Shown here one piece after another: positions 1-52,168 of a stretch of DNA of 52,168 bases (position 1 is its first letter; the number at the start of each line of letters is the position of its first letter). The notes beneath the pieces were generated by a model. It did no database searches. It saw only the letters and a list, made by a program, of their open reading frames with translations, and was not told the DNA's origin. The stretch comes from a virus, in IMG/VR virus record IMGVR_UViG_3300027917_000058, positions 1 through 52,168 of that record. One strand, written 5' to 3'. The translations under genes and the position numbers were made by a program.

Positions 1-213
1 GGCCAGGGCCAGGGCCAGGGCGAAGACGAAGGGGAAGGGGAAGGACAGGGCCAGGGCGAAGGGGAAGGGGAAGGACAGGGCCAGGGCCAGGGCGAAGGGG
101 AAGGGGAAGGACAGGGCCAGGGCCAGGGCCAGGGCGAAGGGGAAGGGGAAGGACAGGGCCAGGGCCAGGGCGAAGGGGAAGGACAGGGCCAGGGCCAGGG
201 CCAGGGCCAGGGG
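1..213 (+). repeat. Gly-Gln/Glu low-complexity coding repeat
   Basis: Hexanucleotide-type repeats (GGCCAG, GGGGAA, GGACAG, GGCGAA) are built into roughly 24-36 bp imperfect units. They encode an uninterrupted alternation of Gly with Gln or Glu, with one Asp. It is the inter-domain linker of the VWA-like protein. Such repeats expand and contract by slippage and are prone to misassembly. The array runs off the window edge, so its full length is unknown. Confidence 0.9.
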
Positions 214-921
214 TCGAAACCTTGCACGAACCCGCTAGGGGAAGTCAGGGATGCCCCGAAAGAATCGGACGCCCCCGAAGCGGACGAAGACGATTGGAAG
301 CGGGCGATAATTGACGCGGTCAGGGCGGGCGAAATGCGGGGCAATATGCCCGGGTCGGTTCGTCGTTTCGCGGACGAAGCTACCCGACCGATTGTGGACT
401 GGCGGTCGGTCCTTCGTCGGTTCGTGCAAGACGCCGCCCGCGACGATTATGCATGGACCCGACCCAACCCCCGCTACCTTCCTGGCGGTCTTTACCTTCC
501 CGCCTTGCACGCCCCCGCAATGGGTCCCCTGGCGGTCGTTATTGACACTTCAGGGTCTTGCGACGAAGTCCTTGTGTCGCAATTCGGGGGCGAGCTTCGG
601 GGCATCTTCGAAGACTTGTCGCCCGCATCCCTGACGGTCCTTTACGCCGACTCCCGGGTTGCGGGTCGCGAGACGTTTTACCCGGGCGACTTCGTGACCC
701 TGGACCCTGTCGGCGGCGGCGGGACCGACTTCCGACCCGCCCTGGCGGAACTGGAAGACGAAGACGAAACGCCTGTCGCGGTCGTTTACCTGACCGACCT
801 ATACGGGACCTACCCGGAAGACGAACCGCCTTTTCCTGTCTTGTGGGCAACGACTTCCGACCCCGCGACCGTGTCCGAATACTACCGCCCGCCTTGGGGC
901 GAAGTCGTTGAAATACGTTGA
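1..921 (+). CDS. DUF2201 putative metallopeptidase / VWA-like protein, 5'-truncated
   Basis: The reading frame is open from base 1 to the TGA at 919-921, so the N-terminus, where the family has its metallopeptidase domain, lies outside the window. The visible part starts with about 71 codons of alternating Gly and Gln/Glu. It is followed by a basic/acidic helix region and the C-terminal VWA-like domain. Family hallmarks are the PNPRY and GLYLP patch, a MIDAS-like DTSGS, the GGGGTDFRP loop, YLTDLYG and a PVLW end. COG3864/DUF2201 proteins are predicted metal-dependent peptidases with a VWA-like domain; their substrates in phages are unknown. It is followed by two strong hairpins. Glu is almost always GAA here, unlike the late genes. 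The family assignment is firm; the function is not. Confidence 0.82.
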   Translation, partial: GQGQGQGEDEGEGEGQGQGEGEGEGQGQGQGEGEGEGQGQGQGQGEGEGEGQGQGQGEGEGQGQGQGQGQGSKPCTNPLGEVRDAPKESDAPEADEDDWKRAIIDAVRAGEMRGNMPGSVRRFADEATRPIVDWRSVLRRFVQDAARDDYAWTRPNPRYLPGGLYLPALHAPAMGPLAVVIDTSGSCDEVLVSQFGGELRGIFEDLSPASLTVLYADSRVAGRETFYPGDFVTLDPVGGGGTDFRPALAELEDEDETPVAVVYLTDLYGTYPEDEPPFPVLWATTSDPATVSEYYRPPWGEVVEIR

Positions 922-925
922 AACG

Positions 926-978
926 CCCGCCTTCGTGGCGGGACATTCGCCCCCGCTAGGGTTCGCCCTGGCGGGGGC
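926..978 (+). terminator. Tandem hairpins ending the VWA gene
   Basis: Two hairpins start 5 bases after the stop. The first pairs CCCGCC (926-931) with GGCGGG (937-942) around a TTCGT loop. The second is a 13-bp stem, 949-961 with 966-978, closed by a TTCG tetraloop, with one T-G wobble. It is followed by ATTTCC, a short T stretch. The position and stability fit intrinsic termination of the VWA gene, although the T-tract is weak. Confidence 0.7.
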
Positions 979-979
979 A

Positions 980-1097
980 TTTCCTGGCCCCTGGACGCCT
1001 GACAACGCCTTCCCGGGACCGCCCCCGCCCCTGGACCCCCGCCCCTGGCAACGTGTCGCGGGGCGTTTCCTGGCCCCTGGACGCCCGACAACGCCTT
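980..1097. repeat. Pair of 32-bp direct repeats
   Basis: The 32 bases at 980-1011 recur at 1066-1097 with one mismatch (T/C at unit position 21). They are 86 bp apart and start TTTCCTGGCCCCTGG. The spacer is extremely C-rich on this strand and holds a partial third copy of the CCCCTGG core. The repeats lie in the 502-bp gene-free stretch 922-1423. No credible ORF covers them. Confidence 0.75.
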
Positions 1098-1193
1098 GGG
1101 GGCATCCCTGGCCAGGGCGAACCCCCGACAAGACATCGCGATGCCGCTATATAGTACTTCAACTATGAAGGCGCGGGGGCTTTTCGGCTCGAT

Positions 1194-1329
1194 CCACCGT
1201 ACTCATCCCTGGCGGGTACTTGGTTCTGGCGGGTACTTACCTTCGGCGGGTACTTGTTCCTGGCGGGTACTCACCTTCGGCGGGTACCTGTTCCTGGCGG
1301 GTACCTGTTTTCGGCGGGTACTCAGAAAT
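1194..1329 (+). repeat. Array of 17-bp iterons, GGCGGGTACTY core
   Basis: Seven copies of GGCGGGTAC start at 1211, 1228, 1245, 1262, 1279, 1296 and 1313, exactly 17 bp apart. A degenerate copy in the same register (GTACTCA) starts at 1194. The variable half of each unit alternates between TTGTTCCT-like and ACCTTC-like versions. The period is not a multiple of 3, so it is not a protein repeat. The array ends 20 bp before the -35 box of a promoter. It could be an initiator-binding origin, a partition-type site or an operator cluster. Confidence 0.9.
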
Positions 1330-1348
1330 GTTGTCTCCGCAACACTTC

Positions 1349-1377
1349 TTGACTTCTTAGGGCAAATACCCTATCGT
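1349..1377 (+). promoter_or_regulatory. Sigma70-type promoter for the plus-strand operon
   Basis: TTGACT at 1349-1354 and TATCGT at 1372-1377 are separated by 17 bp. Transcription would start near 1384, about 40 nt upstream of the first gene of the operon at 1424. The promoter sits directly downstream of the 17-bp iteron array, so binding there could regulate it. Confidence 0.6.
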
Positions 1378-1423
1378 GTAGCATGACCCTAAACACCGGG
1401 GCCTTCCGGCCCGGAGGGGATTC

Positions 1424-2086
1424 ATGGGAAAACGATACGTTTGTGAACGATGCGGGACGGGGAGCATTGCCCCGGGGCGAATGGCCCCGGACGATGTCCG
1501 TCGTTTCTGCATCCCTTTTTCTGTTGCCACCGGCAAACTCCTGCCCCTGATCTGCCCCTCCCGGGAACGTGCCAAGGAAAGGACACGGCAACGTGCTGCG
1601 GAGAAGCGGGCCAAGGAACGGGACGCACTCGACAGACGGTTCGAACTGTCGGATGGGGTGGACGCCCGGGAGATCCTGAAGGGGCTGCAACGTCTCCGGG
1701 TGTGGAAGAACGAAGGGGAAGATGTGGTTCTGGCAGTCAAGCGTATGAAGCTGAAGAACGGGGGACTCGACCCCAATGTTGCAGCGAAGGACTCCGTGGC
1801 TTACGCAGTACAAGGTATTGCCACGTTAGCGGGAACCGCCGCATGGATCATCACAACCCGTGGGAAGACTCCCTGGGAAATGCGTAACACGATGATGAAG
1901 AGAAAGACAGACGAAGAGTCGGCCAAGCAATCATTGATTCGGGCCGCGTCCGTGGAGTACTTCGGTCTGGACGAAAGCGAACTGATTCGAATCCGGCAAG
2001 CGACGAACCGACTCATGGCCCGGGACGAAACGGGCTGGCTCACTACCGTACAACAAATTCTCACAGCTAGGAGGAACGATGCCTGA
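1424..2086 (+). CDS. Hypothetical protein with N-terminal Cys cluster
   Basis: This is the first gene of the plus-strand operon, with a strong GGAGGGG site before ATG 1424. The 220-residue product has Cys at 7, 10, 29 and 44 (C-x2-C, then two single Cys), compatible with a small zinc-binding fold. A highly basic, helical RERAKERTRQRAAEKRAKERD segment follows at about residues 47-68, and then a mixed helical C-terminus. The Cys pattern followed by a basic region recalls the zinc-binding tail of some SprT-like proteins, but no HExxH motif is present. Function unknown. It overlaps the next gene by 8 bp. Confidence 0.8.
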   Translation: MGKRYVCERCGTGSIAPGRMAPDDVRRFCIPFSVATGKLLPLICPSRERAKERTRQRAAEKRAKERDALDRRFELSDGVDAREILKGLQRLRVWKNEGEDVVLAVKRMKLKNGGLDPNVAAKDSVAYAVQGIATLAGTAAWIITTRGKTPWEMRNTMMKRKTDEESAKQSLIRAASVEYFGLDESELIRIRQATNRLMARDETGWLTTVQQILTARRNDA

Positions 2087-2432
2087 CGCGATCAGAGGGA
2101 AAGAACGATGGGATATGGTCCTGAAGCTCCCGGGGGGACACAAGTACTTTCGGGAGAAGCTGACGGGACGAATCGGGGTGGCCGATCATTCGGGACGCTA
2201 CCCGGAAGACACCGACGATGGGGAACTGTTCTTGGACACCGAATCCGGCAAGATGTTGACGGTGGGAGACACGCGGTTGTGGGTTCCGCTGGTGAAGCTC
2301 AACGGGGAACTGACCGCGATGATGGAAGCTGCCGGGGATGCCCTGGTCCTGTCTTCCATGTTCGGGCTCCCGATTCTCGACGCCCACGATAGGGTCTGGA
2401 AGGTGGAAGAGATCCGCGCCCCCTGGAAGTGA
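2079..2432 (+). CDS. Hypothetical protein, 117 aa
   Basis: It starts at ATG 2079 behind the AGGAGG site (CTAGGAGGAACG), inside the end of the preceding gene, so the two are translationally coupled. The product is soluble with no transmembrane segment or recognisable motif. It has a GRI..ADHSGRYPEDTDDGELFLD acidic stretch and a hydrophobic centre. I do not recognise a family. The next start is 45 bp downstream with its own ribosome site. Confidence 0.75.
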   Translation: MPDAIRGKERWDMVLKLPGGHKYFREKLTGRIGVADHSGRYPEDTDDGELFLDTESGKMLTVGDTRLWVPLVKLNGELTAMMEAAGDALVLSSMFGLPILDAHDRVWKVEEIRAPWK

Positions 2433-2476
2433 TTCCTGGCAACACGTTTCTGGGCGATGCCCGAAAGGAAAGAACG

Positions 2477-3007
2477 ATGAGCGCGATGAAGAACCATCTT
2501 GCCGATCTGGACATGGAAGCCGACCGACTTCTGAAGCTGGTGCGGGACGATATGATCCTGATCGCCCGTGGGGACATGAAGTGGGCTCCGTCTGGACATC
2601 TGATGCGAGTACTGGCCCACAACCTGAAGCGACTTGCCGACGTTGTGGGTCAAGGTGGACTCCCCGATCCCTTCCCCGTCTTCCGGCACGGGGAAGAAGA
2701 CACGATTACAAGGGATCTGCTGGAAGCGTTGAAGCTGATGACGCAAGAATTTTCCCAGAAGTTTCGTGTGAAGAGGGACTTTCACAAGATGCTGGCAATG
2801 GAAGCTGCCAAGAAAGCGATTGCCAAGGCTGAAGACGTTGACGCCGATGGGAACGAACTCACGCCGGAACCCGTGGCGTTTCTTGAGAGTGCGTTGTCAT
2901 GTGAACCGAACGAGGCTGTCGATCTCCTGACAAACTACGGTCCTGCGGTGCTGGATCGGTGGTACGAGAACCACCCTGAAGCCACGCGTGGGCCAGAAGG
3001 TACTTGA
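2477..3007 (+). CDS. Hypothetical helical protein, 176 aa
   Basis: I chose ATG 2477 because it follows GAAAGGAAAGAACG, a ribosome site repeated almost exactly before position 3056. An in-frame GTG at 2429 would overlap the preceding gene and lacks such a site. The product is predicted to be mostly helical and acidic (LADLDMEADRLLKLVRDD near the N-terminus). It has no Cys cluster or membrane segment that suggests a function. No family recognised. Its 3' end contains the first, degenerate unit of a second GGGTAC iteron cluster. Confidence 0.75.
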   Translation: MSAMKNHLADLDMEADRLLKLVRDDMILIARGDMKWAPSGHLMRVLAHNLKRLADVVGQGGLPDPFPVFRHGEEDTITRDLLEALKLMTQEFSQKFRVKRDFHKMLAMEAAKKAIAKAEDVDADGNELTPEPVAFLESALSCEPNEAVDLLTNYGPAVLDRWYENHPEATRGPEGT

Positions 3008-3536
3008 TCCCTGCGGGTACTCATTCTGGGCGGGTACGCCCGAAAGGAAAGAACGATGGCATACAGAACATCGAAGAACGGGGGGGCTCTACCGGAAATG
3101 CGGGGGCTGTACGGAGTGCTGTGTGAACCAACCGATCACGCAACTCGACAAACCCGCGAAGACCCCCTGCAAACATCTCACGGCAAGTGGTTGTGGGATC
3201 TACGAAGACCGCTTCCCCGTCTGCCGGGAATACGGATGCCTCTGGTTGTGGGGCGAAGGGAGCCTGGAAGACCGGCCCGACCGGATGGGCGCGATGCCAA
3301 CGATGTCTGACAACGGGTTGTATTTGACGCTATACCTCAACGGAGACTCGACCCCGGAACAGCTTTCCCGGGGAGCCCTGAAGTGGCTGAGACGGTACTT
3401 CAACAAGACGGGTAGGCCCGCCCTTGTACTTCATGGCGACGGGTACGGCAAAACCACGGCGATCTACCCTGACGGGACGTACAAGGAACTCGAAACCAAG
3501 TGGGTAGGAGAACTGCCCGGGAGCATGGAACCATGA
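2988..3536 (+). CDS. YkgJ-type CxxCxxCC protein, possible frameshift near start
   Basis: The product contains C-x2-C-x2-CC (KCGGCTECC), then CKHL, CGIYEDRFPVCREYGC and WLW, the pattern of the YkgJ/UPF0153 family, which binds zinc or an Fe-S cluster; no reaction is established. The open frame runs from GTG 2988, which has no ribosome site and would translate the upstream iterons. The strong GAAAGGAAAGAACG site instead serves ATG 3056 in another frame (MAYRTSKNGG). A single extra G in the run of seven at 3080-3086 would join the two frames as MAYRTSKNGG-LYRKCGGC. The gene is therefore either frameshifted, recoded or carries a homopolymer error. It overlaps the next gene by 4 bp. Confidence 0.7.
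   Translation: MGQKVLDPCGYSFWAGTPERKERWHTEHRRTGGLYRKCGGCTECCVNQPITQLDKPAKTPCKHLTASGCGIYEDRFPVCREYGCLWLWGEGSLEDRPDRMGAMPTMSDNGLYLTLYLNGDSTPEQLSRGALKWLRRYFNKTGRPALVLHGDGYGKTTAIYPDGTYKELETKWVGELPGSMEP
2995..3045 (+). repeat. Second cluster of 17-bp GGGTAC iterons (three units)
   Basis: GTAC-containing units start at 2995, 3012 and 3029, again exactly 17 bp apart. Two of them carry GCGGGTAC, as in the main array. The cluster lies directly before the ribosome site of ATG 3056. The shared unit and spacing argue for one binding protein acting at both places. Confidence 0.75.
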
Positions 3537-3772
3537 AAGCCGAAATGCCGAAAACGAAGCACGAAGTCATCGAACTCCTGAAGAGGCGGATTCAGGAATC
3601 CGGCCTGAGCGTGCGTCAGTTTGCAATCCAAGTGATGATTCGGGAAGATCGGACGGTACGCCGCTGGTTATCCGGCGAATCCCCAACTCCCAACGTGGTG
3701 TTGGGATGGCTCATGGAGCCCTACGCGCCACCCTGGCCGACCCGAAGGCGTAGGAAGGGGAGAAAGGTCTGA
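3533..3772 (+). CDS. Small HTH protein, putative regulator
   Basis: ATG 3533 overlaps the preceding TGA (ATGA) and has GGGAG at 3519-3523; an upstream GTG at 3500 is in frame but poorly placed. The 79-residue product has a Cro/CI-like helix-turn-helix, roughly residues 20-50 (LSVRQFAIQVMIREDRTVRRW), and a strongly basic tail (RRRRKGRK). A DNA-binding regulatory role is inferred. It is one candidate for a protein that recognises the GGGTAC iterons in this operon, but nothing in the sequence proves that. Confidence 0.7.
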   Translation: MKAEMPKTKHEVIELLKRRIQESGLSVRQFAIQVMIREDRTVRRWLSGESPTPNVVLGWLMEPYAPPWPTRRRRKGRKV

Positions 3773-3963
3773 TGCCTTGGTTTCTGAAGGTGACGCTAAC
3801 CCTGGCGACCCTGGGGACCACCGTACTTGTATCAAAGCGGGTTGTCGTGAAGTATTGGCGATGGGCGCGAACGAACGCTGAATCGTTCTCCATTTTCCTG
3901 TTCTATTTGGCAGGGGTTTGGTACCTCGCGCTACTCTGCCTCTTCGGAATCATGGCGTCCTGA
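3772..3963 (+). CDS. Small membrane protein, 63 aa
   Basis: Its ATG overlaps the stop of the HTH gene by 1 bp (TGATG) and follows GGGGAGAAAGG. Two hydrophobic segments, about residues 5-21 and 42-60, are separated by a basic loop containing KYWRWAR, giving a hairpin topology. It is the last gene before the convergent terminator. Function unknown; it is far from the lysis genes and too short to assign on topology. Confidence 0.7.
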   Translation: MPWFLKVTLTLATLGTTVLVSKRVVVKYWRWARTNAESFSIFLFYLAGVWYLALLCLFGIMAS

Positions 3964-3970
3964 GATCCTG

Positions 3971-3996
3971 CCCGGGGGTACTTCGGTGCCCCCGGG
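3971..3996. terminator. Bidirectional hairpin between convergent operons
   Basis: An 11-bp stem, CCCGGGGGTAC (3971-3981) with GTGCCCCCGGG (3986-3996), has one T-G wobble and a C(TTCG)G tetraloop. It fills the gap between the stop of the plus-strand operon (3963) and the stop of the minus-strand operon (3997). There is no long T-run on either side, but position and stability make it the natural terminator for both. Confidence 0.8.
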
Positions 3997-4683
3997 TTAG
4001 TCTTCCCAAGCGTAACCGAATCGCTCCATTTCCGCCCCGTAGGTATCCTCAATCCACAACCGACAATCCGTTGGCAGGAAATCTTGATACCGTTCGTCCC
4101 GTGGCTTCGCCTTGGTATGGTGCTGGGATGCGCTCCGGTGGAACTCATCCGGCTTCAGGGGATTCAGTCCCTCTTTCCTGAGCATGGCATCCAGATCGTT
4201 CCTCAAGTGGGCGAAACGCAACTCCTGGCAAGTAGCAATCTCAAAGAACGCCGGGAAGAGGATATGTTTATTCCGATAAAGGGCGGGATGTTTCCAAACG
4301 TAATCGGTGAACCTTTCCGGGGACGGTTCCTTGCCGCCGAGAACCCCGCGACCGATAGAATGGAATACCTCGAAATGGTTCCGGTGGGCCGCGTAGAAAC
4401 GCCAGTTGTATAAATCCTCATTGAACCACCACCACAAGTCCCCGTGGCGTCCTGTCTGGGGATGCCTGGGGTTGTCCCCACCCCAAGGGACGCCGTGGTG
4501 CCCTAACCACCGCTCGAAACCCCGGAGCTTCAGGACGTTGTAACCAATCTCCCTACTCCCGGTCCTGGGGTCAGCAATGAAAGCAATCCGCTTCTCTTTG
4601 AGAATCCACATAATCTCGTTGTCAGGTGATTCGATCCGAACGCCGCCACCACCGTCCAGGCGGATAACCCTGACGGGGCTCAT
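3997..4683 (-). CDS. Sulfotransferase-like protein
   Basis: This is the last gene of the early/middle operon. Near the N-terminus (residues 34-45) IAFIADPRTGSR resembles the 5'-phosphosulfate loop of PAPS sulfotransferases, and RNHFEVFHS (101-109) matches the 3'-phosphate loop pattern R-N-x-x-E-x-x-x-S. The length (228 aa) suits small members of the fold. If active it would move sulfate from PAPS to a hydroxyl or amine acceptor, possibly a host or virion glycan; the acceptor cannot be inferred. It is separated from the preceding gene by 55 bp containing two GTAC motifs, so it may have its own control. The assignment rests on two loops, so it is moderate. Confidence 0.55.
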   Translation of the reverse strand: MSPVRVIRLDGGGGVRIESPDNEIMWILKEKRIAFIADPRTGSREIGYNVLKLRGFERWLGHHGVPWGGDNPRHPQTGRHGDLWWWFNEDLYNWRFYAAHRNHFEVFHSIGRGVLGGKEPSPERFTDYVWKHPALYRNKHILFPAFFEIATCQELRFAHLRNDLDAMLRKEGLNPLKPDEFHRSASQHHTKAKPRDERYQDFLPTDCRLWIEDTYGAEMERFGYAWED

Positions 4684-4714
4684 AGTACTTCATTTTGCGC
4701 GGGTACTGTACTAG
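4680..4714. promoter_or_regulatory. Isolated GGGTAC-type sites before the sulfotransferase gene
   Basis: CGCGGGTACTG (from 4698) and ATAGTACTTCA (from 4682) resemble the iteron core but are 18 bp apart and less conserved. They lie at and just upstream of the ATG of the sulfotransferase-like gene. They may be extra binding sites for the iteron protein. The evidence is only sequence similarity. Confidence 0.35.
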
Positions 4715-4738
4715 CTGGGGGGCGGGTAGGTGCGCCGA

Positions 4739-5446
4739 TCATTTCGCGGTCCTGAAGGCCAGAAGGATTTTTTCTCTAATGACCCTACCCGCATGGCTGT
4801 GCCAAACCCGGGAAGCGTTCTCGTAGAAGTCGTATACCCCTTGGACCTGAGCTTTCGGGATGAGGAGATACCGGAACTCGACGTTCGGATCCTGTCTCAG
4901 CGTGAGTCGTTTGCCACTGCCAAGTGCCCTGTGAGAGTAAGCTGTCACGTATCGCTTGGAGCCTCGATAGTGCCGCTGGAAGACGCCGAAGATCCCTTTG
5001 CCGAATGGAACCTTGAATGAGCGTTTTAGCTTCTTCGGCTTGTATCGCTCTTGGATCTGACCGCCGCCAGTGCGGGGGATGTCATCGGCGGGAAGCGCGA
5101 GAGATTTTCGACCCCGGAGGGGACGCCGCGTACCACCGTACTGTTGCCTGAGAAAGATTTCGTACTTGGTCGGTCCTCCCTTGCGGCTCTTGGGGACCCA
5201 TGACACCCGGGACCAGAGCTTCTTCCGCTGGGCAAAATCGCCCCTGGCGATCTTCACCCCCTGCTGCCAGTACCGCTCCCCAGACGACCCGCTATATGTG
5301 AAAACCTTCCGCTGATGGGCTCGCTGGACCCGCTGAAACCTCAGAGCAAGATCGTTCAGGGCCAACATCGTCCCGTAACGTACCTGCTTCTCAAACGCCG
5401 CCAGGAAGGCGTTCACCTCCCTTGCGTCAATCTCAGCCTCAAACAT
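4739..5446 (-). CDS. Putative minor tail / tail completion protein (gpZ-like)
   Basis: The 235-residue basic protein starts at ATG 5446, overlapping the upstream gene by 8 bp. Its N-terminal helix (ALNDLALRFQRVQRAHQRKVF), basic middle with GGxRRPLRGRKSLALPAD and C-terminal helix resemble lambda gpZ/tail-completion proteins, which bind the tail tube before joining to the head. Position after the terminase, rather than among the tail genes, is unusual. Alternative: an unrelated basic structural protein. No catalytic motif seen. Confidence 0.45.
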   Translation of the reverse strand: MFEAEIDAREVNAFLAAFEKQVRYGTMLALNDLALRFQRVQRAHQRKVFTYSGSSGERYWQQGVKIARGDFAQRKKLWSRVSWVPKSRKGGPTKYEIFLRQQYGGTRRPLRGRKSLALPADDIPRTGGGQIQERYKPKKLKRSFKVPFGKGIFGVFQRHYRGSKRYVTAYSHRALGSGKRLTLRQDPNVEFRYLLIPKAQVQGVYDFYENASRVWHSHAGRVIREKILLAFRTAK

Positions 5447-5678
5447 TCGGCATCTTCTTCCAGTGCCTTACCCGGATCTCGACCATCGCATTACACAACG
5501 TCCTGTCCGGGAACTGGTTCGCACATTGGTACGTTTGTAGAATTGTGTTGGGACCATAATCGGGATTCTCCATCGCCAATTCAAGCATCTTGATAGCGAA
5601 CTCGGAATTTCGCAAGCGTACCGGGGCATGACATTCAGGGCAACGCGCTGTCAGACGCCAGACCGTGACCTCAACCAA
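5439..5678 (-). CDS. Ogr/Delta-like zinc-finger protein
   Basis: The 79-residue product has Cys at 13, 16, 52 and 62 (CPEC near the start, then YQCANQFPDRTLC). The arrangement and the Y-x-C-x-N context recall Ogr/Delta-type late-gene activators of P2-like phages, though the inter-Cys spacing is longer. No ATG precedes the first CPEC in frame; TTG 5678 is the best start, behind a G-rich AGGGGGTGGG, and overlaps the terminase stop by 8 bp. A role in turning on the late promoter is a guess. The zinc finger is visible; the regulatory function is inference. Confidence 0.5.
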   Translation of the reverse strand: MVEVTVWRLTARCPECHAPVRLRNSEFAIKMLELAMENPDYGPNTILQTYQCANQFPDRTLCNAMVEIRVRHWKKMPNV

Positions 5679-7602
5679 TGCCCACCCCCTGCGAGCGAAC
5701 CCGCCGCTTCGGCCCCTGGACCCGCTTGTTATTGATCGCCTCCAGAATCGTCTCCAGACGGACCCCTGCCAGGAAAGCCCCCTCGTGGGCTGCAAGGGCG
5801 TACACTCGGCAGTCCAGAGCTTCGGCCCGTCTCCCGGGACGCCGCATCCACACCCGCTTCATATACCCGTTGGGGCTCTGCCTCACCACAACAAGCTCTG
5901 ACGTAAGCTGCTTGAAGTACTCTTCGTCGTAGGGTTGCCTGGAAGGGAAGTGGGCGAAGCCGGGTATGGGTCCACCATCGTACTCATCTTCTGCGGGCTT
6001 CTGGATTCGGAGGTGGCTCATTACCACCGTCTTCGCTGTATCGACGCCAACCGGATAGAGCGGAACCTTGTACTTGTTTGATACCGTTGGCCGGTCCCAT
6101 ATCGGCCTTCCCTCCCCAGCGAGCCCCTTTATGGGCCAGATCCTCGCGGCCCTTCGGGTATGGCAGTACTTGTAGACGTTCTGGGACAGGAACCCGGAGT
6201 CTACCGCCGTCGAATAGACGCCCAGCATGAGACCGCTGGGATGCTTGAACTTTCGTGACAATACGTGGTCGAGTGTGTTCCAGGGTCCTCCCTCCAGTGT
6301 AGGATCACCCTCGATGCGGAGAAAATTCAGACTCCACGACTCGTAGTTGAGACCCCAGCCCACAAGCTCGACCTCCAGACGATCCGCCTGGATGTCCACG
6401 CCAGCCGTGATAAGCAGTACTCCCTCGGGCACGGGTTCCTCGGGATACACCTCACAACGCGCCAGGAGGGGGTGGGCGTCGAGCCGGTAGCCAGCTTCCT
6501 TGAAGACCTCGCCCAAGACCGTGTTGACCCACACCTGAAGACGCATCCGGTCCCCCTTCGCCCGCAGGAATCCGGCGACGATCTCCCGCCATTTCATCCA
6601 CGGGCTGAAGAGAGCGTTGATCTGGAAGCCGATGGACTTCGGATGCCGTACTCCCTTATCCTCGGGTTCCCATGCGCCCGTTTCGGCATCCACGGTCCCA
6701 TCCACCCACCGACCGTTCGCCAACATCCATGTCTTCTTACGCTCCGGGATCAGAGCCCCGCAGGAGACACAGGCGTACTCTGCCGTCTCAGGTAGGTGGC
6801 CCCCCTCTTCGTCCTTCTCCCAAATGAGTTGTGAGAAGATCAGGTATTGCTCATGGGCACAGTGAGGACAAGGCACGTAGTACCGGCGAACGACATCGCA
6901 GTCTTTGATCGCCGCCTCGATGCGGCTCAGGCCCTCCAGGGTTGGCGTCGAGAAGTATGCCTTTATCCGATTCCAGAACGTCCGCGTCCGCGCCTCTGCA
7001 AGCTCGATGGGATCCCCTTCCTGACCGGCAGACGGAGGATAGCCATCGATTTCGTCACAGAGCAGCAACCGGATCGCCCTAGAGCGGAGACCCGCAGGGG
7101 CGTTCGCCCCGGCAATCGCAAGATGCCCACCACGAAATGACTTCTGGAGAGTGGTGTTCTCTGAGCTTCTGGACTTCGATGTGGCGAAGCGATTTCTGAG
7201 TACCGGGGTCGCCTCGATCATGGGGGCGATGCGCTCTTTGGAATAGGCCTTCGCTTCCTTCTCCCCGATCTGTACCAGCAGCATGGGCGACGGGTCCTGA
7301 TGAGCGAAGTATCCCAAGATGTTGTTCAACGTCTCCGACTTCCCAACCTGGGCACACGCCTGGAAAACCACGGTCTCGATCCCCGGTTCCACGACCGCAT
7401 CCATGATGCCGACGAGATACGGCGTCCGGTCGTTCCTCCAGGGTCCCGGCTCTGCCGATGTCTCCGGGAGGTGCCTGTATCTTTCGGCCCACTCACTCAC
7501 CAGAAGCTGTTTTGGTGGCGTGAGGTGATCGATGATCGTCTCATATGCCGCCCGCCTCGCCCGCTGGCGGGACTGAAGTGGATTCAGGACTTCGGTTTCC
7601 AT
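5671..7602 (-). CDS. Terminase large subunit, GpA family
   Basis: This is the ATP-driven DNA-packaging motor and nuclease that docks on the portal. The 643 residues match the lambda GpA length and order: an N-terminal PGPWRNDRTPYL segment, Walker A (CAQVGKSE, 83-90), Walker B (LLLCDEID, 179-186), a CPHC/CVSCG zinc pair near 243-280, and the nuclease part with ITAGVDIQ and AVDSG motifs. ATG 7602 overlaps the preceding small gene by 19 bp. In lambda-like phages A lies next to W and B; here the portal operon starts at the other end of the window, so the packaging enzyme is transcribed with the replication genes. Confidence 0.95.
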   Translation of the reverse strand: METEVLNPLQSRQRARRAAYETIIDHLTPPKQLLVSEWAERYRHLPETSAEPGPWRNDRTPYLVGIMDAVVEPGIETVVFQACAQVGKSETLNNILGYFAHQDPSPMLLVQIGEKEAKAYSKERIAPMIEATPVLRNRFATSKSRSSENTTLQKSFRGGHLAIAGANAPAGLRSRAIRLLLCDEIDGYPPSAGQEGDPIELAEARTRTFWNRIKAYFSTPTLEGLSRIEAAIKDCDVVRRYYVPCPHCAHEQYLIFSQLIWEKDEEGGHLPETAEYACVSCGALIPERKKTWMLANGRWVDGTVDAETGAWEPEDKGVRHPKSIGFQINALFSPWMKWREIVAGFLRAKGDRMRLQVWVNTVLGEVFKEAGYRLDAHPLLARCEVYPEEPVPEGVLLITAGVDIQADRLEVELVGWGLNYESWSLNFLRIEGDPTLEGGPWNTLDHVLSRKFKHPSGLMLGVYSTAVDSGFLSQNVYKYCHTRRAARIWPIKGLAGEGRPIWDRPTVSNKYKVPLYPVGVDTAKTVVMSHLRIQKPAEDEYDGGPIPGFAHFPSRQPYDEEYFKQLTSELVVVRQSPNGYMKRVWMRRPGRRAEALDCRVYALAAHEGAFLAGVRLETILEAINNKRVQGPKRRVRSQGVGIG

Positions 7603-7814
7603 GTTTCCTCAAACCGATGGCGAGCCTCGATAAGATCCCGGTCTGAAAGTGTGAAGTTGTGGACCGCCGATTCAGACTCAGGACAGTGGTGATGGAACCT
7701 GTTGCACTCTGGGCAGAGATAGCCAAGGACCCGCTTTCCGCAGAAAGGTCTGGAGAACCTGAGTTTCCATCTCCCCAGGCAATCGGGGTGGGCGTGGCTC
7801 ATCCAGAAGCTCAT
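7584..7814 (-). CDS. Small Cys/His-rich protein between terminase subunits
   Basis: ATG 7814 overlaps the stop of the small terminase (ATGA). The 76-residue product has C12, C25 and a CPECNRFHHHCPE cluster, which looks like a zinc-binding fold. It sits between the Nu1-like and GpA-like genes, a position empty in lambda. It may be an accessory packaging or DNA-binding factor, but I know no matching family. Confidence 0.65.
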   Translation of the reverse strand: MSFWMSHAHPDCLGRWKLRFSRPFCGKRVLGYLCPECNRFHHHCPESESAVHNFTLSDRDLIEARHRFEETWKPKS

Positions 7815-8452
7815 TTCCCATCCTCCATCCACTCCCTGATTCTCTTCGCCCGCGCCTTCCCAATCCCAGGTACTTCCGTGAGTGCGGGTAAATCCAAAAG
7901 ATCGGAGAGGGAGTTGATCCCGGCACCCTGCAACTGTTTCCTGGCAGGGAGATCAGGTGGCAGCCCATCATCACTCACCCGCTGCTTCGATTCCCTGACA
8001 ATGGCTCGCAGTGCGTCATCTACCGCAGGAGACAGGATAGCCTGGACATCTCTCGCGTCATCGAGCCCCACGAGCCGGGGGGCAATCGATCCCGGGAGAT
8101 TCCGAATGTTGGACCTGACCATGTCGAAGGCTTCCGCCATCGCCGCCTTGTGGGACTCTACCGTGATAAGCGAGCCCTCCTGGGTAGCGAACTCAAGCTC
8201 CCGGCGTTTCCGTTCGATGCGTGCGGTGAGCAGCTTTTCTTCGGAGAGATCCGATTTGCGGCCCGTGCCTTCCGCAAGCCGTTTTTGGTGGGCGATGAAA
8301 TTCAGGACGGATTCCTTCAGACGATACCTCCCCCGGCCATCCTTCAGGACGATTCCCTCCTCGACCATCTGGATACACCTACGGGTTGTCACCCCCAGCC
8401 ATGACGCCAGTTCGTTCAACCCGACGTGGGTTACGCCATTCGACTTCGCCAT
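7811..8452 (-). CDS. Terminase small subunit, Nu1-like, with C-terminal HhH
   Basis: The N-terminus carries a winged HTH (GLNELASWLGVTTRRCIQM, about residues 11-29), as in lambda Nu1 and related small terminases that bind cos. It is followed by a helical KLLTARIERKRRELEFA stretch (74-89), typical of Nu1/terS proteins. Unusually, residues 175-209 form a helix-hairpin-helix module with VPGIGKARAKRIREW, a non-specific DNA-binding motif. The gene directly precedes the terminase pair and abuts the DnaC-like gene (TAA then ATG), leaving no space for a cos site immediately upstream. The family call is good; the HhH extension is unexpected. Confidence 0.85.
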   Translation of the reverse strand: MAKSNGVTHVGLNELASWLGVTTRRCIQMVEEGIVLKDGRGRYRLKESVLNFIAHQKRLAEGTGRKSDLSEEKLLTARIERKRRELEFATQEGSLITVESHKAAMAEAFDMVRSNIRNLPGSIAPRLVGLDDARDVQAILSPAVDDALRAIVRESKQRVSDDGLPPDLPARKQLQGAGINSLSDLLDLPALTEVPGIGKARAKRIREWMEDGK

Positions 8453-9316
8453 TTATCCGAAGCGACGATCCTTCCCTGTGAGTTGAATTGGGTCGTAAGT
8501 CGCGAGCCTGGAGCGGAACCGCTCCACCGATGCGGCATCCACCCACTTCTCGATTAACTGGTTCCGATTGAGGTTGGAAGTGATGATCGTAGCATGGCCT
8601 TCCCGGGCATCGATGATGTCCTCCACGATTCGAAAAGCATCCGTGGTCAGCTTCTCGGTTCCGGCATCTTCGTAGACCCAGAGCTTCGCCCGTCTTCGCC
8701 GCTCGCTGAACTCATCTACACGTCCTGTCGAGTAGCGATCCTGAAGCTGGGTTATCATGGCCCTCGCCCGATCGTACACCACGTTCCTCGCGTTGAGAAT
8801 CCCCATCTCCATGAGCTTTCGAACCACAGACACGGAGAGTTGAGATTTACCCGTCCCGGTCGGCCCCCAGATGTAGACGCCCCGGATGAATCCCATCGTG
8901 CCTTTGCTCGCGATCTGATCCATGAACTCCTGCATCGTGGATCCCGAAGGGCAGGGCTTCAAGGCTTCGAAGGTGAAGTGTCCATGCAGACGGAGATTGA
9001 TTCCGACCGTATCCATCATCGATAGGACGTTCGCCGTCGTCACCTCTCTGTACTCTGCCTTGGCGGGTACGACCATAACCTTCCGCGCCTTCAGGTAGCA
9101 CGGTCGGCAGATCATAGTACCGTCAGGTTCCCAGGGACCCGGGACTTGGAGCGAGAAGTTGTTACCGCACTCGCGGCAAGTGTACTCCGTGGCCTCGGGT
9201 AGTACTGAATCATCTTCGGGTAGGATCGGGGCGAGCCCCTTCCTCATCTCCTCCAGCCTCTCCTGAAGCTCCTCACACATAGTTGGTTTCCTTGGGCTCG
9301 TATCCTGGTACTTCAT
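8453..9316 (-). CDS. DnaC/IstB-like helicase loader ATPase with zinc ribbon
   Basis: Residues 47-73 carry C-x2-C and C-x2-C (YTCREC, ICRPC). An AAA+ domain of the DnaC type follows, with Walker A GPTGTGKS (151-158), Walker B VYEDAG (214-219) and sensor ITSN (245-248). Such proteins load the replicative helicase at an origin marked by the initiator. The start at 9316 overlaps the stop of the initiator gene (ATGA), mirroring the lambda O-P arrangement. An internal ATG at codon 13 is an alternative start. Confidence 0.85.
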   Translation of the reverse strand: MKYQDTSPRKPTMCEELQERLEEMRKGLAPILPEDDSVLPEATEYTCRECGNNFSLQVPGPWEPDGTMICRPCYLKARKVMVVPAKAEYREVTTANVLSMMDTVGINLRLHGHFTFEALKPCPSGSTMQEFMDQIASKGTMGFIRGVYIWGPTGTGKSQLSVSVVRKLMEMGILNARNVVYDRARAMITQLQDRYSTGRVDEFSERRRRAKLWVYEDAGTEKLTTDAFRIVEDIIDAREGHATIITSNLNRNQLIEKWVDAASVERFRSRLATYDPIQLTGKDRRFG

Positions 9317-10251
9317 TCCCCCTCCAAATCTTCGGGAAAAAATTCTGGCTGGTTGCTACCGATCCCATCTTTCGAGACGAACGGCTGGGGCTTCCCGTCC
9401 CCCGGCTTCCGTCCGTTCGTATCCGACATCCGTTCTTCCTGTTCGTGGCGACGGATGTAGTATTCCAGCTTTGTCTTCAGGGTGAGGGGATTCCCCGCGA
9501 TCCCCCGGGAGGAGAGGTATCCCAGCTTCTCGTCCGTTGGGCTCACACTCAGCAACTCGTTCACCGCGCTCGCGATGAGAAGCCTCTGGTCTTTCGGTTT
9601 TAGATTGAAGAATCCCTTGGGTCCCGCAGAAGCCCCATCGAACCATGTCTCCACAGTCATCAGGTACCCCCATTGGTTCCCCGTCGTAACCCTGCTCTTG
9701 AAGTAATCCTTGAGAGCGTTCCTGAAGCCGCCCCACCTCTCCCCGGACAGCCGTTCATCTACCCTCGGATCCAACGCACACGGATCTCCCCCCCCAGACC
9801 CCCCCTTCTCTTTACTACTCTCTATTACTCTCTCTCTCTTCCTTATTTCGCGTGTGCGCGTAGTGCCTTCCGTTTTGGCAGGGTCAGTGCCCTGTGCCTT
9901 CCACTTTGGTGGTGACAGTGGTTTTGCTGTGCCTTCCATTTTGGCAGGGTCAAAGAGATCCCCTGTGCCTTCCGTTTCGGCAGTGACAGTGGCTTCTGAC
10001 TTGGGGTTAAATTCGTAGAAATCTGGACTTCCCCAGCCGCCCTTCGTCCGTGAGATCCACCCCGAAGATTCTGCTAAACGCAAGGCGAGAGAGACTTTCT
10101 TGGGTCCAGCCATGTGGAGGATAGTACGGAAACGGTCATTGGAAATCGGGTGTTTTCCCTTACCACGACTCTCGACAAAAATCACCACGCGGACGGCATC
10201 AGAATTTAACGCCATGTCTTCAGAAATTTTTTTCAGGTCCGCGTTACGCAT
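9313..10251 (-). CDS. Putative replication initiator (lambda O / DnaD-like)
   Basis: I start it at ATG 10251, 2 bp after the preceding gene; an upstream ATG would overlap that gene. The 312-residue product has an N-terminal winged-helix-like domain (about 1-80), a low-complexity middle and a C-terminal helical domain (about 165-270) that could contact a helicase or loader. The middle is encoded by four DNA repeats giving AKxEGT-like peptides, next to an A/T and pyrimidine tract, as in lambda O, whose gene contains the origin. The downstream neighbour is the DnaC-like loader. Assignment is by architecture and context, not by a diagnostic motif. Confidence 0.65.
   Translation of the reverse strand: MRNADLKKISEDMALNSDAVRVVIFVESRGKGKHPISNDRFRTILHMAGPKKVSLALRLAESSGWISRTKGGWGSPDFYEFNPKSEATVTAETEGTGDLFDPAKMEGTAKPLSPPKWKAQGTDPAKTEGTTRTREIRKRERVIESSKEKGGSGGGDPCALDPRVDERLSGERWGGFRNALKDYFKSRVTTGNQWGYLMTVETWFDGASAGPKGFFNLKPKDQRLLIASAVNELLSVSPTDEKLGYLSSRGIAGNPLTLKTKLEYYIRRHEQEERMSDTNGRKPGDGKPQPFVSKDGIGSNQPEFFPEDLEGE
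9806..9988. repeat. Four iterons and AT-rich tract inside the initiator gene (putative origin)
   Basis: Four 24-bp repeats of the form GTGCCTTCCRTTTTGGCAG start at 9863, 9894, 9929 and 9965, spaced 31-36 bp. They are flanked at 9806-9848 by a TCTCTTTACTACTCTCTATT-type tract that is the most AT-rich, strand-biased part of this gene. In lambda the origin has four iterons beside an AT-rich unwinding element inside gene O. The same layout here makes this a strong origin candidate. Confidence 0.6.
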
Positions 10252-10253
10252 TT

Positions 10254-10790
10254 CTACCGATCCCAGACGATCTTGGCAAGGTGGTCGCGATGCTCTGGCT
10301 TCGGACATTCCAGACCGGCCAGAGCGAAGAATTGCGCCTCGGTGTCGGTAGCAATGGGGGTCCCATCGTCTATCCGAATGGCCCGCCCCTCACTGTGCTT
10401 GAACCCCTTCTCTTGCATCTTTGTGACAACGTATTTCCCCAAGTCGTGGGGGCCGGTACGGATCGCAAAGATGGAGCCCCAGGTCGCCGGGGGCCAGACC
10501 AAGAAAATGTCTGCGTGTTGATCCGGCTTCGTGAGGTGGACCCGGATGTATCGGTTTCCGCCCTTCACGATGCTTCCCAGTTTCTGGAGTTCCAATCTGA
10601 GCGGGTCGAGTATCGGGGTCGCCTCATCAGAGAAAAGATCCGGGTTCATGTATGGCACCGCCACGATCTCGATGTCTCCAACGAACTCACGCTTCCGGCG
10701 TATCGACCCAGCGATCTCCACCCGTTTCAAGAAAGGCTCGATTCGCTTCACCAGATGTCCAGCCAGCCATTCGGCGTATTCAAGATTCAT
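10254..10790 (-). CDS. PolX-like nucleotidyltransferase
   Basis: The 178-residue product has the DNA polymerase beta-type palm signature: GSIRR (28-32), the metal ligands D39 and E41 in GDIEIV, and a third carboxylate D94 in HADIF. These are followed by a GS..IRTGPHDLGKYVV region. It lacks the 8-kDa lyase and thumb domains of full PolX, so it is a minimal palm-finger protein. It could be a short gap-filling polymerase or a terminal or small-molecule nucleotidyltransferase. ATG 10790 overlaps the upstream stop (ATGA). Confidence 0.75.
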   Translation of the reverse strand: MNLEYAEWLAGHLVKRIEPFLKRVEIAGSIRRKREFVGDIEIVAVPYMNPDLFSDEATPILDPLRLELQKLGSIVKGGNRYIRVHLTKPDQHADIFLVWPPATWGSIFAIRTGPHDLGKYVVTKMQEKGFKHSEGRAIRIDDGTPIATDTEAQFFALAGLECPKPEHRDHLAKIVWDR

Positions 10791-11020
10791 GGTCTGACCC
10801 CTAGCGGACAGATAACGGAATACCATTCCATCTCGGGTTCGTCGGTCCAATTCAGCGGGCCGGAAATGACCCTACAAGCCCCTCGGGGAGGTCGGGCGTT
10901 GATCGGCTCCAGGGAGAGGTCCGTTGACGGCGGTAGGGGCTCCCAGCGGACTCCAATGATGAATCCAGCCATGATGCAACACAGGTATGCGAACAGGAGC
11001 GCCCCCCCCCGGGCTCTCAT
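10787..11020 (-). CDS. Small membrane-anchored protein, 77 aa
   Basis: It begins with MRARGGALLFAYLCCIMAGFIIG, a basic N-terminus and one hydrophobic helix (about residues 7-23). A soluble, probably periplasmic part rich in Pro follows. It could be a signal anchor or lipoprotein-like peptide (CC at 14-15). It overlaps both neighbours by 4 bp. Function unknown; the location between unknown genes and PolX gives no clear hint. Confidence 0.65.
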   Translation of the reverse strand: MRARGGALLFAYLCCIMAGFIIGVRWEPLPPSTDLSLEPINARPPRGACRVISGPLNWTDEPEMEWYSVICPLGVRP

Positions 11021-11280
11021 AGCACTGGTGGCCGGTCGGGTCGGAGTTTCTTCAGGTTCTCCTCGACCTCCGAGATCCGCACCTTCACCTCGGGAAGGTC
11101 GTGGTCCTGAGAGACGACATATCCCTTGATGAAATGAAAGAATCTGTCCAACACCTCCAGCTTCTCTTCCACCTTGAGCGTGTAGGTGAGGTGATCGAGA
11201 TGGATTCTCTTATGAGAGTCGGTCAGCGGGATTGTGCCCCTTGTACCCAGGTTAACCCGCTCTCTCAACTTGTGGTTCAT
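11017..11280 (-). CDS. Hypothetical coiled-coil protein, 87 aa
   Basis: This soluble, charged helical protein has likely coiled-coil segments around residues 33-50 and 64-80 (VKVRISEVEENLKKL). Start ATG 11280 overlaps the stop of the preceding 56-residue gene (ATGA). No family recognised. Confidence 0.65.
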   Translation of the reverse strand: MNHKLRERVNLGTRGTIPLTDSHKRIHLDHLTYTLKVEEKLEVLDRFFHFIKGYVVSQDHDLPEVKVRISEVEENLKKLRPDRPPVL

Positions 11281-11447
11281 GTCACATTCCCTTCCGCCTT
11301 GGCGCGTTCGTATATCTCGTCAATCTTCCACTGGAGCCGCCTCTGCGAGATCAGGACCCGCGCTGTTGCCCGTCCAGCACGGAAACCCTGCCCCCAAGCG
11401 TAGGCAAAGAGCTTCAGATTCCTCCAGAATCTCCTGATGGTTTCCAT
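11277..11447 (-). CDS. Short basic protein, 56 aa
   Basis: The reading frame ATG 11447 to TGA 11277-11279 fills an otherwise empty gap of 168 bp. It starts 1 base after the RuvC-like stop and ends overlapping the next ATG, exactly the packing used throughout this operon. The peptide (METIRRFWRNLKLFAYAWG, then a basic helix ending AEGNVT) is amphipathic and strongly basic. Function unknown. Confidence 0.65.
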   Translation of the reverse strand: METIRRFWRNLKLFAYAWGQGFRAGRATARVLISQRRLQWKIDEIYERAKAEGNVT

Positions 11448-11448
11448 C

Positions 11449-11997
11449 TCAGAACTCCATGTCAGGTACCGGCCACTCCACCTCGTCGTAGAGAGCCGTC
11501 AGGTTGACCTTGGGGAGCGTCACGGCTCCCGGGAGCTTGTAGTGGTGGAGGCCCATCTGGAGGAGCCAAAGGGCATCTGCTTCATCGTGACTATTCCCTG
11601 CGTAACCCAGACGACGAATCGCCTCGCCCACCATCACGATCTTCGTCTCCCCCTTCTTATGGCCGCCCTTTCCGCTGGCGAACTTCTTCAGCTTCGAAGG
11701 TGGCACCTCAACCAAAGGGATCTTTCCCTGATAGAACCCCAATCGGAGAACGCCACCAAGCTCCCCAATCTGGTGTGCCTTGAACCCCTTCGAAAAGGCG
11801 TAGCCCTCGATGATGACCACGTCACAATGGCTCGCCACACCCATGACTTTGGACAGGAGATCCCAGAGACGTTTCGGCCCCCGGTAGGATGACGTGATGA
11901 TCCCAGACTCCCAGCAGCTACCCAGGGCGGGCGCGGGATCGATGTTCCGCGCCCACCCCGTTGCCGTCAGCGATGGGTCAAATGCTGAAATCTTCAT
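11449..11997 (-). CDS. RuvC-like Holliday junction resolvase
   Basis: The RNase-H-fold nuclease motifs are in order: D7 in AFDPSLTATGW, E64 in VVIIEGYAF, a basic PSKLKKFASGKGGHKKG loop (100-116) and the final HDEADALW (137-144, D138 and D141). This is the RuvC pattern, so it should cleave four-way or branched DNA to allow packaging of replicated concatemers. The 182-residue length is typical. It lies next to the recombination genes. ATG 11997 overlaps the upstream stop by 4 bp. Confidence 0.85.
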   Translation of the reverse strand: MKISAFDPSLTATGWARNIDPAPALGSCWESGIITSSYRGPKRLWDLLSKVMGVASHCDVVIIEGYAFSKGFKAHQIGELGGVLRLGFYQGKIPLVEVPPSKLKKFASGKGGHKKGETKIVMVGEAIRRLGYAGNSHDEADALWLLQMGLHHYKLPGAVTLPKVNLTALYDEVEWPVPDMEF

Positions 11998-12452
11998 GCG
12001 ACGATCTTGGATACCCTGGCCTCTAGTTCAATGACCTCATCCTCCAACCCCAGGACTGCGGCGATGGAGCGGAGCCGTGCAATGGAAGCCTTGATTCTCC
12101 CTACCTCCGTCACCATCACGGCGCGAGCCTTGTCCAGATCATTCTGACAGGTAAGGATGCTGACGTACCCCTGCTCACGCTCACCAGCCCCCGGGTCCCG
12201 CACGTATGCGGGGGCCTTCAACACCCTGGTTTCCTCGACCACAACAAGGCTCACCTTACGAATGATCCTTCTGGCCTGATCGAGTCTATGCTGATGAGCA
12301 GCATGGGCGTCATCCCATTCAAACTCCCCGTGGAGTGGGCTGTCTGGGTCCTGGGCATCAGCGACAACGATCTCCGGGGTCAACGTCCCGTTCGCCCTGA
12401 GTAGGCCTTCCAAATGAGCGGCGATCATATCCCTCTTCGCTTCACCATTCAT
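11994..12452 (-). CDS. Conserved phage protein, unknown function
   Basis: The 152-residue soluble protein has an SPLHGEFEWDD segment (38-48), a beta-rich centre with YVRDP, and a helical C-terminus that resembles an E-x-x-R-I/L coiled segment. I recall the SPLH..FEWDD plus YVRDP pattern from other phage recombination cassettes but cannot name a function. It overlaps the next gene by 4 bp and the preceding gene by 1 bp (TGATG). Confidence 0.7.
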   Translation of the reverse strand: MNGEAKRDMIAAHLEGLLRANGTLTPEIVVADAQDPDSPLHGEFEWDDAHAAHQHRLDQARRIIRKVSLVVVEETRVLKAPAYVRDPGAGEREQGYVSILTCQNDLDKARAVMVTEVGRIKASIARLRSIAAVLGLEDEVIELEARVSKIVA

Positions 12453-13228
12453 CAGGACGCCACCTTGAAGCCCCGACGCTTGACTTCAGCGTTGAAGAAC
12501 TCTAGCAGAGCTTCGGTTTCATGGTCGAAGGGCGTGGGGTTTTCCAGACCCGTATCCTGGGCCTCGCGTCCCCCCATCTTCTTAATCCTCGCGACCTCCG
12601 CATCCTCCTCCGCGTCAGCGATACGGAACTGACCGAAAGAGCCCTTCCCCTTCTCTGGCCGGTAGTCGCCAAGCCCTACCAGCATACCAGAAGCCGCGAT
12701 CAGTCTCGCGACCGTTTCAGCATTGAGGTTGGGGGTCACAAAACGAACGTGAAAGCGGGCACACCATTGGGGTAGAATTGCGCGAGTCCTGATGTCTGGC
12801 GCACGACTCTGTCCCGCCATTCGGACAACAGCCATGTGAAGCTGCGGCACTCCCCATACCGGCACCGTTGTCTCAACGACCTGCACCAGCCGCCCCAGCG
12901 CAGCCTTCGCCGCGCCGGGGACATCGACACCGGCTTGCATGATGCAGGATTTCACACCCCCACCGGGGAGGATCAAGCGTGTCTCAGCATCCTCCCCCGT
13001 CTCCCGATACACGCTGGCGCGGTACTCAGCAACGGGGTCATGCTTGAGGGTGTTTTCCTTCTCTGCGCGAGATTTCTTTTGTGATGGGAACAGTATTTCC
13101 TTCCGCACCTTCTCACTCATCGCGTTGAAGATGAGCGGGCTGGTGCCGACGATGTTTACCTCAAGGGTTTTTACCGTCAGTTCCAGAACGTCCATCGTCG
13201 TCGTATCCTTCTTCTTCTTAGCTGCCAT
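12452..13228 (-). CDS. Conserved phage protein with Gly-rich C-terminal loop
   Basis: The gene begins at ATG 13228 behind a doubled CTAGGAGCTAGGAAA ribosome site. The 258-residue product starts with a Lys-rich stretch, then alternating beta segments (LELTVKTLEVNIVGTSPLIF) and a C-terminal helix followed by MLVGLGDYRPEKGKGSFGQF. The GhGxxRxxxGxGxFG loop recalls RAMP-type ferredoxin folds, but the match is loose. It lies in the recombination cassette with RuvC-, RecF- and YqaJ-like genes and may bind nucleic acid. It is preceded by an unusual 544-bp non-coding region. Function unknown. Confidence 0.7.
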   Translation of the reverse strand: MAAKKKKDTTTMDVLELTVKTLEVNIVGTSPLIFNAMSEKVRKEILFPSQKKSRAEKENTLKHDPVAEYRASVYRETGEDAETRLILPGGGVKSCIMQAGVDVPGAAKAALGRLVQVVETTVPVWGVPQLHMAVVRMAGQSRAPDIRTRAILPQWCARFHVRFVTPNLNAETVARLIAASGMLVGLGDYRPEKGKGSFGQFRIADAEEDAEVARIKKMGGREAQDTGLENPTPFDHETEALLEFFNAEVKRRGFKVAS

Positions 13229-13772
13229 TTTCCTAGCTCCTAGCGTTTGTGTGAAAAAAATGCCATGCCGTGCCCACCCGATCCTTTCCCGGTTCGTCCA
13301 CTCCTTTCCCGGCCACTCCCAGACCGCCCCTCCAATCCGTTCCGTTCCACAATCGATCCCGGCCCTTCCGGTCCCATCATCCCTCGCCGTCCCACGCCAT
13401 CCACTCCGCGTCTGCGTTACCGATCCAGTGCGATCCTTCCAGTTCTAGCCTTTTCAGGCCACCCCCTTCCGTTCCTCGTCTGCGTTGCCACTCCTGTCCC
13501 TTCCAGGCCCAGGCGTCCCACGACCCCCCGCGACTGCGTTGCCTCTCCTCATCGCGCCACGCCATTCCCTTCCCGTCTGCTCCGCATCCCCGCCTCGCCG
13601 CTGTACTACTGCCCTTTCGCGCCAAGCCCTGTCAGACCACTCCTCGCCTGATCGTGCCACTCCCGTCTGAGTCTGCTTCGTCTTGCCTCGCCAAACCGCT
13701 CCCGATCACGCCCGCCCTTTCCCGGCCCCGTACAGCCTCTCCCCTCCGTTCCTTGCCTATCCCTGCCCAGAC
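13229..13772. other. 544-bp non-coding, pyrimidine-rich block with repeats
   Basis: This is the longest gene-free stretch inside the minus-strand operon. The plus strand is strongly C/T-rich with very few AG-rich runs. A CGTCTGCGTTGCC-type motif recurs at 13405-13421, 13473-13489 and 13527-13543, together with many CCYTTCCMG and CCACTCC elements. ORFs in it have extreme composition and lack ribosome sites. Near the end there is a run of seven A's (TTTTTTT on the minus strand) before the ribosome site of the next gene. It could be a long 5' leader, a cos/pac or recombination region, or a decayed gene. Confidence 0.7.
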
Positions 13773-14537
13773 CTACTCTTCGTCTTCGAAGAGGGGAAGC
13801 TGATGTCGGTATGTAACCCGGGAACCGATCTCCACCACCCGCTGGAGTTCCATCATCTCGCGGAATACCCGGGGGCCGAAGATTACCGTCTCGTCGTAGA
13901 AGCCGGTGAAGTCTGGCTTCACCATTCTTCCATCACTCCCGACCTGACGGAGTTCGTGGTAGAGGGCGAAGACTCGCTGGAGAGGATTGAGTGTCTTCCA
14001 GTGGTGATAGTTGATCGCGACGGCAGCGACCTTCCCTTCCAGCAGGTATCGGACCCACAGCGGAAGGCTCTTGACGTTGCCCCTGACGGTCTTCCCGCCC
14101 TGGACCCACTTCGCCTTGTTCCTCCAAAGGAAGACAACGTCTCTGGGTGAGACGGTGATCCGCTTGCAGCCCTTCGCCAGAATCTCAGCCATCGAGTGAA
14201 GCCGGTCGGACTCACAGTACTCCTCGTCTTCCTTCCCGGGCCACTCCTCTGGCGGCGTGAATTGCGGGTGGACATCGATGAGTTGGATCAGACCGTTCAC
14301 CGTGGCGTCATGCCCCAGGATGTCAGCCTTCTTCAACTCCGTGTAAACCTCCTCCGCAGTCTTCTTGTCATCTGCGGACGGGGTGGGAGGGACGTACTCC
14401 GGTTGGTCGGGTTCGCCGTCTTCCTCCGGTGGGGCTCCGGTGTCCAGACCCTCTACTTCCGCTTCGACCCCTTCTGCCTCCCTGATCGCTACCTCGGCAA
14501 GGGTTTCCTCTTTGGATGCTGCAACTGTGACCGCCAT
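13773..14537 (-). CDS. Phage metallopeptidase-domain protein, degenerate active site
   Basis: After an acidic, Pro-rich N-terminus (1-60) comes the fold I recognise as the phage putative metallopeptidase domain: SPRDVVFLWRNKAKW, then VAINYHHWKTLNPLQRVFALYHELRQVG and PDFTGFYDETVIFG. The expected zinc motif HExxH reads HELRQ (194-198), so the second His is replaced by Gln. Either the domain is inactive or uses a different ligand. It ends with FEDEE. A good GAGGAG site precedes ATG 14537. Its relation to the DUF2201 protein at the left end (another metallopeptidase-like family) is unknown. Confidence 0.65.
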   Translation of the reverse strand: MAVTVAASKEETLAEVAIREAEGVEAEVEGLDTGAPPEEDGEPDQPEYVPPTPSADDKKTAEEVYTELKKADILGHDATVNGLIQLIDVHPQFTPPEEWPGKEDEEYCESDRLHSMAEILAKGCKRITVSPRDVVFLWRNKAKWVQGGKTVRGNVKSLPLWVRYLLEGKVAAVAINYHHWKTLNPLQRVFALYHELRQVGSDGRMVKPDFTGFYDETVIFGPRVFREMMELQRVVEIGSRVTYRHQLPLFEDEE

Positions 14538-14556
14538 TGTTCGAACTCCTCGTCTG

Positions 14557-14739
14557 TTAAAGAAAAGATGGGCTTGATCCGGTCAACCGCCCTACCGCTC
14601 TCTTGATCGTGATGACACGAGCCATGAGATCGCGATCAATCCATTGCCGCAGAACCCATCGCTTGATGCGTCTGGACGGCAGCGGAGTGGGGGATGACCG
14701 GCGCGGTGGCTCAGTCCGCGTATCGATGACGGGCACCAT
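14557..14739 (-). CDS. Short basic protein, 60 aa
   Basis: ATG 14739 follows GAAAGGG and fits the 200-bp gap between its neighbours. The peptide (MVPVIDTRTEPPRR, then RIKRWVLRQWIDRDLMARVITIKRAVG) is very basic with a hydrophobic centre and no family match. The frame extends further upstream, but that part overlaps the preceding gene. Moderate confidence that it is translated. Confidence 0.5.
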   Translation of the reverse strand: MVPVIDTRTEPPRRSSPTPLPSRRIKRWVLRQWIDRDLMARVITIKRAVGRLTGSSPSFL

Positions 14740-14755
14740 CCCTTTCTGGCCTCGC

Positions 14756-15142
14756 TCAACCCCCCACCAGCTTCTCACGTTTCTCCCTCCTCCTGGCTTC
14801 CTCGATCCGTCGCCGGTTCTCCCCTGGGCTAGATCGTGGCGGCTGATGCCGGTGGGGCTTCCCACACATGATGTCCAGGGCAACGAGTTGTCCGTTGTAG
14901 TTGGTGGTGAACCTGATCGGGTCCCCGCATTGATGGCAGATCGAGCGACCGTTCGCCGTATCATGGCCCTTGTATTTCTGGACGTGCTTGACGGTCGCGG
15001 GCGTGGGCTTGCCCTTTCGGTCGTCTATCTTCCCAATCCCACGGTCCCTCCCGACGACACCCTTCGTCAGGTCCGTTCTCGGCCCCCTCCGCTTCTTCCC
15101 CTCGTATTCGTCATCAGATAGAAGGTGCTTCCATTTCGGCAT
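14756..15142 (-). CDS. Basic zinc-ribbon-like protein, 128 aa
   Basis: It starts at ATG 15142 behind AGGAGGGTGAG. The basic N-terminus (WKHLLSDDEYEGKKRRGPR) precedes CHQCGDPIRFTT and a distal CGKPH, which together could bind zinc. The C-terminus is highly charged (RRRIEEARRREKREK). It is likely a nucleic-acid-binding accessory protein; no defined function. Confidence 0.65.
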   Translation of the reverse strand: MPKWKHLLSDDEYEGKKRRGPRTDLTKGVVGRDRGIGKIDDRKGKPTPATVKHVQKYKGHDTANGRSICHQCGDPIRFTTNYNGQLVALDIMCGKPHRHQPPRSSPGENRRRIEEARRREKREKLVGG

Positions 15143-15196
15143 CTCACCCTCCTTCCTGTGGGTGGCGGTCAGCTTCCACGATACGCCGGTCCTCCA

Positions 15197-15412
15197 TCAT
15201 TCTTTGGCATCGGTGTCCTCCGGTGGCGCATAGTCCGCTTTCCACGATTTCCCGCATTTCGTACAGACGCCATATCCGTGAGGCGCTCCGTGGTCCCAAG
15301 TCTCGACAACCATGTAGCGACACTGAGGGTTCTGGCACGGTGCGCTCCGACGATAGACGATGGCGCTTTCCCATTCGCCGTAGAGGTGGCGTTGGTCTGT
15401 CAGGTCACTCAT
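15197..15412 (-). CDS. Small zinc-ribbon protein, 71 aa
   Basis: Cys pairs C26-x4-C31 and C50-x2-C53 (CQNPQC, CTKC) form a probable zinc ribbon. ATG 15412 overlaps the upstream stop (ATGA). No further domain. Function unknown; several such ribbons cluster in this operon. Confidence 0.65.
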   Translation of the reverse strand: MSDLTDQRHLYGEWESAIVYRRSAPCQNPQCRYMVVETWDHGAPHGYGVCTKCGKSWKADYAPPEDTDAKE

Positions 15413-15705
15413 CGTCGGCCACCGTGTTTGAAGTGTTCGTGGCTATCCCTTACACCTATACCTATGGCCAAGATGCCACCAATTCCCTGAAGTCCAACCA
15501 ACGGATATAGGGGTGCGAGGTAGAGGGCGCGAATTTGAATACCCTCGTCATTTTCTAGGTGAATCGGGTATGATCGTGTCAGTCGCCACTCCTGATCCCC
15601 TCGCCACCTGTACCGCCACGCCACCGGCTCCTCTTCATCTCCGGCTTTCCGGCGTCCATCTTCGTCCTCCAAGATTTCCAACTCCACCGCCGGATCAAAC
15701 TTCAT
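15409..15705 (-). CDS. Hypothetical protein, 98 aa
   Basis: ATG 15705 follows AAGAAGG and overlaps the preceding gene by 11 bp. The product is acidic at the N-terminus (LEILEDEDGRRKAGDEEEP) and hydrophobic with many Gly/Leu/Ile near the C-terminus (LYPLVGLQGIGGILAIGIGV), possibly a buried or membrane-associated helix. The frame is long on the upstream side only as a shadow. No family recognised. Confidence 0.55.
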   Translation of the reverse strand: MKFDPAVELEILEDEDGRRKAGDEEEPVAWRYRWRGDQEWRLTRSYPIHLENDEGIQIRALYLAPLYPLVGLQGIGGILAIGIGVRDSHEHFKHGGRR

Positions 15706-16027
15706 CGTCGGCCTTCTTTCTCGTTCTGGTCTGGACAAGCACACTCGCGAGATCATCCCAAAAGCCGTCCAGTTGTCTCTCACGAAGAAGCCGTGCGGCT
15801 TCTTCGTAGGGGATCCCCATGCGCTCAGAAAAGAACGCCGTGAACAGCCGCCGCGCCAGCTTCGGATAGCGGAGGGGCTTGGAGGCATCCCGGGCCAGGG
15901 AGATCGCAAGAATCGGCCCGTCCTGCTTCTGGACCCGCACCCACGCCTCACCATCCTCCCACCAGATGGCCCCATTCTTCGCCATGCCCATCGCGTACTT
16001 GGCTTCAGGCGGGTTCTTCTTCGACAT
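15695..16027 (-). CDS. Hypothetical protein, 110 aa
   Basis: ATG 16027 has a GGGGAG site 13 bases upstream and overlaps the preceding short gene by 23 bp. The protein has a beta-rich first half (AKNGAIWWEDGEAWVRVQKQDG) and a helical second half, soluble, without a known motif. Function unknown. Confidence 0.6.
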   Translation of the reverse strand: MSKKNPPEAKYAMGMAKNGAIWWEDGEAWVRVQKQDGPILAISLARDASKPLRYPKLARRLFTAFFSERMGIPYEEAARLLRERQLDGFWDDLASVLVQTRTRKKADDEV

Positions 16028-16154
16028 CGATCGTCTCCCCGAAGACGTTTTCAGGGATCGAGATAGTAACCTCAAAAGCCTTGTCGGCATCGTTACGGAT
16101 GTAAGGGGCACGTCCGTAGGATCGTCGGACCCCTTCCATCATCTTATCACCCAT
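16005..16154 (-). CDS. Short acidic-tailed protein, 49 aa
   Basis: The frame from ATG 16154 (MGDKMMEGVRRS) overlaps the stop of the ATPase gene by 8 bp and ends inside the start of the next gene. The C-terminus is acidic (ETIDVEEEPA). It fits the coupled-gene packing of the operon, but it is short and there is no family to confirm it. An internal ATG at codon 5 is a possible start. Confidence 0.5.
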   Translation of the reverse strand: MGDKMMEGVRRSYGRAPYIRNDADKAFEVTISIPENVFGETIDVEEEPA

Positions 16155-17457
16155 CCTCGACCGTCCTTCCCTCCACGATCTTGACCTCGCCCTCCAGCCC
16201 TTCCTGAATCCGGCAGATCCATGTCTGGAAGCCGCGCTCCCGGGACTCCGCATCGATCTGCTTCAGATAGTCGCCATCGAAGGCGTCCCCTTCGTCGGGG
16301 AGCAGGATGACCTTCAGGTTGGGGTTCAGGGCGAAGAGGGTATCGATCTGGAACTTGCCCTTCTCTGCACCGGACGCAGCATAGAGCCCCCGCCCGTGGA
16401 GGATGGGCTGGATCTTCGCCTCGCCTTCCGGCACCGTGAACGTGAGCCCATCCACCGCAGACTCGATCCCGGCGATGAACGCCGCCTTCTGCCGCTGGAC
16501 CTCCTGAAGATCCGCTGTCAGGCGTTCCGCTTCGGCCTTCGCTTCCTTCGCCTTCGCCTGAGTCTCGTCGTACCGCTTCCAGGCGTTGATGGCGTCTTCC
16601 TGCTCGTCGGCCCGGGTGATCTCAGCTTCGACAGCAGCTTTCTCCTCTGATTTGTCGGGGGTCCGCTCCAGTTCATCCAAGTGGTCTTCGCGCTCTTTCA
16701 TCGCAACTGCGCGGTCCTTCTTCACCCTCTCCAGCCTCGTCTCCAAGTCTTTGATGCCATCGTCATAGTTGGAGATTGTGGCGTTCAGGGCATCGATCTT
16801 TCTGGTGATCTCCCTGCGGTCGAAGTCGTCTGCGTTGAGTTCCTTGAGTTTGGCATAGAGATCCATCAGATCCACCGGCTCCGGTCGCTCGCCATCGGGA
16901 GCGTCCATCCTCTGAGCAGCCTGGATGATGGAGTTGTGCGGGGTACGCTCATCACGGATCGCCGTCTCCGCAGCATCGAACTCAGCCAGCTTGGCTTCCG
17001 CTTCCGGCTCCGTGGTGGTTTGCAGCAACACGTTGAGGAGTCTGTCGGCACGCAGCGACCAGAGATGGATGGGGTCGCCACTCACGCCCTCGATCCATTC
17101 GTTCAGGGTCCCCTGCTTGTATTGCCCGCCGTCTTCGCTCACCACGGTCAGGTACCGGCCCCGCTCCGTGAATCGCTGCTCGACGGTAAAGCCGTTGGAG
17201 AACTTCCCACGGACGAACGACTTCTCTCCCTCCCCGGCCTGATCGTTGATGGGGTCTGTGGGAGCTTCCTTCGCGCCGTGGACGAGAGAGAGGATTCCCT
17301 GGAGCATCGAACTCTTCCCCGCCTTGTTCTTCCCGGTGACGGGGATCAGACGCCCCTCATCGTCCAGCTTCACATGGGCGAATCTGAGCCCCCGGAAGTT
17401 CTGGATCGTGAGTTCCAGCAGCCGGATGGCCTCCGACTCGTTCGGTGTCTTCGGCAT
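16147..17457 (-). CDS. RecF/SbcC-like P-loop ATPase with coiled coil
   Basis: The N-terminal ABC-type head begins LELTIQNFRGL (14-24) and has Walker A TGKNKAGKSS (41-50), the RecF/SbcC/SMC type. A central helical coiled-coil region (about 180-320) leads to a C-terminal segment with LKVILLPDEGDAFD, a candidate Walker B. At 436 residues it is a mini-SMC. Such ATPases act in end processing or recombination, often with a nuclease; the YqaJ exonuclease and RDF-like genes are nearby. Start ATG 17457 has CTAGGAGA upstream. Confidence 0.85.
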   Translation of the reverse strand: MPKTPNESEAIRLLELTIQNFRGLRFAHVKLDDEGRLIPVTGKNKAGKSSMLQGILSLVHGAKEAPTDPINDQAGEGEKSFVRGKFSNGFTVEQRFTERGRYLTVVSEDGGQYKQGTLNEWIEGVSGDPIHLWSLRADRLLNVLLQTTTEPEAEAKLAEFDAAETAIRDERTPHNSIIQAAQRMDAPDGERPEPVDLMDLYAKLKELNADDFDRREITRKIDALNATISNYDDGIKDLETRLERVKKDRAVAMKEREDHLDELERTPDKSEEKAAVEAEITRADEQEDAINAWKRYDETQAKAKEAKAEAERLTADLQEVQRQKAAFIAGIESAVDGLTFTVPEGEAKIQPILHGRGLYAASGAEKGKFQIDTLFALNPNLKVILLPDEGDAFDGDYLKQIDAESRERGFQTWICRIQEGLEGEVKIVEGRTVEDG

Positions 17458-17483
17458 CTCTTTCTCCTAGCAGTCATATGTGT

Positions 17484-17780
17484 TCAGTGGGCCGTCTCTT
17501 GTTCCCATGTCGGTTCGTAGGGGGAGAGCAGACGGATCATCGTCAGCCAATCTCCTCTGAGGGCTGCGCCGGTAGCTTCGATTGCCGTATGGCTCGGGAC
17601 ATCGCGCCAATCAACGGCATTGAGGAGCCTCCCCGCCTCATCCATAATAGCCATCTTTTTCCGATTTTTCCGATGCCGTATTGCGCTCACGATCAACACG
17701 ATCAAGTAGACGATGCAGGACACCGCGAACAGCCCAGTGACTATACCGAACATGATGGAAAACCATTCTATCGCGGCCAT
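17484..17780 (-). CDS. Single-pass membrane protein, 98 aa
   Basis: ATG 17780 follows GGGAGG; an upstream GTG in frame lacks a site. One strong transmembrane helix (about residues 10-35) is followed by a basic HRKNRKK and a soluble C-terminus. The next upstream gene is another small membrane peptide, so the two may form a pair. Function unknown. Confidence 0.65.
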   Translation of the reverse strand: MAAIEWFSIMFGIVTGLFAVSCIVYLIVLIVSAIRHRKNRKKMAIMDEAGRLLNAVDWRDVPSHTAIEATGAALRGDWLTMIRLLSPYEPTWEQETAH

Positions 17781-17797
17781 GTGGGCCTCCCGTTGCT

Positions 17798-17914
17798 TCA
17801 GACATACCAACGTCTGCGTGAATATCTCCTGGCCCTCTCGACGCGATCAAAAATGTAGAATCCCAGCGGTGGGATCACTAAAAGCGGAATCAGGGAGAGA
17901 ATCATTCTGAGCAT
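17798..17914 (-). CDS. Very short membrane peptide, 38 aa
   Basis: A GGGAGG site lies 6 bases before ATG 17914, one base after the upstream TAA. The frame ends at TGA 17798-17800. The peptide is one hydrophobic helix (MILSLIPLLVIPPLGFYIF) followed by a basic tail (VERARRYSRRRW), a typical single-pass design. It fills a gap where no other gene fits, so I consider it real despite its length. Its role is unknown. Confidence 0.6.
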   Translation of the reverse strand: MLRMILSLIPLLVIPPLGFYIFDRVERARRYSRRRWYV

Positions 17915-17915
17915 T

Positions 17916-19031
17916 TTAACCTCCCGCATGGGTGGCCCTGTGATCTTCAGCGAGTTTGCGTTCAAGGGCCTTCAGCACCTTTTCCAACAACTCACCGCCC
18001 TGCCCCAGCCCCTCCTCGATGAATTGTTCGGCTCGGGAATCGAGCAGATTCTTTTTTCTCGCGACATCCCGAAGCTCAAGGACCATCGCCCCCAACTCTA
18101 TGTCGCCATCGTCATCATCGTCAGATTCCTCCACAGGCGCGTCCTGGCGGGGCTCAGGCTCCCCAACCGGCTTCAGCCCTTCCACCACCTCGTCCAGAGC
18201 CTCCTGGGTCGCCACAGAGGCATCTAGCTCTTTTGGCGGGGAGAACTCGTCAGCGATCTCACCCGCCTCCTCCTCGTCCATCCGATCGAGTTCCGCCTGG
18301 GACTGACCAGCAGTCAGCATCAGTCGCTCCCGGATCGCGCCCAACCGTTCCTTCGCCTCGGCCATATGGAGAGCGGCACGCTCATAGTTCATGTCGAGAA
18401 CGAGTGCGACCTTCCAAGATTTCCCGACCTTATCCTTCCCGTCCAGCGTGTACTGATCCTCGCTCTGGTAGCACATCAGCTTGACGGGTGCCTGATATAG
18501 GGTGCCGAAGGTGGCGTAGAAATCTTCCAGTGCCGTCTGGATGTTGTTCGTACTCTCCCAGCTTCGGGTACGGAAGACGTATCTGCCGCCGAAGTGTGGA
18601 CTCGCCACAAGCTGGACCTGAAGGCGGGTATAGGGTCGGCACTTGCAGGTACCCCCCTGGACTCGGGCACATGGAGATTCCTTGCCATGCGCGTTCCGCT
18701 GGATCTCGCCGTCGCAGATGACCTTCGGCTTTCGGCCAGCGTACTCGGCCATCACCGTCATCAGATTTTGCTCGATCTCCGGGTACATAAGAATCGCTGA
18801 AAGCTCCCGGGGTTCGTCGCCAACAACAGCATGGACCGCCTCATCCCTTACGAACGCGCCATCGGCCCCATCACGGGCGCGAGTGACCACCTCGAAATGA
18901 TCGAAGCGTTCGGGTTGGAACATATCCGACCCGCCCGATGTCCTCTTCTTCTTCCCGCGCCCCCCCAGCTTAATCTTGCCGATCTCCTGTGGGCGGTGAT
19001 CCATGAATGTTCGTTTGATGAGCGGGCTCAT
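17916..19031 (-). CDS. Recombination directionality factor-like protein
   Basis: The 371-residue product starts (ATG 19031, overlapping the upstream stop) with a segment IGKIKLGGRGKK. An RDF/gp3-like zinc core follows: C106-D-G, C121, and C129-x-C131 (TCKCRP), with LQVQLVASPHFGGRYVFRTRSW. This is the fold of phiC31 gp3-type directionality factors, annotated in many phages as hydrolase or metal-binding. The C-terminus (about 230-371) is acidic and helical. If a serine or tyrosine integrase exists outside the window, this could control excision. No integrase is seen here, so function is inferred. Confidence 0.6.
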   Translation of the reverse strand: MSPLIKRTFMDHRPQEIGKIKLGGRGKKKRTSGGSDMFQPERFDHFEVVTRARDGADGAFVRDEAVHAVVGDEPRELSAILMYPEIEQNLMTVMAEYAGRKPKVICDGEIQRNAHGKESPCARVQGGTCKCRPYTRLQVQLVASPHFGGRYVFRTRSWESTNNIQTALEDFYATFGTLYQAPVKLMCYQSEDQYTLDGKDKVGKSWKVALVLDMNYERAALHMAEAKERLGAIRERLMLTAGQSQAELDRMDEEEAGEIADEFSPPKELDASVATQEALDEVVEGLKPVGEPEPRQDAPVEESDDDDDGDIELGAMVLELRDVARKKNLLDSRAEQFIEEGLGQGGELLEKVLKALERKLAEDHRATHAGG

Positions 19032-19375
19032 GCGTCTACCCCCCCTTCTGACGTGTCCGTGAACATTTTGGACAGCTTCACGGATTCGCTCAGAAGTCCA
19101 CCCACCAGGGTCCCCGGCAGGTCTTCTTCTACCTTTGCCGTTGCAGCCGTGAGCCGGTCCCATGCGTCCATAAACGCACGAGCAGCGACAAGGGCGGAAC
19201 GGAGGTGATTAGCCACCTTGACCAGATCCTCACGCAGCAATCCCTTCGCCTCCAGCACATCGGCGTCGAGTACTCCAAGATGATCGCTGATCGCACCATA
19301 CGTCGGCAAAACCGCATAGGCATCTAGAAACGCGATGATCTCGGTGGACACAGCCGTTGGTTCGTCCATCTTCAT
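19028..19375 (-). CDS. Hypothetical helical protein, 115 aa
   Basis: Helical, soluble protein with no motif I recognise (LREDLVKVANHLRSALVAARAF in the middle). Either ATG 19375 or ATG 19369 is possible; GGAG lies before both. It overlaps its neighbours by 4 bp. It sits between YqaJ and the RDF-like gene and may belong to the recombination module. Confidence 0.65.
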   Translation of the reverse strand: MKMDEPTAVSTEIIAFLDAYAVLPTYGAISDHLGVLDADVLEAKGLLREDLVKVANHLRSALVAARAFMDAWDRLTAATAKVEEDLPGTLVGGLLSESVKLSKMFTDTSEGGVDA

Positions 19376-20460
19376 GTCTCCGCAGGGTTGGGGCCGACCA
19401 CCTTCACCTCGACCTTTCGCTTCTGCTCATTCTTGTAGTAGAACTCTTCATCGGCGGGATCGAGAGCCAGAACGGCTTCAAGATCCTCGTTCATCTGAGC
19501 GAGTTTAAGCTTCGCTTCGAAACGGCCCCTGTCCCAATTCCGGCGAGCGTTCGGTTGCCACTTCTTCACCACGACACCACCCCCGACAACATGGCAATCC
19601 TTTTCATCATCTCCCGTAAGAGCCAGGAGAGCCTTTTCCGTGTCATCATATCCCTCCTGAGCCTCCAAAAGCTCGTAATACCTGAGCCTGAGAAGGGTTG
19701 CCGAATCCACCCATTCCGGGTCTTCCCTGACTGTGGCGATGCCTGGAACCTTGGCGGGCCAGACGGGAGGGGGAGGGATCGGTCGCATCGGCCTCTCGCG
19801 GGGCTCGACGTATCGCTCGTACCACGCCGGTATCTGCGTCCTGATCCACTCCCCGATCCTTGGCTCCCTCACGACCGGAAAGGCAATGCTCTGGTCGTAC
19901 TCCGGGTTGTAAAAAGTCAACACGCCCCACTCAAGACCGGCCACCTCAAGGTGATGCTGCATCTGGATCGCATGACTTTTCAGCATCCCTTCATCCCGAT
20001 AAGTGAAGTACTTCGGGGTTCTGGGTACCTTCGCCTCAAGCGCACCATCCCCGGAGCAATGGTCCCGCACATGATCCCACAGCGGGTTGTCACGAATGAC
20101 CTCGGGCCAGCGTTCGGGCCGGATGACCAGACCGTCCAAATCGGAGACGATCCGGCTGTCGTCAGGGTGGCGGATCATGCCTTCAGGGCGCACGGTCAGG
20201 TTGAACTCCTCATAGAACCGCATCAAGGCGTTCTGTTCCTGCCGGTTGCCGCGCCGGATGTCTGCGTTCTCAGGATCGTCCCAGATCCCCAGCGCAATCC
20301 TGTCCCATACCTGCCAGGGACCCTTATACTCGTCATGGCCCAGCAGGGCGGGTAGATCGGATGAGCCGATGAGCGGGCCGCGAACCTTCTTCCATTCCTC
20401 TCTGTTGCGTTGCGGGCTGACCCGCTCACCGGCTTCGTTCACGACGGGGAGGCCGTGCAT
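19372..20460 (-). CDS. YqaJ-like viral recombinase / lambda-exonuclease family
   Basis: The protein begins with MHGLPVVNE, then IGSSDLPALLG (31-41) and the nuclease core SDLDG (D109), the EAK motif (E142, K144) and QMQHHLEV. These are the PD-(D/E)xK landmarks of YqaJ/lambda exonuclease, which digests one strand of dsDNA from ends for annealing recombination. At 362 residues it is longer than lambda Exo (226) and has a C-terminal helical extension. No clear Bet/RecT/Erf partner was seen; a candidate annealing protein may be among the unknowns. Confidence 0.8.
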   Translation of the reverse strand: MHGLPVVNEAGERVSPQRNREEWKKVRGPLIGSSDLPALLGHDEYKGPWQVWDRIALGIWDDPENADIRRGNRQEQNALMRFYEEFNLTVRPEGMIRHPDDSRIVSDLDGLVIRPERWPEVIRDNPLWDHVRDHCSGDGALEAKVPRTPKYFTYRDEGMLKSHAIQMQHHLEVAGLEWGVLTFYNPEYDQSIAFPVVREPRIGEWIRTQIPAWYERYVEPRERPMRPIPPPPVWPAKVPGIATVREDPEWVDSATLLRLRYYELLEAQEGYDDTEKALLALTGDDEKDCHVVGGGVVVKKWQPNARRNWDRGRFEAKLKLAQMNEDLEAVLALDPADEEFYYKNEQKRKVEVKVVGPNPAET

Positions 20461-20807
20461 TAGATCGCCCCCCAGAGATGGGCGCGGCGATTACTTCTCG
20501 TTTTCCGGGTTTCTTTCAGACGCTCGACCTTCCCGGCCTCCAGAAGTTCCGGCAGACGACGACCGGAGGAGGTCAGCCGGAAGTTGAGGGCATCGTCCAA
20601 TTCGTCTGCCGTCATTGGGCCATGCCCCTTCAGCCATGCGTAGATTTGGATTCGCTGGTTCTGGGCCTCGCTCACCATTGAGGATGCAGCCTCGTGCGAG
20701 GTTTCCGGGTCTGAATTTCGTGCCCGGGGATCGGGACCCGTGGTGATGGACCCGTTATCCTCTTCAAACATCCCGAAGGGCAGTTCCGGCTGGTCAAGAT
20801 CGATCAT
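20460..20807 (-). CDS. Winged-helix-like DNA-binding protein, 115 aa
   Basis: ATG 20807 overlaps the previous stop (ATGA). After an acidic/Pro N-terminus, residues 55-100 look like a winged helix (IQIYAWLKGHGPMTADELDDAL..RLPELLEAGKVERL). It could be a regulator or MarR-like DNA-binding adaptor. The wing is plausible; a regulatory role is inference. Confidence 0.6.
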   Translation of the reverse strand: MIDLDQPELPFGMFEEDNGSITTGPDPRARNSDPETSHEAASSMVSEAQNQRIQIYAWLKGHGPMTADELDDALNFRLTSSGRRLPELLEAGKVERLKETRKTRSNRRAHLWGAI

Positions 20808-21130
20808 ACTTCGGATTCCTCCGGTTGTGGGCCGACCTCTTCTTCCATGATTTTGGGGTTGGGATCTACGCCGGGGATGATGAGCCCCTTTTCGATCTCC
20901 AACATCTGATCGAAGAGACTCTTCGCCCTGACCCCGGCCTTGTAGGCGCGACTCACCGGCCCCATTTGCCTGAGAGCCGGATCGGTGCATTTCTCTGGGT
21001 TAATGCCGTGGGGCCACTTCGCTATCCAGTAGGAAATCCAGCGGTCCAGGCTTTCGGCAACGGGCTTGAAGATCCTGCCAGGAAGCTCGACAGGAATCCC
21101 CCGACGATCCTTCCTCCGTTTCCGGGACAT
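20804..21130 (-). CDS. Hypothetical basic protein, 108 aa
   Basis: The N-terminus is very basic (SRKRRKDRRG) and the C-terminus acidic (EEEVGPQPEES). The middle is aromatic and helical (DRWISYWIAKW). No family recognised. It is the second gene after the early promoter, a common position for regulators or small anti-host proteins. Confidence 0.6.
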   Translation of the reverse strand: MSRKRRKDRRGIPVELPGRIFKPVAESLDRWISYWIAKWPHGINPEKCTDPALRQMGPVSRAYKAGVRAKSLFDQMLEIEKGLIIPGVDPNPKIMEEEVGPQPEESEV

Positions 21131-21136
21131 TTCAGT

Positions 21137-21337
21137 TCAGTTGTCGGAAGGATGCGAAACCCTTGCCCAATCGATTGCCTCTTTGGAGGAGAACCGAAGA
21201 GTCCCGCCAGCGGGACGGTAATGGGGCAAGGGATTTTCGCTGAGATTCATCCACCGATGGATGGTTTGGCGGCTGACTCCGAAGAACTTGCAGATGTCAG
21301 AGAGCCGCCAATCAAGCCTGATGTCAGGTTCGTTCAT
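21137..21337 (-). CDS. Excisionase/AlpA-like HTH protein
   Basis: The first gene after the early promoter has an AGGAGG site before ATG 21337. It is a 66-residue MerR/excisionase-type winged HTH: LSDICKFFGVSRQTIHRWM (13-31) followed by a wing with GTLRF. This size and fold are typical of Xis or AlpA-type regulators. Its place at the head of the early operon suggests it may control lysogeny or early transcription. Confidence 0.75.
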   Translation of the reverse strand: MNEPDIRLDWRLSDICKFFGVSRQTIHRWMNLSENPLPHYRPAGGTLRFSSKEAIDWARVSHPSDN

Positions 21338-21409
21338 GGGGGGGCCTCCTAGCTGATGTCGCCTTGAAGCGTGTTACCAAACCCAACCCAACGCTTCACT
21401 CACTCCGAC

Positions 21410-21438
21410 ACTATACAACCCCCACTAACCAGACGCAA
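21410..21438 (-). promoter_or_regulatory. Early promoter for the minus-strand operon
   Basis: On the minus strand, -35 TTGCGT (21433-21438) and -10 TATAGT (21410-21415) are 17 bp apart. The -10 is a 5/6 match, the -35 is weak. It would start about 70 nt before the excisionase-like gene. The weak -35 with adjacent palindrome suggests activation or repression. Confidence 0.6.
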
Positions 21439-21440
21439 CT

Positions 21441-21455
21441 GTGTCAGTGCGACAC
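21441..21455. promoter_or_regulatory. Palindrome upstream of the early promoter
   Basis: GTGTC and GACAC arms around a 5-bp centre (GTGTCAGTGCGACAC) lie just upstream of the -35 box and directly before the stop of the last late gene. Candidate operator for the HTH protein nearby; too short to prove. Confidence 0.4.
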
Positions 21456-21456
21456 G

Positions 21457-21852
21457 CTAAGGCAGGATCCGTAGCCAGAATCTTCGGACGACCTTGATGG
21501 TGGCGGAATCGGAGCGGGAGCAAACGATCAGAAATGAGTAGTCGTCCCCGGGAGTGGGGACCCACTGGGCTTTCTGCTTGATGGTGAAGCTAATGGCGCA
21601 ATCTTCCCGCCCATTCTCCTCGTCGTCCACGATGGACAGGTTCTCAAACGTCACGAGCGAGGTGTAATCTTCCCATGTTTCCGGCCACTGGCTTTTCAGA
21701 TGGTGTAGCTTCACGACGGGGGCGGGCGAGAGATAAAGACCGTTCTGAAGATCCTCATCGTCGCCCAGATTGATGATGAACTCCTTCTGACTCAGGGAGC
21801 CCGAATACTGATAATCCGCCAGCCACTCCAGATAGGTCTTCTCGATTGCCAT
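21457..21852 (-). CDS. Hypothetical protein, last gene of the late operon, 131 aa
   Basis: A soluble 131-residue protein with an aromatic N-terminus (TYLEWLADYQYSG) and a beta-rich C-terminal half ending RRFWLRILP. Likely a small structural or assembly protein because it is the distal late gene. GAGGTGATGA precedes ATG 21852. No family recognised. Confidence 0.65.
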   Translation of the reverse strand: MAIEKTYLEWLADYQYSGSLSQKEFIINLGDDEDLQNGLYLSPAPVVKLHHLKSQWPETWEDYTSLVTFENLSIVDDEENGREDCAISFTIKQKAQWVPTPGDDYSFLIVCSRSDSATIKVVRRFWLRILP

Positions 21853-21870
21853 TCATCACCTCAAGGACGT

Positions 21871-22164
21871 TTAGGAGGGATCTGGGACTCGCCGTGTTCT
21901 GACGGGATACTTCTTCTCGATGGCATTATACACATTGCTCCCGGCAGATGACCATCGCACCCAATAGTCACCGTCATCGTCAAAAACGAACTCCTTTTCA
22001 TAGATGCCGGTGGATGGATTCTGGATCCCTGACAAAGCTTCCACGGTCCCATCGGGATGCTTTACGAGACAAGTGACCGTGCCACCGACTGCCAAATCGC
22101 CATTGCTATCCCGCATCTCTGCTCTCAAGACCAGCTTGTCTCCCACGTCATAAATGTCACTCAT
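21871..22164 (-). CDS. Small Ig-like/beta-sandwich structural protein, 97 aa
   Basis: The sequence pattern YDVGDKLVLRAEMRDSNGD, then VTCLVKHPDGT and a terminal DGDYWVRW, is that of a small beta-sandwich found in phage structural modules. A virion or decorating role is inferred. It overlaps the preceding gene by 8 bp. Confidence 0.6.
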   Translation of the reverse strand: MSDIYDVGDKLVLRAEMRDSNGDLAVGGTVTCLVKHPDGTVEALSGIQNPSTGIYEKEFVFDDDGDYWVRWSSAGSNVYNAIEKKYPVRTRRVPDPS

Positions 22165-22618
22165 CGCAAGCCCTCAAGTCCTTGATGGTGATGACCCCAA
22201 CAACGGTTTCCGAAACCTTAACCTCGCCCATCGGGATCGCGAAAGCCTGGATGGATCCGATACCCTCCAGCTTCTCCACCAAGCTCCCGATCAACTCTTC
22301 GCTGATCTCGATAGATCCAATCACAGTATCATTCAAAATGATGCCCCCCACAGCTTGTTCAGCGATAAGGATCTCACCGATGAGGGTGATTTCGGAGAGG
22401 CCGATCGAGCCCACGGTAGACTCTGATGGGAGAATAACGCCCCACGTTTCCTGCTGGACACGGATACTGCCGACCGCTTCCTCGGTGGCGAAAAGCGAAC
22501 CGACTTCGCTCTCGGAGAGCTTGATGCAGCCGACACTGAGGTAGAGGATCCGCTTTCCAAGACCCGCAGTGGCGAGGAGCCCGCTTTCCTTTCCAAAGCC
22601 CCTTGTGGTGACACTCAA
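22157..22618 (-). CDS. Decapeptide-repeat (beta-solenoid-like) protein
   Basis: The start is a TTG at 22618 overlapping the upstream stop (TTGA). The 153-residue product is mostly eleven tandem 10-residue units with the pattern G-[SV]-I-x-[LIV]-x-E-x-x-V (for example GSIRVQQETW, GGIILNDTVI, GSIEISEELI). A regular Gly followed by alternating hydrophobics is expected of a beta-solenoid or stacked beta-hairpins. In a late operon among beta-rich proteins it may be a tail-fibre or capsid accessory. No known family recognised. Confidence 0.65.
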   Translation of the reverse strand: MSVTTRGFGKESGLLATAGLGKRILYLSVGCIKLSESEVGSLFATEEAVGSIRVQQETWGVILPSESTVGSIGLSEITLIGEILIAEQAVGGIILNDTVIGSIEISEELIGSLVEKLEGIGSIQAFAIPMGEVKVSETVVGVITIKDLRACDE

Positions 22619-23172
22619 GTCAGCCTTTCCCTTCGCTCGATGCCTTCACCCTTGTATGGGATCGTTCCAGCCGCATCCTCATAGATTTCGCCGCTCAGGA
22701 ATGGTGTGGTATCGTCGTCGTCATAGATGGTCAGTATGCCGGTATCGGGATCCGTCACGGTCTTATTCATCAGCAGCTTCCGCATCTCTTCAGCATCGAG
22801 AAGGGACCCGGAAATCGATTGCCGGATCTGTGCGTTCACATAGGCCGATGGTTTGATAGGATCGTTGTCATAGGCATTGGACGCCACGAAAGTACCGCCT
22901 CGCACTACGCAATTGACCCAGCTAGGCCCAGCCCTGTCTTCGAATTGAAGCCTCCAATCGTCAGTCAGGATCAGGACGATCTCGGAAAACAACTCTGGCG
23001 TTCCGCCCAAGCTGACCTTTCCGGCCCATTCCGCAAACCATGTGATGTTGAGGTTCTGCGGGTCGTCCAGAAAGTCCGCGATCTGATCCACGAGATCCTG
23101 TACGGTGATCTCGGTATCCGGGGCCGGAACCTCGATAACCTTACTCGCCGGATGGAAAATCACTTTCGGCAC
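22615..23172 (-). CDS. Phage structural protein, 185 aa
   Basis: It uses GTG 23172 with a GGGAG site and overlaps the preceding gene by 32 bp. The stretch AEWAGKVSLGG followed by LILTDDWRLQFEDRAGPSWVNCVVRGG is a pattern I know from environmental phage tail/structural modules. A virion function is likely, its exact place not. The C-terminus is helical. Confidence 0.6.
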   Translation of the reverse strand: MPKVIFHPASKVIEVPAPDTEITVQDLVDQIADFLDDPQNLNITWFAEWAGKVSLGGTPELFSEIVLILTDDWRLQFEDRAGPSWVNCVVRGGTFVASNAYDNDPIKPSAYVNAQIRQSISGSLLDAEEMRKLLMNKTVTDPDTGILTIYDDDDTTPFLSGEIYEDAAGTIPYKGEGIERRERLT

Positions 23173-23437
23173 GATCGCGCTCCCACTGAGCTATCTCGGC
23201 GTCTCTTTGACGGCAAAGTTGAATCTGTTGCCGACGCTCCGCAATCAGTTTCTCTTGGTCAGCGATATGCAGTTCGAACTGCTCGATGACGTTTTTCGCC
23301 CTGGCGACATCGGCCTCCAGCGCATCTATCTTCCAGAGCGGATACTTCTTCCGGGGATGCGGGGGGATCTCGTAAAGATCCACCCCGTTCCCACGGTCAA
23401 TGAGCTTCGCGCCCTTCGGAAGCCGTTTCTTGGTCAT
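23141..23437 (-). CDS. Coiled-coil protein, 98 aa
   Basis: ATG 23437 overlaps the preceding stop (ATGA). A basic N-terminus is followed by a long coiled coil (about residues 34-90: LWKIDALEADVARAKNVIEQ and on). Possibly a scaffolding or trimerisation part of a fibre assembly. No family recognised. Confidence 0.6.
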   Translation of the reverse strand: MTKKRLPKGAKLIDRGNGVDLYEIPPHPRKKYPLWKIDALEADVARAKNVIEQFELHIADQEKLIAERRQQIQLCRQRDAEIAQWERDRAESDFPSGE

Positions 23438-25821
23438 ACCGTCACCACGGCATCTTCTGTCCGTACCGCCGCAACACTCAACCCATTGCTCTGTACGGTC
23501 TGGTCGGAAGTGAACGGCTTCCATCCCTTCAGCCGGAAGACGAACCGCGCATAGACATCAGCGGAGTAGATGTAGGTGTTGGAGATCGAATCTGAGACCG
23601 CCACCTGGGCAAAGAACGGTACCCAGACCCAATCCGACGTTGTGGTGTCGAAGGGCAGCACGTTGATCGAATAACCGTCGCCGGAAGTCCATGTGAGCGA
23701 TTGCCCGGGAGCGGATACCGTTGTGATCTCATCGGTTGCATCGATGCTGACGATGAATCCCCATTCGCCGGTCGTGGTATTCAGGACTGTGTCCCCGACG
23801 CGGCAGTCATCGGTGCCGCCGAAGTCCGCAGCGGTATCCTCCAGCGTGTTTCCAGATGAGCCGCCCGTTGCCGTACCGGATCCAGCGTCAGTCTCCAGCG
23901 TGAATGTGCTGGTTGCCCAGGAGGCGTATCTGAGCAGTGCTTCCGGCTCCTCGGAGTCTGACTTGTCAATGATCTTGACCACGCCAGCAGCAGGTTCGTC
24001 GGAAGCAATGCTGGTGCCGATCACTACCGTAGTCGCACCCGCCGATTGAGCCGTTCCCAGGTAACGATCCCTCTCGATGGGTCCCGTGGATCCGTCGCGC
24101 CGGAAGCAGCCGCCCCGGTCGCCCGCCGTGAGCCCCGTCAGGGCGACGGCGATCTCGTTGGGCGGATCCTGCGTAACACCCAAATCATCGATCAACTGGT
24201 ACGCCTTGATGTCGCCGGAATCCAAATCCGTGACGTATACCCCGGCTGCGCCGAAGAAGGTGCCACCGGCAAAGGTGCCCAGCGGACTCTGCTTCTTCGG
24301 TGCGATGGTGCCAACACCGCCCGCATCGATCGTCGCTGAGTTCGTGCCGTCGCTCACGGTGTTTGTGGCTCCAAATGTCCCCCTGACATTGGAAAGGATG
24401 ACAATGTCTTCCGGTGAGGAGTGGTAGGCCACGATGATGCCCGTAGCTCCGCTCGTCTGGTCCGTGAGCGTATTGCCCTCGACAAACGAGCCAGGGGCGG
24501 GCGTGGCAGTCTTCAGGCGGATAACCGACCCGATGTACTGCTCACCATCTTCCTGCGAGCCAGAGACCCCGATCTGCGTACTGGAACCCCGTCTGGTGAT
24601 CCACTTCAGGTACTCGTAGACCGCAGCCAGGGTTTCAGTGTTGCAGTCGATTTCGATTGAATACGGACGGCTCCCGTTTCCGTTATTCAGATCACGGGAG
24701 ATCGCGCCGAAGCTCAGGGTCGCCGTCGAAAGGGCGGGACCATAGTTCGCCGGGGACCCGGATGAGGTGGCCGATTCCGTTGAATCTTCTCCGGTGATGA
24801 GTTCGCCAGATTGGAAGTCGGTCAGGTCCTTGCCGACGAGGTAATACTGGATTGAGGTGTCCGTGACGTAGCTGGTCAGGATGCCCTTCGCACCGGAGGT
24901 CCCGCCAGTAATCACCTCGCCCACCGTGAACGCGCCGGAATGGGCTCCGGTGGCGATTGACCGCCATCCGGTCTCATTGTTCAGGTCCACATCAGTAGCG
25001 AGCGGGGCGGGCTGGCGACCACCGCCACTCAGGTCAGCGGTGAAATGGTCGTAAAGGGTGTTGGCCTGTCTCGCGAAGACCGTCACCAGCCCAGAATCGA
25101 TCAGGGTGCCAGCCTCTTTGACCAGCACCAGTACATCTAAGTGATCCGCTTCGGCATCCAGCCACCAAGAGGTGAGCTTCAGGTCATCTTGGATCAGATA
25201 GATGTCCGTGTCGTTCTTGATCTGGGCCAGCGAGTAGAGGTTCGTCCACAGGTTCTCGCCGCTCTCGGCACCGTCGCCAGAATCGAGATCGAAGTCCCAT
25301 CCGGTCCCCGTGACATTCTCGGGCGTGGTATCATCAAATTGGGTCGAAGAGGTGTTTCTGACCCAAACGATGTCATCGCCGTTGTCTGCCCAAAGGATGG
25401 CACCAGTAGCCCCGGAGGTGCCTCCAGTGAGAACGACCCCCTTGTCAGTGTACCCGTCGTTGCCTTGGGTGGGCGCACCGTCTCCGGTGTACTTCAGCCT
25501 TGTGATGCCGAATCCGCCAATAGGGGAGGTGTCTTCGGTGCCGAACTTCGTCCAACCATTCGACTCGATTGCCCCCGCATAGAACGCCTTGGCAGACGTG
25601 GGATCCATGAACCACGGATACAGTAGCTCATAGTTCGTCGGCGTGAGCCCGTCCATCGGGGACGCATCGTCCAGGGTCCCGGGCTCATCGAAAACGTCCA
25701 TGAGATAGGAGTACAATTCGTTAGCAGTATAGGTCGAATCGGGAACCCCGTTCGTGAACCCGCCAACATAACTAAGGATGCCGTTGACATAATCAATGGC
25801 GAGGTCAGCACTCAAAGGCAT
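23434..25821 (-). CDS. Large beta-rich structural protein with three GGTSGA repeats
   Basis: The 795-residue acidic protein starts MPLSADLAIDYVNGILSYVGG. It contains three copies of an approximately 40-residue module, about residues 125-165, 300-350 and 450-500, each with TGGTSGAxG or a variant followed by a beta segment. The rest is beta-rich with many Asp/Gly/Thr and the C-terminus contains TFTLETDAGSG. This is typical of long phage fibre or tail-accessory proteins. Placement far after the tape measure and hub suggests a receptor-binding or accessory fibre role. Confidence 0.6.
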   Translation of the reverse strand: MPLSADLAIDYVNGILSYVGGFTNGVPDSTYTANELYSYLMDVFDEPGTLDDASPMDGLTPTNYELLYPWFMDPTSAKAFYAGAIESNGWTKFGTEDTSPIGGFGITRLKYTGDGAPTQGNDGYTDKGVVLTGGTSGATGAILWADNGDDIVWVRNTSSTQFDDTTPENVTGTGWDFDLDSGDGAESGENLWTNLYSLAQIKNDTDIYLIQDDLKLTSWWLDAEADHLDVLVLVKEAGTLIDSGLVTVFARQANTLYDHFTADLSGGGRQPAPLATDVDLNNETGWRSIATGAHSGAFTVGEVITGGTSGAKGILTSYVTDTSIQYYLVGKDLTDFQSGELITGEDSTESATSSGSPANYGPALSTATLSFGAISRDLNNGNGSRPYSIEIDCNTETLAAVYEYLKWITRRGSSTQIGVSGSQEDGEQYIGSVIRLKTATPAPGSFVEGNTLTDQTSGATGIIVAYHSSPEDIVILSNVRGTFGATNTVSDGTNSATIDAGGVGTIAPKKQSPLGTFAGGTFFGAAGVYVTDLDSGDIKAYQLIDDLGVTQDPPNEIAVALTGLTAGDRGGCFRRDGSTGPIERDRYLGTAQSAGATTVVIGTSIASDEPAAGVVKIIDKSDSEEPEALLRYASWATSTFTLETDAGSGTATGGSSGNTLEDTAADFGGTDDCRVGDTVLNTTTGEWGFIVSIDATDEITTVSAPGQSLTWTSGDGYSINVLPFDTTTSDWVWVPFFAQVAVSDSISNTYIYSADVYARFVFRLKGWKPFTSDQTVQSNGLSVAAVRTEDAVVTV

Positions 25822-25853
25822 TGTTATTCTCCTCTCGTCGGGGTCCCAACCCT

Positions 25854-27716
25854 CTATGTGTTAATGGGATCTTCGATCAAAGTAACGATCACATCTAACC
25901 CTGTGCTTCCGACGACCTGGGGGCTGACCAGATGCTTATACTTCGGGTCGTCGGCTGCACTCGACTTCCTGCTCCTGACCTCAACCTCTAAGTCGCCCTG
26001 ATAGTTGAAGGCCGTATTCTGCACAATCCCACTCGCGTTCGTGTCCGAACCCCCGGTCCCACTGATAAGCTCATCCCCCTTCGTCACCGCACCAACTGTC
26101 TCCATCGCGTAGATCCCTGTCTGGGCGTTCTGGACCGGATCCCCGGCTTCGTCATAGACAGTGACCTTCAGCGTCACGGTCGTCTGGAAACTTACCGTCG
26201 AACCCGTATAGGTTTGGGCGTTCGAATTGGTGTTGCCGATGGTGATGGACGAACCGGACGTGTTGTTCACGTCATAGGTGTTCGCCCCGAACGTGAAGTT
26301 CACATAGCCATAGGGGGATCCCGCTGCGCTGGGATGCTCGATCGCCCGGGTATTCGCCAGGAAATTGCAATGGGAGATGTCTATCGATTCGTTCCAGAGC
26401 AGGGCCGCATCGCTGCTTCCCTCATAACCAGCGAAGGTACAGTTCCGCGTTTCTGCCTGTCCGATGTCCACCTGACCGCAACCGGAGAAGGTCACGGTCG
26501 TCATGTAGTGTCCGGTTGCCGCTGGCAGGGACGTAGTTCCCTCAATCCGGAGAAAGAGCGAGCCGAACAGGCCGATCTCGGTAATGGTTTGGTCCCAATC
26601 GAAATAGGCCGCTTGCCCGTGCGCTGGATTGTCTTGGGCGAATACGCTACCACCAAAGCCGACCCGATCCTCGTCGGTTCCAGAAGAATCGCCCACCAAT
26701 ATCCGCGTCACCGCTCCGGTGTCCTGCGCGGAAATCATGGAAAGCTGAGTATGATCCTGGTCCGCGAAGTAGACGACATCGCCCTCACTCAGGAACGCGG
26801 TGCGGTTGGTGCCACTCAAGTCTCCGATCGTGAGCGGGAAGTTGACCTCAAACTCCCCCAGCTTGGACTTCGTTACAACCCCATACAAATACGTTGAGGT
26901 GCCCTGGTCGTAGTCATAGATGTCCTGAAGCGTGATGCACTGATCGATGGTCCTACCGGATGCGCTTGCCTCGTCTGTCAGGGCCTCGTCCACAGTCATC
27001 GTAGTGGTGCCCACCGTGTTGACTGTCAGGATTAGGTCATTGTAGGTGGAACCCCTCACCACAATCCTATCCCCGGAGGAGTAGCCATCGGAAGAGAAAT
27101 CGCCGCTCGCCCGGGTGATGGTCTTCGTGCTGGCTGTGAAAGCGAGATTGACACCCGTGGTAGAAATGGAGCCCGTCACTTCATAGTAGCTCCCGAAACG
27201 GATCGCATCGATCGCCATCAGCGTTGACTTGGAAGATGTCGTCTGGAGGACGAACCCGACACCGATACGTCGGATGGCGGTGAGGCTAGGACTCCCGGAC
27301 CCACGGTCGGCGGTCTGGGAGGCATCCACGCATATGAGAGCCCAGCCACCGCCCACCCACGCCACATCACTGCCACCCACGCGGAAATCCGAATAGGTCC
27401 CGGTCCATGAGGAGGTCGAGTCTGTGATCCTTACATAAACGCCATAGTTGCTGAACGTGTCCACCGCGCCCTTCGAACCGACCCAAACCCAGATCAGGAT
27501 AAGGTTGGCGGTGACATCGATGTTGGAGCCATACTGATAGCCATACCCAGATTCAGCCTGGACGTTGGGGGTGCAGCCAATGGAGTTCGCGTTCTCGATA
27601 TAAATCTCCGAATCGAGGCTCCATTTCCCGGTATTCGAACCCCAAGCACTCCAGCCGGTAGTGGATTCCGCGTCCGCAGCCGTGGTCAAATCATGCGTGA
27701 TGGTAGGTGTGCCCAT
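25854..27716 (-). CDS. Large beta-rich protein, possible parallel beta-helix
   Basis: I start it at ATG 27716, overlapping the upstream TAA, with GGAGGAG before it. The 620-residue product has an N-terminal LamG-like segment (about 10-170). It also has a central stretch with repetitive turns (HYMTTVTFSGCGQVDIGQAETRNCTF, around residues 395-460) resembling a beta-helix, and a C-terminal carboxypeptidase-regulatory-like domain (VTVYDEAGDPVQNAQTGIYA). This is a fibre/depolymerase-like architecture, but no catalytic residues can be assigned by eye. Confidence 0.55.
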   Translation of the reverse strand: MGTPTITHDLTTAADAESTTGWSAWGSNTGKWSLDSEIYIENANSIGCTPNVQAESGYGYQYGSNIDVTANLILIWVWVGSKGAVDTFSNYGVYVRITDSTSSWTGTYSDFRVGGSDVAWVGGGWALICVDASQTADRGSGSPSLTAIRRIGVGFVLQTTSSKSTLMAIDAIRFGSYYEVTGSISTTGVNLAFTASTKTITRASGDFSSDGYSSGDRIVVRGSTYNDLILTVNTVGTTTMTVDEALTDEASASGRTIDQCITLQDIYDYDQGTSTYLYGVVTKSKLGEFEVNFPLTIGDLSGTNRTAFLSEGDVVYFADQDHTQLSMISAQDTGAVTRILVGDSSGTDEDRVGFGGSVFAQDNPAHGQAAYFDWDQTITEIGLFGSLFLRIEGTTSLPAATGHYMTTVTFSGCGQVDIGQAETRNCTFAGYEGSSDAALLWNESIDISHCNFLANTRAIEHPSAAGSPYGYVNFTFGANTYDVNNTSGSSITIGNTNSNAQTYTGSTVSFQTTVTLKVTVYDEAGDPVQNAQTGIYAMETVGAVTKGDELISGTGGSDTNASGIVQNTAFNYQGDLEVEVRSRKSSAADDPKYKHLVSPQVVGSTGLDVIVTLIEDPINT

Positions 27717-28132
27717 TAACCGATTCTCCTCCAACGATGCCAGCCGCACACAGCCGGTATCACGAGAGTCGCATACGTCTGGTCAGAGACCATTTCGTTC
27801 GCGAGCTTGACGCGCATCCCAGGATGGGCCTCCCCACCAAACCCGGTTACATCACTGCCGATACAGTAGATCACTTCTTCAAAGCTCGGCGGGGAGACCT
27901 CATCCAATGTTTGGGGTGCCTCGTGGTCCAACCATACCCAAGTGTACCCATCCCAACGCGGATCGCTTATCGCGTCCGTCAGGGTAGGGTAAAAGTGAGC
28001 GTCATAATGGGTTTCCCCCCTCGATGGATCAATCACGATCGGAACGAGTCCGAACATATTCAGTAGCCTATCGATGTAGGCCAGATCACGCCCCATCGCG
28101 TTTGATTCGTGAAAGAAGAGGAGGTGGGGCAT
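27716..28132 (-). CDS. Hypothetical protein, possibly SPOUT-like
   Basis: ATG 28132 overlaps the spanin-like stop by 1 bp (TGATG). The 138-residue product has MPHLLFFHESNAMG, a charged centre with DPRWDGYTWVWLDHEAP, and a C-terminal FEEVIYCIGSDVTGFG and TLVIPAVC. The last two resemble the knot of SPOUT RNA methyltransferases (vGsDxxGf and ATLVIP), but other parts of the fold are not evident. It lies between the lysis genes and a fibre gene, which is odd for an RNA methylase. Unknown is the safest call. Confidence 0.5.
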   Translation of the reverse strand: MPHLLFFHESNAMGRDLAYIDRLLNMFGLVPIVIDPSRGETHYDAHFYPTLTDAISDPRWDGYTWVWLDHEAPQTLDEVSPPSFEEVIYCIGSDVTGFGGEAHPGMRVKLANEMVSDQTYATLVIPAVCGWHRWRRIG

Positions 28133-28839
28133 CAGTACCTCGCTTTGTGGAACTCGTCGTCGAACTGGTTCGCGAGCAACATCCAACCCGCGCCCTTCAG
28201 TAGCTCCCAGCCGATCCCCTTCCAACTGAGTTCCGGCAACCAACTGAAATGTCTTCCCGGGGGAGCATTGCAAACGTCCGGGTCCTGTGTCACACTCTCT
28301 GGGATCAGCGAGAATGGATCTTCCGCCGTGAGTAGCAAACTGGCAGAACGCACCCCGGGCTCATTGCCACAGGTGATCCTTGCCTCCACGGGCACGGGCC
28401 GCATCAGGTTCACACGCACATCGAAGACGCCACGCCAAGACGGATAGAAGATTTGGGCATCGCCATCGAAGGCGAATGGCCCATCAGCCCCGGCGAACTC
28501 GTAGGCTTTCGTCGTATCGTTTATCTCTGCCGGGACGTTGACCGTATCGATCATACGGATCGTGTCCACCCGGAGCTTCGCCCTCGCAAGGGCAACGGTG
28601 GTCTGATCCAGTTCTCGGTCAATCGCATCGCGTTCCGTCTCCGTCTGAATGATCCGAAGCTGGTAGGCATGGATCGAGTCGTTGAGCGAAGCGAGTTGGA
28701 GCAATCGCGCCGTATCCTGAGCCGCAGCCAGGGAATCGGCAGTGAACGCCTGTTCGCGGTATACCCTCGCCCGGGTAACGGCATAACCGAAACCGCTGGC
28801 GAGAGCCAAGAACAGAATGATGATAATCACCTTCTTCAT
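28132..28839 (-). CDS. Spanin-like inner-membrane protein
   Basis: The N-terminus is a single signal-anchor helix (MKKVIIIILFLALASGFGYAV), followed by a long helical periplasmic coiled coil (about 50-105). This matches inner-membrane spanin (Rz-like) design, which with a lipoprotein partner disrupts the outer membrane. The protein is longer than usual (235 aa), with extra beta-rich sequence at the C-terminus. It lies next to the other lysis-like genes, supporting the call. No lipoprotein partner was identified. Confidence 0.55.
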   Translation of the reverse strand: MKKVIIIILFLALASGFGYAVTRARVYREQAFTADSLAAAQDTARLLQLASLNDSIHAYQLRIIQTETERDAIDRELDQTTVALARAKLRVDTIRMIDTVNVPAEINDTTKAYEFAGADGPFAFDGDAQIFYPSWRGVFDVRVNLMRPVPVEARITCGNEPGVRSASLLLTAEDPFSLIPESVTQDPDVCNAPPGRHFSWLPELSWKGIGWELLKGAGWMLLANQFDDEFHKARY

Positions 28840-29021
28840 GGTTGTCCCCTCAAGGCTCTGATGAGTCGTTCGCCAATCTCCCCAATGATCTCGATCTGGG
28901 TATAGCCTCTGACCACGAGAACGACGACGACGACGAAGATCAGGAAGTACCAGAACATCCTGTTGCCGAAGAGGGTGATGAAGACATCACTCAGATCGGT
29001 CGTCCCGGAGTCGTCACCCAC
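28836..29021 (-). CDS. Single-transmembrane lysis-region protein, 61 aa
   Basis: One hydrophobic helix (MFWYFLIFVVVVVLVV, about 22-37) with acidic N-terminus and basic/helical C-terminus. It could be a pinholin- or antiholin-like partner of the holin candidate it overlaps by 8 bp. No functional proof. Confidence 0.55.
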   Translation of the reverse strand: MGDDSGTTDLSDVFITLFGNRMFWYFLIFVVVVVLVVRGYTQIEIIGEIGERLIRALRGQP

Positions 29022-29349
29022 TGGTTCCTCCAGAGCGTTCCTTATGGAACTGGTGGAGCAACATGGCCCAACCGGCAGTCACGAACGAACTGATCGTGGT
29101 CTGGTCCCACAAGCCAATGTCGGATGGAATCGCCGCATCCACGTACTGGCCTACGAAGCTGACGGCAACAGCGAGGACCGCCACAACGCCACGGTGGAGC
29201 CACGGATTCATCCCCTCAATCCATGTCCGCGCCTTTTTCACCTTCTGCCAGACGAACGCCACGACGAACGCACTCAGGAAAGGACCGATCGCTTCAGTGT
29301 TCCCACTGAGGATCATGTCCATGAGTTGTGACCAGAAATCCGCTTCCAT
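29014..29349 (-). CDS. Putative holin, 111 aa
   Basis: Predicted membrane protein with two strong helices and a weaker one (LSAFVVAFVW, GVVAVLAVAVSFVG and a segment near TISSFVTAGWAMLL). The size and topology are right for a holin, which forms pores that release the endolysin. Located beside the DUF5675 and spanin-like genes. The assignment is by topology and context only. Confidence 0.55.
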   Translation of the reverse strand: MEADFWSQLMDMILSGNTEAIGPFLSAFVVAFVWQKVKKARTWIEGMNPWLHRGVVAVLAVAVSFVGQYVDAAIPSDIGLWDQTTISSFVTAGWAMLLHQFHKERSGGTSG

Positions 29350-29358
29350 TGGTTCCTC

Positions 29359-29835
29359 CTATGCCCAGGGCTGTATTTCGGTGACGTGCAGGACGACACG
29401 TTCACCAGCGATCAGTGCGGGGACTATCTCCTCATAGATCATCCAGTACCCATCCGTTGACCGTCCGACGTGGAACTCACCGTCAGGATATATCAAGGGG
29501 ACCATCCCGGGAAGGATGCAGCCCCGGGTATCGTCATCCGTATTTCCGATGTGGATGTAGACGTACTCGAAATCCGGGACGTTCTGGAGCCAGATCATCC
29601 CCTTGTGCCGGTCCCCGAAGCGATCTTGGTACCGACCGTGCATCCCGCCTTCCGTCCTGAGCTTCAATTCGTAAGAGCCGGTGGGGATGCACGTCTCGCC
29701 CGGGACTTTCGTATGCCTCCGCTCATCCTCCAGCGAGAAGCACATCTGCTCGTCCCGGTCATCCACCAACCTGTTGAAGAATGATAGCGTGGTGTTCCGG
29801 CCCAGCCCGTACCTTACGACTCGGTAGTTCCTCAA
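29359..29835 (-). CDS. DUF5675-family protein, candidate endolysin
   Basis: The 158-residue protein has the DUF5675 pattern: CFSLEDE, KVPGETCIPTGSYEL, MIWLQNVP and the HIGNTDDDTRGC motif (H95, N98, G105-C106). The last motif resembles the His-Gly...Cys of YkuD-type L,D-transpeptidase-like enzymes, so it may cut or remodel peptidoglycan. It lies beside the holin-like gene. No classical lysozyme or amidase was seen, so this is the best endolysin candidate. The enzymatic activity is inferred. Confidence 0.7.
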   Translation of the reverse strand: MRNYRVVRYGLGRNTTLSFFNRLVDDRDEQMCFSLEDERRHTKVPGETCIPTGSYELKLRTEGGMHGRYQDRFGDRHKGMIWLQNVPDFEYVYIHIGNTDDDTRGCILPGMVPLIYPDGEFHVGRSTDGYWMIYEEIVPALIAGERVVLHVTEIQPWA

Positions 29836-30083
29836 CCGTCACCCCCCCTCATGGATTCCCGAATGTGTTCGTCCAGCTTCCTCTCGACACCGCTGATGTC
29901 CTGTTGCTGGGCATTGAACTCCCGGCGTACCTCCGCACGGAAAAGGGTGACATTCGTATCGAGCGACCGGACGGCGGCATAGGTGCCGACGCTACCAATC
30001 ACCCCCGCGACAAGCAAGGTGCCGATGATCCCAAGAACCCACCAGAGGAACTTCACACCGTTTGAGGCTGTTTGTTCGGCCAT
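29832..30083 (-). CDS. Membrane protein with coiled-coil tail, 83 aa
   Basis: I choose ATG 30083 (MAEQTASNG); the longer upstream frame overlaps the tail hub gene. One transmembrane helix (FLWWVLGIIGTLLVAGVIG) is followed by a helical segment likely to form a coiled coil (FRAEVRREFNAQQQDISGVERKLDEH). It could be a second lysis-region membrane protein. It overlaps the DUF5675 start by 4 bp. Confidence 0.65.
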   Translation of the reverse strand: MAEQTASNGVKFLWWVLGIIGTLLVAGVIGSVGTYAAVRSLDTNVTLFRAEVRREFNAQQQDISGVERKLDEHIRESMRGGDG

Positions 30084-30087
30084 TGCC

Positions 30088-32652
30088 TTAACTGCTCTCC
30101 ATCGTGAAAGGAGGAGTGACCCGTACCGTGCCTTCCTCCGACGAAGCCCCAATGGGAGTAATGCGAAACTCGACCCTCTTCGTGAGATCAGCATCGTCGC
30201 TAGTCCTTTGGGCGTAGGTATAAATCTGCGAGTTGCCCGTCAGGCCCGTCCATTCCCGTACTGACTCTCCGTCCAGCAAAACCTCGATCTTCAGTGTCCC
30301 AATCAGCGTATAATTCTGACTGTTCTCTTGAACAACGAGGTACCCGGGCTCCGTGTTCGAACGATGTGCCCAGGTCAGCGTAACATCGCCGGTAGTCGAA
30401 GAGGGCCATTCATCGTATCCGTAGCCATCGAGCCTCACATCCCCTGGGGGGGCGGGGGCGTAAGCTCTTTCACCTACGACATGGAACACAGGCGTAACCT
30501 GTTCCGGTGGGAGGGCTGCGCCCTCCGCGTCTACGATGACCGGCCACACATAGACGGAGTCGCCTTCGTCAAGATCGTCGGGAGCGGTGAGATCCTTGGC
30601 TGATTCTCCCCCTGCTGCGTTGTAGTAGAAAAACACCGGAGCCCCGGGAAGGTGATTGGCTGGGACCGTATCCGCCACGGCTCGCATGACGCCGCCGATG
30701 CGGTACTGGCCCGCGCCCAGATCGATGATCGTCGTCCAGGCAAAAATCTCATCATCGATCATCAACATCCGTTCGCCGTCGAGCATCCCCGGATGATCGG
30801 TATCGGTCAGTGAATCGAGATCCCCTGCGTCATGGACAGTGAACTCGATGTTCTGGCCCCAGGGATCGCCCTTCGTCATTTCCTCATCAAGGGTGCCGGT
30901 CGGCACGAAATCTACGGGTTCACTTAGTTGGGTCCTGGCAACCGCCTGGATGGAAACCCACGCCTCCCAATAGGCATCATCTTCTTTTGCCTTGGACTGA
31001 CAGACCCACACCCGCCTCGCTTGGCTGACGTGCCAATAGGGCACCTCAAACATCTTGGTCAGCCCTTCCGAATAGTAGACCCGTGGCTCATCACTGGAGT
31101 CATAACCAGGAAGGATCAGCGGGAGGGGTCCACACGGCTCCAGATCCTCCAAATCATCGGGGGACGCATAGACCAATCCAGAGAGATCCCATACGTCCTG
31201 AACCGCGTTGATCTCCATCTCCCCGGCGACCAAGCTCCCGTAGTTCACACTCACCACGCGGCAGACCATATCGGTGATGCCGTACTCGGTGGATGAGAGC
31301 TTGAATGGCTTTCCGGGATGGAAAGCATAAGCGATCCGATTGGTCCGCAGACGGAATCGGTTCAGGGGAACCGAAGTGGTCCGGTTGATCCGTTCAGCCG
31401 CAGCCTGGGCGAGTTCATGGGTGGAAAGCCCCTTCAACTCGTAGGTATTCGAAATCACCTCGCCATCCATCGCCTGGATCGCAGCAAGGTTCTGAGCCTG
31501 GGCGACACCATCACTGAACCGGCGAGCAATGTCCGTGTACTTGACCTGGGATTCGTTGACCGACTCTCCCCATGACCCCCGCGTGAACTGTTCGATGACA
31601 CTGTTCGTCTCGTCCAAGTCCACCAGATTGCCTACCGTGTAATCGTTGCGAATCAGCTTGAGGGTGATGAGGCCTGTCAGCGGGTCCTGATACATTACCC
31701 CATCGATATGGCGAAGGATGTCTGAGATCGTCTGCCACGCCTCACCCTTCGCCATCATGGTCCCGTTGAACCCCAACCCCTCGTCATAAAGGGTTTGACC
31801 GACCTCCACGAACGCTGCCTTATTGATGGTTCCCGGAGGCTTGCCCAATCCCCACACATCGTCCGTCAGGATCTCGTAAAGCACCTCCGCTGCATTGGCC
31901 GTCTCGTTGGAGTCATCATCGGTGATCGTGGCATAATCCGGTTGGCCCAGCACGTCAGGGATTCTCTTGATGGCAAACCGCCAAGGCTGGACCGATGGGC
32001 TTTTGCCTAGATTCATCCTGCGGAGGACCACGTAGCAGATTTCACGGTAGTTCGGGACGATGTCCACGCCCCACCATGTCGCGAGATAGTCATTCGGCGG
32101 CTGGACGGTCGAGCCCCAACAAATGTCCATCTCACCGACGATTCCGCCTCCCTCTTCCTTGCCTCCAAACAGTTTCGGAAGGTTGATGCCTACCCGGGTC
32201 GGGTAGCCACTCTCTGGGTAGTATTCTGGCAGGGTTGGATTAGAGGGAGACGGATAACCGCCCGCTGGAGGGGCCGCGCCGGTACCGATGTATTTTGCAG
32301 TCCTGACAACACGTTTCTCTCCGATATGGATGTCTAAGACCGCATCTATGGGACCGTGGCAGATCACGAACATGATTCCTGCATAGTACTCGTAACCCAG
32401 CGGGACCTCGTCCTTGATGAGTCCCGCCATCGTGGACACGGTCTTCTTCACCTTCTTCGCCTGAACATCCCCGAACCATGTGACTGCCGGTGAAATGAGG
32501 ACCGTGCCAAAGGCTACGGGGATAGGCTCACCCTCCCGGGGCTCGGGTGGCCGAAAGTCACCGGGGCTCGTTTTGACCTTCGGTTTCGGCATCAGCAAAA
32601 CCGAAATGATCGCGAACGCTACATAGATCGCCAGGAGTGAAAGGAATCCCAT
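30088..32652 (-). CDS. Tail hub / central tip protein, GTA gp15-like
   Basis: The 854-residue protein has an N-terminal hydrophobic helix (LLAIYVAFAIISVLL) followed by the long tail-tip fold known from gpJ and GTA gp15-like central tail proteins. Markers are EREGEPIPVAFGTV-type opening, DVWGLGKP, GLITLKLIRNDY and LRTNRIAYAFHPG. The C-terminal part (from 720) looks fibronectin-type. It is expected to form the baseplate centre and to contact host or DNA. The following hub protein and Dit-like gene support this. The N-terminal helix could be a signal anchor or a buried plug. Confidence 0.7.
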   Translation of the reverse strand: MGFLSLLAIYVAFAIISVLLMPKPKVKTSPGDFRPPEPREGEPIPVAFGTVLISPAVTWFGDVQAKKVKKTVSTMAGLIKDEVPLGYEYYAGIMFVICHGPIDAVLDIHIGEKRVVRTAKYIGTGAAPPAGGYPSPSNPTLPEYYPESGYPTRVGINLPKLFGGKEEGGGIVGEMDICWGSTVQPPNDYLATWWGVDIVPNYREICYVVLRRMNLGKSPSVQPWRFAIKRIPDVLGQPDYATITDDDSNETANAAEVLYEILTDDVWGLGKPPGTINKAAFVEVGQTLYDEGLGFNGTMMAKGEAWQTISDILRHIDGVMYQDPLTGLITLKLIRNDYTVGNLVDLDETNSVIEQFTRGSWGESVNESQVKYTDIARRFSDGVAQAQNLAAIQAMDGEVISNTYELKGLSTHELAQAAAERINRTTSVPLNRFRLRTNRIAYAFHPGKPFKLSSTEYGITDMVCRVVSVNYGSLVAGEMEINAVQDVWDLSGLVYASPDDLEDLEPCGPLPLILPGYDSSDEPRVYYSEGLTKMFEVPYWHVSQARRVWVCQSKAKEDDAYWEAWVSIQAVARTQLSEPVDFVPTGTLDEEMTKGDPWGQNIEFTVHDAGDLDSLTDTDHPGMLDGERMLMIDDEIFAWTTIIDLGAGQYRIGGVMRAVADTVPANHLPGAPVFFYYNAAGGESAKDLTAPDDLDEGDSVYVWPVIVDAEGAALPPEQVTPVFHVVGERAYAPAPPGDVRLDGYGYDEWPSSTTGDVTLTWAHRSNTEPGYLVVQENSQNYTLIGTLKIEVLLDGESVREWTGLTGNSQIYTYAQRTSDDADLTKRVEFRITPIGASSEEGTVRVTPPFTMESS

Positions 32653-33470
32653 CAGCTACCTTCCAAGTCCAAGATGGGGTTTCTCTCTGGATGGAGCGGG
32701 AATCCACCAAAGTTCTGGATGTTATCGAACTTGTCACGACAGGTCGTGTGCTTCCGATCACATCCAGCATAGGCAGAGACGGCATCGCTCACCGACCAAT
32801 TCACTGGCGGCTGAAGCAAAACGAAATAGTAGAGTCCGGCACTCTCCCAATAGTCCTGCACGAACGCACGCTGGCCCGTGTCAGTGTTCATCAGAATCCC
32901 GGCATTGTAGTAGTCGTTCCCATGCGGGGATCCCGTCAGGCTCGCCACCTTGACCAGCGTGTCGATGATTTCATTGACCGTCCCCGTCGAGACGTAGTCC
33001 GTTGGGTGCAGACGGCACCTGGGGCCATAAAGGACGTGAGGACACGTTCTCATAATGATGTGGCGCGGGATGGACTTCTCGTCCGCGCTGAGTGGGCTGA
33101 CGCACGCCAACGCCACTTCTTCGCCAACGAGTTCCGCGTTCGCGACGACCCCACGGAACAGAACGATATAATCCGCATCCGTCCGATGCTTTCGGTAGAT
33201 CGTGATGTTGACCGGCTCCGGGGTCGAGCCATCGAGAAACTGTGACGCAACCTTCAGTGTCCGATCGATCCGCACATGAACGGTGCTGGACCCAGCTTCG
33301 TCGTTCCGTTCGAACGCGCCCCGGGAGATCGTGACCGGCTGGAAGGTCTTCGATTGAAACTGCTGGGCCGCGTCCGCTGAAGTGTAGAGCCAGCAGGATA
33401 CGCCCCTGGTGAACGCAAACAGTTCGATCGGCGTCCCCAGCGCACCCGTCTCAATGGCTTGGTACGTCAT
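32652..33470 (-). CDS. DUF2163/BR0599-type tail hub protein with Fe-S-like Cys cluster
   Basis: The 272-residue protein is a DUF2163/GTA gp13-like baseplate hub. Its C-terminal part holds four Cys, C143, C152, C237 and C244 (TCPHVLYGPRC, GCDRKHTTC), and a NFGGFPLHP end. Lambda gpL uses a similar Cys set with NFGGF for a [4Fe-4S] cluster, so this protein probably binds Fe-S too. It links the tail tip to the distal tail protein. ATG 33470 overlaps the next gene by 4 bp. Confidence 0.75.
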   Translation of the reverse strand: MTYQAIETGALGTPIELFAFTRGVSCWLYTSADAAQQFQSKTFQPVTISRGAFERNDEAGSSTVHVRIDRTLKVASQFLDGSTPEPVNITIYRKHRTDADYIVLFRGVVANAELVGEEVALACVSPLSADEKSIPRHIIMRTCPHVLYGPRCRLHPTDYVSTGTVNEIIDTLVKVASLTGSPHGNDYYNAGILMNTDTGQRAFVQDYWESAGLYYFVLLQPPVNWSVSDAVSAYAGCDRKHTTCRDKFDNIQNFGGFPLHPERNPILDLEGS

Positions 33471-34153
33471 GGGGCCGGTGCCTCCCGTGGAACCTCGACA
33501 AATCCAATCTGGACCTCCGCGAGATCCTTCGTGATGTAGACGACCTTCACCTCGTCCCGCATCAGGCGAGCCAGGACAAGGAACGAGATGATGGTGTGTT
33601 CCTTCGTCAACGTGGTGCCCAGGGAGGACCCCAGCGTCAAGGTTTCCGTGGTACCGTTATCGGAAGCTCCTGTCACGCCCTTGGGGTAGATCGTTCCGTC
33701 ATAGGCAATGATCGCCAAATGCTTCCTGGCGTTGTGGGGATAGAGGTTGTCTTCGTACCCGATCGATTCGATGGTGATCGATGACCCACTCAGGTCCGCA
33801 GTCGGCTTCAGGTCCATGTTCCATGTCGGCACCCAAACCGGAACCTGCCTACCCTTCATCGCCCGCAGCCAAGACCGGAACTCTTTGATCTCGTCGCGCC
33901 CCTCAAGCGTGAACATCACGTCCATCGAACCGATCGGCCCAGCCGTGTGCGAGCGGACGAGCGGGAGCCCCGTGACGTTCTCAAGAATCGTCATGTTTCG
34001 GCTCAGACGTTCCGTGGGCTCATCAGCCCAATTCGGCTTCACTTCGAAGAGGTTGTAACCCTCATAGGGTTCGTAATGCCTCTCCTCGATTAAGGGGTCC
34101 CCGTCTTCGGTGACGAGTTGATCCCCGGCCTCAGTCGTCAGGTAGATTGCCAC
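33467..34153 (-). CDS. Putative distal tail protein (Dit-like)
   Basis: The 228-residue beta-rich protein begins with a short repeat (LTTEAGDQLVTEDGDPLIEE). It is placed between the fibre genes and hub, the usual Dit/gp12 position. The beta-segment pattern (MDVMFTLEGRDEIKEFRSWLRAMKG) resembles DUF2460-like distal tail proteins. It would form the ring at the tube end. Confidence is from position and pattern, not a firm match. Confidence 0.55.
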   Translation of the reverse strand: MAIYLTTEAGDQLVTEDGDPLIEERHYEPYEGYNLFEVKPNWADEPTERLSRNMTILENVTGLPLVRSHTAGPIGSMDVMFTLEGRDEIKEFRSWLRAMKGRQVPVWVPTWNMDLKPTADLSGSSITIESIGYEDNLYPHNARKHLAIIAYDGTIYPKGVTGASDNGTTETLTLGSSLGTTLTKEHTIISFLVLARLMRDEVKVVYITKDLAEVQIGFVEVPREAPAP

Positions 34154-34349
34154 GCTTCATCTCATCCAATCGGATCAACATTGCTGTCTGATCCTCGATG
34201 CTCATCACATGACCGGACACCAACGACTGCATCAGTCGCATTACTTCAGGTGACGGTCCCCTCAACAGGCCAGATACGTCGGTCGTTACCGGCACCTCCC
34301 CGATCATGTCTATGATCCGTTGCTTCTGCGCTTCAGAATCGAAAATCAC
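34131..34349 (-). CDS. Hypothetical small protein between fibre and Dit, 72 aa
   Basis: Helical acidic protein (IIDMIGEVPVTT, then EVMRLMQSLV). It is squeezed between the fibre and the Dit-like gene and overlaps Dit by 23 bp. Its position suggests a tail assembly chaperone or fibre-attachment adaptor, but there is no evidence. Confidence 0.55.
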   Translation of the reverse strand: MIFDSEAQKQRIIDMIGEVPVTTDVSGLLRGPSPEVMRLMQSLVSGHVMSIEDQTAMLIRLDEMKRGNLPDD

Positions 34350-34361
34350 CGTGTCTCCCAG

Positions 34362-35330
34362 CTAGGCTGAAATGATGCCCTTGGTCTTGAGGTCTACGAT
34401 GAGCGTGCCCAGGATGTCGGCAAGCTCATCCACGGAACTGGAATCGGCATCGCACGTCCGGTCGGTCGAAAGATTCGTGAAAGTGGTATATCCGGTCTGG
34501 GGAGCGGAGGGGGTGGCACCACAGAACCCGTAGTTCGTGCCGTCATGGTTCAGGTCGCCATCCACTTCAAGCTCGCCGCCAAAGAGAACCTTGGCTGTCC
34601 CCTCCGTCTTGATGGCGTAGTTCGTACCGCCCTGGGTTTGGGCCTCAATCAGAAGCCCAATCAGTTCGGTGATCGTGGAGCCAGACCCCTTCGACGCATC
34701 CTGTACGACGACCCCAGCCGCTTCCGCACAGGTGAACGATGCGACCGCCGTGGCGATCTGCGCCCGAATGGCGTACCCAGCAACGGTAGCAGCGGAGGAG
34801 ACAACTGGAGCGAGATCCGCGCCGATCTGGCTTGTGCCCGTCAGGGCTGTGGGTGCAACATAAACCCCCTTCGATGCAGACGGCGCGGCCCCGATGCCCA
34901 GCAACGTACTCCTGAGTGATCCGCCGAATACCGCAGCCATGTCGGCCCGGGTGATTTTCAGCGCATCACCGATCTCCACACCAGAATCATCCACTGCGAC
35001 CAATTCGAAATCTGAGCCCGCATCAGAGCCGCCTTCCGCCGTGGCCTCGGCACGCATAAACCACCGATCTACCCCTGCCGTCTGGAAGCCGATCGAGCGG
35101 AGGTACCCTGCCACCGTGTTCAGGTCCAGTGAGACCGCCGCAGCCTTGGCATCGCCCCCCATCTCCACATCGTCAGTGAAGGCTCCGGTCGAAAACGCAC
35201 CAGCGATCCCACCAGCGAGAAGCTGGGTCAAGGTCATCCGTTTCGAGGTTCCGCTTTGGTTGACCGCGAACTGGTCAGTTCCAGCCGGGGTCGTTACTGC
35301 CGGAAGCTCACTGAATTTCTTGTCAGCCAT
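34362..35330 (-). CDS. Putative tail fibre protein
   Basis: The N-terminus MADKKFSELPAVTTPAGTD, then AVNQSGTSKRMTLTQL, is the common fibre-attachment motif of phage tail fibres. The middle is beta-rich and repetitive (SGVEIGDALKITRADM). It would extend from the tail for receptor contact. At 322 residues it is short, perhaps a fibre base. Start ATG 35330 overlaps the preceding gene. Confidence 0.65.
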   Translation of the reverse strand: MADKKFSELPAVTTPAGTDQFAVNQSGTSKRMTLTQLLAGGIAGAFSTGAFTDDVEMGGDAKAAAVSLDLNTVAGYLRSIGFQTAGVDRWFMRAEATAEGGSDAGSDFELVAVDDSGVEIGDALKITRADMAAVFGGSLRSTLLGIGAAPSASKGVYVAPTALTGTSQIGADLAPVVSSAATVAGYAIRAQIATAVASFTCAEAAGVVVQDASKGSGSTITELIGLLIEAQTQGGTNYAIKTEGTAKVLFGGELEVDGDLNHDGTNYGFCGATPSAPQTGYTTFTNLSTDRTCDADSSSVDELADILGTLIVDLKTKGIISA

Positions 35331-37848
35331 CTACCGCCTCCAGAACGAAGGTGACTTCCAAATCACCAATCTCCGGGGATGATCTAGGGAACTCCGCAGT
35401 CGGACCCATGCGTCCGATGCGGCACGGAATCACGTAAGTCCCGTAAGCATAATAGGTTCTGGACGTGCTTCCGGTGAGTGAAATCGAGCCGTCCGCATTG
35501 TAGGTGCAGGGGAGGAAGTCCCATGTGAACTGATCCTTCCAGATCGCCACATAGGTCGCCTCATCGAAACGGCGTCCATCGGTGTCCACCGAAGATGCCG
35601 GGATCGAGCTTGCTCCGCTGGTGAGATCCACATCGAGCCTCGCCGCATCCATCCAGAGCGGAACGCCCCATCGGCTCGGCTGCTCCTCCCAGATCAGTGC
35701 ATGGAGATGTCCGACTTCCCGCGATGTGGGCAAGGTGACGTTGAAGCTGATCCGTTCGTATGGGATCTCACGCAGGGAGATGCGTTGCTCGGTATCGTCC
35801 CGCGCTCGGATCAGGTCCGATGGATGGACCCATTCCTCTTCCACATCGCCGTTTGGAGGGGCCGGGAAGAAGACCGGAGTGGAGAGTGCATCTTCGGTTA
35901 TCGGCGTGCAAGGACCATCAGCGGGAGGTGCATACGGATCGGCTGGCGCATAGTTGTAGAGGTCTTCAATCCCCTCATCCCTGAGTGCCTGATAATTGAG
36001 TCCGAAGAAGACGAACCCGGAACTGATTTGTCCCTGTGCAAGCTGCTCATGCCACCACCCGGGCTTGCCGCAGTCGGTCAGGCAGTCGAAGGTTTCATCG
36101 ATGTCCCACTCATCCTCTGGCTTGCTGGTTAGGGCGAAATCCATACTGCCTTCAAGGACAGAATAGAAAAGTGGAGACAATGTGATTTTGCCACGGACGC
36201 GGGTTGTGTTGGTCGCCACATTCCTCTGGACCCAGAGCAATAGGGAGTACCAGTGCATCATGCCCAGGGTCACATACCACGAGGGGTCCCCAATGGGCTG
36301 ACCATAGATTGGAACCTCCACTCTGGAGCCGATGTATGCGATTTCCTCTGGGCCATAAACGACCCTGCTGGTGTAGTAAACACAATCTTCAAAGGTTGCC
36401 CTCAACATCAAACGGGCGTAATGCCCACCCGAAATACCGTCAGTATTCCCGAAACTCAGCCCCAAACCAACACCCTTTTGATCGCCCGTTTCCGCATATC
36501 CCTGGAAAACCCCCAATCCGCCCGTCATCATCTCGCTGTCCCGCCCAGGCCAGCCGCAGTAGCACCCATACCCCTGGACGGAGCCGGTCATAATGAACGA
36601 GCCCATGCCATCGGCCTCGGGGTCAACGATGGCTGATGGCAGTTGCGCCCCGTTAAGCCCCGCCCGAGAGGTGCCTTCCGCCCAACCCAGATAACCGCCA
36701 AACTTTGAATCAGCCCAACGCCTCTCAAGACGCTGATCCTCCGCTGATGTCATCCCGCCGATGATGAGGGAATATTCGCTCCAGCTATTGTTGTTGTCTT
36801 GGAACGCAGCCCGCACCATGAAGAAGAAACCGGCTTCAAGGTTGTTGAAGGTATAGGTGTACTGCTCGGCGGGATCGGTCGTGGTATAGCTCTCGATGGG
36901 ATTCGTCCAGATGCCTCCCAGCGGGATCATCTCGTACTTTGTCGCTTGCCAATCTCGGGGGGTTGGATGCTCGTAGGTGTCCAACGTGACGGTCACGGAG
37001 TTCTGAGTGAGTGCCGTCACGGAGATCCGGGGTCGGTAAGGCTGATCGGCATCTTGGACCGTGAAGTAAGCATGGTCATGGAGCGAGTCGCCCTCCCCAT
37101 CATTCGACCAGACCTCGACCTCGTAATCATCTTCAGCGAACCCGGAGAGATCCCAGGCATAAGGGCTCGTGTCATCCGTGAACAATGGGGTCCATGAACC
37201 GGCACCCACCGCCCGATATTGAGCGTTGTATGTGAGGGGATCATCATCCGGGTCAACGGACGGCTCCCAGGTCAGATCATGGCTCGATTTGTCCCATTCC
37301 TGACCGTCGTATGGTGCGGTGATCGTCGGGGCGGTCGGACGCCCATTGTGGATCGTGAACTCGACAGCAACGACCTGGGAGGAGTATCCCACCGTCTCCG
37401 CCCAGATTTCGAAGTCGTAATCGCCATCCGTGAGCCCACTGACATCGTAGTCGTAGACACTGTTGTAGAGGGCATCCGTGAAGATGGCCGTCCAGGCGGT
37501 GTCGGTCGTGAGCTTCAGCCGCGCCGTATACCAGATCGTCCCTTCCAGCGGGTCGGTGGATTCGTCATATGTGACGTAGAGCGTTTCGCTGACGATCTGG
37601 TCATCGTAAGGGACGATGAGGTTGGGTGCGGTGGGCGACGGCTCCGTGATGAGGACTACCCGGCCCAGCATCGTGACGCGAAGGTCGTTTTCCGCGAACT
37701 GCCCCGCCGCTTGCCGCCCTGCCTGAGTAACCCGAACGTCAGCCCCCTCCTGGGTAACGGCCTGACGCCCCGCTTGGGTGACGCGAACGTCGGCGTCCTC
37801 CTGGGTCGGGGCCTGACGCCCCGCTTGGGTTACTCTGATGTCTGTCAT
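35323..37848 (-). CDS. Fibronectin-like minor tail protein with N-terminal repeats
   Basis: The N-terminus carries three 17-residue repeats of RVTQAGRQA-type (RVTQAGRQAPTQEDADV and variants) and a degenerate fourth (RVTMLGRV). Then follow at least two fibronectin/Ig-like modules (TAPNLIVPYD and PTAPTITAPYD openings) and a large C-terminal part. The protein is 841 residues and lies with the fibres. The RVTQAGRQ pattern is common in tail proteins. It probably decorates the tail tip. Confidence 0.6.
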   Translation of the reverse strand: MTDIRVTQAGRQAPTQEDADVRVTQAGRQAVTQEGADVRVTQAGRQAAGQFAENDLRVTMLGRVVLITEPSPTAPNLIVPYDDQIVSETLYVTYDESTDPLEGTIWYTARLKLTTDTAWTAIFTDALYNSVYDYDVSGLTDGDYDFEIWAETVGYSSQVVAVEFTIHNGRPTAPTITAPYDGQEWDKSSHDLTWEPSVDPDDDPLTYNAQYRAVGAGSWTPLFTDDTSPYAWDLSGFAEDDYEVEVWSNDGEGDSLHDHAYFTVQDADQPYRPRISVTALTQNSVTVTLDTYEHPTPRDWQATKYEMIPLGGIWTNPIESYTTTDPAEQYTYTFNNLEAGFFFMVRAAFQDNNNSWSEYSLIIGGMTSAEDQRLERRWADSKFGGYLGWAEGTSRAGLNGAQLPSAIVDPEADGMGSFIMTGSVQGYGCYCGWPGRDSEMMTGGLGVFQGYAETGDQKGVGLGLSFGNTDGISGGHYARLMLRATFEDCVYYTSRVVYGPEEIAYIGSRVEVPIYGQPIGDPSWYVTLGMMHWYSLLLWVQRNVATNTTRVRGKITLSPLFYSVLEGSMDFALTSKPEDEWDIDETFDCLTDCGKPGWWHEQLAQGQISSGFVFFGLNYQALRDEGIEDLYNYAPADPYAPPADGPCTPITEDALSTPVFFPAPPNGDVEEEWVHPSDLIRARDDTEQRISLREIPYERISFNVTLPTSREVGHLHALIWEEQPSRWGVPLWMDAARLDVDLTSGASSIPASSVDTDGRRFDEATYVAIWKDQFTWDFLPCTYNADGSISLTGSTSRTYYAYGTYVIPCRIGRMGPTAEFPRSSPEIGDLEVTFVLEAVDG

Positions 37849-38891
37849 CAGGCAGCGTGTTCGTAGGTGGTTTCAGCAGCGTCCGCAGCCGCAGCACTCG
37901 CCCAGGGTGAAGCTGTCGCCGGATCGTTCACATAGATCGAGCCACGGTATCCGTCGTAGGTATCACTCAACCCCTCTGCCGAAGCCTGATTGTGGGTGGT
38001 GCTGGACAACAGACCGACCTTGATATTCGCACTCCCGGTTGGGACGTATCTCGCGATGACCATTGGCTGGAGGGCAAGGGGCGCGACCGCCAGCGTATCT
38101 CCATGCGCGATCTGATCCAGCGTAGAGGTGGCGGTGCTGGAGTTGTAGGTGGTATCGCCGTCATGGCCGATGTCGTCCACATTCTGGTAGTTCGATCCAG
38201 CGGACGGCGTGAAGTTTGCCGCCGACCCCGCCGTATCCGCAGCCTGATACCAGATGTCCATCGGCCCGCGCTGGGTCGAGTCATCTACATAGATGTCAGT
38301 GATCCTGATTTCGTCGTTCCAGTAGGTGTCCCCCAGGTTCCCCATCCTGATCGCATCGCAGGAGGTACCGGCATAGATCGTGTCTAGGCTCGTGAAGCTC
38401 CCGACCGAAGTGCCGTTGATCCAGAAATCGACGGTGCCCGCAGAAGCGTGAAAGTAAATCTTCGCCTCGACATAGGCCCAGGTGTAGCCACTGATCGCCT
38501 TCTCCGATGTCGGATAGCTCGCCAGAATCCCTTGGTTCGATGAAGTGCTGACCTGAAGGCGTCCGTCGAGAAGCAGGTTGAGCGAGGCCAGATGTGATCC
38601 GCCATCCTCGAAACGGAAGAGGTGGTGGTGGGTCGTCATGTTGCCATTCATCCAGATTCGGCAACCGATGACCACCGTGGTCGAGTCCATCCCGCCCAGC
38701 TTCATATGCATATCGGGGTCAGCACCCGAACAGGTCAGATATTTCCGGTTGCCTTGGGACCCGGACGAGAGGGAGGTCAGTGAGGGTGTGCTGTTCCAAC
38801 TTGACCACTGGAGCAGCATTGGGGCCTCGCTACCATATGCCTGAGCCCCCGTGGCGTATCCACCGAATCCCTCCAAAAAGCGCAAACTCAT
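37848..38891 (-). CDS. LamG-like minor tail protein, paralogue A
   Basis: 347-residue protein with a concanavalin-A/LamG-like fold typical of tail-associated sugar-binding proteins (DGRLQVSTSSNQG, VDFWINGT). It shares clear blocks with the adjacent gene, including the AADTAGSAANFTP motif and DQIAH. The pair is an obvious tandem duplication. A carbohydrate-binding role is inferred from the fold. Confidence 0.6.
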   Translation of the reverse strand: MSLRFLEGFGGYATGAQAYGSEAPMLLQWSSWNSTPSLTSLSSGSQGNRKYLTCSGADPDMHMKLGGMDSTTVVIGCRIWMNGNMTTHHHLFRFEDGGSHLASLNLLLDGRLQVSTSSNQGILASYPTSEKAISGYTWAYVEAKIYFHASAGTVDFWINGTSVGSFTSLDTIYAGTSCDAIRMGNLGDTYWNDEIRITDIYVDDSTQRGPMDIWYQAADTAGSAANFTPSAGSNYQNVDDIGHDGDTTYNSSTATSTLDQIAHGDTLAVAPLALQPMVIARYVPTGSANIKVGLLSSTTHNQASAEGLSDTYDGYRGSIYVNDPATASPWASAAAADAAETTYEHAA

Positions 38892-38902
38892 CTTCCGTCC
38901 CC

Positions 38903-39976
38903 CTATGTTGCGTGTTGGATCACTGTCTCCGCGTCATCGGCCCCGGACGCCGTCCAGGCAGAACTGGTAGCCGGATCCGTCTCGTAAATATCACCCTTGA
39001 GGGGCGTGTATTCAGAACCCACGTATTGGGCAGTGCCAAGATCCTCCGTGGTATCACTCAGGACCCCTAGCTTGACCTTCGCCGCCCCCTCGTCATCGAC
39101 CGCCTTCGCCCAAGCAACCGGCTGGATCGCTGTCGGGCCGAAGGTGTGGGTTACATCGTGGGCGATCTGATCCTTCGTCCCCGTGGAGGTAGAGTAGTTG
39201 TAGGTCGTATCGCCATCCGGGTCAGTCGTCTCGTCCACGTTCTCGTGGTTAGAGCCACTGAGCGGCGTGAAATTGGCGGCTGAACCGGCTGTGTCCGCTG
39301 GCTGATAGTAGCATTCTACCTTCCCCAACACATCGCCGTCAGAAACGTAGATGTCAGTGAACAACCAGTTGCCTACCGAACCGGATGAGGTCGCTGAATA
39401 TGACATCTCGATCCCGTTGGCATACTCCGTTCCGGCTGGACCCACCGTATCGATGCCGGTCTGCGAACTGTCCAGCGTGCCATCCAGATAGAAGTAGACC
39501 TCACCAACGGTGTTGCTTAGGACAATCTTGACCTCGCAGTAGGTCCAGATGCTTTGCGTCACAGTTCCCGTCGTACCCCAGGACTCGGTGCCGTCATTCA
39601 AGAGTCCAGCCGCATCCTTCGTGTACCGGAGGGTCCCGTCTGAGTGGATGCCGATGAACCCTACCGCAGTCGGTCCAGCACTGATTTGGAAGATACCGCA
39701 GACGTTCGCGTCATAGCGATATACCCGGACGCCGATCGTGAGCGTCGAATAGTCGCCGCCCAACGAACCCATGAGCCGGTAATCATGGCCGGTGTCCGGG
39801 AACTCGATGGACTTCTTCACGCCCATGTCACCGTCTTCCAGGGCGGCAATAGCGATCTCGTTGCTGGCCCCTTCGGTGTAGTAGTTCCAGTTGAGGGCTA
39901 GCCCCTTGTGGACTCCCCGGACCTGATCGCCGGTTGCACATTGGCCGAAGCCTTCATAGAAGATGACGCCCATCAT
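38903..39976 (-). CDS. LamG-like minor tail protein, paralogue B
   Basis: 357-residue paralogue of the previous gene: FYEGFGQCATGDQ at the start (FLEGFGGYATGAQ in the other), VYFYLDGT, QPADTAGSAANFTP and TKDQIAHD. The two differ much in the middle, so the duplication is old or diversifying. It directly follows the tape measure gene with 4 bp overlap. Confidence 0.6.
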   Translation of the reverse strand: MMGVIFYEGFGQCATGDQVRGVHKGLALNWNYYTEGASNEIAIAALEDGDMGVKKSIEFPDTGHDYRLMGSLGGDYSTLTIGVRVYRYDANVCGIFQISAGPTAVGFIGIHSDGTLRYTKDAAGLLNDGTESWGTTGTVTQSIWTYCEVKIVLSNTVGEVYFYLDGTLDSSQTGIDTVGPAGTEYANGIEMSYSATSSGSVGNWLFTDIYVSDGDVLGKVECYYQPADTAGSAANFTPLSGSNHENVDETTDPDGDTTYNYSTSTGTKDQIAHDVTHTFGPTAIQPVAWAKAVDDEGAAKVKLGVLSDTTEDLGTAQYVGSEYTPLKGDIYETDPATSSAWTASGADDAETVIQHAT

Positions 39977-42900
39977 ACCCCCAAGGATTTCAGCATGGTG
40001 CGCCGGTTCTTCTGGATGACCTTCATCACCAGCATCTCCCCCTCCGGTGTGTTCATTTGATCCACAACCAGCCCGTCCGCGAGGCCGATCGTCAACTCGC
40101 CTCGAAAATTCTTTGTCGTCTGTACTGGTCTGCTCCCGCCGACGATCCCGCCACTGGCGTACTGCTTCAGATTCGCGATCTCCCTCGGCATAGCTCCAGC
40201 GTTCAGCCGGTGGAAGAAATCAGTACCATACTTCCTGACCGATGCCGCCCTGACCACGAACTCCCCGGCAGAAAGACGTGCCAAGATGCTGTCAGACGTT
40301 GAGGTACCCGGGCCGATGACGGTCCCGCCGCCAGCACGACGGATGAACGGACCAGCGATGGAACGCGGTGCGACGTAACCGCCTCTCGCTGCCGCACCAA
40401 TGGTTTGAAATCCCGGGATCGATTGGAGGATTTTGAGCGCGATGGCGCGAGCGGCAAGTTCGACCATCTGCTGGGCGATTTGGCCCAAGAGGTTCCTGAT
40501 GCTTTCCAGAGAGCCGACAAGGTTCGTGAAGGCGTCCCCAAGGCTATCCGCTTCCGTTACAGCACGGGTCAGGTAATTCGCGAGTTCGGACGCGGCAGCT
40601 TGCCCCGCCGCCTGACGGAAATCAAACCAATGATCCCGGAGCCGTTTTACCGTATTCTCCAGCTTCCGCATCTCAGATTCCATCGCATCAACATTCGCAA
40701 TGGCGTCTGGATCACCAAGCAGTTCCGCCTGTTCTCGTATCAGAGGAAGCAGTTGTCGCATGATGCCCAGAAGCTTCTCGTACTGAGAAACCATCATCTC
40801 CTGGGCTTCCTCCTGAGAAACCGCGCCGACCTCACGAAGCTGCTCGATTTCGCTGATCGCGTTCCGTGTTGCCGCCTGAGCCCGCTGAAGCTGCTCCTCG
40901 TACATCCCCAGGCTTTCTCGCGCCACTTCAAAGCCGATATAGGCATCCAGTTGGGACAACCAATCTTTGGCATCTCGGGCAACCGCCTCATCCGTGTACC
41001 GCGCCATCGCTTCCAGTTCCAATCGATATTCGCGGTACTGCTCCGCCAGCCGTCGCCGTGTTGCTTCCGCCGCATCGCCAATCGCCTTGAGGGTGCCAAC
41101 CTCGATCTTCCCGGCTTCAGCCGCGAATTTGATCTGCTCGTTCCTGCGGGCGAGTTCGTTCTGGATGAGCTTGATCTGGGCCTGAGTCTGAAGTTGGAGG
41201 ATTTGGATGTCTTCCCGGCCAGCCTTCTTCGGGTCGTCCGCATACACCGCCTGAAGCTGTTGCCTGAGAGCGATCTGCAAGGTGATCGCTTCCTGTTGCG
41301 CCTGATTCAGAAGGTCATAGTAATCGAGATAGCTGATGATGTTGCGTTCGAACTGGTCCTTGAGTTCGGCTTCCCGGACCTGAAGCCGGTTCTGGATTCT
41401 GGCGATCTGCGTCTCGATGTCAGCCGCCCGCGCCTCGGCATCTTCTTCGGTCCCTCCCCTCCCCTCGATGCGGTACTTCTTCCCAAGCCGCCGCGCCCGC
41501 AATGCCTCCAGTTCCGCTTCCTCCCTTTTGATGTTCTCAGCGAGTTCGGAAAGCTGATTGGTCAGTTCGGCAATGGTGTTGTCGTCGCGGATCCCCCGCA
41601 ACCATCTCTGCACTGAGGCAAGCGGAGCCACGGTGCTTTCTTCCGCCACGCGGCCATATTCCTTCAACTGTTCAAGTTCGAACGTCTGCTGGGCCTGGAG
41701 TCTCCGGCTGGCGTCGAGTTTAGCCTGAACCTGCGCGATCTGGGCATCGATCACACGGTTGATCGCCGCCTCATAGGCTTCCTCGTCGCCCGTAGCATCT
41801 TGGACAGCACGCGCATAGTCTGGATGGAGTGCGTTGAGTTGCGTAATGATGTCTTCCATACGTTCATGCGCTGCGGCCACCTTCTCCGTCTGGACCTCAT
41901 TATTCTCCAGGGCATTGGCAAGTGTGGAATACTCCCTTGCAAGTTGCTGGGCCTGACCCGCCTGACGATCGAGACCGACGATCGCGTTCGTCTGCTCCTC
42001 GTTCGCCCTCGTCATGGCCTGAACAGCCTCGGCCTCGGTATCAATGAAGTGGTCGAGGGTCGTGACGAGAACCGTTAGTGCCGCCGTTACCCCTGCGATG
42101 GTCACGGCAACGGGACCCAGCACCGCATTGATGATGGCGAATGTTCCGATTCCACCCAGCCCAAAAAGCCCAGCGGCCAGTATCGGCTGGCGACCGATGG
42201 TCTTCATCGTGTCGGCAATCGACTCGATCACGTTCTGGACATGGTCCCCCTCTACACCCCATTTCGTGATTCCCAGCCCGATCTTTGTCACGCCGGTAAT
42301 CATCTCACCGAACCCCCGGGTGAGTTCACCGACAGCGAAGATCATTGCGTTGATCTGTTCTTGGTTCCGCTCTAGCCAGGAATTTAGGTTTATGGCTGTA
42401 TTCAGCGCACCTTCGAACGCCCCTGCGACCTGATCCCCCACTCCTGCAAAGACGTTTGAGATCGTCTTGACCAGCGTTGAGAACTCCTTACTGATCTCAG
42501 CCGTATCGAAGTCGAAGATCCTCTGGACCGCGCCCAACCCCCGCTGCCTGACGGCTTCGAACATGGGGAACGTCACCTCGCCAGCGAACAGTTCGAACGT
42601 CTCCTTCACGTTCGATTTCAGTGCTGCCCACGTCTCGACAATACGTTCTCCTGCGATGCCGAACGCTTCAAACGATTCCAACAGAAACTCGGCCAACCGC
42701 CCCTGTTCCTTGGCGAGCCGAATCTGCTCGTTCGTCAGACCCAGAGCCTTCGCGATCCGGGTGTTCTGATCGATGATCCCGCCCAGGATAGACCGGATTT
42801 CCTCGTTGAGTTGCCGATATGGGACCCCCAGGGCTCCCGCAGCCTGGGCGATACGGATGGTGACGGTTCGGATCTCATCAAGCGTGAGTCCGGTCGCGAG

Positions 42901-43386
42901 CCCTGCACCGACAGCCTGTTGGAAGGCATCCACCAATTCCTTCGTCGTTGCCGCCGTCTGGATGCCCGCGATCCTGAGCTTCCTGACCTGATCGGTGGCT
43001 GCCGTATAAGCAGCATCTAGGGCCTCGACGCCCTGAAGCTGTCTGCCCGTCTCGTCATAGAGGTCGGCCTGGGCAGTGATGAGGGAAGCGATGGCGAGCC
43101 GGGATTGCTCGATTACTTCATTGTATTCCAGCCCCGCAGCGGTGGCGTTCTTGAACGCGCCCGTGATCGCGCTGAATCCACGGACGACCCCAAGATAGGC
43201 AATGGTACGGAGGGCGATGTTGCGGAAGGACCGGCCAAGCTCATGGGTGTTCCGGGTGGTCCTTTTTACCTCATCGGCAGAGCCCCGGACGGCAGTTTTG
43301 ACCTTCCTGATGGAGCCCAACAGGGCGTTGAGGTTCTTTTCGGTGAAAACGACCCCGAACCGTACTTCCCCGCCAGTAGGACTCAT
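39973..43386 (-). CDS. Tail tape measure protein
   Basis: At 1137 residues this is the longest gene and sets tail length (about 170 nm at 1.5 angstrom per residue). The N-terminus is helical with TLGKVKTAV-type coils, hydrophobic stretches are near 395-450 (GLFGLGGIGTFAIINAVL), and a long coiled coil follows. The C-terminus has the conserved GGGTVIGPGTSTSDSI, RLSAGEFVVRA and LNAGAMPRE end. ATG 43386 overlaps the chaperone stop (ATGA), matching other siphophages. No lytic domain seen. Confidence 0.9.
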   Translation of the reverse strand: MSPTGGEVRFGVVFTEKNLNALLGSIRKVKTAVRGSADEVKRTTRNTHELGRSFRNIALRTIAYLGVVRGFSAITGAFKNATAAGLEYNEVIEQSRLAIASLITAQADLYDETGRQLQGVEALDAAYTAATDQVRKLRIAGIQTAATTKELVDAFQQAVGAGLATGLTLDEIRTVTIRIAQAAGALGVPYRQLNEEIRSILGGIIDQNTRIAKALGLTNEQIRLAKEQGRLAEFLLESFEAFGIAGERIVETWAALKSNVKETFELFAGEVTFPMFEAVRQRGLGAVQRIFDFDTAEISKEFSTLVKTISNVFAGVGDQVAGAFEGALNTAINLNSWLERNQEQINAMIFAVGELTRGFGEMITGVTKIGLGITKWGVEGDHVQNVIESIADTMKTIGRQPILAAGLFGLGGIGTFAIINAVLGPVAVTIAGVTAALTVLVTTLDHFIDTEAEAVQAMTRANEEQTNAIVGLDRQAGQAQQLAREYSTLANALENNEVQTEKVAAAHERMEDIITQLNALHPDYARAVQDATGDEEAYEAAINRVIDAQIAQVQAKLDASRRLQAQQTFELEQLKEYGRVAEESTVAPLASVQRWLRGIRDDNTIAELTNQLSELAENIKREEAELEALRARRLGKKYRIEGRGGTEEDAEARAADIETQIARIQNRLQVREAELKDQFERNIISYLDYYDLLNQAQQEAITLQIALRQQLQAVYADDPKKAGREDIQILQLQTQAQIKLIQNELARRNEQIKFAAEAGKIEVGTLKAIGDAAEATRRRLAEQYREYRLELEAMARYTDEAVARDAKDWLSQLDAYIGFEVARESLGMYEEQLQRAQAATRNAISEIEQLREVGAVSQEEAQEMMVSQYEKLLGIMRQLLPLIREQAELLGDPDAIANVDAMESEMRKLENTVKRLRDHWFDFRQAAGQAAASELANYLTRAVTEADSLGDAFTNLVGSLESIRNLLGQIAQQMVELAARAIALKILQSIPGFQTIGAAARGGYVAPRSIAGPFIRRAGGGTVIGPGTSTSDSILARLSAGEFVVRAASVRKYGTDFFHRLNAGAMPREIANLKQYASGGIVGGSRPVQTTKNFRGELTIGLADGLVVDQMNTPEGEMLVMKVIQKNRRTMLKSLGV

Positions 43387-44116
43387 TCTGGGTTCCCTCT
43401 CCTCAGAATCGACGGGAGTTTCGGAGGTTTCTTCAGCCCTCCCGCCACATGAAGACTCTGCTCATGCCTGAACTGCTCGATGGCACGGTCCCTCGCCTTC
43501 TGGACGAACGCCTCTAATCCATCCCGCATCCGTGTTCCAGCCACTTCGTCGTACTTGAGGGGGTCCCAGCCCGCAAGCTCCTGTATCACGACCCGAAAGT
43601 CGCCAAGTCGTCTGCCAGATCGGGCTCGCGCTCCATTTCCTCCTGAAGACGGACGACGAGATCCGGTGTCTTCGAAGAGTTCTGGAAAGTCTTCGTAGAT
43701 GCGAGCCCGCTCCAAAAAAAACTGAGAATCGCTTCGGCAAGGACAGCGTTCGCCTTTCCGATGTCTTCCTTGCCCTTCAGACCGCCGAAGAACTGTTTCA
43801 AATCCTCGGCGTAGCTCGGGGACCATGTCTTCCCCTTTTCCACCAGCAAGCCCGCCAGCACATCGAGATGTGCCCTCTGCTGGTAGCACCGGGATACGAT
43901 CCTCGTGGTGAGGCTTTCCACCTCATCATCCGACAGGACTTGCTCGGTTTCCAGAACTCTCTTGAGCATTGGTTCCACCGCGCTCATAAGCTCGGATCCA
44001 AGCCCCGCCTTCTCTGATGCCGTCTGAATCCACGCGAACTGATCGAAAGTCATGTCGTCCTCCTGGGTCGGGACGAACACCCTTCCTCCTAGCGTGACCT
44101 CTTTCTTCGCGTCCAT
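43383..44116 (-). CDS. Tail assembly chaperone, frameshifted G-T product
   Basis: A -1 slip on T-TTT-TTT (43721-43715) within an eight-T run joins the G reading frame (from ATG 44116) to the downstream frame ending at 43383. The tail reads AILSFF then LERARIYEDFPELFEDTG. The G frame alone continues to 43586. This is the conserved programmed -1 frameshift of siphophage tail chaperones, needed for tape measure assembly. The fused product would be 244 residues. Confidence 0.85.
43586..44116 (-). CDS. Tail assembly chaperone G, non-shifted product
   Basis: This 176-residue protein is read without frameshift. It begins MDAKKEVTLGGRVF, with AGGAG before ATG 44116. It is the major form of the chaperone. 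The region after residue 134 is an alternative C-terminus encoded in the G frame (SGLASTKTFQNSSK). It lies directly after the major tail protein, as expected. Confidence 0.8.
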   Translation of the reverse strand: MDAKKEVTLGGRVFVPTQEDDMTFDQFAWIQTASEKAGLGSELMSAVEPMLKRVLETEQVLSDDEVESLTTRIVSRCYQQRAHLDVLAGLLVEKGKTWSPSYAEDLKQFFGGLKGKEDIGKANAVLAEAILSFFWSGLASTKTFQNSSKTPDLVVRLQEEMEREPDLADDLATFGS

Positions 44117-44135
44117 TTCCTCTCCTGATGAACGA

Positions 44136-44166
44136 TGCCCCGGCACGGAGGGTCCGCACCGGGGCA
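44136..44166 (-). terminator. Hairpin between major tail and chaperone genes
   Basis: TGCCCCGG (44136-44143) pairs with CCGGGGCA (44159-44166), and CGGA with TCCG inside, an interrupted 12-bp stem. No T-run follows on the minus strand. It could attenuate transcription after the abundant major tail gene or protect that mRNA. Confidence 0.55.
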
Positions 44167-44204
44167 CCGGCAAACGTCACCCTCAAGCGACCATCAGCAG
44201 ATTA

Positions 44205-44984
44205 TCACCGATAGTCGTCGCGATCCACAGCCAGAAAGAACGGATCGTTGGGATGATTCGCGGAATCGTCCAGAGCCTCGCAGTTGAGGGTCCATTCCAG
44301 AAAATCATCGCCAATGAAGTCCAGCCCGCCTTCCGGCTCGATAGAAACATTGTGGACCTCTACGTCCATCGCTGGACCCGCTGCCGGATCCCCGATGAAG
44401 ACGAGTCTGCCGAAGATGTTCCCCGTGTCGCCGCCACGGATAGACATACTGCTGTCGGCGGCGTAGGAGTAATCGGCATCGATCTGGGTTGCGGCAGTGA
44501 GGTTGGCCCCACCCTCGATGATCTCAATGAGCCCCAAGGTGGCATCGGTGATGTTGTAGTCCGTGCCCTCGACCAAGGTGGTCGTGCCCTGAGTGAGTAC
44601 CACACTGCTGATCTGCCGGAACGCAGTCTGGTAGTACGCACCCTCGATCATCTGAGCAGCGGTCGCCAGCACCTCGCCCGTCACTGACGAAGAAGTCTGT
44701 GCGAGAGCGGCCAAGGACCCCATCGTGACGAGAGCGGCGTTCTGGGGGTTGAACTCCTGCCCGACGATGTTGACACGACAGGTCCGCTTGGACGTGACCT
44801 TCCGGTACGTGCCCAAGGACGCTGTCATGCGGTTGATGACCTCCCTCGTCTCGTCTTCGAAGGAGACTTGGAACTGTGTGCAGTTCCCCAAATGGACGAG
44901 CCCTTGATCCACGTCGCTTCGATCAAAAAAGACCTGGCCCGCCCCCAGAAGTAGGTTGGTGTTGTCCGGTGCAAGTGGTGACAT
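44205..44984 (-). CDS. Major tail tube protein
   Basis: 259-residue protein with alternating beta strands, an N-terminal LLLGAGQVFFD and a C-terminal GGLDFIGDDFLEW. Length, the position before the frameshifted chaperone and the beta pattern fit the tail tube subunit. GAGGA precedes ATG 44984. Confidence 0.75.
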   Translation of the reverse strand: MSPLAPDNTNLLLGAGQVFFDRSDVDQGLVHLGNCTQFQVSFEDETREVINRMTASLGTYRKVTSKRTCRVNIVGQEFNPQNAALVTMGSLAALAQTSSSVTGEVLATAAQMIEGAYYQTAFRQISSVVLTQGTTTLVEGTDYNITDATLGLIEIIEGGANLTAATQIDADYSYAADSSMSIRGGDTGNIFGRLVFIGDPAAGPAMDVEVHNVSIEPEGGLDFIGDDFLEWTLNCEALDDSANHPNDPFFLAVDRDDYR

Positions 44985-45000
44985 CGATCAATTCCTCGTC

Positions 45001-45246
45001 TCAGGGACTATGAAGTTCGGGCGTCTCTTCCGCGCCCTCCGTGGGTTCCTCTTGGGGCGTCTCCTCCTGCGGTTCGGACGCCGTACTCTTCTTCCGTGGT
45101 GATCGCACGGGCCGCGCCACTCCGATGTCGAGAAGCCATGCAGAACGAGCCGGGGTGACTTCGATCACATCACCCGCCTCGACAACCTTGCCTTTGTGGG
45201 TGTGACCAGCCCCCTTCTCCGTGATCTCCATTTTGACCAGATTCAT
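45001..45246 (-). CDS. Small late protein, 81 aa
   Basis: A basic N-terminal half with KGKVVEAGDVIEV and a Pro/Glu-rich acidic tail (EETPQEEPTEGAEETPE). It resembles small conserved proteins found between the tail terminator and tube genes in other siphophages (DUF7210-like). Function unknown. Confidence 0.6.
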   Translation of the reverse strand: MNLVKMEITEKGAGHTHKGKVVEAGDVIEVTPARSAWLLDIGVARPVRSPRKKSTASEPQEETPQEEPTEGAEETPELHSP

Positions 45247-45248
45247 GC

Positions 45249-45743
45249 CTAGCTCCTCACTTCGGGGTTATCTGTGCGCGTGTGGAAGTGGATCTGGATC
45301 GCGATCTCCCGCATGGACACCACCGCCGACGAATCGTCATACATCGTGACGAAATCCTCCTGCCCCTCCTCGCTGATCCAATGCGCGAGACCGCCCAGGG
45401 TCGGTTCGCTCTGCAACGCCTGGATCACCCAATTCGTTCCTTCGTCCACAGCGTCCGATGACAATAGCTCGTCCGCGTTTGCGGCGATGGCAATGGTCAG
45501 GTTCAGGACCCGTTTCAGGGCTGTACTCTTGTAATGGGAGCGTTCTGTCGGCTTCTGCCCTCCCATGTGGACGACCACCAGCGGCCCCTCTTGGACGTGC
45601 TTGGGCATGATCGGCCCGATACGTTCCCGCTGGACAGTCAGGTTGGATGGCGGGGTGAACGTATCCCCATCGATCGATACACTGGCTTCCTCCAGCCTTG
45701 TGACAACGGCTTTTTGGATCTGGAGTGCAACCGAATCAGCCAT
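45249..45743 (-). CDS. Putative tail terminator (gpU-like)
   Basis: The 164-residue protein is placed right after the head-tail joining gene, where lambda gpU lies. Its outline (LQIQKAVVTRLEEA start, conserved LNLTIAIAANAD core and ISEEGQEDF) resembles minor tail proteins that cap the tube. Supported by position and outline. Confidence 0.65.
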   Translation of the reverse strand: MADSVALQIQKAVVTRLEEASVSIDGDTFTPPSNLTVQRERIGPIMPKHVQEGPLVVVHMGGQKPTERSHYKSTALKRVLNLTIAIAANADELLSSDAVDEGTNWVIQALQSEPTLGGLAHWISEEGQEDFVTMYDDSSAVVSMREIAIQIHFHTRTDNPEVRS

Positions 45744-46798
45744 CAGGGTCTCAGGTTCCGTTTCAGGGCGATATAGGCTACGCCGCCATCAAGAGGGGTT
45801 TTCCACTCAGCGACGACCCAAGATTCGCCTTCGATCTTTATCAAGGTGTTCTCTTCCAGATCGGGAAACACCGTGGCGTCACCGATCAGGATTTTCGCGA
45901 GCCCCTGCACGGAGCCAAAGTTGCCCATGATGTCGTCGTAGGTCGGATCTTCGACATGGAAGTAGGCCTCCTGGCCCCGGTATGTCACCAGCTTCCCATC
46001 CGTGGCTTGGATGATCGCCTGGAGGTGCGTGTCCGGGAAGAACTCGCCATAGTCTAGAGGAGAAGGGATGACAGCCTCGGTCACGGGACCGGAGACATCG
46101 GTATCCTTCACGATCTCCGCATAGGGAGATCCGCTCTGATGAATAGTGACCGTGGCCCCATAGGAACTCGACTCCTCAAACTCGGTGACTGCGAATGGCT
46201 GGATCGTGAAGTCGGGTTCGTAGACGATGCTGCCATCGATCCCGTTCTTCAGGACCACACAGAGGATGTCTGCCTCCGGGCTTTGAAAGAGGATGGTATC
46301 ACCAAACTCTGAGCGACCAATCAGTATGTCCGCCGTGGTGTCTGCGATCACCGTGGTCGAGCCCACCACCACCGTAGAGCCCAGTTGTACCCAATCGTCG
46401 TCGCTCTCGGCCTCCTCCACGGCAACAGACCGGGAGACGTTCTTGTAGTAGAACTTGGCTTCCCGTTGGCCAGATCCATTGTCCACTCGCAGGGTGCCGC
46501 GAAGGATCAGGAACCCGCCGTCTGCGATCGTCGGTTTCGCAGTGGAGATCATCGACCCCGAACTGGAGCCGGTATGCCAGAATATGGCGGGGAAGCCTCC
46601 ACTGCCGCTCTGGATCCTAAGCCCGAATCCGCCAACGCCATCCTCGTACTTACTCACAAGGACAGCGTGTTTTGTCGGCGTCCAATCCGCCATAGCCAAT
46701 GCAATTCTCACATCGAGATTGATGATGTCGAACGCAGGGCTATCAGGCGAGGATGTGTAATTGTCCTCGTTCCCTGGCAGGAAGAGTTTGGACGCCAT
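45743..46798 (-). CDS. LamG domain fused to a gpFII-like head-tail joining domain
   Basis: Residues 1 to about 215 form a LamG/concanavalin-like domain (DVRIALAMADWTP, TADILIGRSEFGDT, GIDGSIVYEPDF). Residues 245-351 match the lambda gpFII head-tail attachment fold (TYRGQEAYFHVEDPTYDD, VFPDLEENTLIKIEGESWVVAEW, DGGVAYIALKRN). gpFII plugs the portal-tail junction. The fusion would place a putative sugar-binding domain at the head-tail connector. LamG domains are common in tails but I know of none attached here. Start ATG 46798, stop overlapping the next gene. Confidence 0.7.
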   Translation of the reverse strand: MASKLFLPGNEDNYTSSPDSPAFDIINLDVRIALAMADWTPTKHAVLVSKYEDGVGGFGLRIQSGSGGFPAIFWHTGSSSGSMISTAKPTIADGGFLILRGTLRVDNGSGQREAKFYYKNVSRSVAVEEAESDDDWVQLGSTVVVGSTTVIADTTADILIGRSEFGDTILFQSPEADILCVVLKNGIDGSIVYEPDFTIQPFAVTEFEESSSYGATVTIHQSGSPYAEIVKDTDVSGPVTEAVIPSPLDYGEFFPDTHLQAIIQATDGKLVTYRGQEAYFHVEDPTYDDIMGNFGSVQGLAKILIGDATVFPDLEENTLIKIEGESWVVAEWKTPLDGGVAYIALKRNLRP

Positions 46799-46803
46799 CG
46801 GGC

Positions 46804-47109
46804 TTAGTCACTCCCTCCCAGAGCCGCTTCGATGGCGGCTGCACTTTTCGGCCCGATCCCCTTCAGCGATGTCAGGTCGTCCACTTTTAGGAGTGATTCC
46901 ACGGTAGCAAACCCAGCCGCCTCAAGGATCGAGCGGTACGGAAAATCATCCGGCAGCTTCACCTCCGTCAGTTCTGCCGGTTCCATGATTTCGACCGCGT
47001 GTCCGATCTTCTCCAGATCCTTCTGGCTCACGTCGAGGATTTCGGACGGCGTGCCGGGGATGTGCCATCGGCTTCCCCGCTTGATCGTTTGTAACGCTTT
47101 GGCCTTCAT
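46804..47109 (-). CDS. HhH protein at the gpFI position
   Basis: I start it at ATG 47109 with GGAGAG upstream. The 101-residue protein ends in a helix-hairpin-helix module (FPYRSILEAAGFATVE, LTSLKGIGPKSAAAIEAAL). It lies between the capsid and gpFII genes, where lambda has gpFI, a packaging accelerator that contacts the prohead and terminase. The same HhH fold caps the small terminase, suggesting a functional link. Exact role unknown. Confidence 0.6.
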   Translation of the reverse strand: MKAKALQTIKRGSRWHIPGTPSEILDVSQKDLEKIGHAVEIMEPAELTEVKLPDDFPYRSILEAAGFATVESLLKVDDLTSLKGIGPKSAAAIEAALGGSD

Positions 47110-47133
47110 CGTGCCTCTCCTCTCTTGCGATAT

Positions 47134-47210
47134 GGCTGGGCTGAGAGCCCCCATCCGGGGAACTCCCAGCCGCAGCCGGTCAGCGGGTTGGCTAGGATCA
47201 ACCGGCTGAC
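47134..47210 (-). terminator. Tandem hairpins after the major capsid gene
   Basis: GGCTGGG (47134-47140) pairs with CCCAGCC (47165-47171) around an inner CCCC/GGGG stem; a second 12-bp stem, GTCAGCGGGTTG with CAACCGGCTGAC (one mismatch), spans 47179-47210. Both lie in the gap between the capsid stop and the next ATG. No T-run, so this is more likely an attenuator or mRNA-stabilising element of the abundant capsid transcript than a full terminator. Confidence 0.55.
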
Positions 47211-47218
47211 GCTACCGC

Positions 47219-48259
47219 TTACCCATTCAGAACGTCACAGAACAAGCTGGCGTTCGGGCGGTAAGGCACGACGAGCGGTGCGCTCTGCATGAGCAGCAAA
47301 CGCCGCGAAGGATCTTCCTCGACCCAGGACTTCAGGAAGAGGCGGCTGGCGCGATGGCTCGCGGCGTAGTCCTTGACCATGCCGTAGTGCCGCACGCCCT
47401 CCAGATCGTTGCCGTTGATGACGATGACGGAGCCGCTGGGCATCATATTCCCAGCCGTGCCGTCCTCATCAATGTACACATCGGAATAGACCCAGATGTT
47501 GAAGTCCCCGATGGAGCCTGGATTCCGAACGCGGTTGGCCGCGAGCGGACCCGTCTCAGCCCGGGAGGTGGAACCCCTCCGGGTTTCGAGCAGGGCAGTG
47601 ACCGCCGTATGCTGCCTGAACACAGCCCAGACATCCGGGGCCATGATGACATCGCGGGCCACCCCGCCTCCGTTGGTCTGGATCAAACCAGCCCATGTCT
47701 CGATGTCGCCAATCGGATCGGAGGCGGTGGTGTCCGACCACTTGTCCGTGCCGGTCAAGTCGGCAACAGTCAGGGCTGCGGCTCGCCCGAAGTCCACGAC
47801 CACATCATCGAACCCCTCACCGGAGATCGTGACCGTGCCCGTGCGAAGCACTTCGGAAGCCATCACCTCTTCCCGGCGCGTGAGCATCCGGTTCTGGTTC
47901 TGTACCGCCTGAGCGAGAAGACGCTGTGTCCGCTCCGCAGCCGAAAGGGAGCCCAAGGGCTGCTCGCCGGGGAGCCTCTTGACCGGAGCGTCTGGGTCCC
48001 AGAGCCGCTTGTCCTTGATGTACGCGGGCTTGAAGGTGTTGGTGGTGTACCCCTCATGCTCGACAATCCTGCCAGCCTTGAGAGGTGATACGAACGGGCT
48101 GATCCGGGGCTGTTCGTCCGTCACGTCGAAGTGAATCTCCTCCGACTCCTCAACCTGTTCGGTCCTGAAGAACGAGTTGAGGAAGAACGCAGCCGGATCG
48201 ATCTCCAGCTGCGCGACGACCCGGGCCAGCACGCCGGTTGTGAAAATATCGAGTGCCAC
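47219..48259 (-). CDS. Major capsid protein, gpE family
   Basis: 346-residue homologue of the lambda capsid protein E: LDIFTTGVLARVVAQLE start, KDKRLWDPDAPVKRLPGE and RREEVMASEVLRTGTV. It forms the icosahedral shell with the decoration protein upstream. It uses GTG 48259 with a GGAGG site, an unusual start for the most abundant structural protein. Confidence 0.9.
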   Translation of the reverse strand: MALDIFTTGVLARVVAQLEIDPAAFFLNSFFRTEQVEESEEIHFDVTDEQPRISPFVSPLKAGRIVEHEGYTTNTFKPAYIKDKRLWDPDAPVKRLPGEQPLGSLSAAERTQRLLAQAVQNQNRMLTRREEVMASEVLRTGTVTISGEGFDDVVVDFGRAAALTVADLTGTDKWSDTTASDPIGDIETWAGLIQTNGGGVARDVIMAPDVWAVFRQHTAVTALLETRRGSTSRAETGPLAANRVRNPGSIGDFNIWVYSDVYIDEDGTAGNMMPSGSVIVINGNDLEGVRHYGMVKDYAASHRASRLFLKSWVEEDPSRRLLLMQSAPLVVPYRPNASLFCDVLNG

Positions 48260-48314
48260 AGTGGTTCCTCCAGTTGAATGATCGCCTTAGCGTGTCTTGG
48301 CAGTGCTACCCGGA

Positions 48315-48710
48315 TCAAACCGGGGTCGCGGTCACTGGATCGACCAGATAAATCTGGTAGTCCCAGAGTCCTTGCTTGATCGACGCGGCAGTGTGGCCCG
48401 TGCCGATGGTGAGTTGATCCTGATTGAACCGGCCCCGGGTGTAGGCGTGCATCACCTTGTCCCCACCCGAAGCGTCCATGTCCTCTGCGGCGATGAGGCG
48501 CGGATTCTCGCTGCCGTCCGTGGAAGCGGAAAGCGAAGCAGCCGCCTTGCCGCTCGCTGTGATGATGCCCAGCACCGTGCCGCGCACCACGTTTTCTCCG
48601 CTGACCAGGGTAATCTCCTCTGCCTGTGCGCTGGGCTCACCGCCCGCCAACAGGTTGTCGGGAGTGTAGGTCCCCTGTGCAGCAAAAGACGGGTCCATTC
48701 CTTCAGCCAT
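48315..48710 (-). CDS. Head decoration protein, gpD-like
   Basis: 131-residue protein of the lambda gpD/HDPD family (NLLAGGEPSAQAEEITL, RGTVLGIITASGK, KVMHAYTRGRFN). It trimerises on the shell to stabilise the full head. GGAGGA precedes ATG 48710. Position between protease and capsid matches lambda. Confidence 0.85.
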   Translation of the reverse strand: MAEGMDPSFAAQGTYTPDNLLAGGEPSAQAEEITLVSGENVVRGTVLGIITASGKAAASLSASTDGSENPRLIAAEDMDASGGDKVMHAYTRGRFNQDQLTIGTGHTAASIKQGLWDYQIYLVDPVTATPV

Positions 48711-48765
48711 TGTGATTTCCTCCGAACAGAGTTCCCAAAAGGATTGCGATCAGATCACCACGTCA

Positions 48766-50088
48766 TCACCCGGCCACAGCAGCCGAAGCGAAATGACGGG
48801 TGACGGACGCGGCGACCTGTTCCTCCGTGACCCCTTCATCGGAGGTGACGGTGGTTGAAGCGACATCCTTCAAATCCTCCTCGTCGGCTGTCAGGGCCTC
48901 GTCGGTGGCTTGAAGTTTCCGCTTCTCCTGCTCCCCCTTGGCTGCGAGAATCGCTTCCGCAGCCCGACCGACCGTGCCGGTCGGATCCTGCATCATCCCC
49001 AGCTTCACCTTTTCGAACCCTGCGGCGTCGAGGGCGTGGATCTTGAGAATCCTTTCCCTCTCCCCGGAAGCCGCCTCTTCCCGGATCTCAGCCAGAAGAT
49101 CGGGATGGTTCGATGCCAGGAAAGCGCGATCGATTTCGACCGCTTCCAGCGTGGTTTCCACAACATCGGCCATGATTTGAGTCTCCCTGATTTGGTGATC
49201 GAGCCCTAACGAAGCCGCAAGGCTCTGTTGATTCGTCGGAGCCGAACCGGCCCCGTCAGAATATGCCTCTATCAGACCCTCAAGGGTCCCAACGCCATCT
49301 GCCAGACCTCCCGATACTGCGTCCGATCCAAGCAGGATGCCGCCCTTGTGTCGTGTGATCGCACTCTCCTCTACCCCCCGGTAGCTGGCGACGACCTCCA
49401 CGAAGACGTTCCCGATCCTGTCCACCAACCCCTGGATCTTCGCCTTCGCTCTCGCCGCCTCGTCAGCATCTTCGGAGAAGGGATCTACACGTTTGTCAGG
49501 GGAGACGGAGGATACAAACTCCATTCTCTGGATGCCCTCCATTTCGTCCTGCTTGCTGTAATCCACCACACTCAGGACGGCTCCGATGCTCCCCAACATC
49601 GAAGTCTTGGATGCCACGATCTTGTCAGTTGCAGCCGCCAGCCAGTACGCAGCCGAAGTACCGAGATGGGACACGTAAGCCGTTTGCGGCTTCACGCCCC
49701 GGAAGCTGTAAATGAGTTCGGCTGTCTCAGCCACTCCATCCACCTCACCCCCGGGGCTGTTGATGTCGTAGATGACGTGACGGACATCCGGGTTCGCCAT
49801 GACCGTTCCGATGTCGGTAGACAACCGTTCGAAGGAGGTCGCCCCGGAGATCGCGGTGAACAGGTTGGCGTACCGGAACAAGGGACCGGCGACAGGGATG
49901 ATCGCGACCCCGTTCCTGACAGTGGCTTCTACTGTGTTGGGGATCGGTTTTCCCCATTGCTTTTCGATGGCTTGCAGGATCGCGTCCCGGTGATTGAGAT
50001 CCCGGTCAGCGATTGCAGCCATGAGCCGCAGGTAGTCATCGAGAATGGCCCATTGCCTGGACTCGATGAACCGAAGTGCGAGACTCAT
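48766..50088 (-). CDS. S49 peptidase, prohead protease with scaffold-like tail
   Basis: N-terminal SppA/ClpP-like domain: DINSPGG (108-114), nucleophile Ser145 in GTSAAYWLA and likely catalytic Lys199 in SPDKRVDPF. The C-terminal third (about 315-440) is helical and charged, like the scaffold part of lambda C/Nu3. It matures the prohead and probably also scaffolds it. Overlaps the portal stop by 4 bp. 440 residues. Confidence 0.9.
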   Translation of the reverse strand: MSLALRFIESRQWAILDDYLRLMAAIADRDLNHRDAILQAIEKQWGKPIPNTVEATVRNGVAIIPVAGPLFRYANLFTAISGATSFERLSTDIGTVMANPDVRHVIYDINSPGGEVDGVAETAELIYSFRGVKPQTAYVSHLGTSAAYWLAAATDKIVASKTSMLGSIGAVLSVVDYSKQDEMEGIQRMEFVSSVSPDKRVDPFSEDADEAARAKAKIQGLVDRIGNVFVEVVASYRGVEESAITRHKGGILLGSDAVSGGLADGVGTLEGLIEAYSDGAGSAPTNQQSLAASLGLDHQIRETQIMADVVETTLEAVEIDRAFLASNHPDLLAEIREEAASGERERILKIHALDAAGFEKVKLGMMQDPTGTVGRAAEAILAAKGEQEKRKLQATDEALTADEEDLKDVASTTVTSDEGVTEEQVAASVTRHFASAAVAG

Positions 50089-51740
50089 GCCGCATCCTCC
50101 TGTTCATTGGACTCGGTCCCCGCGTCTTCTTCCCCACCCTCCTGGGCCGGGACAGACTGAGCAGCAGAACTCGCTGCATAGGCCATCCCGCTGTTTTCCA
50201 GCCGCGCCTTCTCTGCCTCACGCTGCGGCTGGACCTCGCTGTCCCAATCGCGCCCCGTCATCGCAGCGGTTTCTTCCGATCGCGTGGTGAAACCGCCGTC
50301 CACGCGAATGACCGCAGCCTGGGCGGAATCTTTCTCGTTGATCGCGCCGGGGGCATCGCCCACCCATGTCGAACCCAGCCACGCCATCTTCTTCATGTCA
50401 TCCACAAGGAAACCCGGGAGATCGATGAGCCCAGCGATCACAGCATCGATCATCACCCACTCATAGACCATCTGGAGGAAGTTCTGTGAGAGCCATGTCC
50501 GACGCCCCCGGAAGAACCGCCACGCATCGAGCAGTGCGGCACGGGAGGCCGAATAGCTCTGTCCGTAGACGTGCATAAGGATCTCGTAGGGGATCTCCAA
50601 TGCCATACCGATCTGCTGGACGATGGAACGGAAGAAGGGATCGTATGCGTTGTTCGGACGGTTGGGGGAAGCCGTTGTGATGTCCTCCCCGGGGAGTAGA
50701 TCAACCACACCTCCGGGATTGAGAAAGATGTCACCCGTCTTTGTGGGGATTTCTTCGGAGCCTTCAGGAGCGGAGGGGAGCCCACCCGTCTGGGGCTGCT
50801 CGGTTTTCACGAAGACCGTGAAGAGGGACGAGACGACCGATGCGGTGAGTTCATAATCGGTCAGGCGAGAAATCTGCTTCAACGGCTCCACCACGGGAGC
50901 CAACGCGGGGACGCCCCTCCGCTGCCCAGGACGCCTCTTGTCGAAGAGAAGCCTGGAAAGGGGAACACCGTTCCGGCCCGTCTTCACGATCCGGTACCAT
51001 CTCGCGTCCCCCGCCCTGTCCAGAAGAATCTGACCGGGATGACGGTCAGCAACATGATAGGCTCTGGTCACGCCCCGCGCATCGCACTCCACTCCCCCCG
51101 TGATCCGATCCGTGTCCATCGTGTTGTTCGGATTGCTGATCCGGTCTGCCTCGACAAGCTGAACCTTCAATGGGACCAGATTGCCAGGACGAGAATCACG
51201 CCGACGTACCACCAGCACATCGCCGGATTCGAACACGCCACGAAACGCCATCTGCTGGAGATCCATCATGGAAACGTCTCCCTCGAAATCGAGAGAATCC
51301 TTCACCCATTTCCAGATTCGCTCCATCTCCCGCTGCTTGCCCTGCGCGGCTTCCTCGGTGATTCCCAGGAATGTTGAATCAATCCGGGAGTGCAGACGCA
51401 TCCCGGTTCCCACCACGTTTGTTGTGGCGGTATTCGATGCGCCCGCAGCGATGGCACTGTTTCGAGTCAGGTCCCGGGAGCGACCACGGATCGTCTCTGC
51501 CTGATACAGAAAGTCCTCGTTGGGCTCCGACGCTAGAGGATGCCACTCCTGAAGACTCTTCTTCTCCGAAGATCCAGCGGTGTAACCCATCGATGAGGCG
51601 AGCCGGATCGCGTTCGCCTCTTGGATCCGTGCAGCCAGCCGCTTCACGCCCCCGGTGGGAGAGAAGAAGCTGACGACCTTGTCATAGAGTGTGGATTTGA
51701 TCTGAGTCTGGGGGGCGGGTCTGATCGTGACTCTGCTCAT
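50085..51740 (-). CDS. Portal protein, gpB family
   Basis: 551-residue lambda-family portal: SRDLTRNSAIAAGASNTATTNVVGTG, FRGVFESGDVLVVRRRD and LVEADRISNP are characteristic. It forms the dodecameric channel for packaging and ejection. ATG 51740 overlaps the gpW-like stop (ATGA). Confidence 0.93.
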   Translation of the reverse strand: MSRVTIRPAPQTQIKSTLYDKVVSFFSPTGGVKRLAARIQEANAIRLASSMGYTAGSSEKKSLQEWHPLASEPNEDFLYQAETIRGRSRDLTRNSAIAAGASNTATTNVVGTGMRLHSRIDSTFLGITEEAAQGKQREMERIWKWVKDSLDFEGDVSMMDLQQMAFRGVFESGDVLVVRRRDSRPGNLVPLKVQLVEADRISNPNNTMDTDRITGGVECDARGVTRAYHVADRHPGQILLDRAGDARWYRIVKTGRNGVPLSRLLFDKRRPGQRRGVPALAPVVEPLKQISRLTDYELTASVVSSLFTVFVKTEQPQTGGLPSAPEGSEEIPTKTGDIFLNPGGVVDLLPGEDITTASPNRPNNAYDPFFRSIVQQIGMALEIPYEILMHVYGQSYSASRAALLDAWRFFRGRRTWLSQNFLQMVYEWVMIDAVIAGLIDLPGFLVDDMKKMAWLGSTWVGDAPGAINEKDSAQAAVIRVDGGFTTRSEETAAMTGRDWDSEVQPQREAEKARLENSGMAYAASSAAQSVPAQEGGEEDAGTESNEQEDAA

Positions 51741-51961
51741 CGCGGCACCACCGTTCTGACCCTCATTCCACCGGCTGTATCACGAGCCAATTCCTCATCG
51801 AGATCAGCCAGAAGCTTCCGAAGCTGATCGATGTCATGTTCCCGGTACCGGCGACCATTGAACTCTGCCTCCCGGAATCCCCCCAGGAGACGTAGGAGTG
51901 CGGCATAACACGCATCCCGCAACGCCTGAACCTGCGCTCGCTCTGCGTCTGTCAGTGCCAT
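51737..51961 (-). CDS. gpW-like head-tail joining protein
   Basis: First gene of the late operon. I start it at ATG 51961 (MALTDAERAQVQAL); ATG 51973 is also possible. About 74 residues with an N-terminal helix, then FNGRRYREHDIDQLRKLLADLDEEL, the gpW beta-hairpin and second helix. gpW closes the portal after packaging. The longer upstream frame would be translated through a terminator, so it is rejected. Confidence 0.75.
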   Translation of the reverse strand: MALTDAERAQVQALRDACYAALLRLLGGFREAEFNGRRYREHDIDQLRKLLADLDEELARDTAGGMRVRTVVPR

Positions 51962-51979
51962 CTGGTATCCCATCCATAG

Positions 51980-52018
51980 AAAAAGCCCCCTTCCCCACCG
52001 ATCTGGTGAGCCGGGGGC
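51980..52018 (-). terminator. Leader terminator upstream of the late operon
   Basis: On the minus strand, GCCCCC (52018-52013) pairs with GGGGGC (51990-51985), with an inner TCACC/GGTGG stem and a run of five T's at 51984-51980. It lies between the late promoter and gpW, so transcription from the promoter would stop about 75 nt after starting unless read through. Good canonical terminator. Confidence 0.75.
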
Positions 52019-52061
52019 CATCATCAGGGCCAGTAGAAACCGCTGATCTGTCCTGACCACG

Positions 52062-52091
52062 AAGATATGTGTCTAATCAACACGCTGTCAA
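52062..52091 (-). promoter_or_regulatory. Candidate late promoter
   Basis: On the minus strand TTGACA (52091-52086), a perfect -35, and TATCTT (52067-52062) are separated by 18 bp. Initiation near 52055 would give a transcript that first meets the leader terminator, then the structural genes. The rest of the gene-free end (52092-52168) shows nothing else I can identify. Confidence 0.6.
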
Positions 52092-52168
52092 GCCTTAAAT
52101 TGTCCCATGAAGTGAAACATTGCTTAGACAACCCATCAACTAGCGAAGTATCGCAGTCGTGCGTCACC

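Follow-up and report, generated by a model that had tools for sequence, protein, structure and literature searches.

A predicted LamG domain fused to a gpFII-type head-tail stopper in a lambda-type head gene block

The DNA analysed here, which we refer to as the window, is IMG/VR virus record IMGVR_UViG_3300027917_000058 over its full length of 52168 bases. The initial annotation had placed a gene at 45743-46798, and this is a real ORF with exactly those ends on the minus strand, encoding 351 aa from an ATG start. The gene block around it has the textbook lambda-type head order. Specifically, the minus strand reads through an adaptor candidate, the portal, an S49 protease, gpD, gpE, a gpFI-position protein, the ORF under study (a LamG-stopper fusion) and the tail terminator; after the terminator come a DUF7210 protein, an Ig-bearing major tail protein and then the tape measure. 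The features used below are as follows.

51737..52060, minus strand: head-tail adaptor candidate, upstream of the portal like lambda gpW (phrog_118, E 9.8e-4)
50085..51740, minus strand: portal protein, lambda family (PF05136, E 5.3e-92)
48315..48710, minus strand: head decoration protein, lambda gpD family (PF02924, E 7.5e-17)
47219..48259, minus strand: major capsid protein, lambda gpE family (PF03864, E 3.7e-65)
46804..47154, minus strand: gpFI-position protein with a C-terminal helix-hairpin-helix (Pfam HHH, E 1.2e-5; synteny with L001, L005, L006 and L166)
46811..46819, minus strand: GGGAGGGAG, likely ribosome-binding site of the fusion ORF (from the sequence; 12 nt before the ATG)
46121..46798, minus strand: LamG-like β-sandwich module, residues 1-226 of 351 (phrog_5313, viral-contig relatives, AlphaFold, PDB fold matches)
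46040..46120, minus strand: predicted flexible linker, residues 227-253 (pLDDT <50)
46048..46056, minus strand: TAG-ACT-ATG, one base out of the stopper frame, a possible remnant of an ancestral stopper start (DNA comparison with L166)
45743..46039, minus strand: gpFII-type stopper (head-tail joining) domain, residues 254-351 and stop (stand-alone ORFs of relatives, fold matches)
45249..45743, minus strand: tail terminator, expected to form the ring that partners the stopper (phrog_4204, E 5.9e-11)

The adaptor candidate at 51737-52060(-) has a weak PHROG match (E 9.8e-4) and sits at the very end of the record. Lambda gpFI works with terminase during packaging, and given this role it is curious that the helix-hairpin-helix tail of the gpFI-position protein, 46804-47154(-), is also found at the C-terminus of the small terminase subunit, 7811-8452(-) (40% identity over 42 aa, E 1.3e-4). 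After the tail genes, large ORFs of 795, 631 and 235 aa (23434-28839(-)) have no convincing family match and are candidates for tail-tip or fibre proteins.

The N-terminal ~215 residues of the fusion had been read as a LamG domain, and this reading is supported by phrog_5313, AlphaFold and Foldseek, with the boundary now drawn at residue ~226. A PHROG search with the window protein gives a single match, phrog_5313 (E 6.1e-17, residues 11-210), and tblastn against phage records finds Streptomyces phages only, the best being phiSASD1 gp38 (E 3e-6, residues 3-211); the matching proteins adjoin the tape measure and are annotated as tail or hypothetical proteins. The AlphaFold model, built from a 44-row alignment (mean pLDDT 83), contains two confident domains and a disordered stretch at residues 227-253, and its LamG part lies mostly above pLDDT 90. 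When the whole model was compared with the PDB by Foldseek, it matched the LG domains of neurexin, agrin, laminin and perlecan (E about 1e-6 to 1e-5), and a fold search of BFVD returned LamG proteins at E 8e-17. Pfam Laminin_G does not exceed its cut-off in the window protein or in its phiSASD1-type homologues, neither half of the window protein passes a Pfam cut-off, and solved structures searched by sequence, using the whole protein as well as a profile of each half, gave no significant match. Based on the modelled fold, we assign residues 1 to ~226 to a LamG (laminin-G/neurexin-like) β-sandwich. Structure prediction, which the initial annotation had proposed as a check, thus gave two separate domains and no single fold unrelated to LamG or gpFII.

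The C-terminus had been matched to gpFII, and this is borne out by fold matches to lambda, R4C and SPP1 neck proteins and by gene position. With the C-terminal 103 residues folded alone together with four relatives (pLDDT 83), the best PDB match in Foldseek is from the lambda neck (8k37_M; E 1.5e-3, prob 1.00, 20% identity, TM about 0.6), and further matches are lambda 8xow_f, the R4C stopper 8gtf, the SPP1 connector 7z4w and other neck proteins. The modelled domain begins with a helix (10-17), continues with strands at 21-25 and 28-35 and, after an insertion, ends in four strands, which is the gpFII-type fold. Lambda gpFII and the other siphophage stoppers (8k37_M, 8xow_f, 8gtf and SPP1 gp16 in 7z4w) are like the window domain in fold and size, and share with it the N-terminal helix before the β-sandwich and the site between a gpFI-like gene and the tail terminator; the window domain comes after the capsid and gpFI genes and before the terminator, the gene position of gpFII. 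In contrast, gpFII itself has 117 aa and no extra domain, whereas the window stopper is preceded by about 250 residues. PF05354 (Phage_attach) gives no match above its gathering score in the window protein and sub-threshold matches in two relatives (L001 E 0.13, L005 E 0.039; cut-off 26 bits); a sequence-only match to gpFII is therefore weak and seen solely in relatives. Because the family of the fold hits and the gene position agree, the stopper call stands despite the modest E-values, and we assign residues ~254-351, as modelled, to a gpFII-type stopper. By homology, the window protein would be placed at the neck. In lambda, six gpFII subunits make up the stopper ring that lies between gpW and gpU, and a ring of their N-terminal helices receives the adaptor barrel (PMC10721106), and in R4C the N-terminal helix of the stopper likewise touches the adaptor (PMC10276861).

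Three viral contigs (L001, L005 and L006) and a contig of an Acidobacteriota MAG (L166) carry a stand-alone stopper of 101-103 aa at the matching gene position, abutting the gpFI-position gene and 57-76% identical to window residues 250-351. These stoppers begin where the LamG and linker of the window end; at the junction, L166 reads MPEFFPDTHLQ and the window YGEFFPDTHLQ. The stoppers of L001 and L166 have a Shine-Dalgarno. No LamG was found in these four records, of which the longest viral one is 56 kb and the others may be fragments. Since four close relatives have a stand-alone stopper, the LamG was added at the stopper N-terminus, which makes the fusion, by this comparison, the derived state.

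The junction itself retains a possible trace of this event. The linker covers residues ~227-253 (27 residues, pLDDT <50 in the AlphaFold model), and an out-of-frame ATG lies at 46050-46048, where the window reads ATG-GC-GAG-TTC and L166 reads ATG-CCT-GAG-TTC; no Shine-Dalgarno precedes this ATG. This one comparison, with L166, suggests that the old stopper start disappeared when a single base was deleted in the course of fusion. No in-frame ATG occurs from residue 200 to the stopper core, and the nearest upstream GTG codons (230 and 239) have no Shine-Dalgarno. With no usable internal start, production of a free stopper is unlikely, and probably every one of the six ring subunits carries a LamG.

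To place the LamG among its relatives, a profile scan of viral contigs was used, which found 146 related stretches, 80 of which were kept. At most of these 80 other loci the module starts about 87 residues into an ORF of ~900-1300 aa, directly after a tape-measure-sized ORF; the upstream ORFs were taken as tape measures by their position and from annotated Streptomyces-type phages. In the phrog_5313 proteins phiSASD1 gp38, ShakeNBake gp24 and Chymera gp18, the LamG module is 27-34% identical to that of the window and has the same boundaries and terminal strand, and homology to the family holds over the module (E 6.1e-17; alignment of 40 homologues). Their module, however, is preceded by ~87 aa in a protein of 900-1300 aa encoded after the tape measure, and thus lies at the tail tip, whereas the window copy lies in the head-neck block and would be at the neck. 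The best explanation of these sequence relationships is that the LamG was drawn from a pool of modules in the tail proteins of Streptomyces and similar phages. A donor copy elsewhere in the window is rejected, as tblastn finds no match there.

Among the 41 LamG sequences aligned, that of the window diverges most. In a leave-one-out comparison it departs at 10 of the 30 positions that at least 90% of the others share (the median is 1), and the family-invariant D27 and D104 (100% in the other 40) are replaced by N and R; core residues D29, R31, R100, T102 and G189 are kept. A glycan or Ca2+ site is not present in every LamG. The GC content of the LamG part (0.57; GC3 0.70) is like that of the neighbouring genes, which argues that it is not a fresh import. 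In a FastTree phylogeny the window copy forms a very long branch, grouped loosely with L085, L086 and L087 (support 0.55-0.90); these also hold oddly placed modules, and because the window branch is so long the grouping is suggestive only.

The initial annotation had also called for a search for the same fusion, and the collections and literature searched yielded no second example. Viral contigs queried with the full protein, the C-domain and a C-domain profile gave no further fusion; nor did a search by way of the tail terminator find one. The genome contigs contained one unfused relative only, and 396 genomes of the phylum of that relative contained no fusion beyond a weak partial match. No phage record had the C-domain. 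As these scans are seeded with short patterns, their negative results apply to closer relatives, and distant fusions may be missed. In BFVD, the best matches of the full model were LamG only, and none among the best 50 listed clearly spanned both domains. In the 80 capsid-related loci, homologues of the C-domain appeared as sub-threshold matches only, some of them at the same gene position.

Phage necks with carbohydrate-binding modules, phage tail proteins with LamG and stoppers of the gpFII type are each known already, and the earlier description of a sugar-binding module at the neck as a novel placement is too strong in light of published examples (PMC6669499, PMC10966104). The neck-passage proteins of lactococcal 936 and TP901-1 phages have carbohydrate-binding modules at the neck (PMC6669499), the kind of display proposed here for the window LamG, and one of these modules, from a 936 phage and fused to GFP, bound the host with low efficiency (PMC6669499). 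These are nevertheless separate collar or fibre proteins of 500-900 aa, with a BppU-like N-domain, a coiled coil and another lectin fold, and not stopper fusions; the window protein has 351 aa, with LamG followed by stopper and no BppU-like N-domain or coiled coil. The neck fibres of cyanophage A-1(L) (gp82-gp81-gp80) also bear a distal carbohydrate-binding module comparable to the window LamG, but these fibres consist of separate proteins that sit on a 15-mer ring of the neck, and their module does not bind the host (PMC10966104). The part of the claim that stands is narrower: a LamG attached covalently to the stopper itself was found nowhere else and appears to be new, within the reach of our searches.

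We propose that the window protein is a hexameric neck stopper with an N-terminal LamG decoration. As in lambda gpFII, six copies would form a ring between the adaptor and the tail terminator, and the 27-residue linker would allow six LamG domains to hang outside this ring. Least certain is the last step, in which the LamG ring would bind surface polysaccharide multivalently and with low affinity, as an accessory adhesin that helps receptor binding by the tail tip. Taken as a whole, this explanation seems to us evenly balanced between right and wrong. Sugar binding by the window LamG is predicted from its fold, and we know of no ligand for any member of the phrog_5313-type LamG family; the occurrence of the fusion in one genome only and the exceptional divergence of its LamG both weigh against the explanation. 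For adhesion to mucus we found nothing for or against. Few parts of a siphophage are as conserved and compact as the stopper. More tentatively, and with more doubt than belief, we suggest that a DNA-gating stopper ring here may double as an obligate, covalent, sixfold host-binding lectin collar, made when a LamG module moved from the tail tip to the opposite end of the tail. If this is true, modules can shuffle onto the genome-gating ring without killing it, and the ring offers a natural place to display exactly six copies; if host sugars are bound, adhesion would extend beyond the tail tip and separate collar fibres.

The main alternative to an adhesin is that the LamG serves structure or assembly, bracing the portal/adaptor/stopper junction or aiding head-tail joining in the manner of a collar. 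Known necks lend this some substance: the N-terminus of lambda gpFII contacts the adaptor (PMC10721106), so an N-terminal LamG could be constrained within the neck; a ring of neck-passage N-domains in TP901-1 covers gaps at the portal-adaptor junction (PMC10747895); and the A-1(L) module shows that a lectin-fold domain at the neck need not be an adhesin. The loss of conserved family positions from the window LamG is in keeping with such a role as well. However, the stoppers of four close relatives have no LamG, and a linker predicted to be disordered suits a free-hanging domain better, and we regard bracing as rather unlikely. It is less probable still that the fusion is a recent neutral recombination and the LamG a passenger that the stopper tolerates without a selected role. 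A fusion confined to one genome, a highly divergent LamG and an out-of-frame ATG that resembles the ancestral start minus one base all fit a passenger, but 250 stop-free residues with a confident fold, kept core residues and neighbour-like composition point to maintenance over decay, and selection would probably remove a passenger from an essential hexamer.

The same ATG raises the prospect that adjacent LamG and stopper genes were joined by a false single-base deletion in a metagenomic contig: one extra base would turn ATG-GC-GAG into a start comparable to ATG-CCT-GAG in L166, and the fusion is known from a single record. With the base restored, however, the LamG reading frame would overlap the stopper by 57 codons, and the restored stopper ATG would have no Shine-Dalgarno, unlike those of L001 and L166. 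We give this artefact little credence, and if it were real there would still be a LamG gene at the neck. As for the idea that the protein is neither LamG nor stopper and that both likenesses are due to chance, neither family has a Pfam model that passes its cut-off in the window protein, yet the PHROG match (E 6e-17), the tblastn match (E 3e-6), the two-domain AlphaFold model and independent Foldseek matches for both halves lead us to reject it, along with a single-fold reading, as barely conceivable.

Other members of the LamG family also depart from the usual placement. In L085, L086, L111 and L094 the module is placed at residue 277 or 841 of long tail proteins or lies in short ORFs of 460-490 aa. 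The viral contig L087 offers a parallel to the window, as a related LamG has there moved onto another virion ring protein: the module is embedded in a protein of 462 aa that looks like a major tail protein at its C-terminus (phrog_9522, E 5.7e-6). Unlike the N-terminal LamG on the window stopper, it is internal and apparently on the tail tube. A few genes upstream of this tail-tube-like protein (L087:7524-8912) is a separate Laminin_G_3 protein (L087:4728-5546; PF13385, E 1.5e-16), and the L087 virion may thus possibly carry LamG at two sites.
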